Shown: positions 1 to 64,000 of the stretch, one piece after another
Layout of the letters: the number at the start of each line of letters is the position of its first letter
How positions within the stretch are numbered: position 1 is the first letter of the stretch
Origin: Entophlyctis helioformis
Taxonomy: Eukaryota; Chytridiomycota; Chytridiomycetes; Chytridiales; Chytriomycetaceae
Length of the DNA stretch: 64,000 bases
Assembly: GCA_025526915.1 (NCBI GenBank)
Contig: JAHLKH010000010.1
Span: 186,001-250,000, forward strand
Direction: 5' to 3'
Translations under genes and position numbers: made by a program
Notes under the pieces: model-generated
What the model saw: only the letters and a program-made list of their open reading frames with translations
The model's database searches: none
What the model was told of the DNA's origin: nothing

Positions 1-239
1 AACACCGGCGAGCGGTCGGCCGGGAGTGTGCGCTTGACCAGGAACCGGGCGGCAGACAGGTCGTCCTGCACAATGAACGCGGCCAGCAGGGCGGTGGCGA
101 CCACGGGCAAGGGCGAGGCCAGCCTGCCGATGGCGACATACAGGTCGTACTCTTGCTCCTTGGCCTCGCAGTGGTCGGCGAGTGCGGCTGCGTTGCGGGC
201 GACGACGAGCTCGTGGATGCGGTCCTCGGCGTTGGTCAT
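1..239 (-). CDS. COP9 signalosome subunit 8-like, N-terminal part (cut by window edge)
   Basis: The frame opens with an ATG at 239-237 and runs off the left edge, so only about 79 residues are visible. The segment LLAAFIVQDDLSAARFLVKR matches the helical pattern of CSN8/PSMD8 proteins, where a long helix precedes an A-R-[YF]-L-[WV]-K-R motif. CSN8 is a scaffold subunit of the COP9 signalosome, which removes Nedd8 from cullins. The start is taken at the first ATG; upstream (240-379) is the short gap to the next gene. The family call rests on one motif in a partial protein. A possible CSN9 gene lies at 22.6 kb, but the two are not adjacent. Confidence 0.5.
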   Translation of the reverse strand, partial: MTNAEDRIHELVVARNAAALADHCEAKEQEYDLYVAIGRLASPLPVVATALLAAFIVQDDLSAARFLVKRTLPADRSPV

Positions 240-379
240 GGCTCGCAATGTGTGCTGCTCGCTACTTTCGTCTGTTGGGGCAAGTCTCGGTCCCTGGCTC
301 ATCCAGATCACTTGTGAATTCACTGAGCGTGCACTGCACCTGGACGGACGGATGAACGGACAGGCGGACGGGCAATGAT

Positions 380-2351
380 TCATTCGTCGTGCTTTTCAAA
401 AGGCGAGTCGGCCAGGGGGATCCACTGCTCCATCCTGGTGGCTTCAAGCGCCGATCCAGGCAGACGCTCAAAGACTGCCTCGCGATCACCAGAGCCAAAC
501 AGTCGCGATCCAGACGGCTGTGCAGGCTCGAGGGCCAACAACGCAGCATCCGCCACCTTGCGAGTCCCGTCAGTGTGCACCGCCTGGCTACCGCTGTTAC
601 TGCGCCGTGTCTCCCGCGATTGAGACGCATCGCGCTCAGGCTCGGCAAGGGCCGGCAGCAGACTCGTGTGCACGACAAATGTCTTGTTGTCAAGATGCAG
701 GTCGGGGTAGACCAGCAGGCCCTGCGTCGCTGCCATGTGGTGCTTGTAAAACCTGTTCAATGCAGACACGCGAGCCAGCGTCAGCAGCAGCGTCATCGTC
801 CATGTCAAACTGCTGGCAAGAAGGCGTCGTTGTACGTGCCTCTTCCATGCCAGAGTGGACTGCGCGTCCGGCTCGAAGTCTGGTCCAGATGGCGTCTGCT
901 TGGAAACATGGATGGATTCCTCGTCGACCGATACGCCCCAGTCGCGCGGCACCGCCCAGCGCGTAAAGGACGCCTCCATGGACTGCCATGCACTCTTGCG
1001 GTACACGACCCCTGACAGCCGGTCTGCGCGGCCATAGACCAGCGGCACAAAGCGTCCTCCGTCGGCCCCAGTTCCTGCGTTATGACTTGAACCGCCTTTG
1101 GCGGCAGTGTCTGGTGTTGCAGCAGCAGGCGTTGTGCCGTATCGCAGTGTGTCAAGTGCACATCCAACGACGTTGTGCTGACTGACTGGCTGAGGCATGG
1201 ACGACGTTGTGTGTCGCTTTAGCATGATGTTGATGCACCATTTCGCGTACTGCGCATACAATGGTGACACTGTTGCTGTATGGTCCAGCAGCAGTGCAAA
1301 GGGAGCCCCGACTGGCCATGCTGCTGTCATGACCTGCCACACGGAACAGAACCACAAATGCCAGCATCGTGTCAACGAGTCAGCCCGCCAGTCAACCCGT
1401 CAGCCATTCGGCTCGCCATCCCAGCCGACATTGAGAAAGTGCGACAGAGCCAACGCGTACCATGGGCAGCGACCTGTGGTCGTAGCGATAGTCGAACCGC
1501 TTGGTACCATGCGGCCAGCGAAAGCTTCGCGCGACACTCATAACAGCCGTGCTTGCTGGCACGTCGACGTGGATGTACAGATCAATGCTGCTGGCATCTG
1601 CAGCGTCAGAAATGCCTGTATAGTCGGCATTTGCCAGGCTGTTGAAGAGGGCAACGACGCGGCCGTGGTCCGCATCCGAGCCGAGCAACAGATGCACAGC
1701 AAAGCTCATGTCCGACGGCGGTGGGCGGGACAAGCCAGTCGCTGCGCGCGGCATGGCGGCCAGCAGCCCGCGTTGGCCGAGTCGCTCCAGCGTCTCCTGG
1801 ACGCGGTCGATGTTGGATTCGGGCGGCCTGGACTTGGACGGCCGACGCCAAAGATGGATGAGCGGGCCGATGACGTGTGCGAGTTTCCAGCCAAAGGCGT
1901 CAATGGAGACCTGCAAGTCGCTAATGACGGCTGGCGGTTCGTGGCTGGCGCCTGTCCAGTCCTGCACGCCGTGCCGGCTCTGTTGTGCCGGTGTTTGCAG
2001 AGCGCGATACTTTTGTAAATGCTGCTGGTGCTGGCCGTCATGCGGCTGTCGGAGGGGTTGTCTGTTGTGGCTGTTGTGGCTGATGTGTGACTGTGCGATA
2101 GTGCGTTGGCCAGCCGGCCTCGGATTATCCAAGGCGTGCTGGTAGGTGCGCTGTGTTGGCTGCGCATACCGGCCAGCCAGCTGTGGCCGGTCAGGATAGA
2201 TGGCGCCGTCCCGAAACTCGCGGGTCGAGAGCCGCACTGATGCAGATGCAGACACGGACGATGCAGACGCCTCGTACAGCACACTGACATGCATCGACAC
2301 GAGGATGAGATGCAGTGTCAGCAGCGCCGTCTTGAGGAGCATTGTTGTCAT
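380..2351 (-). CDS. Putative membrane-anchored glycosyltransferase-like protein
   Basis: Two exons (2351-1397 and 1323-380) join across a 73-nt GT-AG intron in phase to give about 632 residues. The N-terminus (MTTMLLKTALLTLHLILVSM) is a signal anchor, followed by a Ser/Gln-rich stretch. The core resembles eukaryotic GT2-like proteins: a segment giving LYIHVDVP, then HGTKRF, and after the intron WPVGAPFALLLDHTATVSPL, which aligns with the W-P...FALxLEDDxxVSP motif. A second hydrophobic segment and a VYPDL...VHTS block follow, as in that family. The acidic metal-binding pair normally seen (LEDD) reads LLDH here, so activity is uncertain. A longer open frame upstream of 2351 is treated as 5' leader. 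Function is inferred from motif order only. Confidence 0.42.
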
Positions 2352-2607
2352 GTTGTGAATCTGGTAAAGCAACGAACGCGCGACTTGGACGCGACTTGGA
2401 CGCGTTGCAACAGCACCGATGCCCCTAACGCACTCAAGGTCGCGAGTGTGCTCTGTCGAGCAACAATGGAGCGCAGAATGCGGCTGCTGGCTGTGGTGGT
2501 CGTGATCGTCAGGAGGCTTTAATGGTAGTGTTGACAACAAGGAAAAGCAGGGCCGAAACGGAATGGAACAAACGAACAAGCGACGGGCGACTAGTGCGAG
2601 GGATTGT

Positions 2608-4280
2608 CTATGTGGATGCACGACTGGAGATCTTGAGGGTCAGAAGATAGAGTACAAGGATGGCAGCAAAGAGACCGGCAACGGGCCATCGGCCGAGGCT
2701 CCATGACGTTGCAGAGGAGGAGGAGGCCGCCGCCGCCGATGCCGCCGAGGATGCAGGGGTATGTACCTTGGATCCCTGGGCAGATGCGGCGTCATGGATG
2801 GTTCCGTTGTTTGCTGTGACTCGTCTTGTCAGGGAAGCAGATGCAGCACCGACGCGGACAGATGTGGTTGAAGACGTGGCAGATCCAGCAGCAGTCGGGC
2901 TAGTGGGAGGAGACGAGCCAGTTGCAGAAGCCGCCGCCGCGACAGCAAGTGCTTCCTCTGTCTTTTTGCACAGATCCGGAAACACGTCTGTCAGGCGCAA
3001 CGGACATGGGCCGAGTTAGAATGCCATCGAATGCCATCGAACAAAGTGCGTCGGACAAAGCAGGCGATTGCGCTGCTCACCCTTGAACTTGTAATGGCTC
3101 ATGTTCCAGACATGCGACTTTTTGGCGAAGAGGCGCTTCTCATGGAGTGTCGTTGTGATGCTTCCGGTCGTTGCCTGATCTTCGAGCTGCAGCGATCGAT
3201 TCTGTGTCTCAGCATGGCGCCATTATGCTCTTCAGGGAATGTGACTCACCATGAAACTGAGCAGGCCTGTCAGGATGGTGGACACGGACCAGGCAGGGTT
3301 CCATGTTCCAGGGTGATAGTCGCTCATGCTCAAGCAGAGCCGGAAGTCGGTTTGGAAGCGGCCTATTGCGACAGACCATGTCAGTCAGTCTGCACACGGC
3401 ACTGCGCTGCACGGTTCAAAGCGCAAGCAGATCCACGAGGAAGCCTTCAAGGTGGATACCGTTGGGTGTGATCATCTTGATGGCGGGTGGCTGTCCAGAG
3501 GATGAGGCCAGCGTCAGCCAACGCATGGCAAGGGCACTCCATCAACGCACGGCAAGAGGGGCATACCTTGAACGGGTAGTCTGCAGGGAAGATGAGCTTG
3601 CCGTAGTATTGGCCTGCAGATGCAGATGTGTCAGCGGCGAGTGGCTTTCAACTGCGCCGAGCGATGCAACTTACCTCCTGTGGGCAGACGGAATGGGATC
3701 GAAGACGGCCAAGGGAGCGAGCAAAGCCGGGCGCAGGCCATGTGGGCAGAGCGTCGTCAGCAGCCGAACAAGAGTGCCAGCGTGCCAGCCAGTGTGCCAG
3801 CCAGCCAGCGTCACAGTGACACCTGCTCGGAAGGGCTGGCTGGGCCGCCAAGTCACAGCATGCAGCGGAATAGGCTGATGGCGCACCTTCATACGGAGAG
3901 TCGGGCGGTCCGGTAATGACATAGTGCCTATCCATGCAGAGCCAGCGAGTCCATGATTGTCCAGAGCAGCGGAAGCAGAGGCGAGCAGCGTCCATGTCAT
4001 GTCATGCCAAGCCATGTCATGTCATGCCAAGCCATGCCAAGCCAAGGACACAAGGCGCAACGGAGGCGTTGTTGTGCGGCCAAAAGAGCAGCAGCAGCCA
4101 GTCAGTCAGTCAGCCAGTCAGTCTGGGTGTGCTCGGCAGAGGCGGACGCTCGGCGCGGCGGCCCACTCACCACTCGAGGATATTGGACTCGAGGGGCTTG
4201 GCGACGATGAACGGCGTCGGCGTCTTCTGGATGAGCAGGTACTCTTTTGTCAGCCGCTTGTAAGCGCCCTTGGATGCCAT
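2608..4280 (-). CDS. UBC6: Tail-anchored ubiquitin-conjugating enzyme, Ubc6/UBE2J family
   Basis: Seven exons (4280-4171, 3927-3887, 3613-3567, 3490-3460, 3362-3250, 3186-3081, 2987-2608), all in phase, give an E2 with the short Ubc6/UBE2J signature. It starts [19 protein letters not shown]. It continues with [14 protein letters not shown] and [11 protein letters not shown] motifs, then the catalytic region [18 protein letters not shown], where the Cys near residue 85 forms the ubiquitin thioester. After [10 protein letters not shown] the tail is low in complexity, ending in one transmembrane helix (about [18 protein letters not shown]). This is the usual ER tail anchor, used with E3 ligases in ER-associated degradation. 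The first intron (3928-4170) carries CATGTCATGCC and CAGT tandem repeats. Confidence 0.9.
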
Positions 4281-4329
4281 GATGACAATGAATTGGGGAA
4301 ACGTGGAATTTAAATTGAATTTATGTATT

Positions 4330-4989
4330 TTACAACTGGCGGGGGGCAGCCGACGGGGTCGGGACGGGCGGCAGCACACGAGCCGTCTTGCCCTTGGAGG
4401 CTGCGTGCTCAGGGTCCGTGCGAACGAGCACCACGGGGCACGTCTTGCAGTGGTTGTTGACGTACTGCGACACGCTGCCGATGATCAGCTGTGAGAGACC
4501 CGTGCGGCCGTGCGTGCCCACAACGACCATGTCGGCAGCGAGCTCCTTTGCGCGCATCACGACAGACGGGCCAGGAGCACCAAAGAACACTTCGGTCTGG
4601 ACGTCGACGCTGATGCCCTCGCGGACGTGGCTGCGGAGGTGGTCGGCCCACTCCTTGACGTACAAGTGTGCCTCGTCAAACAGCGCCTTTGACGCAGCGT
4701 TGTCGGTGGTGACGTATCCAATGCCGACGTCTGTGCGATCGACGATGATGAGTGGAGCGAGGCGGGTGTGAGTGGCTTGCTGGATGGCAGGCAGGCAAGC
4801 AGGCAAGGCGTGAGATGACGCACCGGCGAGCTCGGGGTCCATGGACATCATGGGCATGTCTTGGATGGAGTTGAGGATGACGACACGGTCGCCGTTCTGC
4901 ACGAGATGCTTGGCGGCCCAGTCCATGGCGACGACGGACGGCTGCGAGAAGTCGGTGGCGATCAGGATGGTGCGGGTGTACGAGACCAT
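4330..4989 (-). CDS. Universal stress protein (UspA-fold nucleotide-binding protein)
   Basis: Two exons (4989-4824 and 4730-4330) flank a 93-nt GT-AG intron. That length is a multiple of three, so the frame is also open without splicing, but the intron stretch does not resemble the family. The protein begins MVSYTRTILIATDFSQPS, the beta1-alpha1 segment of Usp domains. It ends with VVVGTHGRTGLSQLIIGS and CPVVLVR, the G2xG9-G[S/T] ATP-binding signature and the last strand. Proteins of this class bind ATP/AMP and are induced by stress, with no defined reaction. A TATA box sits 76 bp upstream. Confidence 0.85.
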   Translation of the reverse strand: MVSYTRTILIATDFSQPSVVAMDWAAKHLVQNGDRVVILNSIQDMPMMSMDPELAGASSHALPACLPAIQQATHTRLAPLIIVDRTDVGIGYVTTDNAASKALFDEAHLYVKEWADHLRSHVREGISVDVQTEVFFGAPGPSVVMRAKELAADMVVVGTHGRTGLSQLIIGSVSQYVNNHCKTCPVVLVRTDPEHAASKGKTARVLPPVPTPSAAPRQL

Positions 4990-5473
4990 GTTGGTTGTGG
5001 TTGGTTGTGGTTGTGGGTGTTGCTGTTGCTTGCTGGCAAGAGGGCAGAGGGAACAGGCAGGCGTCTTTATAGCCACTGGCATTGGTTGGCTGCATTGCGG
5101 GACCGCGTCAGGCTGAGTCACAGGCAGTCTGAGTCAATCTGTGCGCGTCTGCGGGTCTGTGGGTCCACACGTCGGCGGGTCCACACGTCTGCGTGCGCTC
5201 GTGAGCATCGCTGCAGAGGCTGACCGGCCGTGACTCACTGCCAGTAGCCGTGGCTGTGGGCAGCGCGGCACGTGAGCAGCGATGCAGATGCGCAGGCGAG
5301 ACGGTCGCCGCCGTGCACTTGCGCCACGCTGCATGCACTGCTCGGCATTACGCGCCGCCTGCCCCACAACCCGCCTGCTGCCACACCACACTCTGCGCTG
5401 TGCTGCCTCGCGCCTACGCCTACTCAAGCCACTCCGTCCACTCCATCTTCTCCAGCCTCTCCAGCCGTCGGCC
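4990..5473. other. Divergent intergenic region (stress protein / PPOX)
   Basis: About 480 bp separate the two divergent starts. Besides the TATA box there is a run of imperfect GTGGGTCCACACGTC-like repeats near 5158-5195. An Arg-rich open frame leads into the PPOX gene from about 5282; it could be a 5' leader or a mitochondrial presequence. Confidence 0.4.
5065..5071 (-). promoter_or_regulatory. TATA box of the universal stress protein gene
   Basis: TATAAAG on the minus strand, about 76 bp upstream of the stress-protein ATG, in otherwise GC-rich sequence. Confidence 0.5.
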
Positions 5474-6235
5474 ATGAACTGGGACGTTCCCGCTCGGCAG
5501 CTCTCGTCGAGCGCAGGCACTGCCAACGGCGCCAACGGAACCGCAAGCGCTCCACTCGCAACGAGCGTCGCTGACATGCGCATCACATACGACAGAGACG
5601 TGCTGCTGGAAGAGCATGCACCCGCAGACCCCTTTGACCTGTTCGCCGCCTGGTTCGCCGAGGCCCGCAGCCAGCTTCCTGTCGAAGCCGAGCCCAACGC
5701 CGTCGCACTCGCCACGGCCGACAGGGCCACCGGCCGGCCGTCGTGCCGCATGGTGCTTCTCAAAGCCGTCGATGCCCGCGGCTTTGTCATCTTTACCAAC
5801 TACGAGTCTCGCAAGGCCGGCGAGCTCGACGCCAACCCGTGGGCGGCCATGACCTTTTGGTGGGCACAGCGCTCTGTCCGCATCGAGGGCCGTGTCGAGC
5901 GCATCGCGCCGGCCGAGAGCGATGCCTACTATGCGTCGCGTCCGATCTCAAGTCGCATCGGCGCGTGGGCGTCGCCGCAGTCGCGCGAGATCCATGGACG
6001 CAAGCAGATTGAGGATCTCGAGGCCAAGTTCGCCAGCCAGTTTGCCGGCAATGCCGACCCGCCCCGGCCGCCGTACTGGGGCGGGTACAGGCTCGTGCCG
6101 GACAGGATCGAGTTTTGGCAGGGCCGGCCGTCGAGGCTGCATGATCGCATCCAGTACGAGCGCGATCTCGACCAGAGCGCACTAAGCGATGCAGCTGCGC
6201 ACGGCAAGTGGACCAGCCGTCGTCTTGCGCCATGA
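5474..6235 (+). CDS. PDX3: Pyridoxamine/pyridoxine 5'-phosphate oxidase
   Basis: A single exon of 253 residues, the usual length for fungal Pdx3. The enzyme oxidises pyridoxine or pyridoxamine 5'-phosphate to pyridoxal 5'-phosphate using FMN and oxygen. Visible signatures are PSCRMVLLKAVDARGFVIFT followed by NYESRKAGEL (FMN phosphate binding), MTFWWAQRSVRIEGRVERI, and SRPISSRIGAWASPQS. The C-terminus has RIEFWQGRPSRLHDRIQYER, the PLP-contacting family signature. The ATG at 5474 gives the family-like N-terminus. The frame stays open upstream to about 5282 with an Arg-rich sequence that could be a mitochondrial presequence if transcription starts earlier. Confidence 0.93.
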   Translation: MNWDVPARQLSSSAGTANGANGTASAPLATSVADMRITYDRDVLLEEHAPADPFDLFAAWFAEARSQLPVEAEPNAVALATADRATGRPSCRMVLLKAVDARGFVIFTNYESRKAGELDANPWAAMTFWWAQRSVRIEGRVERIAPAESDAYYASRPISSRIGAWASPQSREIHGRKQIEDLEAKFASQFAGNADPPRPPYWGGYRLVPDRIEFWQGRPSRLHDRIQYERDLDQSALSDAAAHGKWTSRRLAP

Positions 6236-6367
6236 GATGGACCGGCCGGGCTGGGCTGGACACGGCTGGGCTCGGACGATACAAGGTGTGCAAGGAATGA
6301 ATCAAATCTATTAATAGTGCAGTTGGCTGGTTGTTGGCTGGAGATCTTAAACAGAGCGCAGAGTCCG

Positions 6368-7905
6368 TCACACATCGTGGAACTCGTTGGGGGCTTCCCA
6401 CACATGCTCGATGGTCACTAGCGCCTTGTCGGCCTTTGTTGGATTGCGCCGCAATACTGTGGCGGCCTTGGCAACAGCAGCAACAGCCATGCCGGTCGCT
6501 CCAGTTGTTGCTGCTGCAGTTGTTGTTGACGCGATGGACGCTGACGAATCTCGCGCGTTGATGCCGTCTTTGGAGTCCTTAGCATCGGATGTGCCGTCCA
6601 GCGCAAGCGACTTGTGTCGAGGACTGCCGTCGCCACCGGCCAGGGACCCTGTGCTTGCTCGCGTCGATCGATCGTCTCCCTTGGCTGCATCCGTCGGCCC
6701 GCCCTTCAGCTTGGCCGTTGTGCCTGTGCCTGCCTCTTGATCTTGGGCAGACTCGTCAGCGTTTGGCACAGCATCAAAGGCATCGGCGGCCAGCCCGCCG
6801 TATCTTGTGAACATGTTTTCGCGAGCAATCCACTCTGACAGAGCAGCCGGCGAGTCTTTGATAAAGATCTGTCGGCGACAGTCAGCAGTGCTCACTGTTT
6901 CACAATGCGTTGCGATGCATGGTGCGGTACGGCTTACCTTGGGGATGGTCGCCTTGTCCATGTACATGGATGCCATCTTCCATGCCATCCAAAAGAGCGT
7001 GTTGGTGGGGAAAATGTACATGCGACTCAGCCGCTCTGGAAAGTGGTTCTGCAAGATGGGAATGAGGGTAGATGCGACTTTGATGTCCGACTTGTCCGTC
7101 CGCATGCCAGACCGATCGATGATGACTGTGACCTTGTCTGGAAACTGGCTGCAAACAAGCCAGTGTCAGGTCGCGGCCGGCAGCTGAAGAAGAGAGGTGG
7201 ATGCGTGGCGGCTTACCCCTGCCGTCTGGCGCGCTCGAGCATGTACACCACAAAGCGGATGTCCCTGTCCGTGTCTTGCTCCGTCTTCGGTGGCACGTGC
7301 CGCGAGCCTGTCCAGACTAGAATCGCAGACTTATCCACAGCACGGCCAAAGAACTGCAGCTTCCCAGACGCCTCCAGGTCTTTGAACTCGTCTGCGTTGG
7401 CAAACAGCTTGGCTATGTTGAAGTTTTTGCGCCAGGCCTAGACATTGCTCGCCGTGGCAGTGTCAGATGCATCATCCAGCACGGCCGCGTTCCAGATGGG
7501 CCAGGAAAACAACCGAGTTGCTTACAAGCGACTCGGAGAGTGCGGCCATGGCCTTGCCGCGATGGCCGCCCTTTGCAAACAACCACTTTGCAATCTCCGC
7601 GTCCGACAGCTCGCTGATGCCGTCTTCGGTTAAGAGCATCTTGCTTGTCAAGACAAAGCTCTGATTGCAGTGAATGATGCATGGCGTGTGATGTAAGGCG
7701 AGCGGCATGCGAAATGGGTCAGAGAGCAGCGAGGCGTGAGCAAGCAGATGGCCAGACGCGCGAGTGTCCAATCCCACACAATCACAGAGTCATCCCACAC
7801 ACACACCTGTATCTGCCGCTCCTTCTCTTGCTCGTCGTCGCCAGAGAGCACATACTCTGGGTCCAGATCTGTCTCGTCGTGCGACAATGGGTCCACGGCA
7901 GCCAT
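6368..7905 (-). CDS. Sec14-like CRAL-TRIO lipid-transfer protein
   Basis: Five exons (7905-7807, 7660-7526, 7437-7217, 7148-6938, 6868-6368) join in phase to about 388 residues. An N-terminal helical CRAL-TRIO-N part contains LAWRKNFNIAKLF. The Sec14 lipid-binding domain shows VTVIIDRSGM, then NHFPERLSRMYIFPTNTLFW, then WMAWKMASMYMDKATIPKIF, the typical order (D-x-x-G-M, YPER, N-x-P-x-x-F). Such proteins move phosphatidylinositol or other lipids between membranes and support PI-kinase signalling. The C-terminal 140 or so residues are Ala/Ser/Thr-rich and unrecognised. The ATG at 7905 is chosen because upstream sequence lacks family similarity. The specific substrate cannot be told. Confidence 0.8.
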
Positions 7906-8021
7906 CCTCGTGCCGATTTTGGTGATGCTGCAGAACGCTGACTGGTTTCGCTGGAAAGCCAAAACGCGGGTGAGAGGACGTTCACACCGCGTCATGGGCA
8001 TCAAGGGCAACGCCGTAGCTG

Positions 8022-8028
8022 TATAAAA
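8022..8028 (+). promoter_or_regulatory. TATA box of the small heat-shock gene
   Basis: TATAAAA at 8022-8028, about 62 bp upstream of the HSP20 ATG. No convincing inverted heat-shock element (nGAAnnTTCn) was seen in the preceding 100 bp, only scattered GAA/TTC units. Confidence 0.6.
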
Positions 8029-8089
8029 AAGAGGAGGATGCAGTCGGGCCACAGCAGCAGCAGCAGCAGCAAGCACCGTCACCAGCAGC

Positions 8090-8986
8090 ATGTTTTCGAC
8101 CTCTCGCTTCCCGCTCTCGTCCGTGTTCGACTTTCCCTTTGACACGACGGACGTGTTCCAGCCCTTCCAGCAACCTCTTCAGCAACAGCAGCAGCAACCA
8201 GCCACGGTGTTTCCAGCGGTCGGCATTTCGCGCCACGTCGAGCCTCGCGTCATGACGACGGCCGAGGGCCAGACGGTGTGGCGACCAGCGACCGACATCG
8301 TCGAGACGGACAACGAGATTGTGGTGCATGTCGACCTGCCCGGCGTCAGCAAGGAGGAGGTCAATGTCGACATGATCAAGAACGAGCTGGTCATCAGCGG
8401 CTCGCACAAGGGGCCAGAGGGATTCGAGAGTGCCACCTGCCGTGTGCGTGAGCGCAAGATTGGCCGGTGAGTGGATCGGTGGCGGCTGCCTTGGACGTGG
8501 TTGTCTTGGACGTGGCTGCCATGCGAAGGCAACGGTGGCAGCAGCAGCACGCTCTGGATCTAACCTCTTCGTTGGACCACTGGTGATGCGGCAATCGCTG
8601 GCACGTCCCTGCAGGTTCCGCAAGATTGTGCAGCTGCCGTCGGGAGTCAAGCCGGACAACATCCAGGCCAAGTGCGAGAACGGCCTGCTCGAGATCAAGG
8701 TGAGTGGCGGCATGCGGGCGGCATGCAGATGGTGCAGGTGATGCGCCACTGTGTGCTCATCCACGCTGCCTGTGCATCCATCCACCACTCGTCATGCGCA
8801 CGGCACGCATCATCACGCCTCTGACGTGCACAACCGCCGTGGATTGCCCGTGTGCGCTCACGCCCCTCGCCCGACGCCACTCCCTCGTGTGTCTGTGCAC
8901 ACCATCACCACGACGGCACTCGACGCTCGCAGCTGCCCAAACCCTCCGACGAGCAGGCTGGCCGCCACCACATCCAGCTTGGCTGA
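8090..8986 (+). CDS. Small heat-shock protein (alpha-crystallin/HSP20)
   Basis: Three exons (8090-8466, 8615-8699, 8933-8986) give 171 residues. The N-terminal arm is Phe/Gln-rich. The alpha-crystallin domain starts at WRPATDIVETDNEIVVHVDL and has the class-typical PGVSKEEVNVDM. It continues after intron 1 with FRKIVQLPSGVKPDNIQAK and CENGLLEIK. The tiny last exon supplies LPKPSDEQAG, the I/V/L-P-K tail motif that mediates oligomer assembly. The protein is an ATP-independent holdase chaperone. A TATA box lies upstream, as expected for an inducible gene. The last exon is too short to show up as an open frame on its own. Confidence 0.9.
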
Positions 8987-9527
8987 GATCTCGCTGGATC
9001 GCACTCTTGACCTGCCGTCTTGGACTGGCACGCACCTGCGCCATCATCACTCGCCGCATCCTTGCGATCCACCCTGCGCCATCGCACCGCTGATCACTGC
9101 TGCCTGCTTGCATTGCAATGCAATGAACGACTGTGGCCTTATTGCAGCCTTGACCTTGCGGCTTGCTTTCTTGTGATGGCGAGCACATTGAGCCAGCTGT
9201 GACGCGAATGGGACGCGTTGCTGTCCAGTCCAGATCGCCAAGTGCCCTGGCACAGCATCAGCAGGCGTCTGCAGACCGCATCTCTCTCTTCCATTATTGT
9301 ATTCATCTGCTGAATCGTGTTTGGAATGAATGAACCTGTTTATCCATCACTATCCTTGGCCAGGCTTGCATAGAGCTTGACGCTTGGCTTCTGATTATGT
9401 TCCTCAACTGCACGCGGCGTCTTGGCAGCTGCCAAATGCATTAGATCAGCATCTCCCCTGTCGCCACTTTTGGGCAGTCATAAAGCACGCATTGCCGCCC
9501 ACAAACAGGTCGCACAATGAACCGCAT
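8987..9527. other. Convergent 3' intergenic region
   Basis: About 540 bp between the 3' ends of the HSP20 gene and the Crinkler-like gene. It holds a short TGCATTGCAATGCAATG repeat near 9110; otherwise nothing recognisable. Confidence 0.4.
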
Positions 9528-10273
9528 TCACTTGTCATATCTTCGGGCACGCTCTGTTGCTGTGCCAAACCGCACCACTCGTGCCTTCTCCTTGGCAGCC
9601 AGTTCGTCAAAGTCCTGGCCACGGTACACCCGCGCACTCTCCAGATCAATGATGCGCGCCTTGCGCTTGTCGCCCTCCCCAACAAAGACGACATTGCCAG
9701 AGTGCAGGTCGCCGTGCAGGATGTGGCGAGCATGCAGCTTGTCCAATGCCTGCTCAGCAAGACGGCGGTCTGCGTCGGTCCAGTTCGTGCACGGCTGGCC
9801 AAGTTCCATTACAAGGAGCGCATGTTCAGGAGACAGGATCGCTTCTTTGACGTGCGAGATCGCATCGCCCCAGAGGTCCTTGCACTTGTCATTGAAGAGG
9901 ATTTCCCTGTGAATCGCGTGGTAGTTTGGCATTAAGCCAATGACACTGCAGATGCAGTCTGCTGGCCGTCCAGGCATCCAACAAACCCGGCACCAGTTCG
10001 ACCTCGTGCAATGGCGTTGTGGAGGTTCAAGACCGTCTTGACACTCTCCTTGCCAAGCATAAGGCTGACACTGTTTGGCACTTTCATCTCGATGGTGACG
10101 AGATACTTGGTGTTGGCCATAATCACCAGATCTAGGCGGCCATTTGTAATGGTGAACTCTGGGATCACCTTGAGTGCCGCTTGAAGGGCAGGCGGCGGAG
10201 AATCGTATCCTGCAGCCTCGAGCTGATAGCTCCTTGAGATGAGGTGGTGGGCGGCATGCTTGAGCTCAAGCAT
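9528..10273 (-). CDS. Crinkler-like protein: PD-(D/E)XK nuclease domain plus protein-kinase-like domain
   Basis: Two exons (10273-9987 and 9945-9528) joined over a short 41-nt GT-AG intron give about 234 residues. The first half has a PD-(D/E)XK nuclease pattern: ITNGRLDLVIM supplies the Asp and VTIEMKV the E-x-K. The second half is a kinase-like core with an HGDLHSGNVVF catalytic loop and IIDLESA in place of DFG. Nuclease-kinase pairing of this kind is known for the toxin-like domains of Crinkler (CRN) proteins in oomycetes and chytrids. No LFLAK-type N-terminal header is present, so this may be a headerless or truncated copy. A TATA-like sequence sits directly against the chosen ATG, so the true start is unsure. 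Confidence 0.55.
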
Positions 10274-10275
10274 GC
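10254..10275. repeat. Perfect 22-bp palindrome
   Basis: GCATGCTTGAG followed directly by its reverse complement CTCAAGCATGC. It covers the ATG of the Crinkler-like gene and abuts a TATA-like sequence. Confidence 0.8.
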
Positions 10276-10776
10276 TTTTATATTCCCGCGGCCCGGCTGT
10301 CGCTTGTTGTTGCTTGGCGATGACTGTTGGCAGCTGCCTCACAGCAAGGCACAATGCATTCGGTGGCTGTGGTGGCCGCCATGCGACGAGCGCTCCAGCC
10401 GACTGAATGCAGGCGTGACCGCAGCCACGCCTTGTGCCACCTGGTGTTTCGACGTTCCGCTGTGTTCTCGTGCTGGATGGCAGCAGGCACCGCTGCAGGC
10501 ACCGCCTGTGGAGAATCGAGCAGGAGCGGGCCTGGGCAGCCGGCGTTGCGGCCGTGGGCTGCGTGCGTCGCTGCGTTGCCGTGCGCGGCGCTGCCGGTGC
10601 ATGCCGCCCACTGCACGACGGCCGGCGGTGTGTTCCAGCGAGCCACGGCGTGCAAGCCCAGCGGCGTGCAAGCCCAGCGCCTGCTTAGTAAGACGCGGTC
10701 AGCCAGGTGATCCGTGCGAAGGCCTTTAAAAGCGCTGCGCTTCCGCCGCCGGCTTCCCACCACATCCACAATCAAC
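10274..10776. other. Divergent intergenic region (Crinkler-like / adenosylhomocysteinase)
   Basis: About 500 bp with long GC-rich antisense open frames that look like shadows. It contains a minus-strand TATATAAAAG-like element next to 10275 and a plus-strand TTTAAAAG at 10725. No further gene is supported. Confidence 0.4.
10725..10732 (+). promoter_or_regulatory. TATA-like element of the adenosylhomocysteinase gene
   Basis: TTTAAAAG about 45 bp upstream of the ATG at 10777, the only AT-rich octamer in the proximal promoter. Confidence 0.45.
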
Positions 10777-10923
10777 ATGGTCGCCCACAAGTACAAGGTT
10801 GCTGACATTACGCTCGCCGACTTCGGTATGTTGCCTGCCTGTCTGCCTGTCTGCCCTCCCTGCGTCTGCATGTATGCCTTGTCGCTGCATGCCCGCACGC
10901 CACCATGTGCGACGGCTGCTGGA

Positions 10924-10981
<58 letters not shown>

Positions 10982-12659
10982 GGCGCGAGATCTCTTGGAC
11001 TGGCAGGCGTGCTGGGCTGTTTCAGCGTGGCGCACAGCGGTGCTGCTGCTGCTCCTTGCTGCCGCTGCCTGCTGCCCAGTCTCATGCTGCTGCCCGCCTC
11101 GTCTCTTGCCGCCCCACCTGCTTCTCTTGCCGCCCGACTGACCACGCCCATGTCTCACACCACCACCTGTCTCACTCTGCATCGTCGCCCGCCCGCCGCT
11201 ATGCACTGCGCTGCACCGCCCGCCAGGTCGCAAGGAGATCATCATGGCCGAGAACGAGATGCCCGGTCTCATGAACATCCGTGAGAGATACGGCCCCTCC
11301 AAGCCCCTCGCCGGTGCCCGCATTGCCGGCTGCCTGCACATGACCATCCAGACCGCCGTCCTCATCGAGACGCTCCTCGTCCTCGGTGCCGAGGTCACCT
11401 GGACGTCGTGCAACATCTTCTCGACCCAGGACCACGCCGCCGCCGCCATGGCCGCTGCCGGTGAGTCGCTGCTTCTGTGCCTGCCTGTGTCCTGTGCCTC
11501 TGCATGACTTCCTGCCTGCCTGCCTGTCGGTCTGGTGGCCATGAATGCGCGCTGCTCAGCCTGCTGACCGCTGCTTACTAATTTTCTTGTCTCACTGCTC
11601 TCCTCCTGATCTGTCGCGATTCCGCCGTCCCCGCCATCAGGCGTCCCCGTCTTCGCCTGGAAGGGTGAGACCGACGAGGAGTACATCTGGTGCATCAAGC
11701 AGCAGCTCGCCTCGTTCAAGGACGGCAAGCCCCTCAACATGATCCTCGACGACGGTGGTGACCTCACCTCGCTCGTGCACGAGGAGTACGCCGAGCTCCT
11801 CCCCGGCATCCGCGGTGTCTCTGAGGAGACCACCACCGGTGTCCACCACCTGTACAAGATGTTCAAGAACGGCAAGCTCAAGATCCCCGCCATCAACGTC
11901 AACGACTCGGTCACCAAGTCCAAGTTCGACAACCTGTACGGCTGCCGCGAGTCGCTCATTGACGGCATCAAGCGCGCCACCGACGTTATGATCGCCGGTA
12001 AGGTCTCGGTCGTTGCCGGCTACGGTGACGTCGGCAAGGGCTGTGCCTTTGCCCTCAAGGGCATGGGCTCGCGTGTCATTGTCACCGAGGTCGACCCCAT
12101 CAACGCTCTCCAGGCTGCCATGGAGGGCTTCGAGGTCACCACCATGGAGGAGGCCATGCACGAGGCCAACATCTTTGTCACCACCACCGGCTGCCGTGAC
12201 ATCATCACCGGTGCCCACTTCCCCCACATGAAGGACGACGCCATCGTCTGCAACATTGGCCACTTTGACATTGAGGTCGACGTCGCCTGGCTCAAGGCCA
12301 ACGCCGTCAAGAAGGTCAACATCAAGCCCCAGGTTGACCGCTTCGAGCTCCCCTCTGGCCGCCACGTCATCCTCCTTGCCGAGGGCCGTCTTGTCAACCT
12401 CGGCTGCGCCACTGGCCACCCCAGCTTTGTCATGTCCAACTCGTTCTCGAACCAGGTCCTTGCCCAGATCGCCCTCTGGACCGACACTGCCTCGTACCCC
12501 GTTGGCGTCCACCTTCTCCCCAAGAAGCTCGACGAGGAGGTCGCTTTCGCCCACCTGTCCAAGCTCGGCGTCAAGCTCTCCACCCTGACCCCCGTCCAGT
12601 CCGACTACCTCGGCATCGACCCCAAGGGCCCCTACAAGCCCGCCCACTACCGCTACTAA
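10777..12659 (+). CDS. SAH1: S-adenosylhomocysteine hydrolase
   Basis: Three exons (10777-10825, 11227-11460, 11641-12659) give 433 residues, the family length. The enzyme reversibly splits S-adenosylhomocysteine to adenosine and homocysteine, keeping methylation reactions running. Clear signatures are [37 protein letters not shown], the NAD-binding loop [24 protein letters not shown], and the C-terminal KPAHYRY that closes the neighbouring subunit's NAD site. Intron 2 has a textbook TACTAAT branch site 60 bp before its acceptor. Third positions are strongly C-biased, as expected for a highly expressed gene. That bias also creates a spurious antisense frame of over 330 codons. Confidence 0.98.
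10924..10980 (+). repeat. (CCAG)n microsatellite in intron 1 of SAH1
   Basis: Fourteen near-perfect tandem CCAG units within the first intron. Confidence 0.9.
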
Positions 12660-12840
12660 GCTATCCGGCTTTGTGACGCTTGTTGGTATCCATATCCGTG
12701 ATTATTGAAATGAAGCATCAGTCTCGCAGTCGTGCTCTGTATTCCACCGTGACCAGCCCGTCTGCCGCTTTGCAGGCATCAGAACGAGGAGATGGCACCA
12801 GTGCGCTCAATGCCGCTCTTTATTGCCTGCCAGCTGCCGC

Positions 12841-16007
<3,167 letters not shown>

Positions 16008-16074
16008 TTTGTTACGCAAAACTGCTTCATTTGGCACACATTGGATACTACGGCGAGTTCGAGTCAGAAGGCTC

Positions 16075-19000
16075 CTACTCGGCATCCAGCTCGTTCGGAA
16101 TGTAAACGGCCGCGGTCGGCGAGCCAGCCCCGACAGCGCCTGCAATGTACGGCTCGGGGATCTGCAGGCCGGGCAGCGGGTACACGGGCAGCAGCTTCAG
16201 GTCGGGCGGGCTGCGCGTCATGTCCACCACCACGCGCACCACCAGCCGCGAGAACATTTCCACCACCTGCGTTTTGGTCTTGGTCGGGTCCAGCCCGTTG
16301 CCGTTGCCGTTGCCCTTCTTGCCGTTACCGTTGCTCTTCTTGCCGTTGCTCTTCTCGTCCTTGCCGTCCTTGTTCGCGGCCGCAAGATCGCCCTGGCTCT
16401 CCACGCTCAGATCGTCCAGACGCTCGGCCAGCTGGTCAAGCGAGCCGTCGCCATCCACTGCCCCGGCACGGTCGACCGACGGACGGTGCCAGTACACCGT
16501 CACGCGCAGGTTCGCCTCGTCGCTGGTGATGCCGGCAATGTTGCCTGCCTCCAACGCATCCTCGAACCACACGCGCTTCTCAATGCCGTACCGCGGCACA
16601 ACCACATCCACCGACCGCGACGCCATCTTGTTCACAAACGCCTCGGCCAGAATGCCAGTCACAGCCGACGCATCCGCCGAGCCGTTGCCGTTGCCGTTGC
16701 CGTTGGACGATCCAGTGTCAACGACCGGCGCAAGGGCCACCTTGGTCCTCTCGGGCAGATCTTGACTCAGGCGAGACAGGTATGAGCACAGGAACAGCTT
16801 GGACGAGGCATCCTGCGCATCCTTGGACGCGTTCTTGCGGTCGTTGCACTGCTCGGCAAAGTTGGTGACCTGCTCGAGCTTGTACGGCAGCGGCGCATCC
16901 TTGCCAGCCGTGAGAGCGTGGTCAAGCAGGCGGTGCACAACCAAGTCGCAGTATCGGCGGATGGGCGACCTGATCAACACGAGCTGGCAGGTCAGATACC
17001 ACAGTCTGTCAAGCCAACAACAAAAACAACAGCCATGACACCACTCACGTAAAGTGCGTGTATAAGGGCACGCAGAGCGCGTAGTGGCCATAGTCTTCAG
17101 GGTCGACGGCACCTGAACAAAAGTAGATGGCGCGACGCATCGACTTGATACACAGGAGACGAAGCAGCATGCGCTGTCTCTCGTCTTCAATGGCCTCAAA
17201 CGACGCGTGCAGCGACTTGGACGTGGCCGCGTCAATCGTAAAGCCCATCTTGGCCACATCCTCGACAAACTGCAGGAGGCTGCGCGGTGCTGGTTTGGGG
17301 TGGCGACGGAGCAGCGCAATCTCGGGGAAGCTGTCGCTGATCTTTTCTGCCACTGCAATGTTGGCCAGTAACATGAACTGATTCGATTCGCCAAGATTCG
17401 CACGATCAGCACTCTGGCATCCGCAACACATCAAAGAAGCACTCGACACCAGTGGCTCACCTCTTCAATGAGTCGGTTGCTGTCCTTGAGGTTGTACATG
17501 CCCGAGTTGATCGGATTGCCAACGTCGTCGAGACTGAACCAGAGCTTGATCGAGTGGATCTGGAGTGCACCTTGGTCGTAGCGTCCCTGCCGCAGCACCT
17601 TGCTGAACTTGAACAGCTGCATAATGTCGCTGGACACTTCGGCCACGGTCACATTGTTGAACAGTGTGATGGGCTTGTCAAAGTCACGCCCTTCGATCAC
17701 AGCCTGGGCATGCTCGTACGACATCTTGACACACGAGCGGATGATGCTGCGGCCGAAGCGCGGCCGGCCCACAATCGTGCCGTCTGGCTTGAATGTCCAA
17801 AAGACGGAAAAGGCAAGGCGGTCGACGCCCGGGTTGAGACTGCACAGCTCCTCGCAGAGCAGACGCGGTAGCATGGGGATGGCGCGCTGCACTAAGTAGA
17901 CGGTCGTGGCACGATGCAGGGCTTCGGCATCAAGGGCTGTGCCTGGATGAACAAAGTAGGACACATCGGCAATGTGCACGCCGACCTCAAAGTCGCCATT
18001 GGGCAAACGCTTGCACGACACGGCATCATCGAGGTCCTTGGCCGTCTCTGGATCGATCGAGAAGATGCGCTCCCCGCGTAGATCCATGCGCTTCTGGATC
18101 TCTTCGTCGGGGATCGTCCAGGGCTAAGAAGAAACCCCATCATGTGGAGGCATGCTTGTCAGAAGCCATGGATGTGGCATGAATGTGGCATCGTCAGTAG
18201 CATGCCACTCACCGTGGGCGGCAAGCAGTCGAGGACATTGTCGGCAAAGTCGTCCCAAGTGATTCCAGCAGCAGATAAGAGGGCTTGCGACTCGACAGGC
18301 AAATGGCCCATCTGGCCAAGCCGGCCAGTGCACTCTCCAGTCGGGTAGTTGTCTTCATCACGCCAGTAGCGGACAACAGCCGTGACAAGGATATTGCCGT
18401 ACGAGTCAGGGTCGTCGAGAAACTCTTTGGGGGCTAATTCGCGCGGAATCATGAAGAATGCTGCACGCTTGTCAACCTGCACAACGGATGTGTCAGGCAT
18501 CCAATGCAAGACATTACTGCATGGCATGGTATGACATCGGATAGCATGCCGTGCTCACAGGCTTGAACCAGATGAAGCGCGACACCTTGCCACGCGGCGA
18601 GGTAAAGGCACTGCTCATCTTGCCAATGGGCTTGTCCATGTGCAGTGTCCCGACAAACGTGCGGCGGCGGCCCTTTGGATCGAGGATGCCAACCACCTTG
18701 CCAAATTCACGCGTCTCGACATGCTCTAAAGGCACCGCAGCGTGCCAGAGTCAGATTCCGCCCACGCAATGGGCTGGGCACGCCGTCGTTGTGTACCTTG
18801 TGTAAGAACATCGTCAGCCAGCTCAAACACCTCGACCTTTTGCTGGCGCTCGCGGCTCTCTTGCATCTTGGTCTCTTTGCGGTCCTTTTCCTTCTTGAGC
18901 TCATTGTCCAGCTCGGTTCCAGACAGACGCTCAATGACCACAAGGTCGCCGTCAAACGCGCGGTTCTGGAGGGCAGAGCCAGAAACGTACACGTCCATCT

Positions 19001-20276
19001 CTGACTTTCCGGACAGCGTCACGTAGCCCTCGTTGCGGTTGGCCTTGTTGACACGCATTGTGCCTTGGAACAGCGTGCCAGCGATGAGCCCAGCTTCCAT
19101 GTCCTCGATGCTCATGTGAGGCTTGAACGCAAGATGTGACTTGTCGTTGCCGCCCTTGCCACGCGGACTGGCGTTGTTCTGAGCAGGGCTCTGCAAGAAG
19201 GGGTTTGACTTGCTGTCTTGCGCAGGCAGTTGCTTGTGCTGCCATTTCGCTGGCGTCTCTTGCTTGCTGGTCTGAGAGGCTTGCTGTCTGGGGGTATGGG
19301 GCTGCTGCTGCTGCTGCTGACGTTGTTGGCGCTGTTGGGGCAGCTGTTTCTGCTGCTGCTGCTGCTGCTGTTGCTGTTGAGGAGTGCCATAGTCCTGCTC
19401 ATCAAAGTCGATGACGCGGACAGGCTCTTCCGACGCGACGGCTGCCTGGAGAGCAGGGCCAGAGGCGTTCTTTTTGTTGGGCGAGCGGCGTCGCTCTTGT
19501 CTGTTGGGGGTCTGTGGTGGTTCACAAGGTACACGGTCGGAGCGTGTGCAAAAAGGAAAGCATCAGAGCACGGCGGAGGATGACGCATCGGACGCATTGG
19601 ACGCAACGCGACGTGGCGAGCACCCTGGCAACGAGCAGGGCAAGCAAGGCGAGCGGGCGGGGAGGCTGGGGGCACTTACACGGGCAGCGGCAGCGGCCGC
19701 ATCGGCAGGCGACATGAAGCAGTCGCGCAGGATCTGCAGCGGACGGCGGGTGGTGTTGGCATCCAGGTAGGCCTCGACGGCAGGCGGGTATGCAGATGCG
19801 GCAGGAGCGGCAGGAGCGGCAGCCAGCGGCGGGCCCTGCACACCGGCGGCCGCATCGCCGTGCTTGGGCAGCTGGGCGTGCGTGCCGTGCTGGGCCTGGT
19901 AGGGCGGCTGCGACTGCTGCGACTGCTGCGACTGCTGCGACTGCTGCGACTGCTGGGTCTTCTGGGCCTGCTCCTCGAAGCCGGTCGGGGCCGACGAGCG
20001 CACGAAGCTGTGCTGGATGTGCGGCAGCGTGTTGGCCAGCGGAGCGGCGGGTGCACGGGCGGCGGCCCCGTTGTCGAAGCTGCCGAAGCTGCCGAGCCCG
20101 CCACCACGGCCACGGCCACGGGCGCCACCTCTGCCTCTGCCACGGTCACCACCACCACCGCCGCCGCCGCCGCCTCTGCCACCACCACGACCTCCGCCGC
20201 CACGACCACGTCCACCACCTGCGCGCCAACTGGCCGCGCCTTGCTGCTCCGCCTGCGGTTGCTGCTCGTGCTGCAT
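16075..20276 (-). CDS. DIS3L2/SSD1-family 3'-5' exoribonuclease with RGG and poly-Q N-terminus
   Basis: Eight exons (20276-19680, 19511-18797, 18725-18559, 18476-18213, 18123-17461, 17377-17049, 16969-16075, and the phase joins between them) give about 1,209 residues. The N-terminus has an RGG box (MQHEQQ..., then Gly/Arg repeats) and Gln runs but no PIN domain, which separates it from DIS3/Rrp44. Two cold-shock domains follow ([38 protein letters not shown]). The RNB domain starts [17 protein letters not shown]. Its catalytic loop [12 protein letters not shown] keeps all the metal-binding aspartates, unlike yeast Ssd1, which is inactive. [16 protein letters not shown] and a shortened S1-like end complete it. 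It probably degrades or binds mRNA. It is divergent from the PRPP synthetase with only 138 bp between them. Confidence 0.85.
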
Positions 20277-20414
20277 TTGCTCAATGTCCGAAGGTTTGCG
20301 ACGAGATCACCAAGCCGGTTGCACACGGGTCGGTTCAAGGACGAGCTCGCAGACCAGCACGCCGACCAGTTCAAGGACACACACACACGCACACACACGA
20401 ATACAGAGACCGCC
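20277..20414. promoter_or_regulatory. Shared 138-bp promoter between the exoribonuclease and PRPP synthetase genes
   Basis: The two ATGs face away from each other across 138 bp, so both promoters must overlap here. It contains a CA-rich tract (about 20377-20395) just before the plus-strand start. Confidence 0.5.
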
Positions 20415-21544
20415 ATGCGCAACATCGCCGTGCTGTCGGGCAACTCGCACCAGCAGCTCGCGTCGGACATCTGCGAGCGGCTGGGCATCGAGCTCGGGTC
20501 GTCGACGCTCAAGAAGTTTGCCAACATGGAGACCAACGTGTCCATTGGCGAGAGCGTGCGCGACGTCGACGTGTACATTGTGCAGTCGGGCTGCGGCAAC
20601 GTCAACGACGCCTTTGTCGAGCTGCTCATCATGGTCTCGGCCTGCCGCACGGCCTCTGCACGGTGCGTGTGTCTGTTCGTGTGTCTGTTCGTGTGTCTGT
20701 TCGTCTGTGTTGGCCAGTCTGTCTGTTTCTGTTCGTCTGTGTTAGTCTGTCTGTTCGTCTGTGTTAGCCTGCCTGCCTGTTCGCCTGCCTGCCACTCTAT
20801 GCCAGCCAGCACGCCCCGCTGACACGCCCTGCAGCAAGGTCACCGCCGTCATCCCGTGCTTCCCGTACGCCCGCCAGCCCGAGACGCCGTACAACTCCAA
20901 CGGCGAGCTGCTGTCCCGCGTGCCCGCGTCAGAGGCCGCCAAGTTTGACGTGCTCGCCAACCCAAAGCCGCCGTCCTCAGCCACGCCCTCGGCAACGGCC
21001 TCCGCCACCGCCAAGCCGCCGTCTGGCACTCTCGCTGGTGCGTCGTATGCCTTGCCCTGTCCTGTCGAATGTCCTGTCTTGAGCATTCACGTTCGCTCGC
21101 TGGCTCGTGACTGCCTGGCCGACTGCCTGCCTGACTGATCTGGCGTCATCCCTTTGCCCTGCATGAACGGTCCCGCGCAGAGGACAAGCACCGCATCGTC
21201 GACACCACCGCTGCCGCCTTCCACGATCGCCTGCCGTCCGAAGAGGTCGTCTCCGTGACCGCCCTGCCTGCCGCCGCCGCCGCCAGCTCGGGCCTGCCCC
21301 TGAACCCGCGCGCGTCTGCCCTTCGCGCCGAGTCGGCCGCGTCGCTCGACAGCGCCCGTCGCCGTCTGTCGTCCATCTCGACGTCGCAGCCCAACATCGC
21401 CGTCACCCATCTGGCCCCCCAGGCCTCGTCCGACAACCTCGTCCAGCTCAAGGGCTCCAACTCTCAGGGCACCTACAAGCACTGGACCGCGCGTTCTGGC
21501 ACGCTGGTGGCCAACATGCTCATGGCTGCAGGTGTGTGCATGCA

Positions 21545-21587
<43 letters not shown>

Positions 21588-22359
21588 ACGGCTGCCTTGC
21601 TGTGATCAACGATCAACCCGCCGCCCGCCTTCTCACACAATGTGCCGTCGCTGCCCAGGTGCCGACCACATCATCACCATGGACCTCCACGACCCCCAGT
21701 ACCAGGGCTTCTTTGACATCCCCGTCGACAACCTCTACAGCCAGCCTTTACTCATCAAGTACATCAAGGAAAAGATCCCCAACTACTGGGACGCCGTCAT
21801 TGTCTCGCCCGATGCTGGTGGTGCAAAGAGGTATGTCCTCGCATGCACTCACTATGCACACACTGTGCACCAGCCAACAGCAAAGCATCCCATGCTCATT
21901 GTATTGCCCTCGGCTGCCGACCGCAGAGCCACCCTCATCGCAGACAGGCTCAACATGGACTTTGCGCTTATCCACAAGGAGCGTCGCCACATTGGCACGG
22001 CAACAGCGTCCGATCTGGTCCTCGTTGGCGATGTCAAGGACAAGGTGTGCATCCTGATCGACGACATTGCCGACACGTCGTACACCATCACGTCGGCTGC
22101 CAAGATCCTGGTCGACAACGGCGCGACGCGCATTGCGGCCCTCATCACGCACGGCATTCTCAGCGGCGACGCCATCGAGCGCATCAACAACAGCCACATT
22201 GACGAGCTGATCGTGTCCAACACCGTGCCCCAGGCCGCGAATCTGGCCAAGTCGTCCAAGATCCGTGTCATTGACATTGCCCCCATTTTTGCCGAAGCCA
22301 TCCGCCGCATCCACAATGGCGAGAGCGTCAGCTTCCTGTTTGACGTTGTTCCGTACTGA
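20415..22359 (+). CDS. Ribose-phosphate pyrophosphokinase (PRPP synthetase) with an internal insertion
   Basis: Five exons (20415-20662, 20835-21037, 21181-21531, 21659-21830, 21927-22359) give 468 residues. It makes PRPP from ribose 5-phosphate and ATP for nucleotide, His and Trp synthesis. Family motifs are [74 protein letters not shown], and the PRPP loop [20 protein letters not shown]. Bacterial and human enzymes have about 318 residues. The surplus is an Ala/Ser/Pro-rich insertion (about residues 105-220) between the ATP-side loop and GADH. Long non-homologous insertions are known in yeast Prs1 and Prs5. Intron 3 holds a (GT)n repeat at its donor. Confidence 0.95.
21548..21586 (+). repeat. 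(GT)n microsatellite in a PRPP synthetase intron
   Basis: About 19 GT units starting some 15 bp after the intron donor at 21532. Confidence 0.9.
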
Positions 22360-22574
22360 GCCGGCATGGTTGTGGTGTTTTGGCCATCGTTGGACCCATG
22401 CTGGACACACGCTCCCATCCGCAACTCTACTCTCCGTCTCTGCTTCTGTCGCTTTCCAATAGCATCAACCACAAAACACATGCATGCTTGTACAAGCTGT
22501 CATTTGTCCAGGGTTCCATTCGTGATGCAGCATCCTCTCGAGGCTGTCCTAGATTCCATCGACTCTGTCCTGAT

Positions 22575-23088
22575 CTACAGGCTAAAGTCGGTGTCGTCAA
22601 AGTCGTCGTCGAATGCTGGCCACGCACGCTCGTCAGCCGACATCCGCCACCACAGAGTCGGCCGCGAGCATCAGCAAACAAGCTCACCGTTGAAGAAGTT
22701 CTGGTCGACCGTAGCGTCTTCTGGGAACGTGCCTCTGAAGCGACCGCCAATGCCGCCACTGCTGCCGGCCAGAAAGTCGCTCATGGCATGCCGGCCGCCA
22801 CCAAAGAGAGCGTCGCTGGCGCCAAACGACGCCGACGAGATGGGTGCGCGGCCAGGGCCAGCTGCACGGCCGCCTGCCGACAGACCCGCTGGGCCGGATG
22901 GACCCAATGAGCCTGGCGGCCCGCGCGGGTGCGAGGAGAGGCCGCTGCCGGGCTCGTGCATGTCCATGTCAAAGTCGTTGCTGTCGTCCTCAAAGTCGTA
23001 GCCGTCGTCCTGTGTTGCTGCCGCTGTTAGTTGTGGCCGTGGCGTGGCTCTGACGAGGGGTGGCAATAGGCGTGGCTCTGACCTCCAT
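22575..23088 (-). CDS. Small acidic protein with a CSN9/CSNAP-like C-terminus
   Basis: Three exons (23088-23083, a 6-nt first exon coding Met-Glu; 23009-22688; 22615-22575) join in phase to 122 residues. It begins MEDDGYDFEDDSNDFDMDMH, has a Gly/Ser/Pro-rich middle, and ends with FFNAFDDDFDDTDFSL. The double-Phe plus acidic end closely resembles the conserved tail of CSN9/CSNAP (FFNDFEDLFDDDDI in animals), the ninth COP9 signalosome subunit. Animal CSN9 has about 57 residues, so this one would carry an N-terminal extension. DSS1/Sem1 is also small and acidic but lacks the FFN motif. The microexon is inferred from phase and splice signals alone. Confidence 0.4.
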
Positions 23089-23394
23089 GTTGCCGAGATC
23101 TTCAGTGAATGTCGACGAGAAGGCAAGTTGCGGCCGCTGGTGGTGCTTGCTGGTGGTGGTCGCTGGTTGTAGTGCCTCCTGGTGGTGGTCGCTGGCTAGC
23201 CTGCTGGTGGCAAGGCAGTGCGGTTGCAGACCATATGCCACAGAGGCCGCTCGCAGGCTGCTGGCAGAACATCACACACAGACACACAGACGTTTGTTGA
23301 CACTTGTGGCGCCTTTGCCCCTGACAGACCATACGCCGGCAACGGGTACAGCAGCCCGGCAGGCGGAGCGGCCGGGCCGAGCAGCGTCCACGCC

Positions 23395-23881
23395 ATGGCG
23401 TACGAGAACGACGATCGTGCGTCGCGGCTGTCGTCGCAGATTGGTGCACTCAAGCAGGCGAGTCCTGTGGCGCTTGCTGTAGCACTCGCTCTGTCCACGG
23501 CCGCGATCTGGCAGTCACAACTCACTCACATGCACATGCCCTGGCTCTGCAGGTGTCGCTGGACATTTCGACCGAGCTCGAGTACCAAAAGACCTTGATG
23601 CACGACATGGTGAGCGACGTCGGCGGCCACGTTGCACGATCGCTTTCTGGCCGTGTCTGGCCGTGTCTGGCCGTGTCTGGCTTACTGACTGTCTGACTGA
23701 CTGTCTGGATGCGCGCACGCACGAACAGGAAGACGACTTTGGCAAGACGGGCGGGATTCTGGGCAGCACGATGCGGCGGCTGCGCATCATGGCCAAGACC
23801 CAGACAGGCAGCTGGATGTGGCTGCTCATGCTCTTTGTCGGCGCCGTCATTCTGTACATATACTTTTTCAGGTTCCGATAA
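23395..23881 (+). CDS. BET1: Bet1-type v-SNARE (ER-Golgi)
   Basis: Three exons (23395-23457, 23553-23609, 23729-23881) give a tail-anchored Qc-SNARE. The SNARE helix reads RASRLSSQIGALKQ | VSLDISTELEYQKTLMHDM | EDDFGKTGGILGSTMRRLRI. The transmembrane end is WMWLLMLFVGAVILYIYFF. It pairs with Sed5-type partners in ER-to-Golgi vesicle fusion. The first intron must begin with GC (CAG|GCGAGT): its 95-nt length breaks the frame if retained, and no GT donor fits. The ATG at 23395 is in good context. An upstream exon adding a Tyr/Gly-rich N-terminus (PYAGNGYSS...) is possible, since a CAG acceptor precedes it at about 23328. Confidence 0.85.
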
Positions 23882-24259
23882 AGGCCCGTCCGTCCATCGA
23901 CGCTTGCAAGGATAAGCTTTAGTTGTGTTCGTGGTAGGAGCAGGAGGAGCGGAGGGGAGTTGGAGGGAGCGGAGAGGTTCTAGCTGGCGAGATGCATGCG
24001 GCGCATGGTGGCTGTGGGCAAGACGAGTCCAAACAGCGCGGGCCATGGCGAGGCAAGCGCGGAGTCTGTGCGGATGGATGGTGCCATGTCAGCGTCGCAT
24101 TGTTGCATCGTGTTGCATGGCATGGCATGGCATCGCATGGCATCGCATGGCGGGCAGCCCAACCTCCGCAGACCTCCGCGCATGACGCACATCGCTCTCA
24201 GCCGTATCGCCAACCGCCCCCTTGCAGCCGCATCCATCGCCAGACCAGATCTGGCTCCC
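23882..24259. other. Intergenic region with ATGGC-type tandem repeats
   Basis: About 380 bp between the convergent BET1 and Apq12-like genes. Around 24105-24155 it carries CATGG/CATCG tandem repeats. No gene is supported. Confidence 0.4.
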
Positions 24260-24631
24260 TCACGCTCCTTTAGACGACGACGACGACGACGATGCCGCCT
24301 TGGATTGCAGCAGGTAGACCTGGCCCAGATACAGCGCCAGCACGAGCACAAACGAGAACACGACCGACTTGATGACAAACGTCACGGAGCGCAGGATGCC
24401 GCGCAGCAGGGCCGCCAGCACAAACAGGACAAAGTAGAGGAGCAGCCCGCCCACGACAAGCGCGACGACCTGCTGAGGCGCCGACGCCAGCCAGTCGGCC
24501 ACGGGCTTGGGTGCATTGCGGTGGAGGAGCAGCGTCAGCCAGGCGACGAGATTCCAAAAGGCGCGCACGAGGTCGGTGATGAAGAGGTCCGGGTGTGCGA
24601 GCAGATACAGGGCCGAGTCGGTCAGCGACAT
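24260..24631 (-). CDS. Apq12-like small nuclear-envelope/ER membrane protein
   Basis: A single exon of 123 residues with two adjacent hydrophobic spans (about VVALVVGGLLLYFVLFVLAA and VVFSFVLVLALYLGQVYLL). A basic loop (LLRGILRSVTFVIK) lies between them, and the C-terminal Ser run ends KGA. Size, two-helix layout and the central Arg-containing loop fit the fungal Apq12 family, which supports nuclear pore biogenesis and membrane lipid balance at the nuclear envelope. The match is by layout rather than a strict motif, so another two-TM protein is possible. It faces the Mtq2 gene across 146 bp. Confidence 0.45.
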   Translation of the reverse strand: MSLTDSALYLLAHPDLFITDLVRAFWNLVAWLTLLLHRNAPKPVADWLASAPQQVVALVVGGLLLYFVLFVLAALLRGILRSVTFVIKSVVFSFVLVLALYLGQVYLLQSKAASSSSSSSKGA

Positions 24632-24777
24632 GGCGAGCGGCTGGTTGCTGCTGTAGTTGTTGAGGTTCTTGCAGGTGGTGCAGGCGGTGCAGGTGGTGCA
24701 GATGCTACCAAGAAAGGGTCCAAACGTTCAACTTGGGATGTTGTCTGCAAAGACAACTTGCACAGGCTGAATCGGAC

Positions 24778-25674
24778 ATGTCGCTGCCCACACCGCTGCT
24801 GTCGCACATCTCCCGCAAGGACTACCAAGACGTGTACGAGCCTGCCGGTGCGCAGTTGCTTGCCCTATGGCTGCATGCTTGCCCTCTGGCTGCCTACCAG
24901 GGCTCACTCACAGCACGACAGAGGACACGTTTCTGCTGCTGGATGCCCTCGAGGCCGACGCAGGCACGCTCAAGGCCATGAGCCCGACCGTGTGCCTCGA
25001 GGTCGGCTCGGGCTCGGGCTGCGTGTCGACGTTCCTGGCCAGCCTGCTCGGCCCATCGTCTGCGCGTACGTGGCTGCCGCTTGCCGTCTGGCCAGCCTTG
25101 CCAGCCTTGCCAGCCCTGCCTGCCGCCCTCGCTCACTCTGATCCCCGCACTGCGCAGTGTTCCTGGCCACAGACATCAACGCATTCGCGGCCGGCGTGTC
25201 GGCCAAGACCGCAGCCCACAACAACGCCACCGTCGATCCCGTCGTGACCAGCTTCGCTGACGGCCTGATCGGCCGGATAGCGCACTCGGTCGACGTGCTG
25301 CTGTTCAACCCGCCCTATGTCGTCACGGGCAGCGACGAGGTCGGCAGCCGCGGCATCGAGGCCGCCTGGGCTGGAGGCATCGACGGCCGAGAAGTCATTG
25401 ACGCGTTCATGCCGCTTGTTCCTGTACGTCTGCGGCCATCCCATGCTCCTGCCCTTGCATGCCGCTGCTGACTGCCGTTGAATGCCAGCAACTCCTGTCT
25501 GCCCAGGGCCTCTTTTACCTCGTCCTGATCAAAGAGAACAGACCCGAAGAGATCATGCAGCACATGCGCGACTTGTATGGCATGCCCTCTGAGACTGTGC
25601 TGAGACGACGCGCTGGATACGAGGGTCTGTCCATTGTCCGCTTCGGCCCTCCGCGTCCACCCACCTCCACCTAA
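24778..25674 (+). CDS. MTQ2: eRF1 glutamine methyltransferase (Mtq2/N6AMT1 family)
   Basis: Four exons (24778-24847, 24922-25065, 25158-25423, 25489-25674) join to 221 residues, the family length. The class I methyltransferase fold is clear. It has YEPAEDTFLLLDALEAD, the SAM-binding CLEVGSGSGCVSTFLA, the acidic ATDIN loop, and the substrate-binding NPPYV motif typical of enzymes that methylate Gln or N6-adenine. The C-terminus has GLFYLVLIKENRPEEI. With Trm112 as partner it methylates the GGQ glutamine of release factor eRF1. Intron lengths are 74, 92 and 65 nt. Confidence 0.9.
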
Positions 25675-25854
25675 TGCGCATGTCTCTCTGCACACGACCA
25701 ATACAACCAGCAATAGATCTATATATAGTATCGGTATCCAGCTTGATTGATAGCACACGCCAAAGACCAAAAAGAGAGCATGTCTATCTGCCTGTCTGCC
25801 TGCCTGCCTGCCTGTGTTTGCCAACCTGCAAAAAGCGACAACGCTCGTGTGGCA

Positions 25855-26864
25855 TCACTCGCGCGGCTTGATAAACTGTCCAGCAGCAAAGCGTGTCGCA
25901 TTGCGTCCGCGCTCCTTGGACCAATCCACCGGCTCCTTGCTCGCCGCAGACGCAGCCGGCGACTTTGCCTTTTTCTGTGCATGTTGATCGCCTGCCGTCG
26001 TGTCTGCACCCGCCACTCCATCGCCAGTCTGCTTGCGCTTTCCCTTGCTTGCACCTGCACTCGCTCCTGCGCCACTGCCGCCAATATGGTCTCTGTATCT
26101 GGATGCCATGTCCTCGTCTGTGATCTGCTCGCGCTTCTCGTTCTCCCTGGCCCGCTGCAGCCGTGCCTCTTTCTCCGACTCGTCCGCCATTTTCTGTCAA
26201 GAGCGCATCTCGGTATCAGCGCCAACCAACCGGCCCCACTGCAACGAACAGTCGAACGATCCCGTCTATCCATGCATCCATGCATCCATCCATGGGTCGA
26301 TCGGTCCCCTGCCAGCCGCCGACAGCAAGAGCACGCAAGCCCAAGGGAGGCAAACGAACCTCGACGGCCGTGTTGAACGACTTGAACGACTTGCGCGCCA
26401 TGGACGGCACCTCGATAAACGACATGTAGCTCGACTCGACCTCGTAGTTGGCGTGTCTGGCCAGCGTGGATCGGTCGACCGACTCGAGCACCCACGACGC
26501 CTGCTCATCCAGAACCCGCTGCTCCTTTTCCAGATTCTCTCGTATCCGTGCCTCGTTGGCTCTGTTCATGAACTGCCCACGGGCATGCATGGCATGCACG
26601 GCAAGTCATGGCATGGCATGTATGGTCAGCACTCGCAGACCGGCTCGAGGAAGCCGGGCATGGCTGCTCACCTTCATCGTCTTGATTTTGGACGACAGCT
26701 GGTGTGCGGATGGACGGCCAGACAGCAGCGAGCAGCGGGCATGGGCATGGGCATGCGGCTGTGAGTGCATGGCGCTGTGCATGGCGTGTGCATGCTTGTG
26801 TTCTGCGGCTGTGTACCTCGGATACATGCAGCTCGCGGCCGGCTGGCTTGCTGTTTGCAGACAT
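25855..26864 (-). CDS. MPP6: MPP6-like nuclear exosome cofactor (M-phase phosphoprotein 6)
   Basis: Four exons (26864-26817, 26698-26672, 26572-26360, 26193-25855) give 208 residues. The conserved N-terminal element LSSKIKTMKFMNRA matches the MPP6 motif (LS..L..MKFM.R) that docks on the exosome core. A charged helix (ENLEKEQRVLDEQASW) and ARKSFKSFNTAVEKM follow, the latter matching the R-x-S-F-x-x-F-N signature. ITDEDMASRYRDHI and the terminal QFIKPRE complete the order seen in animal MPHOSPH6. The middle is Lys/Ala-rich. MPP6 links the exosome to the Mtr4 helicase during 5.8S rRNA maturation. Exon 2 is only 27 nt. Confidence 0.85.
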
Positions 26865-26945
26865 GACGACGGAAGTTGCTCAAAGTGTCGAAAACGTTGG
26901 TCTTTATGGTCAAGACAAGAATGACAGGCAAGTCCAACAAGCGAT

Positions 26946-28805
26946 CTAGTGGCGGAGGATACGGAAAAAGTACTGCGTCTACGTTGCCATCCACCGGGTC
27001 AGCCACGCCATCCATCAGGTCCCATACAGCTCGATCCGCTCACCTCAAGGATGCCGTCTTCGGGCAGGTCGGTGCAGTGGACCGCGTTGCGCACCTTGTC
27101 CACGCCAAACTTGGCACGCAGCGAACGCGGCCGCACCTGCTTGGCAAGCTCTGGATCAGTCGGCCCCACAAACTCGCGGAACTTGGTCGCAACGTCCTCG
27201 CCGCCAGAGATCTCCCTTGTACCACGGCAGCTTTCCATCAGCCATTCTGCCCATCTGCCAGCCATCATTGGACAGCCGACACTCACATGGCAAGAAGGGG
27301 TCCAGACGTCAGCTGGTCCAGCATGAGCTGTGTAGTTGGCCACAGGCCCAGTGATGCCATGTCAGCATGCCAGCAGCACGAGACACGCTGCCATCCCAAT
27401 ACTGACGTGGTACTCGGGAACAACGCCCTTGTAGACTTCCAGGAAATCCTCTCCGTTGGTGCGGTCCAGATGGTACATCTCCATGTCCGTGATGGCAAAG
27501 CCTGCGTCTTGGATCATGCTGATGATCTCACCTGTCTGGCCTATATGAGCCAAACACACGACACAATCAGTCGGTCAGGTCCGGTCAGTCAAGAGCGACA
27601 ACCAAGACAAGCATGCCATCATGGCAGGCGTACCCTCTGTGATGGCATGCGGGCGAATGATGGCCAGTGTGCAGTTTTGGAATGTCGCCGAGCGTGGCGC
27701 ATTGCGCTGTGCCTGTCCAAAGATCAGCGATAGTTGCTGCAAAGGATGCGCGACGAGCGGCCGAGCGTCAGTCTACACACGTGAATCGCAATGGCGGAAT
27801 GGGCCTTTGGCATGGCAGGTCTTACATGCTTGGCATCGATCTGGTTGGTGGGTGCATGGACGGCATTCTTGTTTCCAGACGACCCAAAGCGTGCACGGAG
27901 AGACGATCCAGCCGTCTTTTTCGCCTCTTCGACCGTCTCTGGGCCTGTTCAGTGACGGAGGAGGGATGGACCACAGCGTCAGAGTCGGATGCAACGACAC
28001 CCAGCAACGCGACTGGCAAGGCACACACCGACAAAGGCAGCAAGAGTCTCGACCGCGTTTGGGCGAAGCACTTCGAGGGCCAGCGAGCGGCCGCCCACAA
28101 AGGACTGAACAACCTGCGGCGACGCGTTGGGACCAAGCAGATGGTGCGCCATGTCCAGCGACGCCTGCAGCATGTGGACGCGGCAAATGGCAAACTGGTT
28201 CTGGATGGCCGCGTCCATGATCTTGCCCAGGCTCGAGTAGCCGTCTGGCTTGATGAACAGCAGCGAGCTGGCGATGGCAGCGGCCGTGTCAGTGCAGCCC
28301 AGACGAGTGCTTCGTGGACAGCAAGCGACACACAGCAAGCGACACACAGACACGCACCTTTCCATCTGCTGGACGAGTCTGCCGCGCGTAAAGTCGTCGC
28401 CGTAGTCTGTGATGACCAGCTGGCGCGCATGGACATTGACGGCGGCGCCAAGGAACAGATCCTGCAGCCGCAGTTGCGACTTTGAGCGCTTGAGGAACGT
28501 GCGGCGCATCTTGGGGTCGTACTGGCAGGCGGCGATGCGGGCACGCGGGCAGGCGGGCAAACGAGAGGTGTCAGCACAATGGGGCAGGCGCAAGCCACGG
28601 CGGGCAGACGACGACGCACCATCTCGATGGTCGAGTCAAAGGGATAGAAGAAGAACTCGTACTGGCGGGACAGCTGGGCGTGCGTGTCGAACCAGTTGAC
28701 GAGGAAGCAGAAGCGGGTCTTTGAGTCGTCGCCGTCCTTGCTGGCCGAGATGCCCGTGTTGCCGCTGGCGCTGACGTTGCTCGTGTTTGCGGCCGTTGTC
28801 GCCAT
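26946..28805 (-). CDS. NME7: NME7-type nucleoside diphosphate kinase (DM10 plus two NDK domains)
   Basis: Nine exons (28805-28620, 28521-28358, 28267-28029, 27944-27826, 27736-27634, 27540-27407, 27327-27287, 27230-27044, 26972-26946) give 399 residues (human 376). The N-terminal DM10 domain has [35 protein letters not shown] and [23 protein letters not shown] domain A has [20 protein letters not shown] and active-site NAVHAP. NDK domain B has [14 protein letters not shown] and [14 protein letters not shown]. The last 27-nt exon codes YFFRILRH, matching the family end YFFKIL. NME7 binds the gamma-tubulin ring complex and axonemal microtubules and is kept in organisms with cilia or flagella. 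Confidence 0.95.
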
Positions 28806-28951
28806 TGCGGGATCTGTCTGGCGATGTTGATGCGGAGTGGAGTGGAGTGAAGTCGGGAAACAAAAACGACGATTCGCTAGCAAATCCCTTGCCCCGACAG
28901 GCACAAACTGCACGTTTGAACAGGCAGACACTCACACACAAGCAGACGCAC
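28806..28951. promoter_or_regulatory. Shared 146-bp promoter of NME7 and PRP22
   Basis: The divergent ATGs are 146 bp apart. Short GAGTG direct repeats lie near 28838-28850. No TATA box is seen. Confidence 0.45.
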
Positions 28952-31900
28952 ATGGCCGACCTCGAGAAGCTCGAGTACCTGTCGCTGGTGTCGAAAATCA
29001 CCAGCGAGCTGCTCAACCACATGGGGCTGGAGGACAAGGTGCTCGCCGAGTTCATCATCAGCCTGCACGTGCAGTCCAAGGGCGACATGCTCGCCTTCCA
29101 GCGCAACCTGGCCAACGTCGGCGCCGACTTTGCCGACTCGTTCGTGGCCAACCTCGACCGCCTCATCCGCACGCTGCTGCCCAGGGGCGTGGCCGAGCGT
29201 CTGGCCCGCAAGGGCAAGGGCAAGGGCAAGGGCAAGAAGGCCGCCGGCGCGGCTGCCGGCTCGGGCGCCGGCTCTGGCGCTGCAGACGCCAGCAGCGTAG
29301 CGTCCATCTACGGCGCCGGCACCAGCAGCAGCAGCAGCAGCAACAGCAAGAAGGCTGGCGCGGCCGCCAACGGCGAGTGGGAACACGACGCAGACAAGGA
29401 CCGCGAAGAGGCCAAGGCGCACGCAGCGACGCTGTTCCCGGGCCTCGCCATGAAGGACGACGAGCAGCGCATCAAGCAGCTGGACGACGCCGACACGCAG
29501 GCTGCCAACGACCTCATGGCCGAGCTCGAGGGCCTGGCCTCGTCGTCCAAGACCGCTGGACCTGCGTCAACATCCGCGTCTGCTGTGCGCGACCGGGACA
29601 GGCGCCGCTCTCGGTCTCGCTCGCCGGATCCCAAGCGCCGTAGAAGGAGCCTCTCGCCTCTTGACGACTTTGTACCGCTGGACAGTGACGGCGATCGCAG
29701 CCGCCATGGTGGAAGAGACCGAGACGACGATCGCTACGGACGCGATGGAAGAGACCGAGACGACGATCGCTACGGAGGACGGGATGGTCGGGACGGTCGG
29801 GACGGACGCGATGGACGCGATGGACGCCGCAGCGACAAACCCGTTCTGGACGATGCCCCTGTGCTGTACAAGATCTACAACGGCAAGATCTCCAACATGC
29901 GTGACTTTGGCGCATTCGTGACGCTCGAAGGCGTCCGTGGCCGCGTGGAAGGCATGGTGCACGTGTCGTCGATTGTGCGCGGAGGCCGCATCAACAACCC
30001 CAACGAGGTGGTCAAGCGCGGCCAGGAAGTCAAGGTCAAGGTCATGTCGATTGCCGGCTCGAAGCTCAGTCTGTCCATGAGGGACGTCGACCAGGTAACG
30101 GGCGAAGACCTGTCGCCTGGTCTGCGCATCAAGTCGCAGGCCGAGTTGGAGGCTGACCAGAACCGCAACCCAGACCGTCCGCTGCCGTCCTCGTTTGGCC
30201 AGGTGCGTATCATGGAGACCATGGAGACGCAGAAGACGGGCAGCAAGCGCATCTCGTCGCCCGAGCGCTGGGAGATCAAGCAGCTCATTGCTGCTGGCGC
30301 GCTCAAGCCAGACGCATATCCCAGCTTTGACGAAGAGAACGGCCTGCTCAACTACGAGGAGGCTGAGGAGGAGCTGGACATTGAGATCCGCGAGGACGAG
30401 CCCTCGTTCCTTGCCGGCCAGACCAAGCAGACGCTCCAGCTCAGTCCCATCAAGATTGTCAAGAACCCCGACGGAACGCTCAACCGCGCTGCTCTGGCTG
30501 GCGCAGCACTCGCCAAAGAGCGCCGCGAGATCCGTCAGCAGCAGCAGGCAGCCGACTTTGACGCTGTGCCCAAGGACCTCAACCAGCCGTGGCTCGATCC
30601 TGTGCCCAACCCAGAGGACCGCCACTTTGCTCAGGAGCTGCGTGGGTTTGGCCGTCTTGCAACCGACGTGCCCGAGTGGAAAAAGTCCGTGTTCAACAGC
30701 GCAACGACGTTTGGCCGCATCACCAGTATGTCCATGAAGGAGCAGCGAGAGTCGCTGCCCATTTTCAAGCTCCGCGAGACCATCATCAAGGCCGTCGAAG
30801 AGAACCAGGTGCTTGTTGTTGTCGGCGACACTGGATCCGGCAAGACGACGCAGATGACACAGTACCTTGCCGAAGAGGGCTTTGCATCGCGCGGCATGAT
30901 TGGCTGTACGCAGCCGCGTCGTGTGGCTGCCATGTCGGTTGCCAAGCGTGTTGCAGAAGAGGTCGGATGCCGTCTTGGCCAAGAGGTTGGCTACACGATC
31001 CGGTTTGAGGACTGCACGTCGCCCGAGACCAAGATCAAGTACATGACAGACGGCATGCTTCTCCGCGAGTGTCTGCTGGACGGCACACTCAGCAAGTACT
31101 CGGTGTTGCTGCTGGACGAGGCTCACGAGCGCACGGTCAGCACGGATATTCTGTTTGGTCTGCTCAAGAAGGCGGTCAAGAAGCGCGCCGATCTCAAGCT
31201 CATTGTCACGTCTGCCACTCTGGACGCTGAGCGGTTTTCAACGTACTTTTACAACTGTCCCATTCTGACGATTCCTGGCCGCACATTCCCCGTCGAGGTG
31301 CTCTACGCCAAGGACCCCGAGTCGGACTACCTCGAGAGCGCGCTGATCACCGTCATGCAGATCCATCTGTCTGAGCCGGCTGGCGACATCCTCGTCTTTC
31401 TCACTGGCCAGGAAGAGATTGACACGTCGGCAGAGATCCTGTACGAGCGCATGAAAGCGCTCGGTCCGATGGTCCCCGAGCTCATCATCCTGCCCGTGTA
31501 CTCGGCGCTGCCGTCCGAGATGCAGTCGCGCATCTTTGATCCTGCACCGCCTGGCGCACGCAAGGTCGTGCTGGCGACCAACATTGCCGAGACGTCCATC
31601 ACCATCGACGGCATCTACTATGTGGTGGATCCTGGGTTTGTCAAGCAGAGCACGTACGACCCCAAGCTGGGCATGGACGCGCTTGTGGTTGTTCCCATTT
31701 CGCAGGCCCAGGCACGACAGCGATCTGGCCGTGCTGGCCGCACAGGTCCTGGCAAGTAAGTGGATCACGCGCTTGATGGTGGCGGGGTGTGGGCCACTGT
31801 GTCTGGGTTCTGTGACAAGGGCAGATGCTGACCAGGATGCCTCTGACCGCAGATGCTACCGGCTGTACACTGAGGCCGCGTACCGCAACGAGATGCTTCC

Positions 31901-32840
31901 CAACGCCGTGCCCGAGATCCAGCGTATGAACCTGTCCATGATGGTGCTCATGCTCAAGGCCATGGGCATCAACGACCTGATCAGCTTTGACTTTATGGAC
32001 CCGCCGCCGCCGCAGACGCTCGTGACGGCCCTCGAGGGACTGTTCCAGCTCGGCGCGCTCGACAACGAGGGCCTGCTGACGCGCATTGGCCGCAAGATGT
32101 CGCAGTTTCCCATGGACCCGACCATGGCCAAGACGCTGCTCATCTCGACCGAGCTCGGCTGCTCCGAGGAGATCCTGACGATTGTGGCAATGCTCACGGT
32201 GCAGAACGTGTTCCACCGGCCCAAGGACAAGCAGGCGCAGGCGGACCAGAAAAAGGCAAAGTTCCACCAGCCCGAGGGCGACCACCTCACGCTCCTGACC
32301 GTGTACAACGGCTGGAAGGCGTCCAAGTTCTCCAACGCCTGGTGCCACGAAAACTACATCCAGGCACGGTCGATGCGCCGAGCGCAGGACGTGCGCAAGC
32401 AGCTCATGGGCATCATGGACCGCTACCACCAGGACATTGTCTCGTGCGGCCGCAACTACAACCAGGTGCGGCGCGCGCTGTGCGGCGGGTTCTTCCGCCA
32501 CGCGGCCAAGAAGGATCCGCAAGAGGGCTACAAGACGCTCGTCGAGGGCACGCCCGTGTTTGTGCACCCGAGCTCGGCGCTGTTCAACAAGCAGCCCGAG
32601 TGGCTCGTGTACCATGAGCTTGTCATGACGACCAAGGAGTACATGCGCGAGGTGCTCGCCATTGAGCCCAAGTGGCTCGTCGAGGTGGCCCCGACGTTCT
32701 TCAAGGTCGCCGACGCCAACAAGATCTCCAAGCGCAAGCGCCAGGAGAAGATTGAGCCGCTCTATGACCGCTTTGCCGGCAAAGACGACTGGCGTATCTC
32801 GCGCGTGCGCCGCGGCGGCCACAGCAGCCAGACGTTCTGA
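28952..32840 (+). CDS. PRP22: Spliceosomal DEAH-box RNA helicase Prp22/DHX8
   Basis: Two exons (28952-31755, 31853-32840) give 1,263 residues. The N-terminal helical domain ([20 protein letters not shown]) is followed by an Arg/Asp/Gly-rich RS-like region. An S1 RNA-binding domain sits near residues 309-385 ([20 protein letters not shown]). Helicase motifs in order are [10 protein letters not shown] (I), [11 protein letters not shown] (Ia), [10 protein letters not shown] (II), [12 protein letters not shown] (III) and [17 protein letters not shown] (VI). HA2 and OB domains end [13 protein letters not shown]. Prp22 drives the second step and the release of spliced mRNA from the spliceosome. The single 97-nt intron splits motif VI. 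Confidence 0.97.
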
Positions 32841-33020
32841 TGTCGCTCGGTGGTGTTGCACCTGTTGCTGGGAGGGGTTTTGGCTGTCGGTTGTTTGAAA
32901 TACATCCCAGATGGACACGTGCCGCTTTATTGTATCCCAGTACATCGCGTCCATCTAGTCCAGTCCGTGGCGTCGCATCCAGTCCGCGAGACCGCCAGAC
33001 CGTCCGATCAGACGGGACGA

Positions 33021-34334
33021 CTAGTACGGCTTGAACCTCCGCTGTGTCTTGAGCGACGCAATCTTGAGCTTGTCCTCTTCAAACTTGCGACGCAGGTCCG
33101 CGAGCTCTGCGGCCCCAATCCACCATCACACAGTCGGTCAGCACGAGCAACAAACAGGTCATACAGACAAGCCGCCAAACTTACGATTCCGTGCATTCTC
33201 GCGGCGCTGGAAGCGGTAAAAGTCGACCAGCGTGTTCGCCTTGGGCTTGAGATCCTTGACATCCTCGGCACGAGCCGCCATGACGCTTGCGCCGGCGCCG
33301 TCCGCGTTGTTGCGACGGCCGCGGCCGCGCGTGACAGTCACGAACCCGTCCTCGTCGGGCACGTTGTACTTGGCCTCGAGCTCGCGCCGCGCCGTCTCCT
33401 CGGCGTCCTCAAACAGCGTCATGGCCAGATCGACCTGTGCCTGCAGATGCGTCGTGTCCGGGAACATGGTCGTGTGCTGCAGCAGCCATTTCTGGATGCC
33501 CATGGGGTGGCCCGTCGTCTGCGGTGTCTTGCCATCTGCATTTCCATCTGCATCTGCATCTGCATCGGCGTCTGCGTCCATGTTTTGGCCGTCATTGACG
33601 CCCGGCACCACCTCGCCCTGGTCAATCTGGTCCGACCACAGCCGACGGCGGGCCTTCATGGCCAGCACACGCTCGACCGACTCGGCATCGTCAAACACGA
33701 GGTGCGCATGGGATCCGGTCGGATGGATCCATCCCTTCGCCTGGCGAACCAGCGTCTCGCTGACCACGGCCGCGTCGGCTGCTGCCGCGTTGGTGGCGCC
33801 TGCTGCCGCGCCTGCATCCGAGGGATCAACGCCTGCGACGCCCTTCCACACCACACGCTCGATCGTGCCGCAGCGGCGGAACAGACGCCGCAGATGGAGG
33901 ATGTTGGTGTCGGCCGGCAGGTTGACGAGGAAAATGGTGCGGTCGGCGGGCAGCGAGTCGGACGTCTTGCGAGACGAGTGCGCGCGCATGAAGATGTGGT
34001 GTGTGACGGCAGGCGACTCGGGGTCGAACGACGGCAGCGTGGCCTTGTTGATGTGCGTGTGCAGCGACGGCGTCGGCCTTGCCAGCATCGTCGGCGGCGG
34101 CACCGTGATGGGCAGCACCTTGAAGCCGGCAAACGTCTGGAGGTCGGCAGCGCCAGCGCCTGCGTCTCCAGCTGTTGCTCTGTCGGTGTGTTTGTCGGTG
34201 TGTTTGTCGCTCTGCTTGGCGGCTGCGGCGGCTGCGGCGGCTCCTGCAGCGACGGCCTTGACGGCGGCCACCACCTCTGCGGACGCCTGATCGCTGCCTC
34301 TGCTCTGCTGTCCGGTCTTGTTCTTGCGGGCCAT
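33021..34334 (-). CDS. RRP7: Ribosomal RNA-processing protein 7 (RRP7)
   Basis: Two exons (34334-33185 and 33106-33021) join in phase to 411 residues. An N-terminal RRM-like fold contains RTIFLVNLPADTNILHLRRL and HAHLVFDDAESVERVLAM. The C-terminus is diagnostic: LVDFYRFQRRENARN continues over the intron into LADLRRKFEEDKLKIASL and ends RRFKPY. RRP7 is a UTP-C/CURI-linked factor of the 90S pre-ribosome needed for 18S rRNA maturation. Between the halves are Asp/Ala repeats (DADADADADGNADG) that have expanded in codon register. The start at 34334 gives MARKNK; the open frame further upstream looks like leader sequence. Confidence 0.9.
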
Positions 34335-34691
34335 CTGCTGTTGTGCTGTGTGGTGCTGCTGCCCTTGCGGTTGCTGCTCGTGCTGCTGGCGCCAATTCAA
34401 CGCCCAAAAAAAAAAAACCACGCAGGTCACGTGACGTTGCTCGCGTTTATCGTCCTTGTGCCGCGCGTCGGTGCGCGTTGGTGCGCGGCCCAACACAGTC
34501 AACCATGATCGCTGGCATGGGACGCAACGGGTCAGTCTGCGGGCCACGCCTGCCGTGTCTGCATGCCAGGCTCACACGCACACGTACACGCCTACACGCC
34601 TACACCGCATACATGCACACACACATCCTGCATCTCTTCACGCCGCAGACACCTTGCAGGCAAGCAGGCCGCAGCGCCACTGGAGCAGGTG
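34335..34691. other. Divergent intergenic region (RRP7 / ERICH2-like)
   Basis: About 355 bp. It has an A13 homopolymer near 34407, a CGCGTTGGTGCGCG-type inverted repeat near 34470, and a CA/ACGC-rich tract at 34572-34630. No gene is supported. Confidence 0.4.
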
Positions 34692-35428
34692 ATGGCAGAT
34701 CTGAAGATCAAAATGCCACCACAGAGCGAAGACGTTGCCGCAACAACAAACACGGCAGACGCTGCATCGGTCGCGCCGTCGACGTGGGACGTGAATGCCA
34801 GTGCAAGTAGACCCGCCATGGCAGGCACCGCCCTGCCCCGTCGCACCGACTGACCCTGGCCGTCGTCTGCCGACCTGCAGGACGCGTGGTCCGACGACTT
34901 GTCGCTTGTGCTGCTCAACGAGGTATGCATGTCGCTCTGTCGCGACGTTTTGGTTGCCGTGTTGGATGTGTCACCAACCCTTTTGCGTGGATACGCATCG
35001 ACCAGTTCCTGGCCAAGGTGGCGTCCAAGCAGTACGAGCCGGCACTGGCTATCGCCAACAAGCGTGAGTGGCGTCTGCCCGCCATGCGTCGCCGTCGTGC
35101 CACTCATCATCCATGCTCACATTCACTCTCCGTGTGGCGCACAGTCGCTCAGTACGACCCAGGCAATGAGCTCATTCGCGACTATCAGATTGTGCTCGCC
35201 CAAAGAATCGAGCAGATCAAGGAGGCATCCAACTACGGCCAAGACGACGACGATGACGACGACGACGATGATGATGATGCTGACGACGATGACGATGACG
35301 ATGGCGACCAGGACGATGGCGTCAGTGACAGCTATGACGACAGCGACGACAGCGACGACGTATCAACATCAAGTGACGAAGACGACGACGACGACGACAG
35401 TGACGGAGAGGAGGGGCAGGAGCCATAG
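34692..35428 (+). CDS. Small protein with an ERICH2-like helical core and polyacidic tail
   Basis: Four exons (34692-34790, 34881-34922, 35006-35063, 35145-35428) join in phase to 160 residues. The core, NEFLAKVASKQYEPALAIAN then LAQYDPGNELIRDYQIVLAQ, is a two-helix TPR-like unit. It resembles the conserved C-terminal segment of animal glutamate-rich protein 2. It is followed by about 70 residues that are mostly Asp, with Ser. All three introns are canonical GT-AG. Function is unknown. The resemblance is from recalled family character rather than a search, so a generic TPR-like acidic protein is the alternative. The tail is built from GAY codon repeats and may vary in length. Confidence 0.5.
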
Positions 35429-35650
35429 AAGGAGAACGTGCAATCAAGAGCATGGTTGAAAGAGGCTGGCTATTCAAAAATGACAGTGGACTGAAACCCA
35501 GACAGCAAGCAAGATCTCTCTGGCCCTCTTGCGTGCCTTGTTTTTGATTCCAAGAAGAGGATGCGCACTCCAGAAATAGGTTCACCAACGAAAGCGAGAG
35601 TCGGCAAACGGTGGGACTGCTGTAGCTGTTTACGACTATGGACGGGGGGT

Positions 35651-37440
35651 TTACTCCTTTGCGTCTCCGATTCCAGTGTTGTAGATGGCAAAGATGGCCT
35701 CAGACTCGGGCAGGGAGGGCGAGTCGTAGATCTTGCAGACACGCGTCTCGGCACGGCCCTTGCGCAGGTACAGGCTGTGTTTGCAGGTTGGCAGCCAAGC
35801 GAGTCAGCAAAGACACACAGAGAGAGGCAAAGAAACCACGCCAAAGGATATCCTACCGAGTCGTGGAAGCGTGGGCCATAATGTTGCCACCAATGGGTTT
35901 CTTGGGATCGGGGTTGAACATGGCTGCAGCACCATCGACTTGAGCAACGACCTGGTTGGTGATCACAACAGCAATGCCAAACTGTGCACATGCACATAGC
36001 AAGACGTGTCAGCCGACATGCATGAAAGGAGGTGGACATGAACCTATCCAACACACCTCGTCAGCAAGACGTTGGAGCATTCGCATGAACTGGGCAAGGT
36101 GCGATTGGCGGGCCGACAGCTCTCCGCGGCCAGCGTAGTCTGTGCGGTAAAGCGACGTGGCACTGTCGACAACAAGAAGAGCGAACCTGCAAAGAAGGAT
36201 TTAGCAAGCAGCGTCAGACGGACGTGAATGCACGATCTCGAGAGCATGCCCAGACTTACCGCTGCTCGGCCATCATGGAGGCTGCAACGCCAAGAAGCTT
36301 GCTCTGGTGGTCAGAGTTGTACGCGCGAGCACACGCCACATTGTCCAGAGCCTCGTCGCCGTTCATGCCATAGCTGCAAGGCCACCGGCACCATGGATTG
36401 CGATCAGGTCAATGCGGGGATTGGACACCAACACCAACAAGAGCAATGCGGTCATGCAGGGTCTTACTGTTCCGCAATGGCCAGCAGACGCTCGGGCGGA
36501 AGGTGCCCTCCGTTCAATGTACAAGCACTTGCCCTCGGCACCGCCCATGTCCATGGGAAGCTGGCAGAGGATGGCCAGCGTGTGGCAGATCTGCGTCTTG
36601 CCCGTGCGGAACTCGCCAAAGATCTCGGTGATGGCGCCGGTCTCGATGCCTCCACCAAGGAGGGCGTCGAGTGCCTTGGATCCGGTGGACACGGTGATGA
36701 TGTCGCCGCGACGCTGGTGGAACTCTGTGGCCGTGGTGAAGCCCATGGGCACGAGCTTGCCGGCTGAGGGAAGTGGATGCGATGCGTTGCGCCAGACACG
36801 CATGCAGGTGCATAGCAACCGAGTAAGCAAGCAAAGAAGGAAGCGACCGAGTAAGACATCCCAAGCGTCGAGACATCCCAAGCGTCCAGGCATCCCAGTC
36901 CAGCCGCACCTTCCATCAGGATCTTGTCTGCCTTGGCGTCCGAGATGCCCTTGATTTGCAGCAGCGCCTTCTTGGGCGTGAACGCAATCGACTCGACCGT
37001 GTGGAAGCCGGCCTCCTTGAGCATGGCGACCTCGCGGCTGGTGATGCCAAACTCCTGCGCAGTGCACGGGGCCGTGTCAGCCAGCCACATGCGCACGCAG
37101 GGGCACCACACCGGGGGGGCATGCACGCCGCGTGTGGCAGGTGCTCGTCCGATAGCTGGCCGGGCACGCTGGCCGGGCACGCTGCGTTGTCCGGACAAAC
37201 CCCACGAGGCCGTGCAGCCGGCAACGCAGGCGGGCGGCAGGCGGGCAGTGCGGGGGGCGAGTGCGGGGGCGAGTGGGTGCTGACCTCGAGCTTCGAGACG
37301 AGGATGGGACCAGACGGGTCCACGTCCATGCCCTGCTGCGTCGCCACCTGCTCCTGCTGGCCCTGGAACTGCACTTCGGGAGCCTCGACGGCTTCCTCTG
37401 CTTCCTGTGCCGCTTGTCGCTGCTTTTGACGCGGAGGCAT
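35651..37440 (-). CDS. RAD51: RAD51 recombinase (two single-base frame breaks in this sequence)
   Basis: Seven exons (37440-37285, 37054-36910, 36763-36468, 36373-36260, 36186-36057, 35981-35857, 35774-35651) cover the whole protein. A helix-hairpin-helix domain ([30 protein letters not shown]) precedes the RecA core. The core shows Walker [36 protein letters not shown] (Walker B), [41 protein letters not shown] and [20 protein letters not shown]51 forms the strand-exchange filament in homologous recombination. In exon 3 the conserved segment coding [19 protein letters not shown] is short of one base near 36511-36515 and another near 36491-36498. Exon phases fit only if both are restored, so a sequencing error or a recent double lesion is likely. 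Confidence 0.93.
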
Positions 37441-37948
37441 TTGGCGAGTTGCTGGTTTGGTGGCAAGCCAGTTTGCCGCGTTTCTGTGCTTTGTGGTTGT
37501 GCTGGTTGTTGTTGCTGGGTTGTTGCTGCGTTCAAGATCCCCGTCAAGCCAGCAGCACTAGAGAGAGATCAACGTTGCAGCACTGACGGCCAAGTGGAAA
37601 CAGTCGGGTGGAAACAAACTCTGGTGTATTGCTGCCAGCCCAGTGGCATCCAACCACGCCAAGCCTGCCTGCCATCTAAGCCTCCCCCATGCGTCGCTGC
37701 TCTGCTCCTGTACAACCACACAACACCTCAGACGGCTTCCAGCGGCGACTCTTCGGGCTCAGACTCTTCTGCAATCCCTGCAGGGCCGCGCGCGCTCGAC
37801 CCAGCCATCATCAGACGCGCCGGCGTGGGGTTGCCAACCGGCGATCCTGCAACGGCCGCACGCCGCGCTTGGGCGGCCCAGCAGCCGAGGGCGACGGGCC
37901 CCTGCAGCACCGCCCGCATGGCGTATCGTGTCTTGGCGCGGCCGCCTC
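37441..37948. other. Intergenic region 3' of the AMPK-related kinase
   Basis: About 510 bp upstream of RAD51 and downstream of the kinase stop. Apart from GT-rich stretches near 37500 nothing recognisable is seen. Confidence 0.4.
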
Positions 37949-40522
37949 CTACCACCACATTGCTGGAGCCGGAGACGGCCCGACTGGCGACTCGCCATGC
38001 GGTGACGTGGTGGTTGCCGACGATCCGGGAGCAGCGCGCATCGACTCCATGAGGTAGCCACGCCGGCCTCGGCCACCGGTCGCGACGGACGGGGGCAGCA
38101 TCGAGCCCATCGACGTGGATGCGCTGCCGAACCCATTCACTGGATGCGACGTCGACAGACTGCCGTGGAATAAGCCTGCACCGGCCGAGCTGGAGAGGGA
38201 CCCCGAGCTCCCGCCAGAGCCGCTGCCGGGAACGAGGGACGGCGTCGACGCAGACAGCGGCGACAGAGACGTGGCGTTGCTGGCAAAGTTGAGGAGCGGA
38301 TGGTCGGACGGACTGACCGACTTTTGCCATGCCTGCGTAAAGTACTTTTCAATGTCCGTGTTGAGCGGAGCATGGCGGGGATCGGCGACGAGACCCCAGA
38401 GGCGGATCGCGCAATGGCCTGGCCAGCAGACATCATGGCAACGTCGTCGCCGCCGCCGCCCGCGATCGAAATGGAGGTCACCATGCCACTTGTGCCGGCC
38501 GACCCTGCGCTCACGCCGGACATGGCAGAGATTTGGCTGGATGCGCTGATGCTCTGCACCATGAGGCACCCCCGTTGCTGCCGACGCTCGTGACGCTGCT
38601 GCGCTCTTCCATGGGCGAGATGGGGCTTGCCACGTCCATCGACATGGCTCCTGCCTCGGATACTGCGTTTGCGGCGGCAAGCTCGCGCTCGCGTCTCAGC
38701 AACAGGTACCAGAGAGCAGACGCCTGGTCGCATGCATTCGAGTGCACCGACGCCAGAATGGACTGCACGTCAAAGCCGATCGCCTCGAGTTTGGCCGCCA
38801 GAAGCATCTCTCGCTCGTTCCTGCGAGCAGCGGCTCGTCTGGCAGTCCGGCTGCCGGCGTTCCAGGCGGAGGCTGCGGCGCAACATAGTCTGTGTACCAC
38901 GGGTGCCGGAACGCGTCTGCAATGGTGATGCGCTCGCTTGGGTTGATCTTGAGGAACCGAGACACAAAATCCTTGCTCACTGGCCATGCGCGTCTTGGAG
39001 CGTCAGCCGATTGCAGCCACAAAGTGCATGGCACGAGCAGCGGTCTCACCGTCTGACAGAAACTCTGGAAACTCATAGTCCAACTCGGTGATCTTCTTGT
39101 GCGTCATGGCATCGTTGTCCTCGTCAAAGGGCAGGTATCCGCAGAGCAGCGTGTACAGAATGACACCTGTTCAGTGCGCCATTGCAAAGATTAGTCAGTC
39201 AACCGGCCAGCCAGCCAACTGGTAGATCATGCATGACAATTCAAGCCATGTCCGCCATGGCAAGTCCCACTTGCCTAGCGACCAAATGTCTGCCTCCGGG
39301 CCAGAGTACCGCCTTCCAGAGACGATTTCTGCGAATGCAAGAGCAGCCGTGTCAGTCGAGCTGGTGCATGCACAGCCCACCATCCGATACGCGGTCTCAC
39401 CAGGAGAAGCATATGCAGACGATCCGCAGTATGTATCGAGCAGCTTGGTGTTCTCATAGTCGCGCGTGAACCCAAAGTCGATCAGCTTGACATGCAGATC
39501 ATCTGTCAACAGAATGTTTTCCAGTTTCAAGTCGCTGCGATCGGGTTCACCCCGCCAAACACACATGTCAGCGCGTCAGCCGCAGCTCCCAGTTTCCAGG
39601 GACAGAGGCTGTCCAAGACAGGCAACAGGCAGGCAGAAGGCACACGCCGCTCACCGATGCACAAAGTTCTTTTCGTGGCACTGGGCCACGGCGTCCATGA
39701 TCTGGCCAAAGATGCGACGGCATTCCGGCAGCTGGTCATCGAGACGGCCGTGCTTGACGATATAGTCGAATGCCTCGCCGCCGTTGCAGAACTCCATGAC
39801 CATGTAGATCCGGCTCTCGGTGCACAGCACCTCGTACAGCTGCGCAATGTTTGGGTGCCGCATCTGCCGCCAGGCTTCAATCTGTGAGCATGGCATGGCA
39901 TGGCATGCATGGCGGGTGAGTGGTCTGCAAGACGATCAAGGCGTGGCCGGCCCCTCGGGCTCACCTCTCGGACAAGGGCCGGAGCATGAATCTTGTCGAC
40001 AATCTTGACCGCCACCTGGTGGCCCGTCAGCTTGTGGCGGCCGAGCTTGACCTTGCCGAACGTGCCTGCACAGGCCGACGCCGACACCAACGCCGACAGA
40101 TGGGCAAGGGGCAATCAGTGTCCGAAAGCGGGCCAGCGAGCGAGCAGCCCGGCCAGCGGTACCTTCGCCAATGGTCTTGCCGAGGGTGTAGTTGCCCACG
40201 AGCGGCACCGAGGTCGACTGCAGAAAGTTGAGCAGGTCGTTCTGCTGCGACACCGACAGCTGTTGGCCATACGGATGTGCCGCATGCGAGTGTGTGAGTG
40301 TGCGTCAGTGTGCCAGCTCCACCGACACGGAAGCCGCAGCCACGAGCCAGACGGGCGACGGCAAGCGTGTGCGACCGAGGCGGCAGGCGAGAGCCGGCGG
40401 GCCGTCTGTCTGTCTGCACACGGCCGTGGCTCTGCTGCTGTCTGCCAGGCATCTGCTAGAGGGCATCTGCTGCCAGGCGCTGCCAGCCCGCCACAAGGCC
40501 GTACCTTTCGCCGAGCAGACAT
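37949..40522 (-). CDS. CAMK/AMPK-related Ser/Thr protein kinase with UBA-like domain
   Basis: About eleven exons (40522-40505, 40259-40163, 40065-39965, 39881-39655, 39534-39401, 39328-39275, 39166-39050, 38979-38898, 38820-about 38634, 38553-38515, 38332-37949) give roughly 479 residues. Kinase signatures are YTLGKTIGEG/TFGKVKLG, HQVAVKIVDK, NFVHRDLKLENILL, VKLIDFGFTRDYE, YCGSSAYASPEIVSG and DIWSLGVILYTLLCGYLPF. A UBA-like segment follows directly (AAKLEAIGFDVQSILASVHS), as in MARK/SIK/SNRK-type kinases. The rest is Ser/Gly-rich. The intron at 39167-39274 begins with GC (CTAG|GCAAGT). The donor closing exon 9 has alternatives. Apparent frame changes in the tail are explained by in-phase introns. 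Confidence 0.85.
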
Positions 40523-40938
40523 TATTCAGAATGGTGATGGAAAGACGGGCCCGGTTCTCATACCATTACCCCTGGTGGAATTGCTGTGATTGGCCGATCC
40601 TGGTGGGATCGCTGTGATTGGTCGATCTAGAGAGCCCTTGCGCAGTGCTGACACTGCGCGATGCGAGCACAGCAACGGCAGTGGTGCAGGTAGCAGCGCC
40701 TGCTGTCTCGCTGGGCGGTGCGTGTGTGTCCTCCATGAATAAAGAGGGGCGAATGCATAGTCATGTGCAACGCTCTCTCTCTCTCTGAGGAGCATGCCAT
40801 TCCACACACACACAGACCAGTGCTCCATTCATTGCCGCCAAACAATCAGAGCATGCCAATGCAAACAAACACCAGATCGCGACTTGCCACGACACACAAC
40901 AACACGCAACAAAAAACCAACAAGCACGCCCAACACAC
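40523..40938. other. Divergent intergenic region (kinase / XPG-Fanzor gene)
   Basis: About 415 bp. Besides the duplicated CCAAT boxes it has a CTCTCTCTCTCT tract at about 40772-40784 that may act as the core promoter of the plus-strand gene. No terminal inverted repeat or duplicated target site was recognised. Confidence 0.4.
40588..40621 (-). promoter_or_regulatory. Duplicated CCAAT boxes upstream of the AMPK-related kinase
   Basis: Two copies of GCTGTGATTGG[C/T]CGATC, 28 bp apart, each carry CCAAT on the minus strand, 66-100 bp upstream of the kinase ATG. This is a typical spacing for NF-Y/HAP sites. Confidence 0.45.
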
Positions 40939-43900
40939 ATGGGAGTCGTCGGCGCGACTCCTCCCATCGACAAAGCAGGTGGTAGCAAAACCTTTGATCC
41001 CACAAACCCTCTCTCGGGTGCAATTCAGGTCGTGGTACAGCCCCATCAAACACTGCAGCAGCACAACACAGAGCGTCCGCCCATCCAGTGTGTTGTGCAT
41101 GTGGACGTTCTCAGTCTTTTTGCCGGCGATATCTACAAAGCAGCACCAATACTGCTGGCACAGCCAGAGGAAAACTGGACGCCGACACTCGAGCCGCTCA
41201 TTGCCAGCCTCGCAGCATCGATTGGAAAGCTCCACACAGTCCGGCTCCATGTCGATGGCTTGCTTCTCAACACCAATATCAAGGCTGTCCGCACTGAGCG
41301 GGCACGGGTAAATTTGGAAGCAGCATTGTCGATCCAGACAATGGTGGCCAAGCGAAAAGCAGACCAGAAAGGCAACAGGCTCACAAAGTATGCCACTTGC
41401 TGCTGTTGATTTGCATACCGTGCTGACTGAGTGCCCTTCCAGGGACGAGATCCAGTCACTCCAGTGGGCGTTTCCATTGACATGCGAGCGTAAGGCGGCA
41501 ATCTGTGGGGCCATTGGGGGTCTTCTTGGATACTTTGGGGAAGGGTCATCTGTGTGCCTTTGCAAGAATGAGGCGGATGTTTGCATTGCATGCCGTGTGC
41601 GCGAAGCAAGGTTGGTTGGTCTTCTGCATGCCTCTCCAATCCATGGCTCACGCGCCTTTCTTGACAGCAATGTGCCGGTCGTCGTCATCAGTGGTGATAC
41701 CGACCTTATCTTTCATTGTGCCGGCTATTGCCCTGTCCTGCTGCTGCAAATGCGCGGCAGACAGATTGCGCGGATGAGATCGTACAACCACCCAGGTGTA
41801 GCATCTATTGCAGCCACCTTTGACTTGCCAGACATTCTTGACATCTGCCGGTTGGTGGCAGCCGCAGCGAGAAATGACTATTTTCATTGTGATGAGATTG
41901 GTATGTTGGCTTGCCTGCTTTGCAATTTTGGATGCCATGCGCTGCGACCTTGACTTACTCGTGATGCTGCAATGATGACTTGCAAGGGATCGTCACGGCT
42001 GCAAAGTGCATTATGGCATGCATTCGTTTTGAGGCAACATGGGCAGGGATCACTGTCGCAGAGTTCTGTCAACGCCTGCAAGACCCAGACCTTGCCAGGA
42101 TGTTTGTGGACGTCTTCAAGGCCTCATTTATGTTGCAGATGTACAAGATCGGCGGCAAGCCTCTTGCTCAATCGTTCAGCAATGCCTTCGCGGTGTTTCT
42201 CGACCGTGACGAAACTGGAGCGGATATTGGAGAGTTCACAGACCAAAGCCATGGTTGTTATGGGGATGTTTTTGCTCAAATGATACCGCTGTAAGTCTTG
42301 CTTTGGATGCACTTGGACAGCATGGCATTGACATGAATGCATGCATCATCCAATGGCAACAGCAGGACTGCCAACAGGACCGCCTCGGCTCGAAAAAAGT
42401 AGGCGTGCTTGTGATCTCTGGAGGATTCTCATGGCACTGACTCTGATGGATGCCACTGGCAGATCTGCCTCTGCATGCACGGCCCGCAGTGGCTGCTGCT
42501 TGAGCCACACGGCACAGCAGCTGAAGGGCAATGCCAGTGGTGCGGTTTGGCACCTTACACGGGATGAAGTCATGGTGCTCGCCAAGCACATTGTCAACAC
42601 AAGGCAACTGGACGACGTTTTTGTCATGCTCAACGGCTGCCGTGTCGTGTTTAGCTGCGTTCTCCGATGCACGGCAGACCTCCTCGCCGACGACATTCTC
42701 AACGGCCGCGACATCCTTGCTGATATCTGCGAGAATGCAAGCAAGCAGCTGCTGCAGGCTGTGCATGATGGCGTATCGCTAAAGAAGCATATGCAAGGCT
42801 CAGCCCGGCTGGCAAGATTCTTTATCACGCATTGGTGGGTTTTGCGAGGCTTGGATGCGTGTCTTGGCTGTCCACTGCATGCTGTTGCTGATCTTCAATG
42901 CTGTCGGCTTGATCCATTACTGGGCGAGCAGAATGTGATAGCAAGACTGAATGATCGGCTCAAGAAGTATCCAGGCTTGAAATGCGCATCTTTCAGGCGT
43001 CTAAAAACGCCAGGTTTGCTCTGCACGGGTTGACACAGTGTGGCATTGTGTATTCACCACTGATCACGGCATTTGTGTGACAGTCAAGGGTAAAAAGACA
43101 AAGCAGCCGCTCAGAAGGAGCACACGGATTGCGACCCCAGAAGCTGTTGCCGATATTCGCGAAACGGCCATAAAGACGCTCAATGCCCTGACAAACCCAA
43201 CGGATGTCAGGCATGCTGATTTCCAAGTGTCAGAATTTGGCGAGTGTTATGACCAAGCAAAGCAGATGCTGCAGTCGATTATCAATCGAGTACCGGTGCG
43301 TCTTTGCATTTGCTGGCTCTGTTTGCATGTGACGGCTTGCTGCGATTGCTTATCCTTCCACTCAACAGGCCGTCAAGCCACCAAAACCATGCAAGATGCT
43401 GCTGCCACCTCGAGCTGCAGATGATAGAGGCACAGATTGCGACAAGGTCTTTCACATTGGTGTGCTTCAAGACACAAGGACGACTGTGAGTTGAACTGCA
43501 GGCTTGTGATTGCGAGCATCTTGTGCACATTCAAGATGCATGCCTAACATTGCATTCAACCACGGCAGGATCCATACCTGGTCACACCGGCCATGCAGGC
43601 TGAGCGTGATAAGGAGCGAGCTGAGCAAGCTGAGAAGGCCAAGACCAAGAAGTTCATCCAGGAGCACAAGAAGGATGCAAGCAGGCAAGCCCGCCAGGCT
43701 CCATCTGAGGACGAGACACGGGCGTAAGTGGCATATGGCATGGCATGTGCCTTGAGTGTGTGTGCTGACCGGTGCGTTCTTTGACAGATATGAGCGTGGT
43801 GAAAGATCGGCGATAGAGCAGATGCTTGAAAAGATCCACCGCATGATGGCATTGCCAGTCATGACAGCTGCTGCTGCCATCCATGGCAATGAGGCAAGGC

Positions 43901-46900
43901 CAGTGGAGAGCACATACGATCGCCCTGAGCAGATTGTCAAAATGGAGGTATGAGTTTGGATTGCCATGTTGCTCTGCATGTCTGGCTTTGTGTATGTTGA
44001 CTTGTGCTACATACAGGAAATGCTCTCTGGAGATCCAATGCTTGCAAAGTATTTTGGACGCCAGGCCAAGACGGCGCCGGCAACACAGACCCGCGGTTCG
44101 GTCTCAGAAAGCATCTTCAATGGCGTGTACCGATACACGGCCGACGTGCGGCGTGCATGCATCACTATGATCGGCGCCATCGTCGAAGAGCTCGTCGCAC
44201 TCGACCCAGATGCACCGCTGCCACTCAAGTTCTGCGTCATGGAGGCCAGGAGGAATGGTGAGATGGAATATGTGTATATTGATCCTGATCACTTCAAGGA
44301 CGAGAGCGCGTGGCTCTACGCCGCTGGATGCGTCCTCAGATGGCCAGTTAATGCCCGGCGCATGTACGGCGAAGGCCCGCTCTGCAGCAACACCGACATT
44401 GCTCACTATGGCGACTTGGTGAGACTTGAGGCGGGCACGATGGTCAAGATCTGCACCTTCACCGACGACACAGCACCAGCAGTAGCAACAGCAGCACCAG
44501 CAGCAGTAGCCGCCGCATCCAGCAGCACCGATGCCCAACCACCAGCCATCGAGCCACCACTACAACGGGCAGTACCATCGGCAAATGATCTGCTCAAGGT
44601 GCTCACAAACAGCACCTCTAGTGGCGAGGGAGCCGTCACGATGCTTCTGCGATACCTGGGCTACATTCTCACCGGTCAGGAGTCGGTCATGCCGCGGGCG
44701 ACAAAGCATGTGGCCCACTCGTGGATTGTGACCATCATGCAGATGATCATCAACCGCGAATGGACACAGCAGATGATCCGGGACAGCATGACCAAGATGC
44801 GGGCTGGTGTGGCGCGGGCAGCCAAGATGGACGCGACGCAGGCCGGCTCATTGCTGTCAGCCATTGTGCACATGGACGCAAGCACGATGCATGCCGTTTT
44901 GCCTGGCAGGCTTGACGACAGTTTGTGTGCAGCTGCTCGGAACGACATCTACAAAAATCTGGCACGGGGCATCTGTGGCATGCTTGCTGTGCACTTCATG
45001 ACCCACCAGTCGATGCTCATTGACTGGGCAATCCACCGACTGATTCCTGGTATATCTGCTGACAAGGCAGCGGAATTTGCCAAGGCAATGGATACAGCCA
45101 CCGGGGACGCCACGTCTGGCACGCCACTGTCAACCAGACAAGACGGACGCGTTGTCGAGATCCCACAAGCACTGCACAGGCTCACGGCGGTCGTGCGCAA
45201 CAAGTCGCTGTCAGAGGCCGGCAAGTTCAAGCAGTTGTGTGATCTCGCAGGCTCATCCCTCAAGTTGTGTCCGCAGCCTGCAGGCCGCGATCCGTTTGTC
45301 CTCATCACTGAGACCACCCTCTTTTGGGCGGTGATGAGGACAAAGGATGAGCGCATCCGTGGCAATCAGGATCCTGCTTTGCAGGCATTGAGACTACAGC
45401 TTCTGGCTGCACTTGGTTGGTCGCACTGCCTGTATATGCCATGTGTACACAATTTGATGCTGACACTGCACTTTTCTCCAAGGCTACAAAGATGCCAAGT
45501 CAGCTCTTAAGTTCCCAAAAGGATATCCAAGATGCATTCAGCGCAAGTCGCGAGGTTTCCATCTTTGACATCCTTCTCCCAGGTCTCCGCCCCAAGAAAG
45601 GTCGCTTCCAGACACCTTCAGAAGCCAAAGATGAGATGGACGCGGTTGCCAAGGCCACAGCCAAGGCGACGCGAGAGGCCGATGAGCAGGGTCTGGATGG
45701 CAAGGAGCGCGAGAAGCATATCAAGGCTGCGATTGATGCTGTGCGTCCAGCAAGACCAGCCAAGGCGATCCTACTTGGCAGCATCATGACGATGGATACA
45801 GCATCTACCAGCTGGCTCTGGACTGCCGCACAAACCGTCCAGAGTCACCTTGCTGTATGTGGCGTGCTTGAATGCGATGGTGCACACATTGATTCTGACT
45901 GCCGCCTTGATCTGCAGATCCCAACGCGGCGTCTTCAGGCGAGCAGCCGTGGCTTGTTGACGAGGCTGATGGCGAGCCCGATTACATTAACGGCGAATGT
46001 GAGTTGCTGTGCCAATCCAGACGCGCACTTGTTGTCCACACCGACTGACATGCCATCCACAGCCGCCAATCCAGCCAACCCGTCAGCCGCCAAGCCATAC
46101 ACGCCCAATCCTGTAAGTCACTTGCATGCTAAACTCGCGCATTGGTGCACATGCATTGCACATTCCTCACTCATGCCATGGCATGACAGGGCAAGCGCAA
46201 CTTTTATGCCTCACAGCGACTGCGCACATCATCAAGCCAACAATCTGTTCACTGACCAAGGCTACCAGACTGTTCGCGTTGTCAGCTTTGATTGGGGCCA
46301 GCGGTACCTGTATGGCGCGTCCAGCATCTTGGTTGATCTCAGAGACTTTTCGTATAAGCTCGAGTCCAACTACGTGCTCTCCTCTGGCATGTTTCAAGCT
46401 GAGCGTGACTTTCAGCGGTGGTATGCATGCAATGACTCTGCCACGTGCACTCTTGACCAGATCAACTCACAGTGCCTGCCTCCTGTGCCAGGCTCAACAA
46501 TCGATATGCCAAGGCAGCCGACATCCAGGCGGCCATTGCATTCAAGACAGCAAAGCATGCCGATCCAAACGTCAAGCCTGGCGAGAGAGCCTTTTGGGAT
46601 CTGCGCTGCCATGCGTACTGCACGCCATTCCTGAATGCACGGGTACGTTTTCTCTGTTCTGGATGCCCATTGACATGGCCGCCATGCTGCTTGATCGCCT
46701 GCTGATTGCACTGGATGGCATGGCATGCATGGCATTCCACAGAAGGTCAAGGCCAAGCGGTTCACCATGCGCAGCAGCCGCACGTCTGATCGCGGAAACG
46801 CTCTTGAGGGCATCATGAAGCTGGCAGGATCGACCACTGGAGAGCGCGCATCTGCTGCGTCTCAAGGCCGCTGTGACAAGCCAACAGAGAAGGACATTCC

Positions 46901-47059
46901 CGTTGTCTGGGCATTTGGCATCGACTTTACAGGTCAAGGTGGCCGGCACGCTGTGTTTGAGAAGTTTCTCATCAGGCATCTGCGGTCGTCTGGATATGCC
47001 TATGTGCGTCTGATGCCACGCTGTCCATCCATCCATCCATCCATCTGTGCACCCAACTG

Positions 47060-47090
<31 letters not shown>

Positions 47091-47542
47091 TCTACCGCTG
47101 CAACGAGAACCTGACCAGCCAGATGTGCCCGCAGTGCAAGCAGCGGATCCCATACGAGAACCGCACCAACCTGCGACGCTACGAGTGCATACCATGCACG
47201 ACCGTCTACCACCGCGATGTGCTTGGAGCCACCAACATCGGGATGGTTGCACTGTGGCATCTGCTCTTTGGACACCGGCCGCTCTACTTGACACACACCA
47301 AAACCGACAGCAATCCAGCCACGACAGAGTACCTTGCAGACATCGAGGCAATGCATCTATTCATCCAGGATCGTGCACGAAATGCTCCGTCTGTTGTCCC
47401 ACAGCCTCAAACGCGGAAACACTTCAAGTCGCATGTGGCCTCATGGGACCAGATCAGCCTGCCGTCCTGTGGCGTTCAAGACACGGTCCATCCGTCGCCA
47501 GCTGCGACCAACACGCAGACAGCCTGCCCTCAAGTCACTTGA
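40939..47542 (+). CDS. XPG/FEN1-like flap nuclease fused to a TnpB/Fanzor-type RuvC nuclease
   Basis: Eighteen exons (40939-41387, 41443-41610, 41668-41900, 41987-42290, 42463-42838, 42997-43047, 43107-43295, 43369-43485, 43569-43723, 43788-43947, 44017-45415, 45532-45858, 45918-45998, 46063-46112, 46269-46420, 46492-46642, 46743-47003, 47090-47542) join in phase to about 1,691 residues. N-terminal third: VVHVDVLSLF, TVRLHVDGLL with TERAR, CLCKNEADVCIA, VVVISGDTDLIFHC and ARNDYF...GIVTAAK, the acidic sites and H2TH turn of XPG/FEN1 nucleases. A long helical middle is unrecognised. C-terminus: RuvC-I VVSFDWGQRYLYGA, RuvC-II CNENLTSQMCPQC, zinc ribbon CPQC...CIPC, RuvC-III YHRDVLGATNI. If the 43048-43106 intron is not spliced, the XPG part ends alone at 43080 (537 residues). 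Confidence 0.7.
47061..47088 (+). repeat. (CA)n microsatellite forming an intron acceptor
   Basis: A run of about 14 CA units ends in CAG, which is the acceptor before the last Fanzor exon. Confidence 0.85.
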
Positions 47543-47583
47543 CCTGCATCCCACACAGTGACTTGTTTGACTACCAACTTTGA

Positions 47584-47797
47584 ATCGGGGCACCTCCCGA
47601 TCGACCTAACGGGTCACTTTTTCTAACGATAAAGGTAGACCTCGTTGGATGTGCCTCGCCCGCCTGTCGTCGCATGCTCGTTGCTGACTCGAACCTTCCA
47701 TCGTGTGATATGCGGGCTTCTTTCGACGCCTCTTGCGACGAATTTAATTCCAAAATCCTTGGTAATTGTATGAATATCGGGCCTTATAAAGGATTTT
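47584..47797 (+). ncRNA. Candidate structured RNA (Fanzor omega/guide-RNA-like) downstream of the nuclease gene
   Basis: An AT-rich, non-coding stretch begins about 40 bp after the Fanzor stop codon and stands out from the GC-rich surroundings. Four inverted repeats are visible. ATCGGG/CCCGAT (6 bp, loop 6) lies at 47584-47601, and GACC/GGTC at 47603-47615. TTCGaCGC/GCGaCGAA (8 positions with one A-A mismatch, 5-nt loop) lies at 47722-47742. AAAATCCTT/AAGGATTTT (9 bp, 28-nt loop) lies at 47752-47797. In known Fanzor and TnpB systems the guide RNA is made from just this position, 3' of the nuclease gene. Expression and exact ends are unknown; these could also be 3'-UTR or terminator structures. 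Confidence 0.35.
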
Positions 47798-48276
47798 TCA
47801 GATTTCGGGCTTGAAAGTCACGCTCAAGTCAGCCAGCAAGTGCGACACGACCGCCATCTACACTGCGTTCCAGATGCAGAAGACAGCCATATCAGTCGCG
47901 ATAGTCTTTGACCCGCGACGCTCGGAAGGTGCACGGTTCCTGATGCTCTCTCGTGTGGGCGGCATCTCCACTGCTCGCCGTGCCATCAACGCCAACCTGC
48001 TCGACCCACCCACCCGTTTGGCGACGGTTCATGCTGCATCATGTGCGGCGAGGATCTGGAAGCACGCTGGAGATTGCGCACTTTGCGCTCGAGTGCACAG
48101 ACGAGCGGATGTGGCTATTCGTACGGCGCATGGGCAGTGTGACTTGGACGCATGGCTTGCAGCTGCACGCGCCATTGCAACAAACGAGAATGTGGGACAA
48201 CCACAAACACGGCATGCTGTAGTGCACAGCGTGCTTTGTGGAGATCAAGACCCATACTCATGCCAGGCTCCTTCAT
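47798..48276 (+). other. Open frame without an ATG start downstream of the Fanzor locus
   Basis: A plus-strand frame stays open from 47811 to 48380 (about 190 codons) but begins without ATG; the first internal ATG is at about 47872. Its composition (KTAISVAIVFDPRRSEGARF, then STARRAINANLL) is not obviously a shadow of another gene, yet no family is recognised. It could be a remnant of the element, an exon of an unrecognised gene, or chance. A TATAAAG lies just upstream at about 47784. Confidence 0.2.
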
Positions 48277-49062
48277 TCAAACAGCCTCTGGCGGGGAGCT
48301 CAGCTGTCTGGCATCATGACGCTTGGATTGCCAACACAAGAGGCCCCAAACGCGATGCCACCTCATCTGCTTCTGCTTGATATCATTCGCTGGTGCGGAT
48401 GGCGCCATCTTGTTTGACGCGGCACCAACGCTGTCCATGCTTGCTCTTGCTGTGTCTACCGGCTGTGCTGGAGCGTTGAGCATGCTGCCCATGGCCACCA
48501 GGCTGTCGTCTGCATCGATCTTGACCACGGGACGCGAGGGCATCCAGCGTGATGGGCTGGTCGGTGCTGGACGACATGATGAACGTCAGCAGACTGACCA
48601 CGTCGCCCAGGATTTCTCTTCGCTGCGGGTTGATGCTCAGCAACCGCTTGACGGCAGCCAGAGCCGATGGTTTGACCCAGATCCGGCCTTGGCAGCGGTA
48701 AGTAGTGACATGGTTGTCAGCCGTTGCAATGCACAACAGGGCTGGTCGTGGCGGCATCTGTCTTACCATCCCATCTCTTGCGCACAGGCCGCGCCGAGCA
48801 GCTCGGTCATGAGGTCTCGGACGGGATCGGGAACAAGGCCCATGGGCAGACGCTTGATGCGCGACTTGATGTAGTTGGCAAGCAGCTCGCCCGTGAGCGC
48901 TGTTTGGCCATTGGCGCGAACAGCCTCGAGTCCGTTGTCCAACAGCAGCTGGCGGTCCTTGAGCGCGCCAGCCTGGCGGAACCACTTGCCAGACACTCGC
49001 ACCTCTGCGTGGCATTCGGGTGGCATTGTTGTTGTTCGTGTTGCGGTTGTTGTGAGCACCAT
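48277..49062 (-). CDS. RhoGAP-like protein, structure unclear or degenerate
   Basis: The N-terminal exon (49062-48767) reads VRVSGKWFRQAGALKDRQLL, then LDNGLEAVRANG and GELLANYIKSRIKRLPMGLV. This follows the RhoGAP order: R-x-S-G...LK..LD.G, then the helix ending in LPxxL(I/V). After a GTAAGA donor, the next open frame gives PSALAAVKRLLSINPQRREI and VVSLLTFIMSSSTDQPITLD, as in the second half of the domain. The obvious acceptor does not keep the phase, and a further frame change precedes VVKIDADDSLVAMGSMLNA. Either introns are misplaced here or the gene is broken. RhoGAPs accelerate GTP hydrolysis by Rho GTPases; activity here is doubtful. Confidence 0.35.
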
Positions 49063-49170
49063 TCAGCGACAGAAACGGCATGCTGGCGTGTCGGTCGCAC
49101 CTGAATCAGCCATCCGGCTGCTCGTCAGATGCTCCTTGGCCAGTCGCACCTTCGCGGACATCGGCGACGT

Positions 49171-50202
49171 CTAGCCGTTTCTTGATGCGGTCATCTGCGT
49201 GTACAGCTTGTCCATGGCTGCCACTGCTCCGACTGTGAGCGATGGCCGCGTCGCCGTGGCCGAGTCTGTGCCGAGAATGCCGCAAGCAAACTCGATCGCC
49301 TCCCGCCTGTCCGCATCCGACTGGCAGTCGACATCGCACGGCACGTTGCCAATGGCCTTGACTGTCTTGAGAACCAGCCGGCTGAACTCTGCTGCTGATG
49401 TGGGACTGCTGTTACTGGTTGCTGGTCGCTGTTGCTTGCGTGATACGCGGTTTGACCACTCTGCCCAGCATCGATAGCGTGCCGCAGGTACCCGTGCATG
49501 GCAACCTGGATGCGACGCTGCAGCCTGTCGTGGTCGATATGGACGGCCGGCTCCGTTTGCAGAGCAGCCAGCACATTGAAGCACTCGTGTGCCAGTGCAG
49601 GCGGCTAGCAGCATGCGCGTGTCAGTCTTGCTGCCCGGCTCACTCGCCTGCTGCCAAAGTGATAAACATGGACACGCACCAGTTGAACGAGCGATGCCGC
49701 ATGCGAGATGAAGACGGCCAGATGCTCGAGTATCCATCTCTGCGGGCGTTGGACCGCGTCGTCGTCATCATCGTTGTTGTTGTTGCTGCTGCTGTTGTTG
49801 GGACGGCCCTTGAGCGGTGGGCTAGCAATGAGCATATCGAGCATGTCTGGCACAGACACCTTGCGAGGGTCGACCGAGGTGGCTGTGGTTGCCTGCGACG
49901 ATTGACGGTACAATATGCTGATGCCGCCACCACGAGCGAGAACGTTCTCGGCACCAGGTGCCGTGACGATAAGACTGGCGAGACGAATGGCAATCCAGTG
50001 TTCTGCGGCACCGTTTGCGAGAATCAGCAAGATGCCTTGTGTGCCAGCAACGTGACTGGAACGTACCACCAGCAACAAGCGTCTCGAGCGACTCGCCCTG
50101 CCCGAGCATGTTGTGTGCGATATGGCTGGCGAAACGCCCTTCGCTCTCTGTTGTCACTGCTGGTGCTGGTGTTGCTACTGCTGCTGCTGCCGCTGCTGTC
50201 AT
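49171..50202 (-). CDS. Unrecognised protein, exon structure uncertain
   Basis: The frame starts with an Ala/Pro/Thr-rich N-terminus (ATG at 50202) followed by EGRFASHIAHNMLGQGESLE. In a shifted frame it continues GILLILANGAAEHWIAIRLA and GAENVLARGGGISILY, which look like stacked amphipathic helices of an ARM/HEAT-type fold. Asn/Asp runs lie in the middle. The last part (RREAIEFACGILGTDSATAT, AAMDKLYTQMTASRNG) ends at a TGA/TAG near 49171. The step from the first to the second frame would need a 31-nt intron or a lost base. No family could be named. Confidence 0.25.
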
Positions 50203-50275
50203 GGTGCTTTGTTGTTGGGGGATGGACGCGACAAACACGGCAAGGAAAATAGGGCATTTACTGGCGCGCGCTCGT

Positions 50276-51311
50276 TCAACCAGATCGGAGATGGAAAAGA
50301 ATGCGTTTGAGGAGAGCATCATCGGCATATTCCGATGCATTGCGAACCATCTGGTTGCGTCCCTCGGGGTTCAGGCTCGCGACCAGCAAGGCAGCAATCG
50401 CGTCCGTCTTGGCCCTGCCAACCGCATTGTGGGTAAACTGCGCAGCGCCATGGGCAAGCATCCACTCGACAACGTGCAAGTGTCCCTGCTCAGCAGCCCA
50501 GTCGATGGCGTTTGCTGTGCAACCCTCTTCACGAGCCATAGCAGCCACTGGACAGTCGCGAGATGGCCGCCACGCGCAGCCAGATCAACAGCCTTCTTCG
50601 AGGCACGCGCTCCCTTGCTGGTCAGCAGCTGCACAATGCCGAGATGGCCACACGACGCTGCCAGATCCAGCACACGTCCGCCAATGCGGGCGACTTTGGG
50701 AGCCTTGTCGAGCTTTGCAACCGTAACCAGCTCGTTGGCGAGAAGATGCATCAGGAACATCGTGTATCCATGCATCACTGCCATTGTGCCAAGTCGGACG
50801 GCCGGTACAGCAGTGCACAGTCGAACCAGCACCGCTGCATGGGAATGTGCATTAGCAGAGACTGCAGCGTCTGGTTGGCCAGGTGCAGCACGCGGAACCG
50901 GTTGAACATGTCGCGGGTTCTGATGTGGCCAAGGTCCGCAAGCGTGAGATGGTCAGCGGCCGGGAGCCCGTGCAGACTGCCTTGCCAGTCCATCTTGAAC
51001 CCGTCGGTCCAGATGGCCTTCTTGAGCGAGTTGGAAAGGCCGTGCTTGTTGCCCAGACGACGGTGGAGATACTGCGTTAGAGGGCCGGCACGCCCGAGGA
51101 TCATGGTCTGGAGAGCGGCCGGATACAGGTCCCACCAGCCGATCGCCTTGGATCTGCGTGCTGCCTGGAGCCGAGCGGCTTCTGTGAAGCGTAGTCCTTC
51201 GGGCTTGGCTGACGATTCAGGCATCGGCACTGCGAGACGCGTCGCGATGGGCAACACCGAGCAGACGGACGGCGGCGTTGCTCCAGGAACAGGAAGGGGA
51301 GCAACCCACAT
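50276..51311 (-). pseudogene. F-box-like/ankyrin-repeat protein with frame breaks
   Basis: The N-terminal half holds an F-box-like helix set (WWDLYPAALQTMILGRAGPL, TQYLHRRL). The C-terminal half has ankyrin repeats: VLDLAASCGHLGIVQLLTSK, AVDLAARGGHLATVQWL and AIDWAAEQGHLHVVEWMLAH. Such F-box/ankyrin proteins are numerous in chytrids and may feed substrates to SCF ubiquitin ligases. The frame changes between the F-box part and the first repeat (about 50,830) and again inside the repeats (about 50,540). At the second site the protein pattern is continuous and only one base is missing. It is either a decaying paralogue or carries sequence errors. The ATG at 51311 is the first in frame. Confidence 0.45.
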
Positions 51312-51774
51312 CAACGATCACAACGGTGGTTGGCCACAACATGGGAGGCTCGGCGGCTTTAGCAGCACCTGCAGTGGCGGTTGACAGGGTGGAGACCAGT
51401 AGCCAAGCTGGCCACAACTGCATGCTGCTGCGCCAGTCGATGTTCACTGCCAGACTGTTGAGATGCTGGCTGGATCCGGCCACTCCCACTTTGCCAGTGC
51501 TGGCGTGATACAATCAGCGGCTGTAGCGGCTTCATGCATGTCTTGGGATTGTCCTTGAGGTCGCTGTCTGGGTCGTCGTTGGAAACAGCATCGCTAGTCT
51601 CATTGCTGGATGCCGGCGAGAGCTGCTGCTGGCGAGTGTCTGCAGTCGGCTGCAAAGCAGGAGAGTGGCTGGCAGGCCCGTTGCGACGCTCCCTGGACCA
51701 GCACGACTCTCGCTGGCCATTGCAGCCGTGTGCTCTCGTGCGTGTCTTTAGATGTGCGGTAATCAATCCCAGAC
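51312..51774. other. Intergenic region with an unassigned Ser/Asp-rich frame
   Basis: About 460 bp. A minus-strand frame (51766-51359) gives a Ser/Gln/Asp-rich sequence including SPASSNETSDAVSNDDPDSD. It might be an upstream exon of the F-box/ankyrin gene but cannot be connected with confidence. Confidence 0.25.
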
Positions 51775-53047
51775 TTAGACCAGATCCTCTTCAATCCACC
51801 ACTGTTTACCGTGCTTGAACACGGTCTCGTACACGAGCACAGCAGCGCCGTTTGTTGGCGCTGACCGCAGGAAGGATGGCAGGAACCCGCGGTAGAAGCC
51901 GCGGATGCCTTCTGCTCTATACATGCGCCGCGCACACTCTCTGATCGTCAACCGCGGCAGGTTGGCCGGATGGGTCATGATTCTGTTCTTGATGGCGTCT
52001 GTCGACAGGGTAGGATGGCACCACACGGTCAGATCCCGAAACAGCAACTAGAAACGCATGTCTCCGCCACAGACCTGCTGGAAAGCTGATGGTCCAGAAC
52101 GTGTTGGCAGCCAGAGCACCGGCAAAGAACGGCACCATGGACGAGTTGACGCCCATCTTGTTCAGCTCGTTTGTATAGACCTGTGACAGCGACACGAGTC
52201 AGTCGCCCAATCCCTCCGCGTACCGCTCACCATGCACAGCTCACATCGTAGCTGCCCCACAGGACCCAGAAGAACGATCGGAACATCAGGCATGCTCCCA
52301 GGCCACGCCACAACCCAGACACCCGTCCGCCCTGATGATCTGCCGTGCACAGTCAAGCGGCCCGCTGTACGTCTTTGTTGCTGCGTCGTACTGCACTTGC
52401 AGCCGGCCCTTGAGCAGCTCGATGGGCGTTGCCACAAACGACACGACCACGCCTGCGCCGATGCCCGCGATGCCCTGCTGGACGCTCGTCAGCTTGACAG
52501 AGGGATCGTCGCCCTGCAGACACAGCCGGAAGTTGTTGAGCGAGCCCATTTGCACCGAGTCCATGATGGCCCAGCCGAGCAGCGGCGGCGTGGCGCCTTT
52601 GTACAGCGCTCGGAACCCTTCCTGGTGCGCCATGTCGCATTCACGGCACGGCACGGCGTGAGTGGCGGGATCAGATCGCATCAGATCGCCAAGCAGGTGC
52701 ATGCAGGTGCATGCAGGTGCGTGCAGGACAGCCGTGCAGACGGGCGGGCAGACGCACCTTGCGCACGGTGGTGACCAGACAGTCGAGCGGGCCCTTGAAG
52801 CGGCCGTGGCCGCCCTGCGTCTGCATGCGCACCTTGATGGTGTCTGGCCCAGCATCCGTTCAGCGTCTGTCTGTGCGGGCGGGCAGCGTCTGTGCGGGCG
52901 GTGCATTCAAGCTGGCGGCAGGCTGTTACCGAATGGGTGGCCGACCACCAGCTTGGTGGCGCCCGAGAGCAGGCCGGCCAGGAAGCCAATCCACCGCTCG
53001 ACGGGATACGCCGGCCTGTCGGGCCGTGTCGCTGCTGGCTGCGACAT
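51775..53047 (-). CDS. Mitochondrial carrier family (SLC25) protein, one frame break
   Basis: Five exons (53047-52930, 52843-52758, 52621-52245, 52180-52075, 51998-51775) give about 303 residues. The three carrier signatures are present: HPFDTIKVRMQTQGG, TPIELLKGRLQVQ and FPADAIKNRIM (P-x-[DE]-x-x-[KR]). So are the linking helices of the six-TM inner-membrane transporter fold. The layout (GFLAGLLSGATKLVVGHPFD start) is closest to the carnitine/ornithine/basic amino acid carrier group, but substrate cannot be assigned. In exon 3 the frame changes at a GGG run (52322-52324), between IIRADG and GLWRGLGACLMFRSFFW. Restoring one base also restores the exon phase, so an error or a fresh lesion is likely. 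Confidence 0.85.
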
Positions 53048-53156
53048 GAGCGTGCAGATCTGGCGTCTGTTTGGTCGATCGCACGTGAAGCTGCGCGAAG
53101 GGATAGAAGGACAAAATGCGATATATTATGTAACGATATGGCCGATGCTGCTCTCT

Positions 53157-56100
53157 TCACGGCATCGACTGGATGGCCTCGACCCACGCCGCAATCTCGG
53201 CTGTCGGCCCGCGCACATACAGCACGCCCGTGCCGTCGCACACGCGCATGATCGACTCTCTGTAGAACACGCCATTTGGCGTCGTCACAACCGACGGCGC
53301 GTCTCCCGACGAGCGGTCGCTCAGCACCACTGGCAGCATCTCCGCCGTGTACGAGACCCGCCCACCGTCGAGCCCGGCGCTGTTCCCCAGCACGCCGCTG
53401 CTGCCGCTCTGATCCGCCGAGCCCAGCCCGCCAAACGCCTTGATGAGCTCCACGCTGCCGCCGTCGCCGTCCTTGGAGTTCGTGCACCAGCAGAGCACGT
53501 CCGAGAACAGGTACAGCGTGCAGAGCTTGCCGACCGTGCGCGGCACGCCATACACGGCAATCGCGCCGCCCGCCTCGATCTGGCGCGCAGACCGCGACGA
53601 CGTCGACTCGTCCTTCATGAGGTTGAACCGGTACTCGCGCGTCTGGTTAAACACCGTCTGCCGCGCCTTGGCGATCTTGTAGTGGCACACGAGGTACGGG
53701 TCGATGCCGCGCACGGCCGTCAGGTGCTCGACGTACTTGACGGCACGCATCTCGATGCCTTCGCTCGACCGCACGAGGCGGCGCGCGCGGGATGTCGGTG
53801 CCGTGGCGGCCGTCAGCGTCGGTGCTGGCGTCGCCGACGTGAAGATGAGGCTGACGGCGCTGGCGCTGGGTGCGCGGCTGCGTGGCAGCGGCGCTTGCGT
53901 GAGAAAGATGCTGCCGATCGAGGACTCGCGGATCTTGATCTTGGACCGGGCGTCGTGGCCGCGCTCGTGTTCAGCGACCTGCTGCTCCCACTCGCGCTTG
54001 CTCTCGTTGCACTGGGCGATCGTCTGGCGCATGTCGGCAACGGCCTGCGTCAGCGCGGCGTGGTCGGGATGGTCGGCAGGTGTTGCGCCAAGCAGCGTCT
54101 CGAGCAGCAGCCGGTATCGCGGCAGCCGCTGGACAGGCAGCGTCAAGTACGAGTTGAGCGAGATTTGCGTGTGGCGGGTATCGGCTTTGGCGGTCTTGAC
54201 GAGCGACACAAACTTGCGGCCAGTCGACCGCTTGATGGGTATAGGCGTGCCAGCGGTCGAGCCAGACCCAGAGGCCAGAGATGAGCCTGACATGGATCCC
54301 TGTCCTCCTGCTGGCGGCATGAGCGACGCAGACGAGCCCACCGGCGCTGACGGCGGTATGAACAGCCCGCCAGTGCGCGACAGCGACGATCCAGAGGCAG
54401 CCGCTTCGAGCTGCTGCACATACGCCACGGCCGCATCAAAGTTGTTCATGTACACGCTGTACAGGTCCAGCAGGGTCGGACACGCGGCCGAGAAAACAGA
54501 CGCAAGCGACAGACTGGAGCCGCTGGTTTCGTCACTCACAAGCCGCGCAATCGCCGGCAGGATGGTGTCGCGGTGGAACGCAAGGAGCTCGAGAAAGACG
54601 GACGAAAACACGCGCTCGATATCGTAGTGGTTCATGGCATCGCTCTGCTGGAACGCGCGGTAGTAGAGATCGTGCAGCGTGCCCAGCTCATCCACATACG
54701 TCTTTTCCGTCGACAGGATCTCGGCCATGATGCGGCTGCGCTTGTCGACCGTGCGCGGAGGCGACAGTGCTGCGGGCGATGCCAGATCCGACTGTTGCTG
54801 CTGCTCGGAAAGGAATGGCTGCCACGATGTGCCTGCACTGCTGGCCAGCAGGCTGTCCGAGAACGACTGCGAGGGGATCGAGTACAGCGACGATGCAGAC
54901 ATGGACGACGACCTCGAGTCGCTGCTGCCCATCAGCGACAGACGGCCGGGCACCATACGGCTCGACGCCGTGATGACTGTGCTGCCGCTGTTGATGCTGG
55001 CACTCGATCCGCCCATGCCCATGGTCAACACCGACCCGGACGACGAGGACGGCACAGACGACGCGGACAATGCCGAAATGGTAGACGCGGGACGGCCACG
55101 GCCGCCGTGCGCTGGCCCGGCCACATCTGGATTAATGTCAAACTCGTCGCGCAGGAACCCAAACAGCCGCAGGAGGTAGCCGTGTCCCGGATACGTGGGC
55201 CGGTTGAGCGCGTTGAGTCCCGAGGTTCGCCGCGACGACGACATTCGTGCTCTTTGACCCTGTCCCAGCAGCATGCGCTCGTCCACGCCATCGGCCGGAA
55301 CGCCAACACCGCCAACACCGCCAACACCGCCGCCAGAGCCAATACCAACGTCCGAGATGGACGCCCGCGACAGATCCGACGCCGAGTCGTCGCCCGCAGC
55401 CGACGGCGAGCTGCCGGCCATGGCAGGCAGGGAATCGACGCGAGCGTCGTAGAGCGTGGACGCCATGAGGTCGTCGACCGACGGCAGGTACGACGGCAGC
55501 GACCGGATGACGGGATCGGTGAGGTAGTTGAAGGGATACGAAAACGAGTTGCCAAAAATGTACAGAGACCGCAGCGTGGCGGCAAGGTAGCCGATCGACG
55601 ACGGCAGGTGCATGAGCGCGTTGTTGGACAGGATCAGTGTGCTCAGATGCGGCATGCGCAGAAACGTGGACGGCTCTGTGGTTCACGACAGGTGCAAGAG
55701 GGAAGGCGGGTGGATGTCAGCAGGGAAGTTGACATGCGGCAGAGCAGACGAGCGAGATGGCCAAGCGAGAGGGGGAGGCGAGCGTACCAATGCCAGTCAG
55801 CTTGTTTTCGCCCAGATCGCAGATGCGCAGAGAGTGGAGCGCGGCAAACTCGGCAGGCAGCGCCGCGATCATGTTGCGCCGCAAGCAGATGCGTTCCAGC
55901 TTGCCCAGCAGCGCGATGCCGGACGGCAGGCTCTCGAGCCGGTTGTTGGCCAGACTCAGCACGCGCAGCTGCGGCATCTCGGCAAACACGGCCGATGGGA
56001 TCGACACAATGTCATTGTCGTCCAGGAAGAGCCGCGCCAGCGACGACGCGGGCATGTGTGTCGGGACAGACGTCAGGTAAGCGCCACGCATGCTGAACGT

Positions 56101-58572
56101 TTCGGTTGCGGGCCGTGCCGGCATCGGTGTGGGTGCTGGCCGCGACACATTGACGACAGGCGGCGCGACGGGCTTCGAGACCGGCAGAGCAAACGTCGCG
56201 ACCGTGACCGAGGTCGCGGACATGGGGGCCGATCCGTCAGACGACGCCGACATGGACGAGTGGGAACGAGACGGGGAGTGCGGCGGCGGTGATCTGTTGG
56301 TCGACGACGACTCCTTTTGGCGTTGGCGGGCGTGGACGGCGGACTCGGACTGGGTGGGTGCGACGGTCAGCGGCCGCGAGGCAGCAAACACGGTCGCCGA
56401 GGGGACGGCGACGGGCGGAGCCGTCGACAACGACATGTTCCATGTCTTTTGGTGTTGCTGCCGGATGCTGTTTGTGGCCATGGAGATGCTGATGGCCGGG
56501 CCCAGATCCAGCGGCAGCGTTGGAGCCGGACTGGCACGCATGGCAGACATTTGCGGAGACGTGACGGCTGCTGGCGACGCTCTTCCGCTGCTGCTGCGGC
56601 TACGGCTGCTGCTACGGCTACTGTTGCCGCTGGTTTTCCGCCCGTCTGGTTCGATGGTGCACTCTGTGTCGGCGTGTCAGTCGGATCAGTGTCAGTGTCG
56701 GTCGCTCCGCCCACGATTGCGCTGGACGGCTTTGTTGGTGCACTCACATCGACAGGTTGTGGTGTCTGCAGCGAGCGTGGCGTATCAAGCGGCGAGGCAG
56801 AATCCTTTGGCGGCAGCGACGGGCCAAACTTGAGAGCGCGCGCTGGCAGGGCCGGCGACAAGGGCGAGCTAGAGTTGCCTGTAATCGAACTGCCAGGACT
56901 GCGAGCCGCGAGCGATGCAGGCGACGGTTCAAGCGGCAACGGAGGCGATCTTGTCGCGGGAGGCGATGTGCGCGACCGAGGAGAGAGCGGGGTCGACGGC
57001 TGCACAGACAAGGAGGCGGAGGCGGCTGCGGTGGATGCCACCGAGGGTATCATGGCGGTGGCGGGCAGATCTCGTTTGCTCGAGGTGCTTGGGGACGCAG
57101 CCCTCGCAGTACCCGTGGTGCTTGCAACAGCCATGGCGATTGGCGACGGTGGTGACGGTGGGGACGGTGGTGACGGTGGGGACGGTGGGGACGATGACGG
57201 TGGGGACGCCGAGGCCGACTCAAACACTCGCCGTGCCGCCGAAAAGGCCGATGCCGCAGACGCAGGCATGTCCGCGGGGGGCGTGCGCGATCCTTTTGTA
57301 GCCGCGGCGCGCGAGGGGGCGGACGCAGCCGACGCCACTCGCACGGACGGCGAGCCTGGCGACGACGGCTGCGCAGACCTTGGCGATGCAGCCGCGGGCA
57401 CGTGGAGCTGTGGATCTGGCGCTTGCGGGCCGACGCGAGGCGACGATGATGATGGCGACGATGGCGACGATGACGACGACGACGGCGGGGTGCGACGCCT
57501 CATGGCGTTTGATCTGTGCGGGGCGGGCGGTTCAGACTCTGCCGATGCTGCTGGTTGTGCTGCTGCTGGTTGTGCTGCTGCTGGTTGTGCTGCCGTTGTG
57601 CTATTTGCATGCGGCGTGTGCACAGCCCTGATGGTATGAGTTGCTTGTGACACGGACACGGGAGCCGACGGCGCCTTGGCAGCCTGTGCTGGGGATGCGG
57701 GCCGTCCTGTTGCAGACAACACGGCGGTGGCAGGCGAGGCGGGCAGACGGGGCGACGAGGGGCGGGATCGCGCGGCGGCCGGCGAGTGCAGACGGGGCTT
57801 GCTGGCGCTGCCTGCCGAGTTGCTTGTCGAGTTGCTTGTCGAGTTGCTTGTGCTGGCGATCGAGTTGGAGTTGGACTGGCCCTGCACGGCTGGCGACGAC
57901 GGAGGCGAGATCTTGGACGCCGCCGCCGCCGATGCAGCCAGCAAGCACGTTGGAGGCTTTGGACGAGGCGGCAGATGCAGCGGATGCCGATGTCGATGTG
58001 CGCATGGCGTTGGCGGTGGTGGTTGCGCTGCTGCTGCTGCCGTTGCTGCTGCTGCGGGATCTCGATGCGGAAGCAGACAAAGAAGAGGACGGCGTAGACG
58101 TCGCAGATGGCGGTGACTGCGACAACGGCGAAGCAGCGGAAGTTTTTGTTGTTGCTGCTGCTGGCGTTTGTGCACCAGCGGCAGCGATTGTTGGCGAGCG
58201 TGTCGATGGTGCACGGAAGCCGGGCGGGCGGGCGGGCACAGACACGGCGCCTGCGGGAGAGGGCGAGGCCGTAGCCGTTGCCTTGGCCGTTGCCGTAGCC
58301 GTTGCCGTGGAGGGCCGTTTGGCAGGCGGCGGTGAGGGCGGTGGTTCTACGGCAGGTGCGACGGCAGATGCGGAAGCGGAAGCGCCGGGCCCACGGGAGG
58401 CCAGGCCGACGGTCGTGGGCGTGCACCGGCCCGAGCGGCCAGCAGCGGGGCCGGGCGAGCCAGCACGGCTTGCGGCCTGGCCAGCGGCCGGCTTGGACAC
58501 GGGGCGGGCAAAGGCGGCCGAGGGCGACGGGCGGCTGCCGGCGGGGCGGGCGGCGGACGAGGCGGTGGGCAT
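53157..58572 (-). CDS. Very long leucine-rich-repeat RhoGEF (LRR-DH-PH)
   Basis: Four coding exons (58572-57949, 57881-56748, 56661-55788, 55675-53157) join in phase to about 1,716 residues; the frame is open a further 200 bp upstream, so the start is provisional. The first 1,000 residues are Ser/Pro/Ala-rich and probably disordered. Leucine-rich repeats follow (ARLFLDDNDIVSIPSAVFAE, MPQLRVLSLANNRLESLPSG, LERICLRRNMIAALPAEFA). The DH domain starts RIMAEILSTEKTYVDELGTL and shows LNSYLTLPVQRLPRYRLLLE, the conserved DH helix. A PH-like end (GKLCTLYLFSDVLCWCTNS, IAAWVEAIQSMP) closes it. It should activate a Rho/Cdc42 GTPase, with the LRRs choosing partner or site. Confidence 0.8.
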
Positions 58573-58778
58573 GGGGGCGGCACGGCGCTGTGCGGGCGTG
58601 CGATTGCTGCGGCTGTCGTCGTCGTCGTCGTCGTCCAAATGGCCGTCGTTGTTGTCGTCGTTCAAGGCGACGGTGACGTCGTTTGCCGCAAAATGCGGAT
58701 CCGATGGCGCAGTCTCTGCTTGTGCTGGCAGCCCTGCGTGTGGCTGCGACGGTGGTGGTACTGGTGGTGATTGTGGTT

Positions 58779-59348
58779 TTACAGACGCAGCAGAAAGCAG
58801 GTAACGGCAGCCCCCACGGCACCCGCGGCACCCACAGCGCTGCCGAGGACCGATCGCCGCCATACGAGCGCGCGACGGCGGCGAGCAGGCCCGGAATGGC
58901 CGCCAGACGGCGCAGCAGCAGAGCGGCGATCCAGCGCAGCAGGCTGCCGGCCATGCGCAGCAACACGTGGAGGAGCGGCAGAGATACGAGCAGCAGGCCG
59001 ACGCACGCAGCAAGCACGAGCTGGTGGCGCTGGTGGCGTGCGATGTCGGGCGGCTCGCTGCGGCGGTCTGCGGCGGTCGATGCCGGTGCTGCGTGCTCGC
59101 CTTGCGTCTGCAGAGGCTGCTCGCTGTTGGGCTGCTCGCTGTGGGCTGCTCGCTGTTGGCTGCTCGTCGACGGCGTCGCGGGGCAGCTGCAGCAGATGCG
59201 CTTGCTCGTGTTCGTGTTTCTGCTTCTGGTCCTGCTTCAGCAGCGTGTGCGTCGGTTGCTTGTCGAGCTGGCTCTGGCCGTCTGCGCGCTGGTCGCTCGT
59301 GTTGCTTGTGGTTGAATGTGCGTCTGTGCCGTGCTCGTCGTGGCTCAT
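58779..59348 (-). CDS. Hypothetical protein with hydrophobic C-terminal half
   Basis: A single frame of 189 codons starts at an ATG (59348) with a hydrophilic His/Asp/Gln-rich N-terminus (MSHDEHGTDAHSTTSNTSDQ). It ends with a hydrophobic Gly/Ala segment (VLGSAVGAAGAVGAAVTCFL). In the middle the next frame codes a long Leu/Ala membrane-like stretch (LAACVGLLLVSLPLLHVLLR) that may be the real product if a base is lost or an intron exists. It could also be the first exon of the RhoGEF gene just downstream on the same strand. No family is recognised. Confidence 0.25.
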   Translation of the reverse strand: MSHDEHGTDAHSTTSNTSDQRADGQSQLDKQPTHTLLKQDQKQKHEHEQAHLLQLPRDAVDEQPTASSPQRAAQQRAASADARRARSTGIDRRRPPQRAARHRTPPAPPARACCVRRPAARISAAPPRVAAHGRQPAALDRRSAAAPSGGHSGPARRRRALVWRRSVLGSAVGAAGAVGAAVTCFLLRL

Positions 59349-59729
59349 GGCAGCAGCCAACCCCTGGGCTCGATGCTGGCGAGTGCGGCCTGGACGGCGA
59401 CCACGGGCAAGACGAGGAGGAGGACGCAGCCGACGGAAACTCCGAGACGAGGCACGGAAAGCGCCGACACGGCCACTTGGACGCTTCTCCGCCACACGAC
59501 AGCGACAGCGCGCCGGGCGTTTGACGCGTCGCGATGTCGGCCCACCATATCTACGCCTTGCGCGACGCTGGCCAACGGCCAACGGCCGCTTACACGCTCT
59601 CACACATTCTGCTGTTTATTCTCCTACAATCCATCCATCCTACCCATCCACCCTCCGCCTGTCCGTATCGTTGTCGTTGGCTTGGAACCGCGAGTGCTCT
59701 TGCCTGCTCTCCTCGCACTCGCAAGGTGG
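59349..59729. other. Intergenic region upstream of the hypothetical protein
   Basis: About 380 bp between the enkurin-domain gene stop and the next minus-strand start. It is GC-rich with a CATCC-type repeat at 59629-59650. No gene is supported. Confidence 0.4.
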
Positions 59730-61226
59730 CTACTGTCGCACAAGGATCTGGCCGCTGGTGCTCAGCTGCCGGATGTCTGCCTCGAGCGTCTGGATCTGCT
59801 TCTCGAGATCAAGCTTTCTGTTTCCCCACATTGGCCCCACATGGCATGTCAGTGGCATGTCAGTGGCGTGAGCGTCATGAGAGTATGTGCGTACCTGCTG
59901 ATGCGTGAAGGCGTCTCGACCTGCACGGGGAGCTTGCCGTACTGCTGCAACACGCGGTCCAGGTTGGCTTTGAGCCCGCCGAGAATGCCTTCTCGCTCCG
60001 TGTCCGACAACACACGCATGCCCGAACTTGCCGCCTCACCGCTCCCGCTCCCGCCACCGCTTTGGCCCTCGGGCGACTTGAGTGTCTTGTGAGGCAGCGG
60101 CGATCCCCCGTGCAGGGACCCAGCGTGATCGGCTTCGTGCTCATGCCGGTGTGGGTGCGATGCATGTCCGTCGTCATCATCATCCTCGCCGTCGCGATCG
60201 CCGTCACCGTCACCGTCGTCCTTGGTGTGCGCGTCGCCGGTCTCTTCACGCTGCTGGCCAAACAGCGGCGGCAGTCTGTACGGACGGCGCTGCGTGCTTT
60301 TCTTGCCGCCCGAACCGCGCAGAGTCTTTCCGCCTGCTTTGCCTTGCGCATCTGGGCCGCGCGGTTGCAAGTTGATCAGGAAACGGGCGGGATGGACAAG
60401 GCGGACGGACGGGAGGGGCAGGACGGCATGTCAGTTACAATTTGAGCCAGATCGTCCGTGCCAGTACAGGATCGGCATGATAAGCAGTCGGGAGAGAACA
60501 CAACGCGTGGGGGCAATATCGGCACGTCTGGCAAGCGAGATGCGGAGAGAAACCAACCTTGCGAGATTGGAGCAAGCAGGTGTGGAGGGGCAAGGCCGGC
60601 AAGCGGCGACAGCCGTTTTGGATGCGGGCCAGCGTGGCGACCCTGAGTCTGCTGGCCATGCGACTGATTTCTGCGGCCGGCCGATCCAGACGTTGAAGCC
60701 GATCCAGAGCGCGGGGCTGACATGGAGGCAGCCGAGCCAAGCGACATGGACCCGGACCGCGACTTGCTGGACGACGAGGCTGCCACGGCTGCTGATGTAG
60801 GCTGCGGTGATGGCAGCTTGCCCTCTGCAGCCGGCGCAATGGACATGGCGGCGATGGCGGCCGCGGACGAGGCACCCTTGGGGCCTGACGCGCGTGCGGC
60901 CTTGAAGTCTGCGCGCACGGCACTGGCAAATTTCGAGCGGTACCGGGCAGGGGCGTTGTTGGCCGATGGCATGCTGTTCTCGTACAGCGCGTAGACCGAC
61001 TCTTCGCTGGGGTCTGACGGCACGTTCTTGAGCAGGTCGACGGGTGCAGACGCGGTCTTTGCCGACGGCTTTGCGCTGCTCTTTCCGCTCTTTCCGCTCT
61101 TTCCGCGGCGTGGGCCAGCGAGGGCGTTGGCGTTGGCGTTGGCGTTGCGCTTGGACGCAGACGCAGATGCGGGCAGCGCGATGGCGGCAGACGGCGACAC
61201 GGACGACGACGCGCGGGGCCGGCCAT
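59730..61226 (-). CDS. Enkurin-domain protein (ENKUR/ENKD1-like, flagellar or centrosomal)
   Basis: The C-terminus is a clear enkurin domain: LSDTEREGILGGLKANLDRV, LQQYGKLPVQVETPSRISRK, then LDLEKQIQTLEADIRQLSTS over the last intron. The upstream exon has ESVYALYENSMPSANNAPAR, like the N-terminal motif of enkurin-type proteins (E-[NS]-[IV]-Y-x-L). Exons are about 61200-60642, 60351-59895 and 59817-59730, in phase. The first frame has no ATG before a stop, so a small first exon, perhaps starting at the ATG at 61226, must be spliced in; its join is unproven. Enkurin-domain proteins sit in axonemal microtubules or on centrioles, fitting a flagellated fungus. It faces VPS35 across about 60 bp. 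Confidence 0.75.
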
Positions 61227-61286
61227 TTCAAGCGTCGCTCGACGTGTTTGCGAGAATCTCGCAAAGCAGCTTCAAAGTCAACCGCC

Positions 61287-64000
61287 ATGTCGACGTACTC
61301 GCTGACGTCCAACGCAAGCACAGGCGCAGGCTCCAACGGCCCGAGCGGCACGGCCACGCCGCCCGTGCTCGACCAGGGCAAGGCGCTCGACGAGGCGCTG
61401 GGCGTGGTCAAGGTGCAGGCGTTCCACATGAAGCGCTCGCTGGTGCGTCTGCGTCTGCGTGTGTGTGCGTGTGTGCGACGTGCTGTGGCCGCAGATACGC
61501 TGGCGTGTGCGGTGCCTGCCTGCCTGCAGATGCCTGTGCATGCCACTATAAGCCTGCAGATGCCTATAAGCGGTGCTTGCCTGTGCTTGCCCGCCTCTGT
61601 ATGCCGCCGCCACGCTGGCAGCCGCCGCGACCCTTGCCGTGCTGACCCGGCGTGCGCACTCGGCCACCGCAGGATGCCAGCAAGCTCATGGATGCGCTCA
61701 AGCACGCCTCGACGATGCTGTCGGAGCTGCGCACGTCGTCGCTGACCCCAAAGTACTACTACGAGCTGTGTGAGTGCTGGCCGCCGGCCGCCCCAGATCT
61801 GCCTTGTCTTTGCCTGCTGGGCATGCCTTGGCTATTGTCTTGCCTTGGCCTGCCCGCAAAGACCGCCCAGATCTGACCCGTCGACCTCGCCCCACAGACA
61901 TGGCCATCTTTGACGAGCTGCGTCACCTGTCGACGTTCCTGTACGACGCTCACATGGCCGGCCGCCACCACCTGTCCGACATGTACGAGCTTGTGCAGTA
62001 CGCTGCCAACATCGTGCCGCGTCTGTACCTCATGGTCACCGTCGGCGCCGTCTACATGCGCGTGTCGAGGCAGACGCTGGACATCAAGGGCAAGGGCAAG
62101 GCGCTCGACTCGACGCCGTTTGATGCCGCAGACGGCGGCCACGCCCATCCCGACGTCCCTCCGATCAAGGAGCTCATGAAGGACATGCTCGAAATGACGC
62201 GCGGCGTGCAGCATCCAACGCGCGGCCTCTTCTTGCGCTACTATCTCTGTGGCATCACCCGCGACTATTTACCAGACGTTCTGCAGGACGGGTGCGTCTG
62301 GCCAGCTCGCTGTGCTTAGGCGACCAACACGCACGTCTTGCATGGGGCTGACTGTCTTGCCGTGCGTGTCTGGCAGGCCGCACGGATCCATCGACGACTC
62401 GATCCACTTTATCATCCACAACTTTATCGAGATGAACAAGCTGTGGGTGCGGCTGCAGCACCAAGGCCACTCGCGCGAGCGCGAGAAGCGAGAGCAGGAG
62501 CGCCGTGAGCTGCGTCTGCTGGTTGGCTCAAACCTCGTCCGTCTGAGCCAGCTCGAGGAGCTGAGCCTTGGCGTCTACCAGTCTGTCAGTGCACCGCATG
62601 CGCTCTCTGGTCATTGTGCATTGCCGTCGTTTTGTGCCTGCTGACATGTGTCTGTCGACGGCAGCAAATCCTGCCGACACTGCTCGACGAGATTGTGAGC
62701 TGTCGCGACGTTATTGCGCAAGAGTATCTGATGGAAGTCATCATCCAGGTAAGTCGGCAGGCACTTGCTTCCATTGCCCATCTGCTCTCATAGGCTCACG
62801 CGTGTCCCGCACAACCTCTAGGTTTTCCCAGACGACTTCCATCTGCGCTGCCTTGACATTTTTCTGTCTGCGACCGCACGCCTCCAGCGCACCGTCAATG
62901 TCAAGCAGATTGTCATCAGCCTCATTGACCGCTTTGCCGGATACGCGGCCCGTGCTCGCGAGGACGCTGCTGCCAACTCTGCCGACGGCAAGCCGTCTCT
63001 TGGCGCTCTGGACGACGCGAGGCTGTTTGACGTCTTCTGGACCCAGATCACAGAGCTTGTCAATGCACGCCCCGAGTTTACCATCCAGGACATTGTCGCG
63101 CTGCTCGTCTCGCTTTCCAACCTGTCGCTCAACTGCTACCCGGACGAGCTTGGATACATTGACCGCGTGCTCGGCATGGCCAGGGAGAAGGTGGCCGAGG
63201 CAGCCGTTGCCGAAAAGTCTGGGCTCGCTGATTCCAAGACACGCTCGCTTCTCCAGCAGCTGCTCATGGGGCCGATACAGACATACCACAAGAACGTGCT
63301 GCGCATCCTCGACTTCCCATCCAGCTCAACTCAAACGTCGCACAGCCACTACCAAGCCGAGGGCCAGCCGCCCAGCCCGTCGCTTGGCGGCAACTTTACC
63401 GATCTGCTGTTCCTGCAGCCTTACGCCACTCGCCGCCACATTGCCCATGCCTGCATCACCAACGCCATCCGCGCTGCCGTCAACGACGCATTCACCGTGT
63501 CCACCATCGAGGGCGTCAACTTTCTGCTTGGCGAGGTGTCGACCATCATGGTGCGCGACCAAGTCGATGGCGGGCTGTTTGGCGCCAAGCGCAAGCCGGC
63601 ACCTAGCGCAGATCCGCTCGAGGAGCCAGACATCCCACTCGACTGGGAAGACGCGCAGGAGGAGCAGACGTACCTTGCCAAGCTCGTGCACCTGCTTCGC
63701 GCGTCTGGCGACGACCTGCACCAAGAGCTTCTGCTGCTGACGGCGGCGAGAAACCATTTTGGAGAGGGCGGCGACATTCGCATACGCTTCACGCTCCCGC
63801 CGCTTGTGATTGCACTCATCAAACTCGCACGCAAGTACTACTACAGCCACGTATGTCCTTGATTCGACTTGACGCCCTGATGCTCTGATGGCCCACCTAC
63901 TCACATGCGTCGCATCAAGTCTCCGTTGGCTCGGACAGATGTGCCGCTCATCCTGCGCACCATCCACCAAACCATCACGTCGCTCAACAGGGCACAGGAG
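61287..64000 (+). CDS. VPS35: Retromer subunit VPS35 (C-terminal part beyond the window)
   Basis: Seven exons are visible (61287-61442, 61673-61769, 61898-62291, 62377-62584, 62665-62748, 62822-63850, 63920 to the edge), about 683 residues of some 800. The N-terminal helices carry [19 protein letters not shown] and [19 protein letters not shown], then the Vps26-binding PRLYL motif ([17 protein letters not shown]). [20 protein letters not shown] and [19 protein letters not shown] follow, and the exon 6 end has [23 protein letters not shown]35 is the scaffold of the retromer, which sorts cargo from endosomes to the Golgi or plasma membrane. The gene continues past 64,000. Confidence 0.97.

Follow-up and report, generated by a model that had tools for sequence, protein, structure and literature searches.

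Does a single protein of the chytrid Entophlyctis helioformis join an XPG/FEN1-like flap nuclease to a Fanzor (TnpB-type RuvC) nuclease? An initial annotation of a 64,000-nucleotide stretch of this genome, here called the window, had proposed such a fusion in one 18-exon gene. We consider it likely that the locus represents a one-gene transposon family of E. helioformis that encodes a single XPG-like and Fanzor protein, and that the window copy has decayed. The proposal stands in that there is one coding unit whose order and strand are shared by many copies, but it has to be amended in that the window copy is broken and the gene is that of a transposon. The features of the window copy are as follows.

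40551..47783, + strand: whole transposon copy, 7,233 bp, a terminal-inverted-repeat element of Entophlyctis helioformis
40551..40570, + strand: left terminal inverted repeat, from a genome pattern search
40939..41387, + strand: exon 1, in which the XPG-like domain begins; Asp codons at 41104 and 41254; present in the public protein P0001
41443..41610, + strand: exon 2a, XPG-like domain; Glu 41570, Asp 41576
41611..41667, + strand: 57-nt intron, spliced out in P0001 and P0002; inside exon 2 of the 18-exon path
41668..41900, + strand: exon 2b, core of the XPG-like domain; Asp 41696, 41702 and 41876; 145 related places used
41987..42290, + strand: exon 3, closing the XPG-like domain with a helix-turn-helix-like part
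42363..42398, + strand: exon 4, short junction exon
42463..43013, + strand: exon 5 region (5a 42463-42834, intron 42835-42931, 5b 42932-43013); frame break in 5a
43084..43947, + strand: exons 6-9, charged linker (43084-43295, 43369-43485, 43569-43723, 43788-43947)
44017..45415, + strand: exon 10, middle region with no family match
45483..45854, + strand: single exon in relatives, equal to path exons 11-12 plus the false intron 45555-45582; holds the TDG motif in relatives; frame broken
45918..46420, + strand: exons 13-15, into RuvC (45918-45998, 46063-46112, 46190-46420); catalytic Asp 46290-46292; frame broken
46492..47003, + strand: exons 16-17, RuvC (46492-46642, 46743-47003)
47090..47542, + strand: exon 18; Glu 47105-47107, zinc ribbon, Asp 47216-47218, stop
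47543..47783, + strand: non-coding 3' end, conserved over 30 distinct copies; candidate scaffold for a guide RNA
47761..47783, + strand: right terminal inverted repeat, imperfect inverse of the left end

Both nuclease modules travel in a repeated transposon

The left end of the element, CCGGTTCTCATACC, is common to many copies. Allowing up to three mismatches, we found the left terminal inverted repeat at 100 genomic places and the right one at 170, against 3 and 0, respectively, for reversed-pattern controls. End pairing took in 81 of the 100 left ends (up to one mismatch) and 100 of the 170 right ends, and a same-strand right end lay 7.2-9.8 kb from the left end in 28 of the 81, giving two-ended copies with size groups near 7.2-7.3, 7.5-8.0 and 8.8-9.1 kb. 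When the right boundary was compared across 29 other Fanzor loci, similarity ended exactly at 47783 in 23 and no more than 13 nt away in 4; one of the remaining two continues past 47783 (shared flank) and the other lacks this end. A right flank is common to C166, C202, C215 and the window copy. Among nine copies scored for target-site duplications, one had an exact 11-bp duplication, one matched at 10 of 11 positions and the window copy had none. Because of the 11-bp duplication we considered MULE transposons, and the MULE transposase profile PF10551 had no match in the E. helioformis genome. Scanning the window for Rfam families and tRNAs gave no match.

The N-terminal nuclease exon occurs at 145 genomic places among the matches listed, and the Fanzor C-terminus at 186 or more. 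The first count uses 145 of 150 matches, with five secondary fragments left out (C122, C348, C298, C427 and C357); the second merges 116 matches taken from 150 listed of 221, mostly one exon per element, with a further 150 that were all used. Among these matches, 87 of the 145 N-terminal places are followed by a same-strand Fanzor place within 10 kb downstream (median 5.5 kb), whereas a Fanzor place lies upstream in none and on the opposite strand in one; 58 of the 145 XPG places and 99 of the 186 Fanzor places are unpaired. The two modules share a fixed order and spacing and common transposon ends. Copy number, together with a layout that four diverged subfamilies (A to D) have kept, excludes chance as the source of the two-nuclease arrangement.

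The window copy carries frame breaks

The ATG at 40939 and the TGA at 47540-47542 were both found. A GT-AG path of 18 exons that is open from start to stop also exists, but it has 1,803 codons including the stop rather than the 1,692 first reported, and phase-clean paths through the window copy are evidently not unique. The path was not confirmed as the true gene, since the window copy has frame breaks that are absent from related copies. One base of exon 5 is missing in the window and present in 13 of 13 other distinct copies, and the exon 11/12 region and exon 15 carry frame-breaking indels relative to all five full-length copies. No phase-clean 18-exon path through the window can therefore be the gene structure of the family. 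In addition, the 28-nt 'intron 11' of the path is coding in L065, L066 and L068, the frame of its exons 13-14 differs from that of the relatives, and the path skipped two introns, 41611-41667 in exon 2 and 42835-42931 in exon 5. At the place homologous to the former, subfamily C has stop codons. Frame breaks also occur in copies L065-L068. Judged by its sequence, the window copy is a decayed member of the family; sequencing or assembly error may be an alternative source of its frame breaks.

The C-terminus is a Fanzor

The initial reading of the C-terminus was borne out: all three codons of the RuvC triad (Asp 46290-46292, Glu 47105-47107, Asp 47216-47218) and the CxxC..CxxC zinc ribbon are present, and exon 18 matches Pfam Cas12f1-like_TNB above its cut-off (E=9.2e-10, 39 bits versus 26.3). 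Two NCBIfam TnpB models gave E values of 4.5e-5 and 3.5e-4, far below their cut-offs. The glutamate stands in the order E-N-L-T-S directly before the zinc ribbon and may correspond to the published alternative RuvC glutamate of Fanzor1. The window path fits the Fanzor/TnpB motif D-X(125,275)-[TS][TS]-X-X-C4 zinc finger-X(5,50)-RD given in PMC3627910, with a D to TS spacing of 188. A TDG motif, SIMTDGYSIYQLALD, is present in L065, L066 and L067, at a place where the frame of the window copy is broken; a TDG motif in the WED domain is named as a Fanzor1 feature in PMC10711439. Exons 16-18 show few differences, and their silent changes have no consistent excess.

The stretch that leads from exon 4 to the RuvC region (residues 415-1470 or so in the 18-exon path) matched no Pfam family over cut-off, and exon 10 of subfamily D (P0004) had no Pfam match. 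Scanning exons 5-9, exon 10 of D and exons 11-15 of L066 produced a DUF6033 match at 0.0075 in a charged stretch, which was below cut-off and which we judged to be chance. Sequence searches of the PDB with RuvC and with exon 10 found nothing relevant; exon 10 brought up a single methyltransferase chain (E=0.13). In exon 10, identity to copies of B, C and D is 30-36% and dN lies below dS, and only some of exons 6-9 were recovered in each relative in this type of comparison. Part of the middle region is probably the recognition lobe of the Fanzor.

The 3' non-coding end has a mean identity of 0.895 over 30 distinct copies, and an ATCGGG..CCCGAT hairpin is kept in 29 of the 30. Its consensus fold is -26.6, compared with -18.7 +/- 3.5 in 60 column shuffles, the lowest of which reached -26.9. 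Nearby introns are about as conserved, and support for a guide-RNA scaffold is therefore weak; the 3' end may at most be considered a candidate for one.

A probable XPG-like domain at the N-terminus

The acidic motifs of XPG/FEN1 order were seen again in the N-terminal part. The identity first given to it holds at the level of an XPG/FEN-superfamily-like domain; the closest profile is XPG_I_2 (Asteroid type), below the Pfam cut-off. The N-terminal domains of the four subfamilies are 38-67% identical to that of the window, and D56, D106, E193, D195, D235, D237 and D295 are invariant in six aligned sequences from all four; we presume that these seven residues have the active-site roles of the XPG/FEN1 superfamily. 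With spliced sequences, XPG_I_2 gave E values of 1.9e-4, 0.0038 and 0.0084 in three subfamilies (best score 21.5 bits versus a cut-off of 24.2) and no match in subfamily C; longer spliced versions gave only 0.081 (D) and 0.2 (window). Pfam scans of the unspliced N-terminal sequence found no XPG match, the XPG_I_2 signal being hidden while the exon 2 intron was left in. XPG_I was absent from the Pfam matches of the domain, and genome searches with the XPG_I and XPG_I_2 profiles matched other loci and no copy of the element.

A global profile alignment with XPG/EXO1 scored 17.9, against 12.4 or less in 600 column shuffles and 2.0 and 10.4 for decoy exons. In the local profile comparison, two shuffles out of 200 and two out of 300 reached the observed score, and the HHalign probability was only 4-6%. 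One control among the local shuffles was an outlier at 133.5. A structure model of the domain was of low confidence (pLDDT 41.2). In a Foldseek search with this model, chains of the superfamily ranked best, at E values of 0.15 or worse, none reaching 0.001. Nine of the top 12 chains look like 5'-nuclease-superfamily members, several being repeats of one protein, and the count falls to six without three plastid exonuclease 1 chains that we take to belong to this superfamily. A PDB sequence search with the N-terminal alignment, still containing the unspliced intron residues, found no match. Against subfamily B, dN and dS were 0.20 and 0.48 for exon 2a and 0.15 and 0.92 for exon 2b; values resting on window exon 2a in the wrong frame were left out of one comparison, including the A-B total, and those from exon 15 (also in the wrong frame) were left out of the dN/dS comparison. 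Elsewhere, two short fragments with a poor alignment were set aside ahead of folding.

The sub-threshold Pfam scores, the absent PDB match, the HHalign value, the low-confidence model and the shuffles that reached the local score are what one would expect if the motifs were unrelated look-alikes, or if the domain were catalytically dead and DNA-binding. We give this reading little credence, given seven invariant acidic positions, an ordered global match beyond all 600 shuffles, best Foldseek matches within the superfamily and an exon 2b dN far below dS. The N-terminal domain probably belongs to the XPG/EXO1/FEN1 5'-nuclease superfamily, as a remote member.

One protein or two

A test at 43,080 had been suggested; the critical junction is instead that from exon 4 to exon 5 (42399-42462), where P0001, the public model of one copy, ends as a 397-residue protein. 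Its stop exactly after exon 4 would suit two adjoining genes in one transposon, an XPG-like protein of about 400 residues reaching to just after exon 4 and a separate Fanzor gene starting within exon 5 or later. Upstream ATGs are also available in the exon 5 frame, four in A and three in B, while D has one that lies two codons inside the exon, and divergence differs between the halves. We nevertheless hold two genes to be unlikely. Splice signals lie at the same place in the four subfamilies, in which exon 4 measures 36, 36, 36 and 66 nt (A, B, C and D), and exons 3, 4 and 5 keep a single common open frame in all of them, even though the intron lengths are not all multiples of three. Because splice sites and phase are kept in all four, a fused protein is favoured. 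In subfamily C, reading upstream in the frame of exon 5 meets a stop at the third codon, and the frame lacks an ATG for 71 codons; translation cannot begin at its conserved start, which thus needs splicing from exon 4. In the window copy only 64 nt would separate the supposed genes, and dN is below dS on either side of the junction, in exons 3 and 5a (5a versus B, C and D).

Alternative splicing might yield both forms, a short XPG-only protein when intron 4 is retained and the long fusion when it is spliced. With the intron retained, A, B and C would run into a stop after no more than a few codons and D after about 20, and the splice sites of intron 4 are usable; phase conservation, on the other hand, speaks only for the maintenance of the fused form, and we regard a two-product gene as quite improbable. 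The fusion could also be a dead relic, one ancestral insertion passively copied, whose protein has no function. The window copy and L065-L068 all carry frame breaks, and Fanzor exons 16-18 give no clear selection signal, which points that way, but in exons 1-3, 5a and 10 a comparison of the subfamilies puts dN below dS, and the protein was therefore under selection while the subfamilies diverged. This makes a relic rather unlikely. The favoured product remains a fused protein of a predicted 1,750-1,800 residues or so, with an XPG/EXO1-superfamily-like N-terminus, a long middle region and a Fanzor C-terminus.

Discussion

The claim of a new architecture was supported: no such fusion was found in the databases or in the open-access literature searched, the latter judged mostly from listings. 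Scoring of 7,989 candidates from a protein database against the full-length protein gave none at E<=0.001, and 624 candidates for the RuvC region in a 989-residue query gave none at E<=0.01; both searches covered proteins as long as the fusion. The N-terminal alignment had three protein matches, all from E. helioformis, in a search in which only short proteins were visible, and scans of viral and prokaryote contigs found no relative.

Among known systems, Fanzor1 (SPu-1-1p of Spizellomyces punctatus; SpuFz1) shares the D ... [TS][TS]xx C4 zinc ribbon ... RD motif, a transposon with terminal inverted repeats in which no other gene is recognised, and the TDG motif, here in relatives of the window copy. 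According to PMC11423790, the majority of Fanzor1 proteins have 600-700 residues and a conserved domain layout, with an exception named, whereas the Entophlyctis protein would have roughly 1,750-1,800, an XPG-like N-terminus and many introns. SPu-1 has a single open frame and putative TA duplications, in contrast to the 11 bp of the Entophlyctis element. PGv-1, a Mariner element with Fanzor1 and a separate GIY-YIG nuclease (Bao and Jurka 2013; PMC3627910), likewise has a second nuclease travelling with a Fanzor in one element, but there the proteins are separate, the second nuclease has another fold and a Mariner transposase is present.

EXO1, XPG/RAD2 and FEN1 share with the N-terminal domain the acidic motif order, including an EXO1-like EAD triplet, and the DY...GI end; they differ in that profile similarity is only remote and the PDB sequence search gave no match. 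The best relevant Pfam profile, XPG_I_2 (Asteroid), to which we take ASTE1 to belong, stays below its curated cut-off. ASTE1 is a stand-alone endonuclease that is reported to cleave 3' single-stranded overhangs at breaks (PMC12599495), whereas the Entophlyctis domain is fused to a Fanzor.

In the mechanism that we propose, the Fanzor half would use a guide from the 3' end of the element and flanking DNA and would cut empty or allelic sites; repair from an element-bearing copy would then restore or spread the element. A guide that ends in the 3' end of the element and some 15 nt of flank would have a precedent in the SfAV Fanzor1 (PMC10711439). The tethered XPG-like domain may steer repair by trimming displaced flaps or the ends left by the cut. 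Transposition itself would need either a transposase supplied in trans or some activity of the protein that has yet to be recognised. Because no transposase is recognised in the element, we also considered that the fusion might by itself make up the entire mobility apparatus, its XPG-like and Fanzor nucleases excising or copying the element and making the 11-bp duplications; we think this improbable. If it were true, transposition chemistry would arise from a 5'-nuclease and an RNA-guided nuclease.

Editing laboratories attempt to steer repair by artificial fusions. If the proposed reading is right, this would be a naturally occurring Fanzor that carries its own end-processing nuclease, in which evolution joined RNA-guided cutting to repair steering. 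It would also make testable a standing question, the role of Fanzors for their transposons: should the XPG-like domain alter the repair outcome at the donor site, a role in copy retention or homing would be indicated.

A repeated element with inverted termini

Comparison of the window (contig 10, 186001-250000) with the genome (29.6 Mb, 482 contigs) revealed that the region 40551-47783 is a single copy of a repeated element. The following features are discussed here:

39195-40304 (-), open frames with protein-kinase motifs
40551-47783 (+), the element: N-terminal XPG-like domain, long middle region and C-terminal Fanzor
40571-40630, subterminal repeat
47817-48211, separate high-copy repeat

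Similarity stops exactly at the right boundary (47783) in 23 of 29 other Fanzor loci and within 13 nt of it in 4; of the remaining two, one continues into a common flank and one is without an element end. The left boundary is 40551, and the two termini are imperfect inverted repeats of each other. At up to 3 mismatches, the right end was found at 170 genome places (reversed-pattern control, 0) and the left end at 100 (control, 3). Pairing took in 81 of these left ends (at most 1 mismatch) and 100 of the right ends: 41 of the 81 had a same-strand right end within 17 kb, at a spacing of 7.2-9.8 kb in 28. Among nine copies scored for target duplications, the one on contig C7 has an exact 11-bp duplication and the one on C139 matches at 10 of 11 positions; the scores of the other seven, the window copy among them, lie inside the range of mismatched pairs. 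The flanks of the C60 copy have 7 bases in common, as judged by eye.

Short copies with both ends only 1-2 kb apart (C35:164492-165477 and C436:7863-8911, each with a zinc-ribbon match, and C199:20583-22748) are likely internal deletion derivatives. Four subfamilies are compared here: A, to which the window copy belongs, and B, C and D, with L068, L069 and L085 as their respective representatives. In the D copies on C24 (element length approximately 9.0 kb) and C40, the first XPG exon that we located sits roughly 1.7 kb downstream of the left end, so these long elements carry extra 5′ sequence. Left ends, including that of the window copy, hold variable numbers of the repeat CCTGGTGGAATCGCTGTGATTGGTC, which contains an inverted CCAAT box; upstream of exon 1 as it is, this stretch may be a promoter.

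The high-copy repeat directly right of the window copy has at least 36 further places at 85-94% identity. This right flank is common to the window, C166, C202 and C215 copies; their left flanks differ where seen. The kinase-like frames (VGNYTLGKTIGEG; HR and DLK on separate exons) stop approximately 250 bp short of the left end, which suggests that the element inserted upstream of a kinase gene.

Two nuclease-like modules

The initial annotation proposed a TnpB/Fanzor-type nuclease at the C terminus, and our searches bear this out. The last exons match Pfam Cas12f1-like_TNB (E = 9.2e-10) and contain the published Fanzor/TnpB motif, as defined in PMC3627910, with a D-to-TS spacing of 188. In copies L065, L066 and L067, RuvC is preceded by SIMTDGYSIYQLALD, the TDG motif that PMC10711439 describes for Fanzor1. 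NCBIfam TnpB models also match, with scores far under their cut-offs. The Fanzor part had no match among protein database or PDB sequences and, apart from the motifs and TNB, is divergent.

The N-terminal domain, annotated as an XPG/FEN1-like nuclease, is probably a remote member of the XPG/EXO1/FEN1 5′-nuclease superfamily; the motif order stood, whereas family profiles stayed under cut-off. Seven acidic residues, presumed to be those of the active site, follow one another as in FEN1, EXO1 and XPG and are invariant in six aligned sequences from four subfamilies (38-67% identity to the window's). A protein search with this alignment matched three proteins, all from E. helioformis. Two public proteins of this domain, P0001 (the C18 copy) and P0002, splice out 57 nt within exon 2. 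With this intron unremoved, Pfam and PDB searches gave no relevant match; with it removed, XPG_I_2 matched P0002 (1.9e-4), P0001 (0.0038) and subfamily D (0.0084), all under cut-off. Longer spliced versions gave 0.081 (D) and 0.2 (window), and the spliced subfamily C sequence gave no XPG_I_2 match. Genome searches with XPG_I and XPG_I_2 found only other loci, RAD2- and EXO1-like ones among them, and never the element. In a global alignment to a profile of host RAD2 and EXO1, yeast RAD2, human XPG and human EXO1, the motifs lined up with a score of 17.9, against a maximum of 12.4 in 600 column shuffles and 2.0 and 10.4 for two decoy exons. In local alignment, 2 of 300 shuffles reached the profile score, and HHalign itself put the probability at 4-6%. 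For a low-confidence predicted structure (pLDDT 41.2), most of the best Foldseek matches look like 5′-nucleases (9 of the top 12 if three plastid exonuclease 1 chains are counted), but not one of them is significant.

One protein or two

Among the matches listed (145 XPG-exon places and 186 Fanzor places), 87 XPG-exon places are followed on their own strand by a Fanzor place no more than 10 kb away, at a median distance of 5,462 bp; none has one upstream on that strand, and one has one on the opposite strand. Unpaired among these matches are 58 XPG and 99 Fanzor places. Some of them are explained by contig ends (for 23 of the 99, a contig start is no more than 6.5 kb away) and by the limited number of matches listed, but Fanzor-only or XPG-only members may exist.

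Counting against the annotated one-gene fusion, the public gene model for the copy on C18 stops just past exon 4, as expected if the two modules were separate proteins. Across the exon 3-4-5 junctions, however, each of the four subfamilies has exactly one open frame, identical in all, with exon 4 of 36, 36, 36 and 66 nt and introns of 72/64, 72/64, 99/83 and 65/85 nt (A to D). In subfamily C, where intron 3 starts with GC rather than GT and intron 4 offers GTATGT as donor and TACTGAC as a branch-site-like sequence, the exon 5 frame is closed by a stop three codons upstream and contains no ATG over 71 codons; its conserved start therefore needs splicing from exon 4. In exon 5a, dN is lower than dS in comparison with each of the three other subfamilies: relative to the window, the two values are 0.12 and 0.29 (L068), 0.55 and 1.94 (L069), 0.42 and 2.24 (L084), and 0.42 and 2.20 (L085). 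Phase was followed by eye through exons 5-8 in C and D and partly in B (a damaged copy), and from exon 10 into RuvC in L066. On these sequence grounds, a single fused protein appears the better reading and two proteins the less favoured one; intron 4 retention could yield an additional short form.

The 18-exon phase-clean path that we traced did not survive comparison: the 28 nt that it treats as intron 11 belong to coding sequence in L065, L066 and L068. The window copy lacks one base in exon 5 that all 13 other distinct copies have, and relative to all five full-length copies its frame is broken by indels in exon 15 and in the region of exons 11/12. These breaks may be assembly errors; L065-L068 have frame breaks of their own. 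At the sequence level, selection is visible between subfamilies: dN is below dS in exons 1, 2a, 3, 5a and 10, and in exon 2b it is 0.15 against a dS of 0.92 (A versus B). The comparison of exon 8 with B is nearly neutral (0.21 and 0.24), and Fanzor exons 16-18 gave no consistent pattern of dN versus dS between subfamilies. Relative to the window, L068 and L069 are 86-98% identical in introns 12-16, 87-97% in exons 16-18 and mostly 46-82% in exons 1-10, a mosaic suggesting that the 3′ half has been exchanged or homogenised.

Precedent and possible function

Open-access full text yielded no paper pairing Fanzor with XPG or with Entophlyctis, and the accessible portions of this literature, including PMC3627910, PMC10432273, PMC10711439 and PMC11423790, describe no XPG-Fanzor fusion. 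The nearest precedent in that material is a Mariner element carrying Fanzor (PMC3627910), in which the second nuclease is GIY-YIG and a separate protein, whereas that of the E. helioformis element is XPG-like and read as fused.

Conservation extends to the non-coding 3′ end, where 29 of 30 aligned rows retain a hairpin and the consensus folds at -26.6, versus -18.7 ± 3.5 in 60 column shuffles (lowest -26.9). Because nearby introns are about equally conserved, this end counts as no more than a candidate scaffold for a guide.

These comparisons show the architecture, ends and constraint of the element. We suggest that the Fanzor half, directed by a guide, would cut empty or allelic sites, and that the XPG-like half would process ends or flaps, so that repair would tend to draw on the element-bearing copy. 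Among profiles, XPG_I_2 fits the XPG-like half best, and we take it to be that of ASTE1. ASTE1 is reported to cleave 3′ overhangs at breaks, thereby limiting resection (PMC12599495). By analogy, the XPG-like domain might instead favour end joining.
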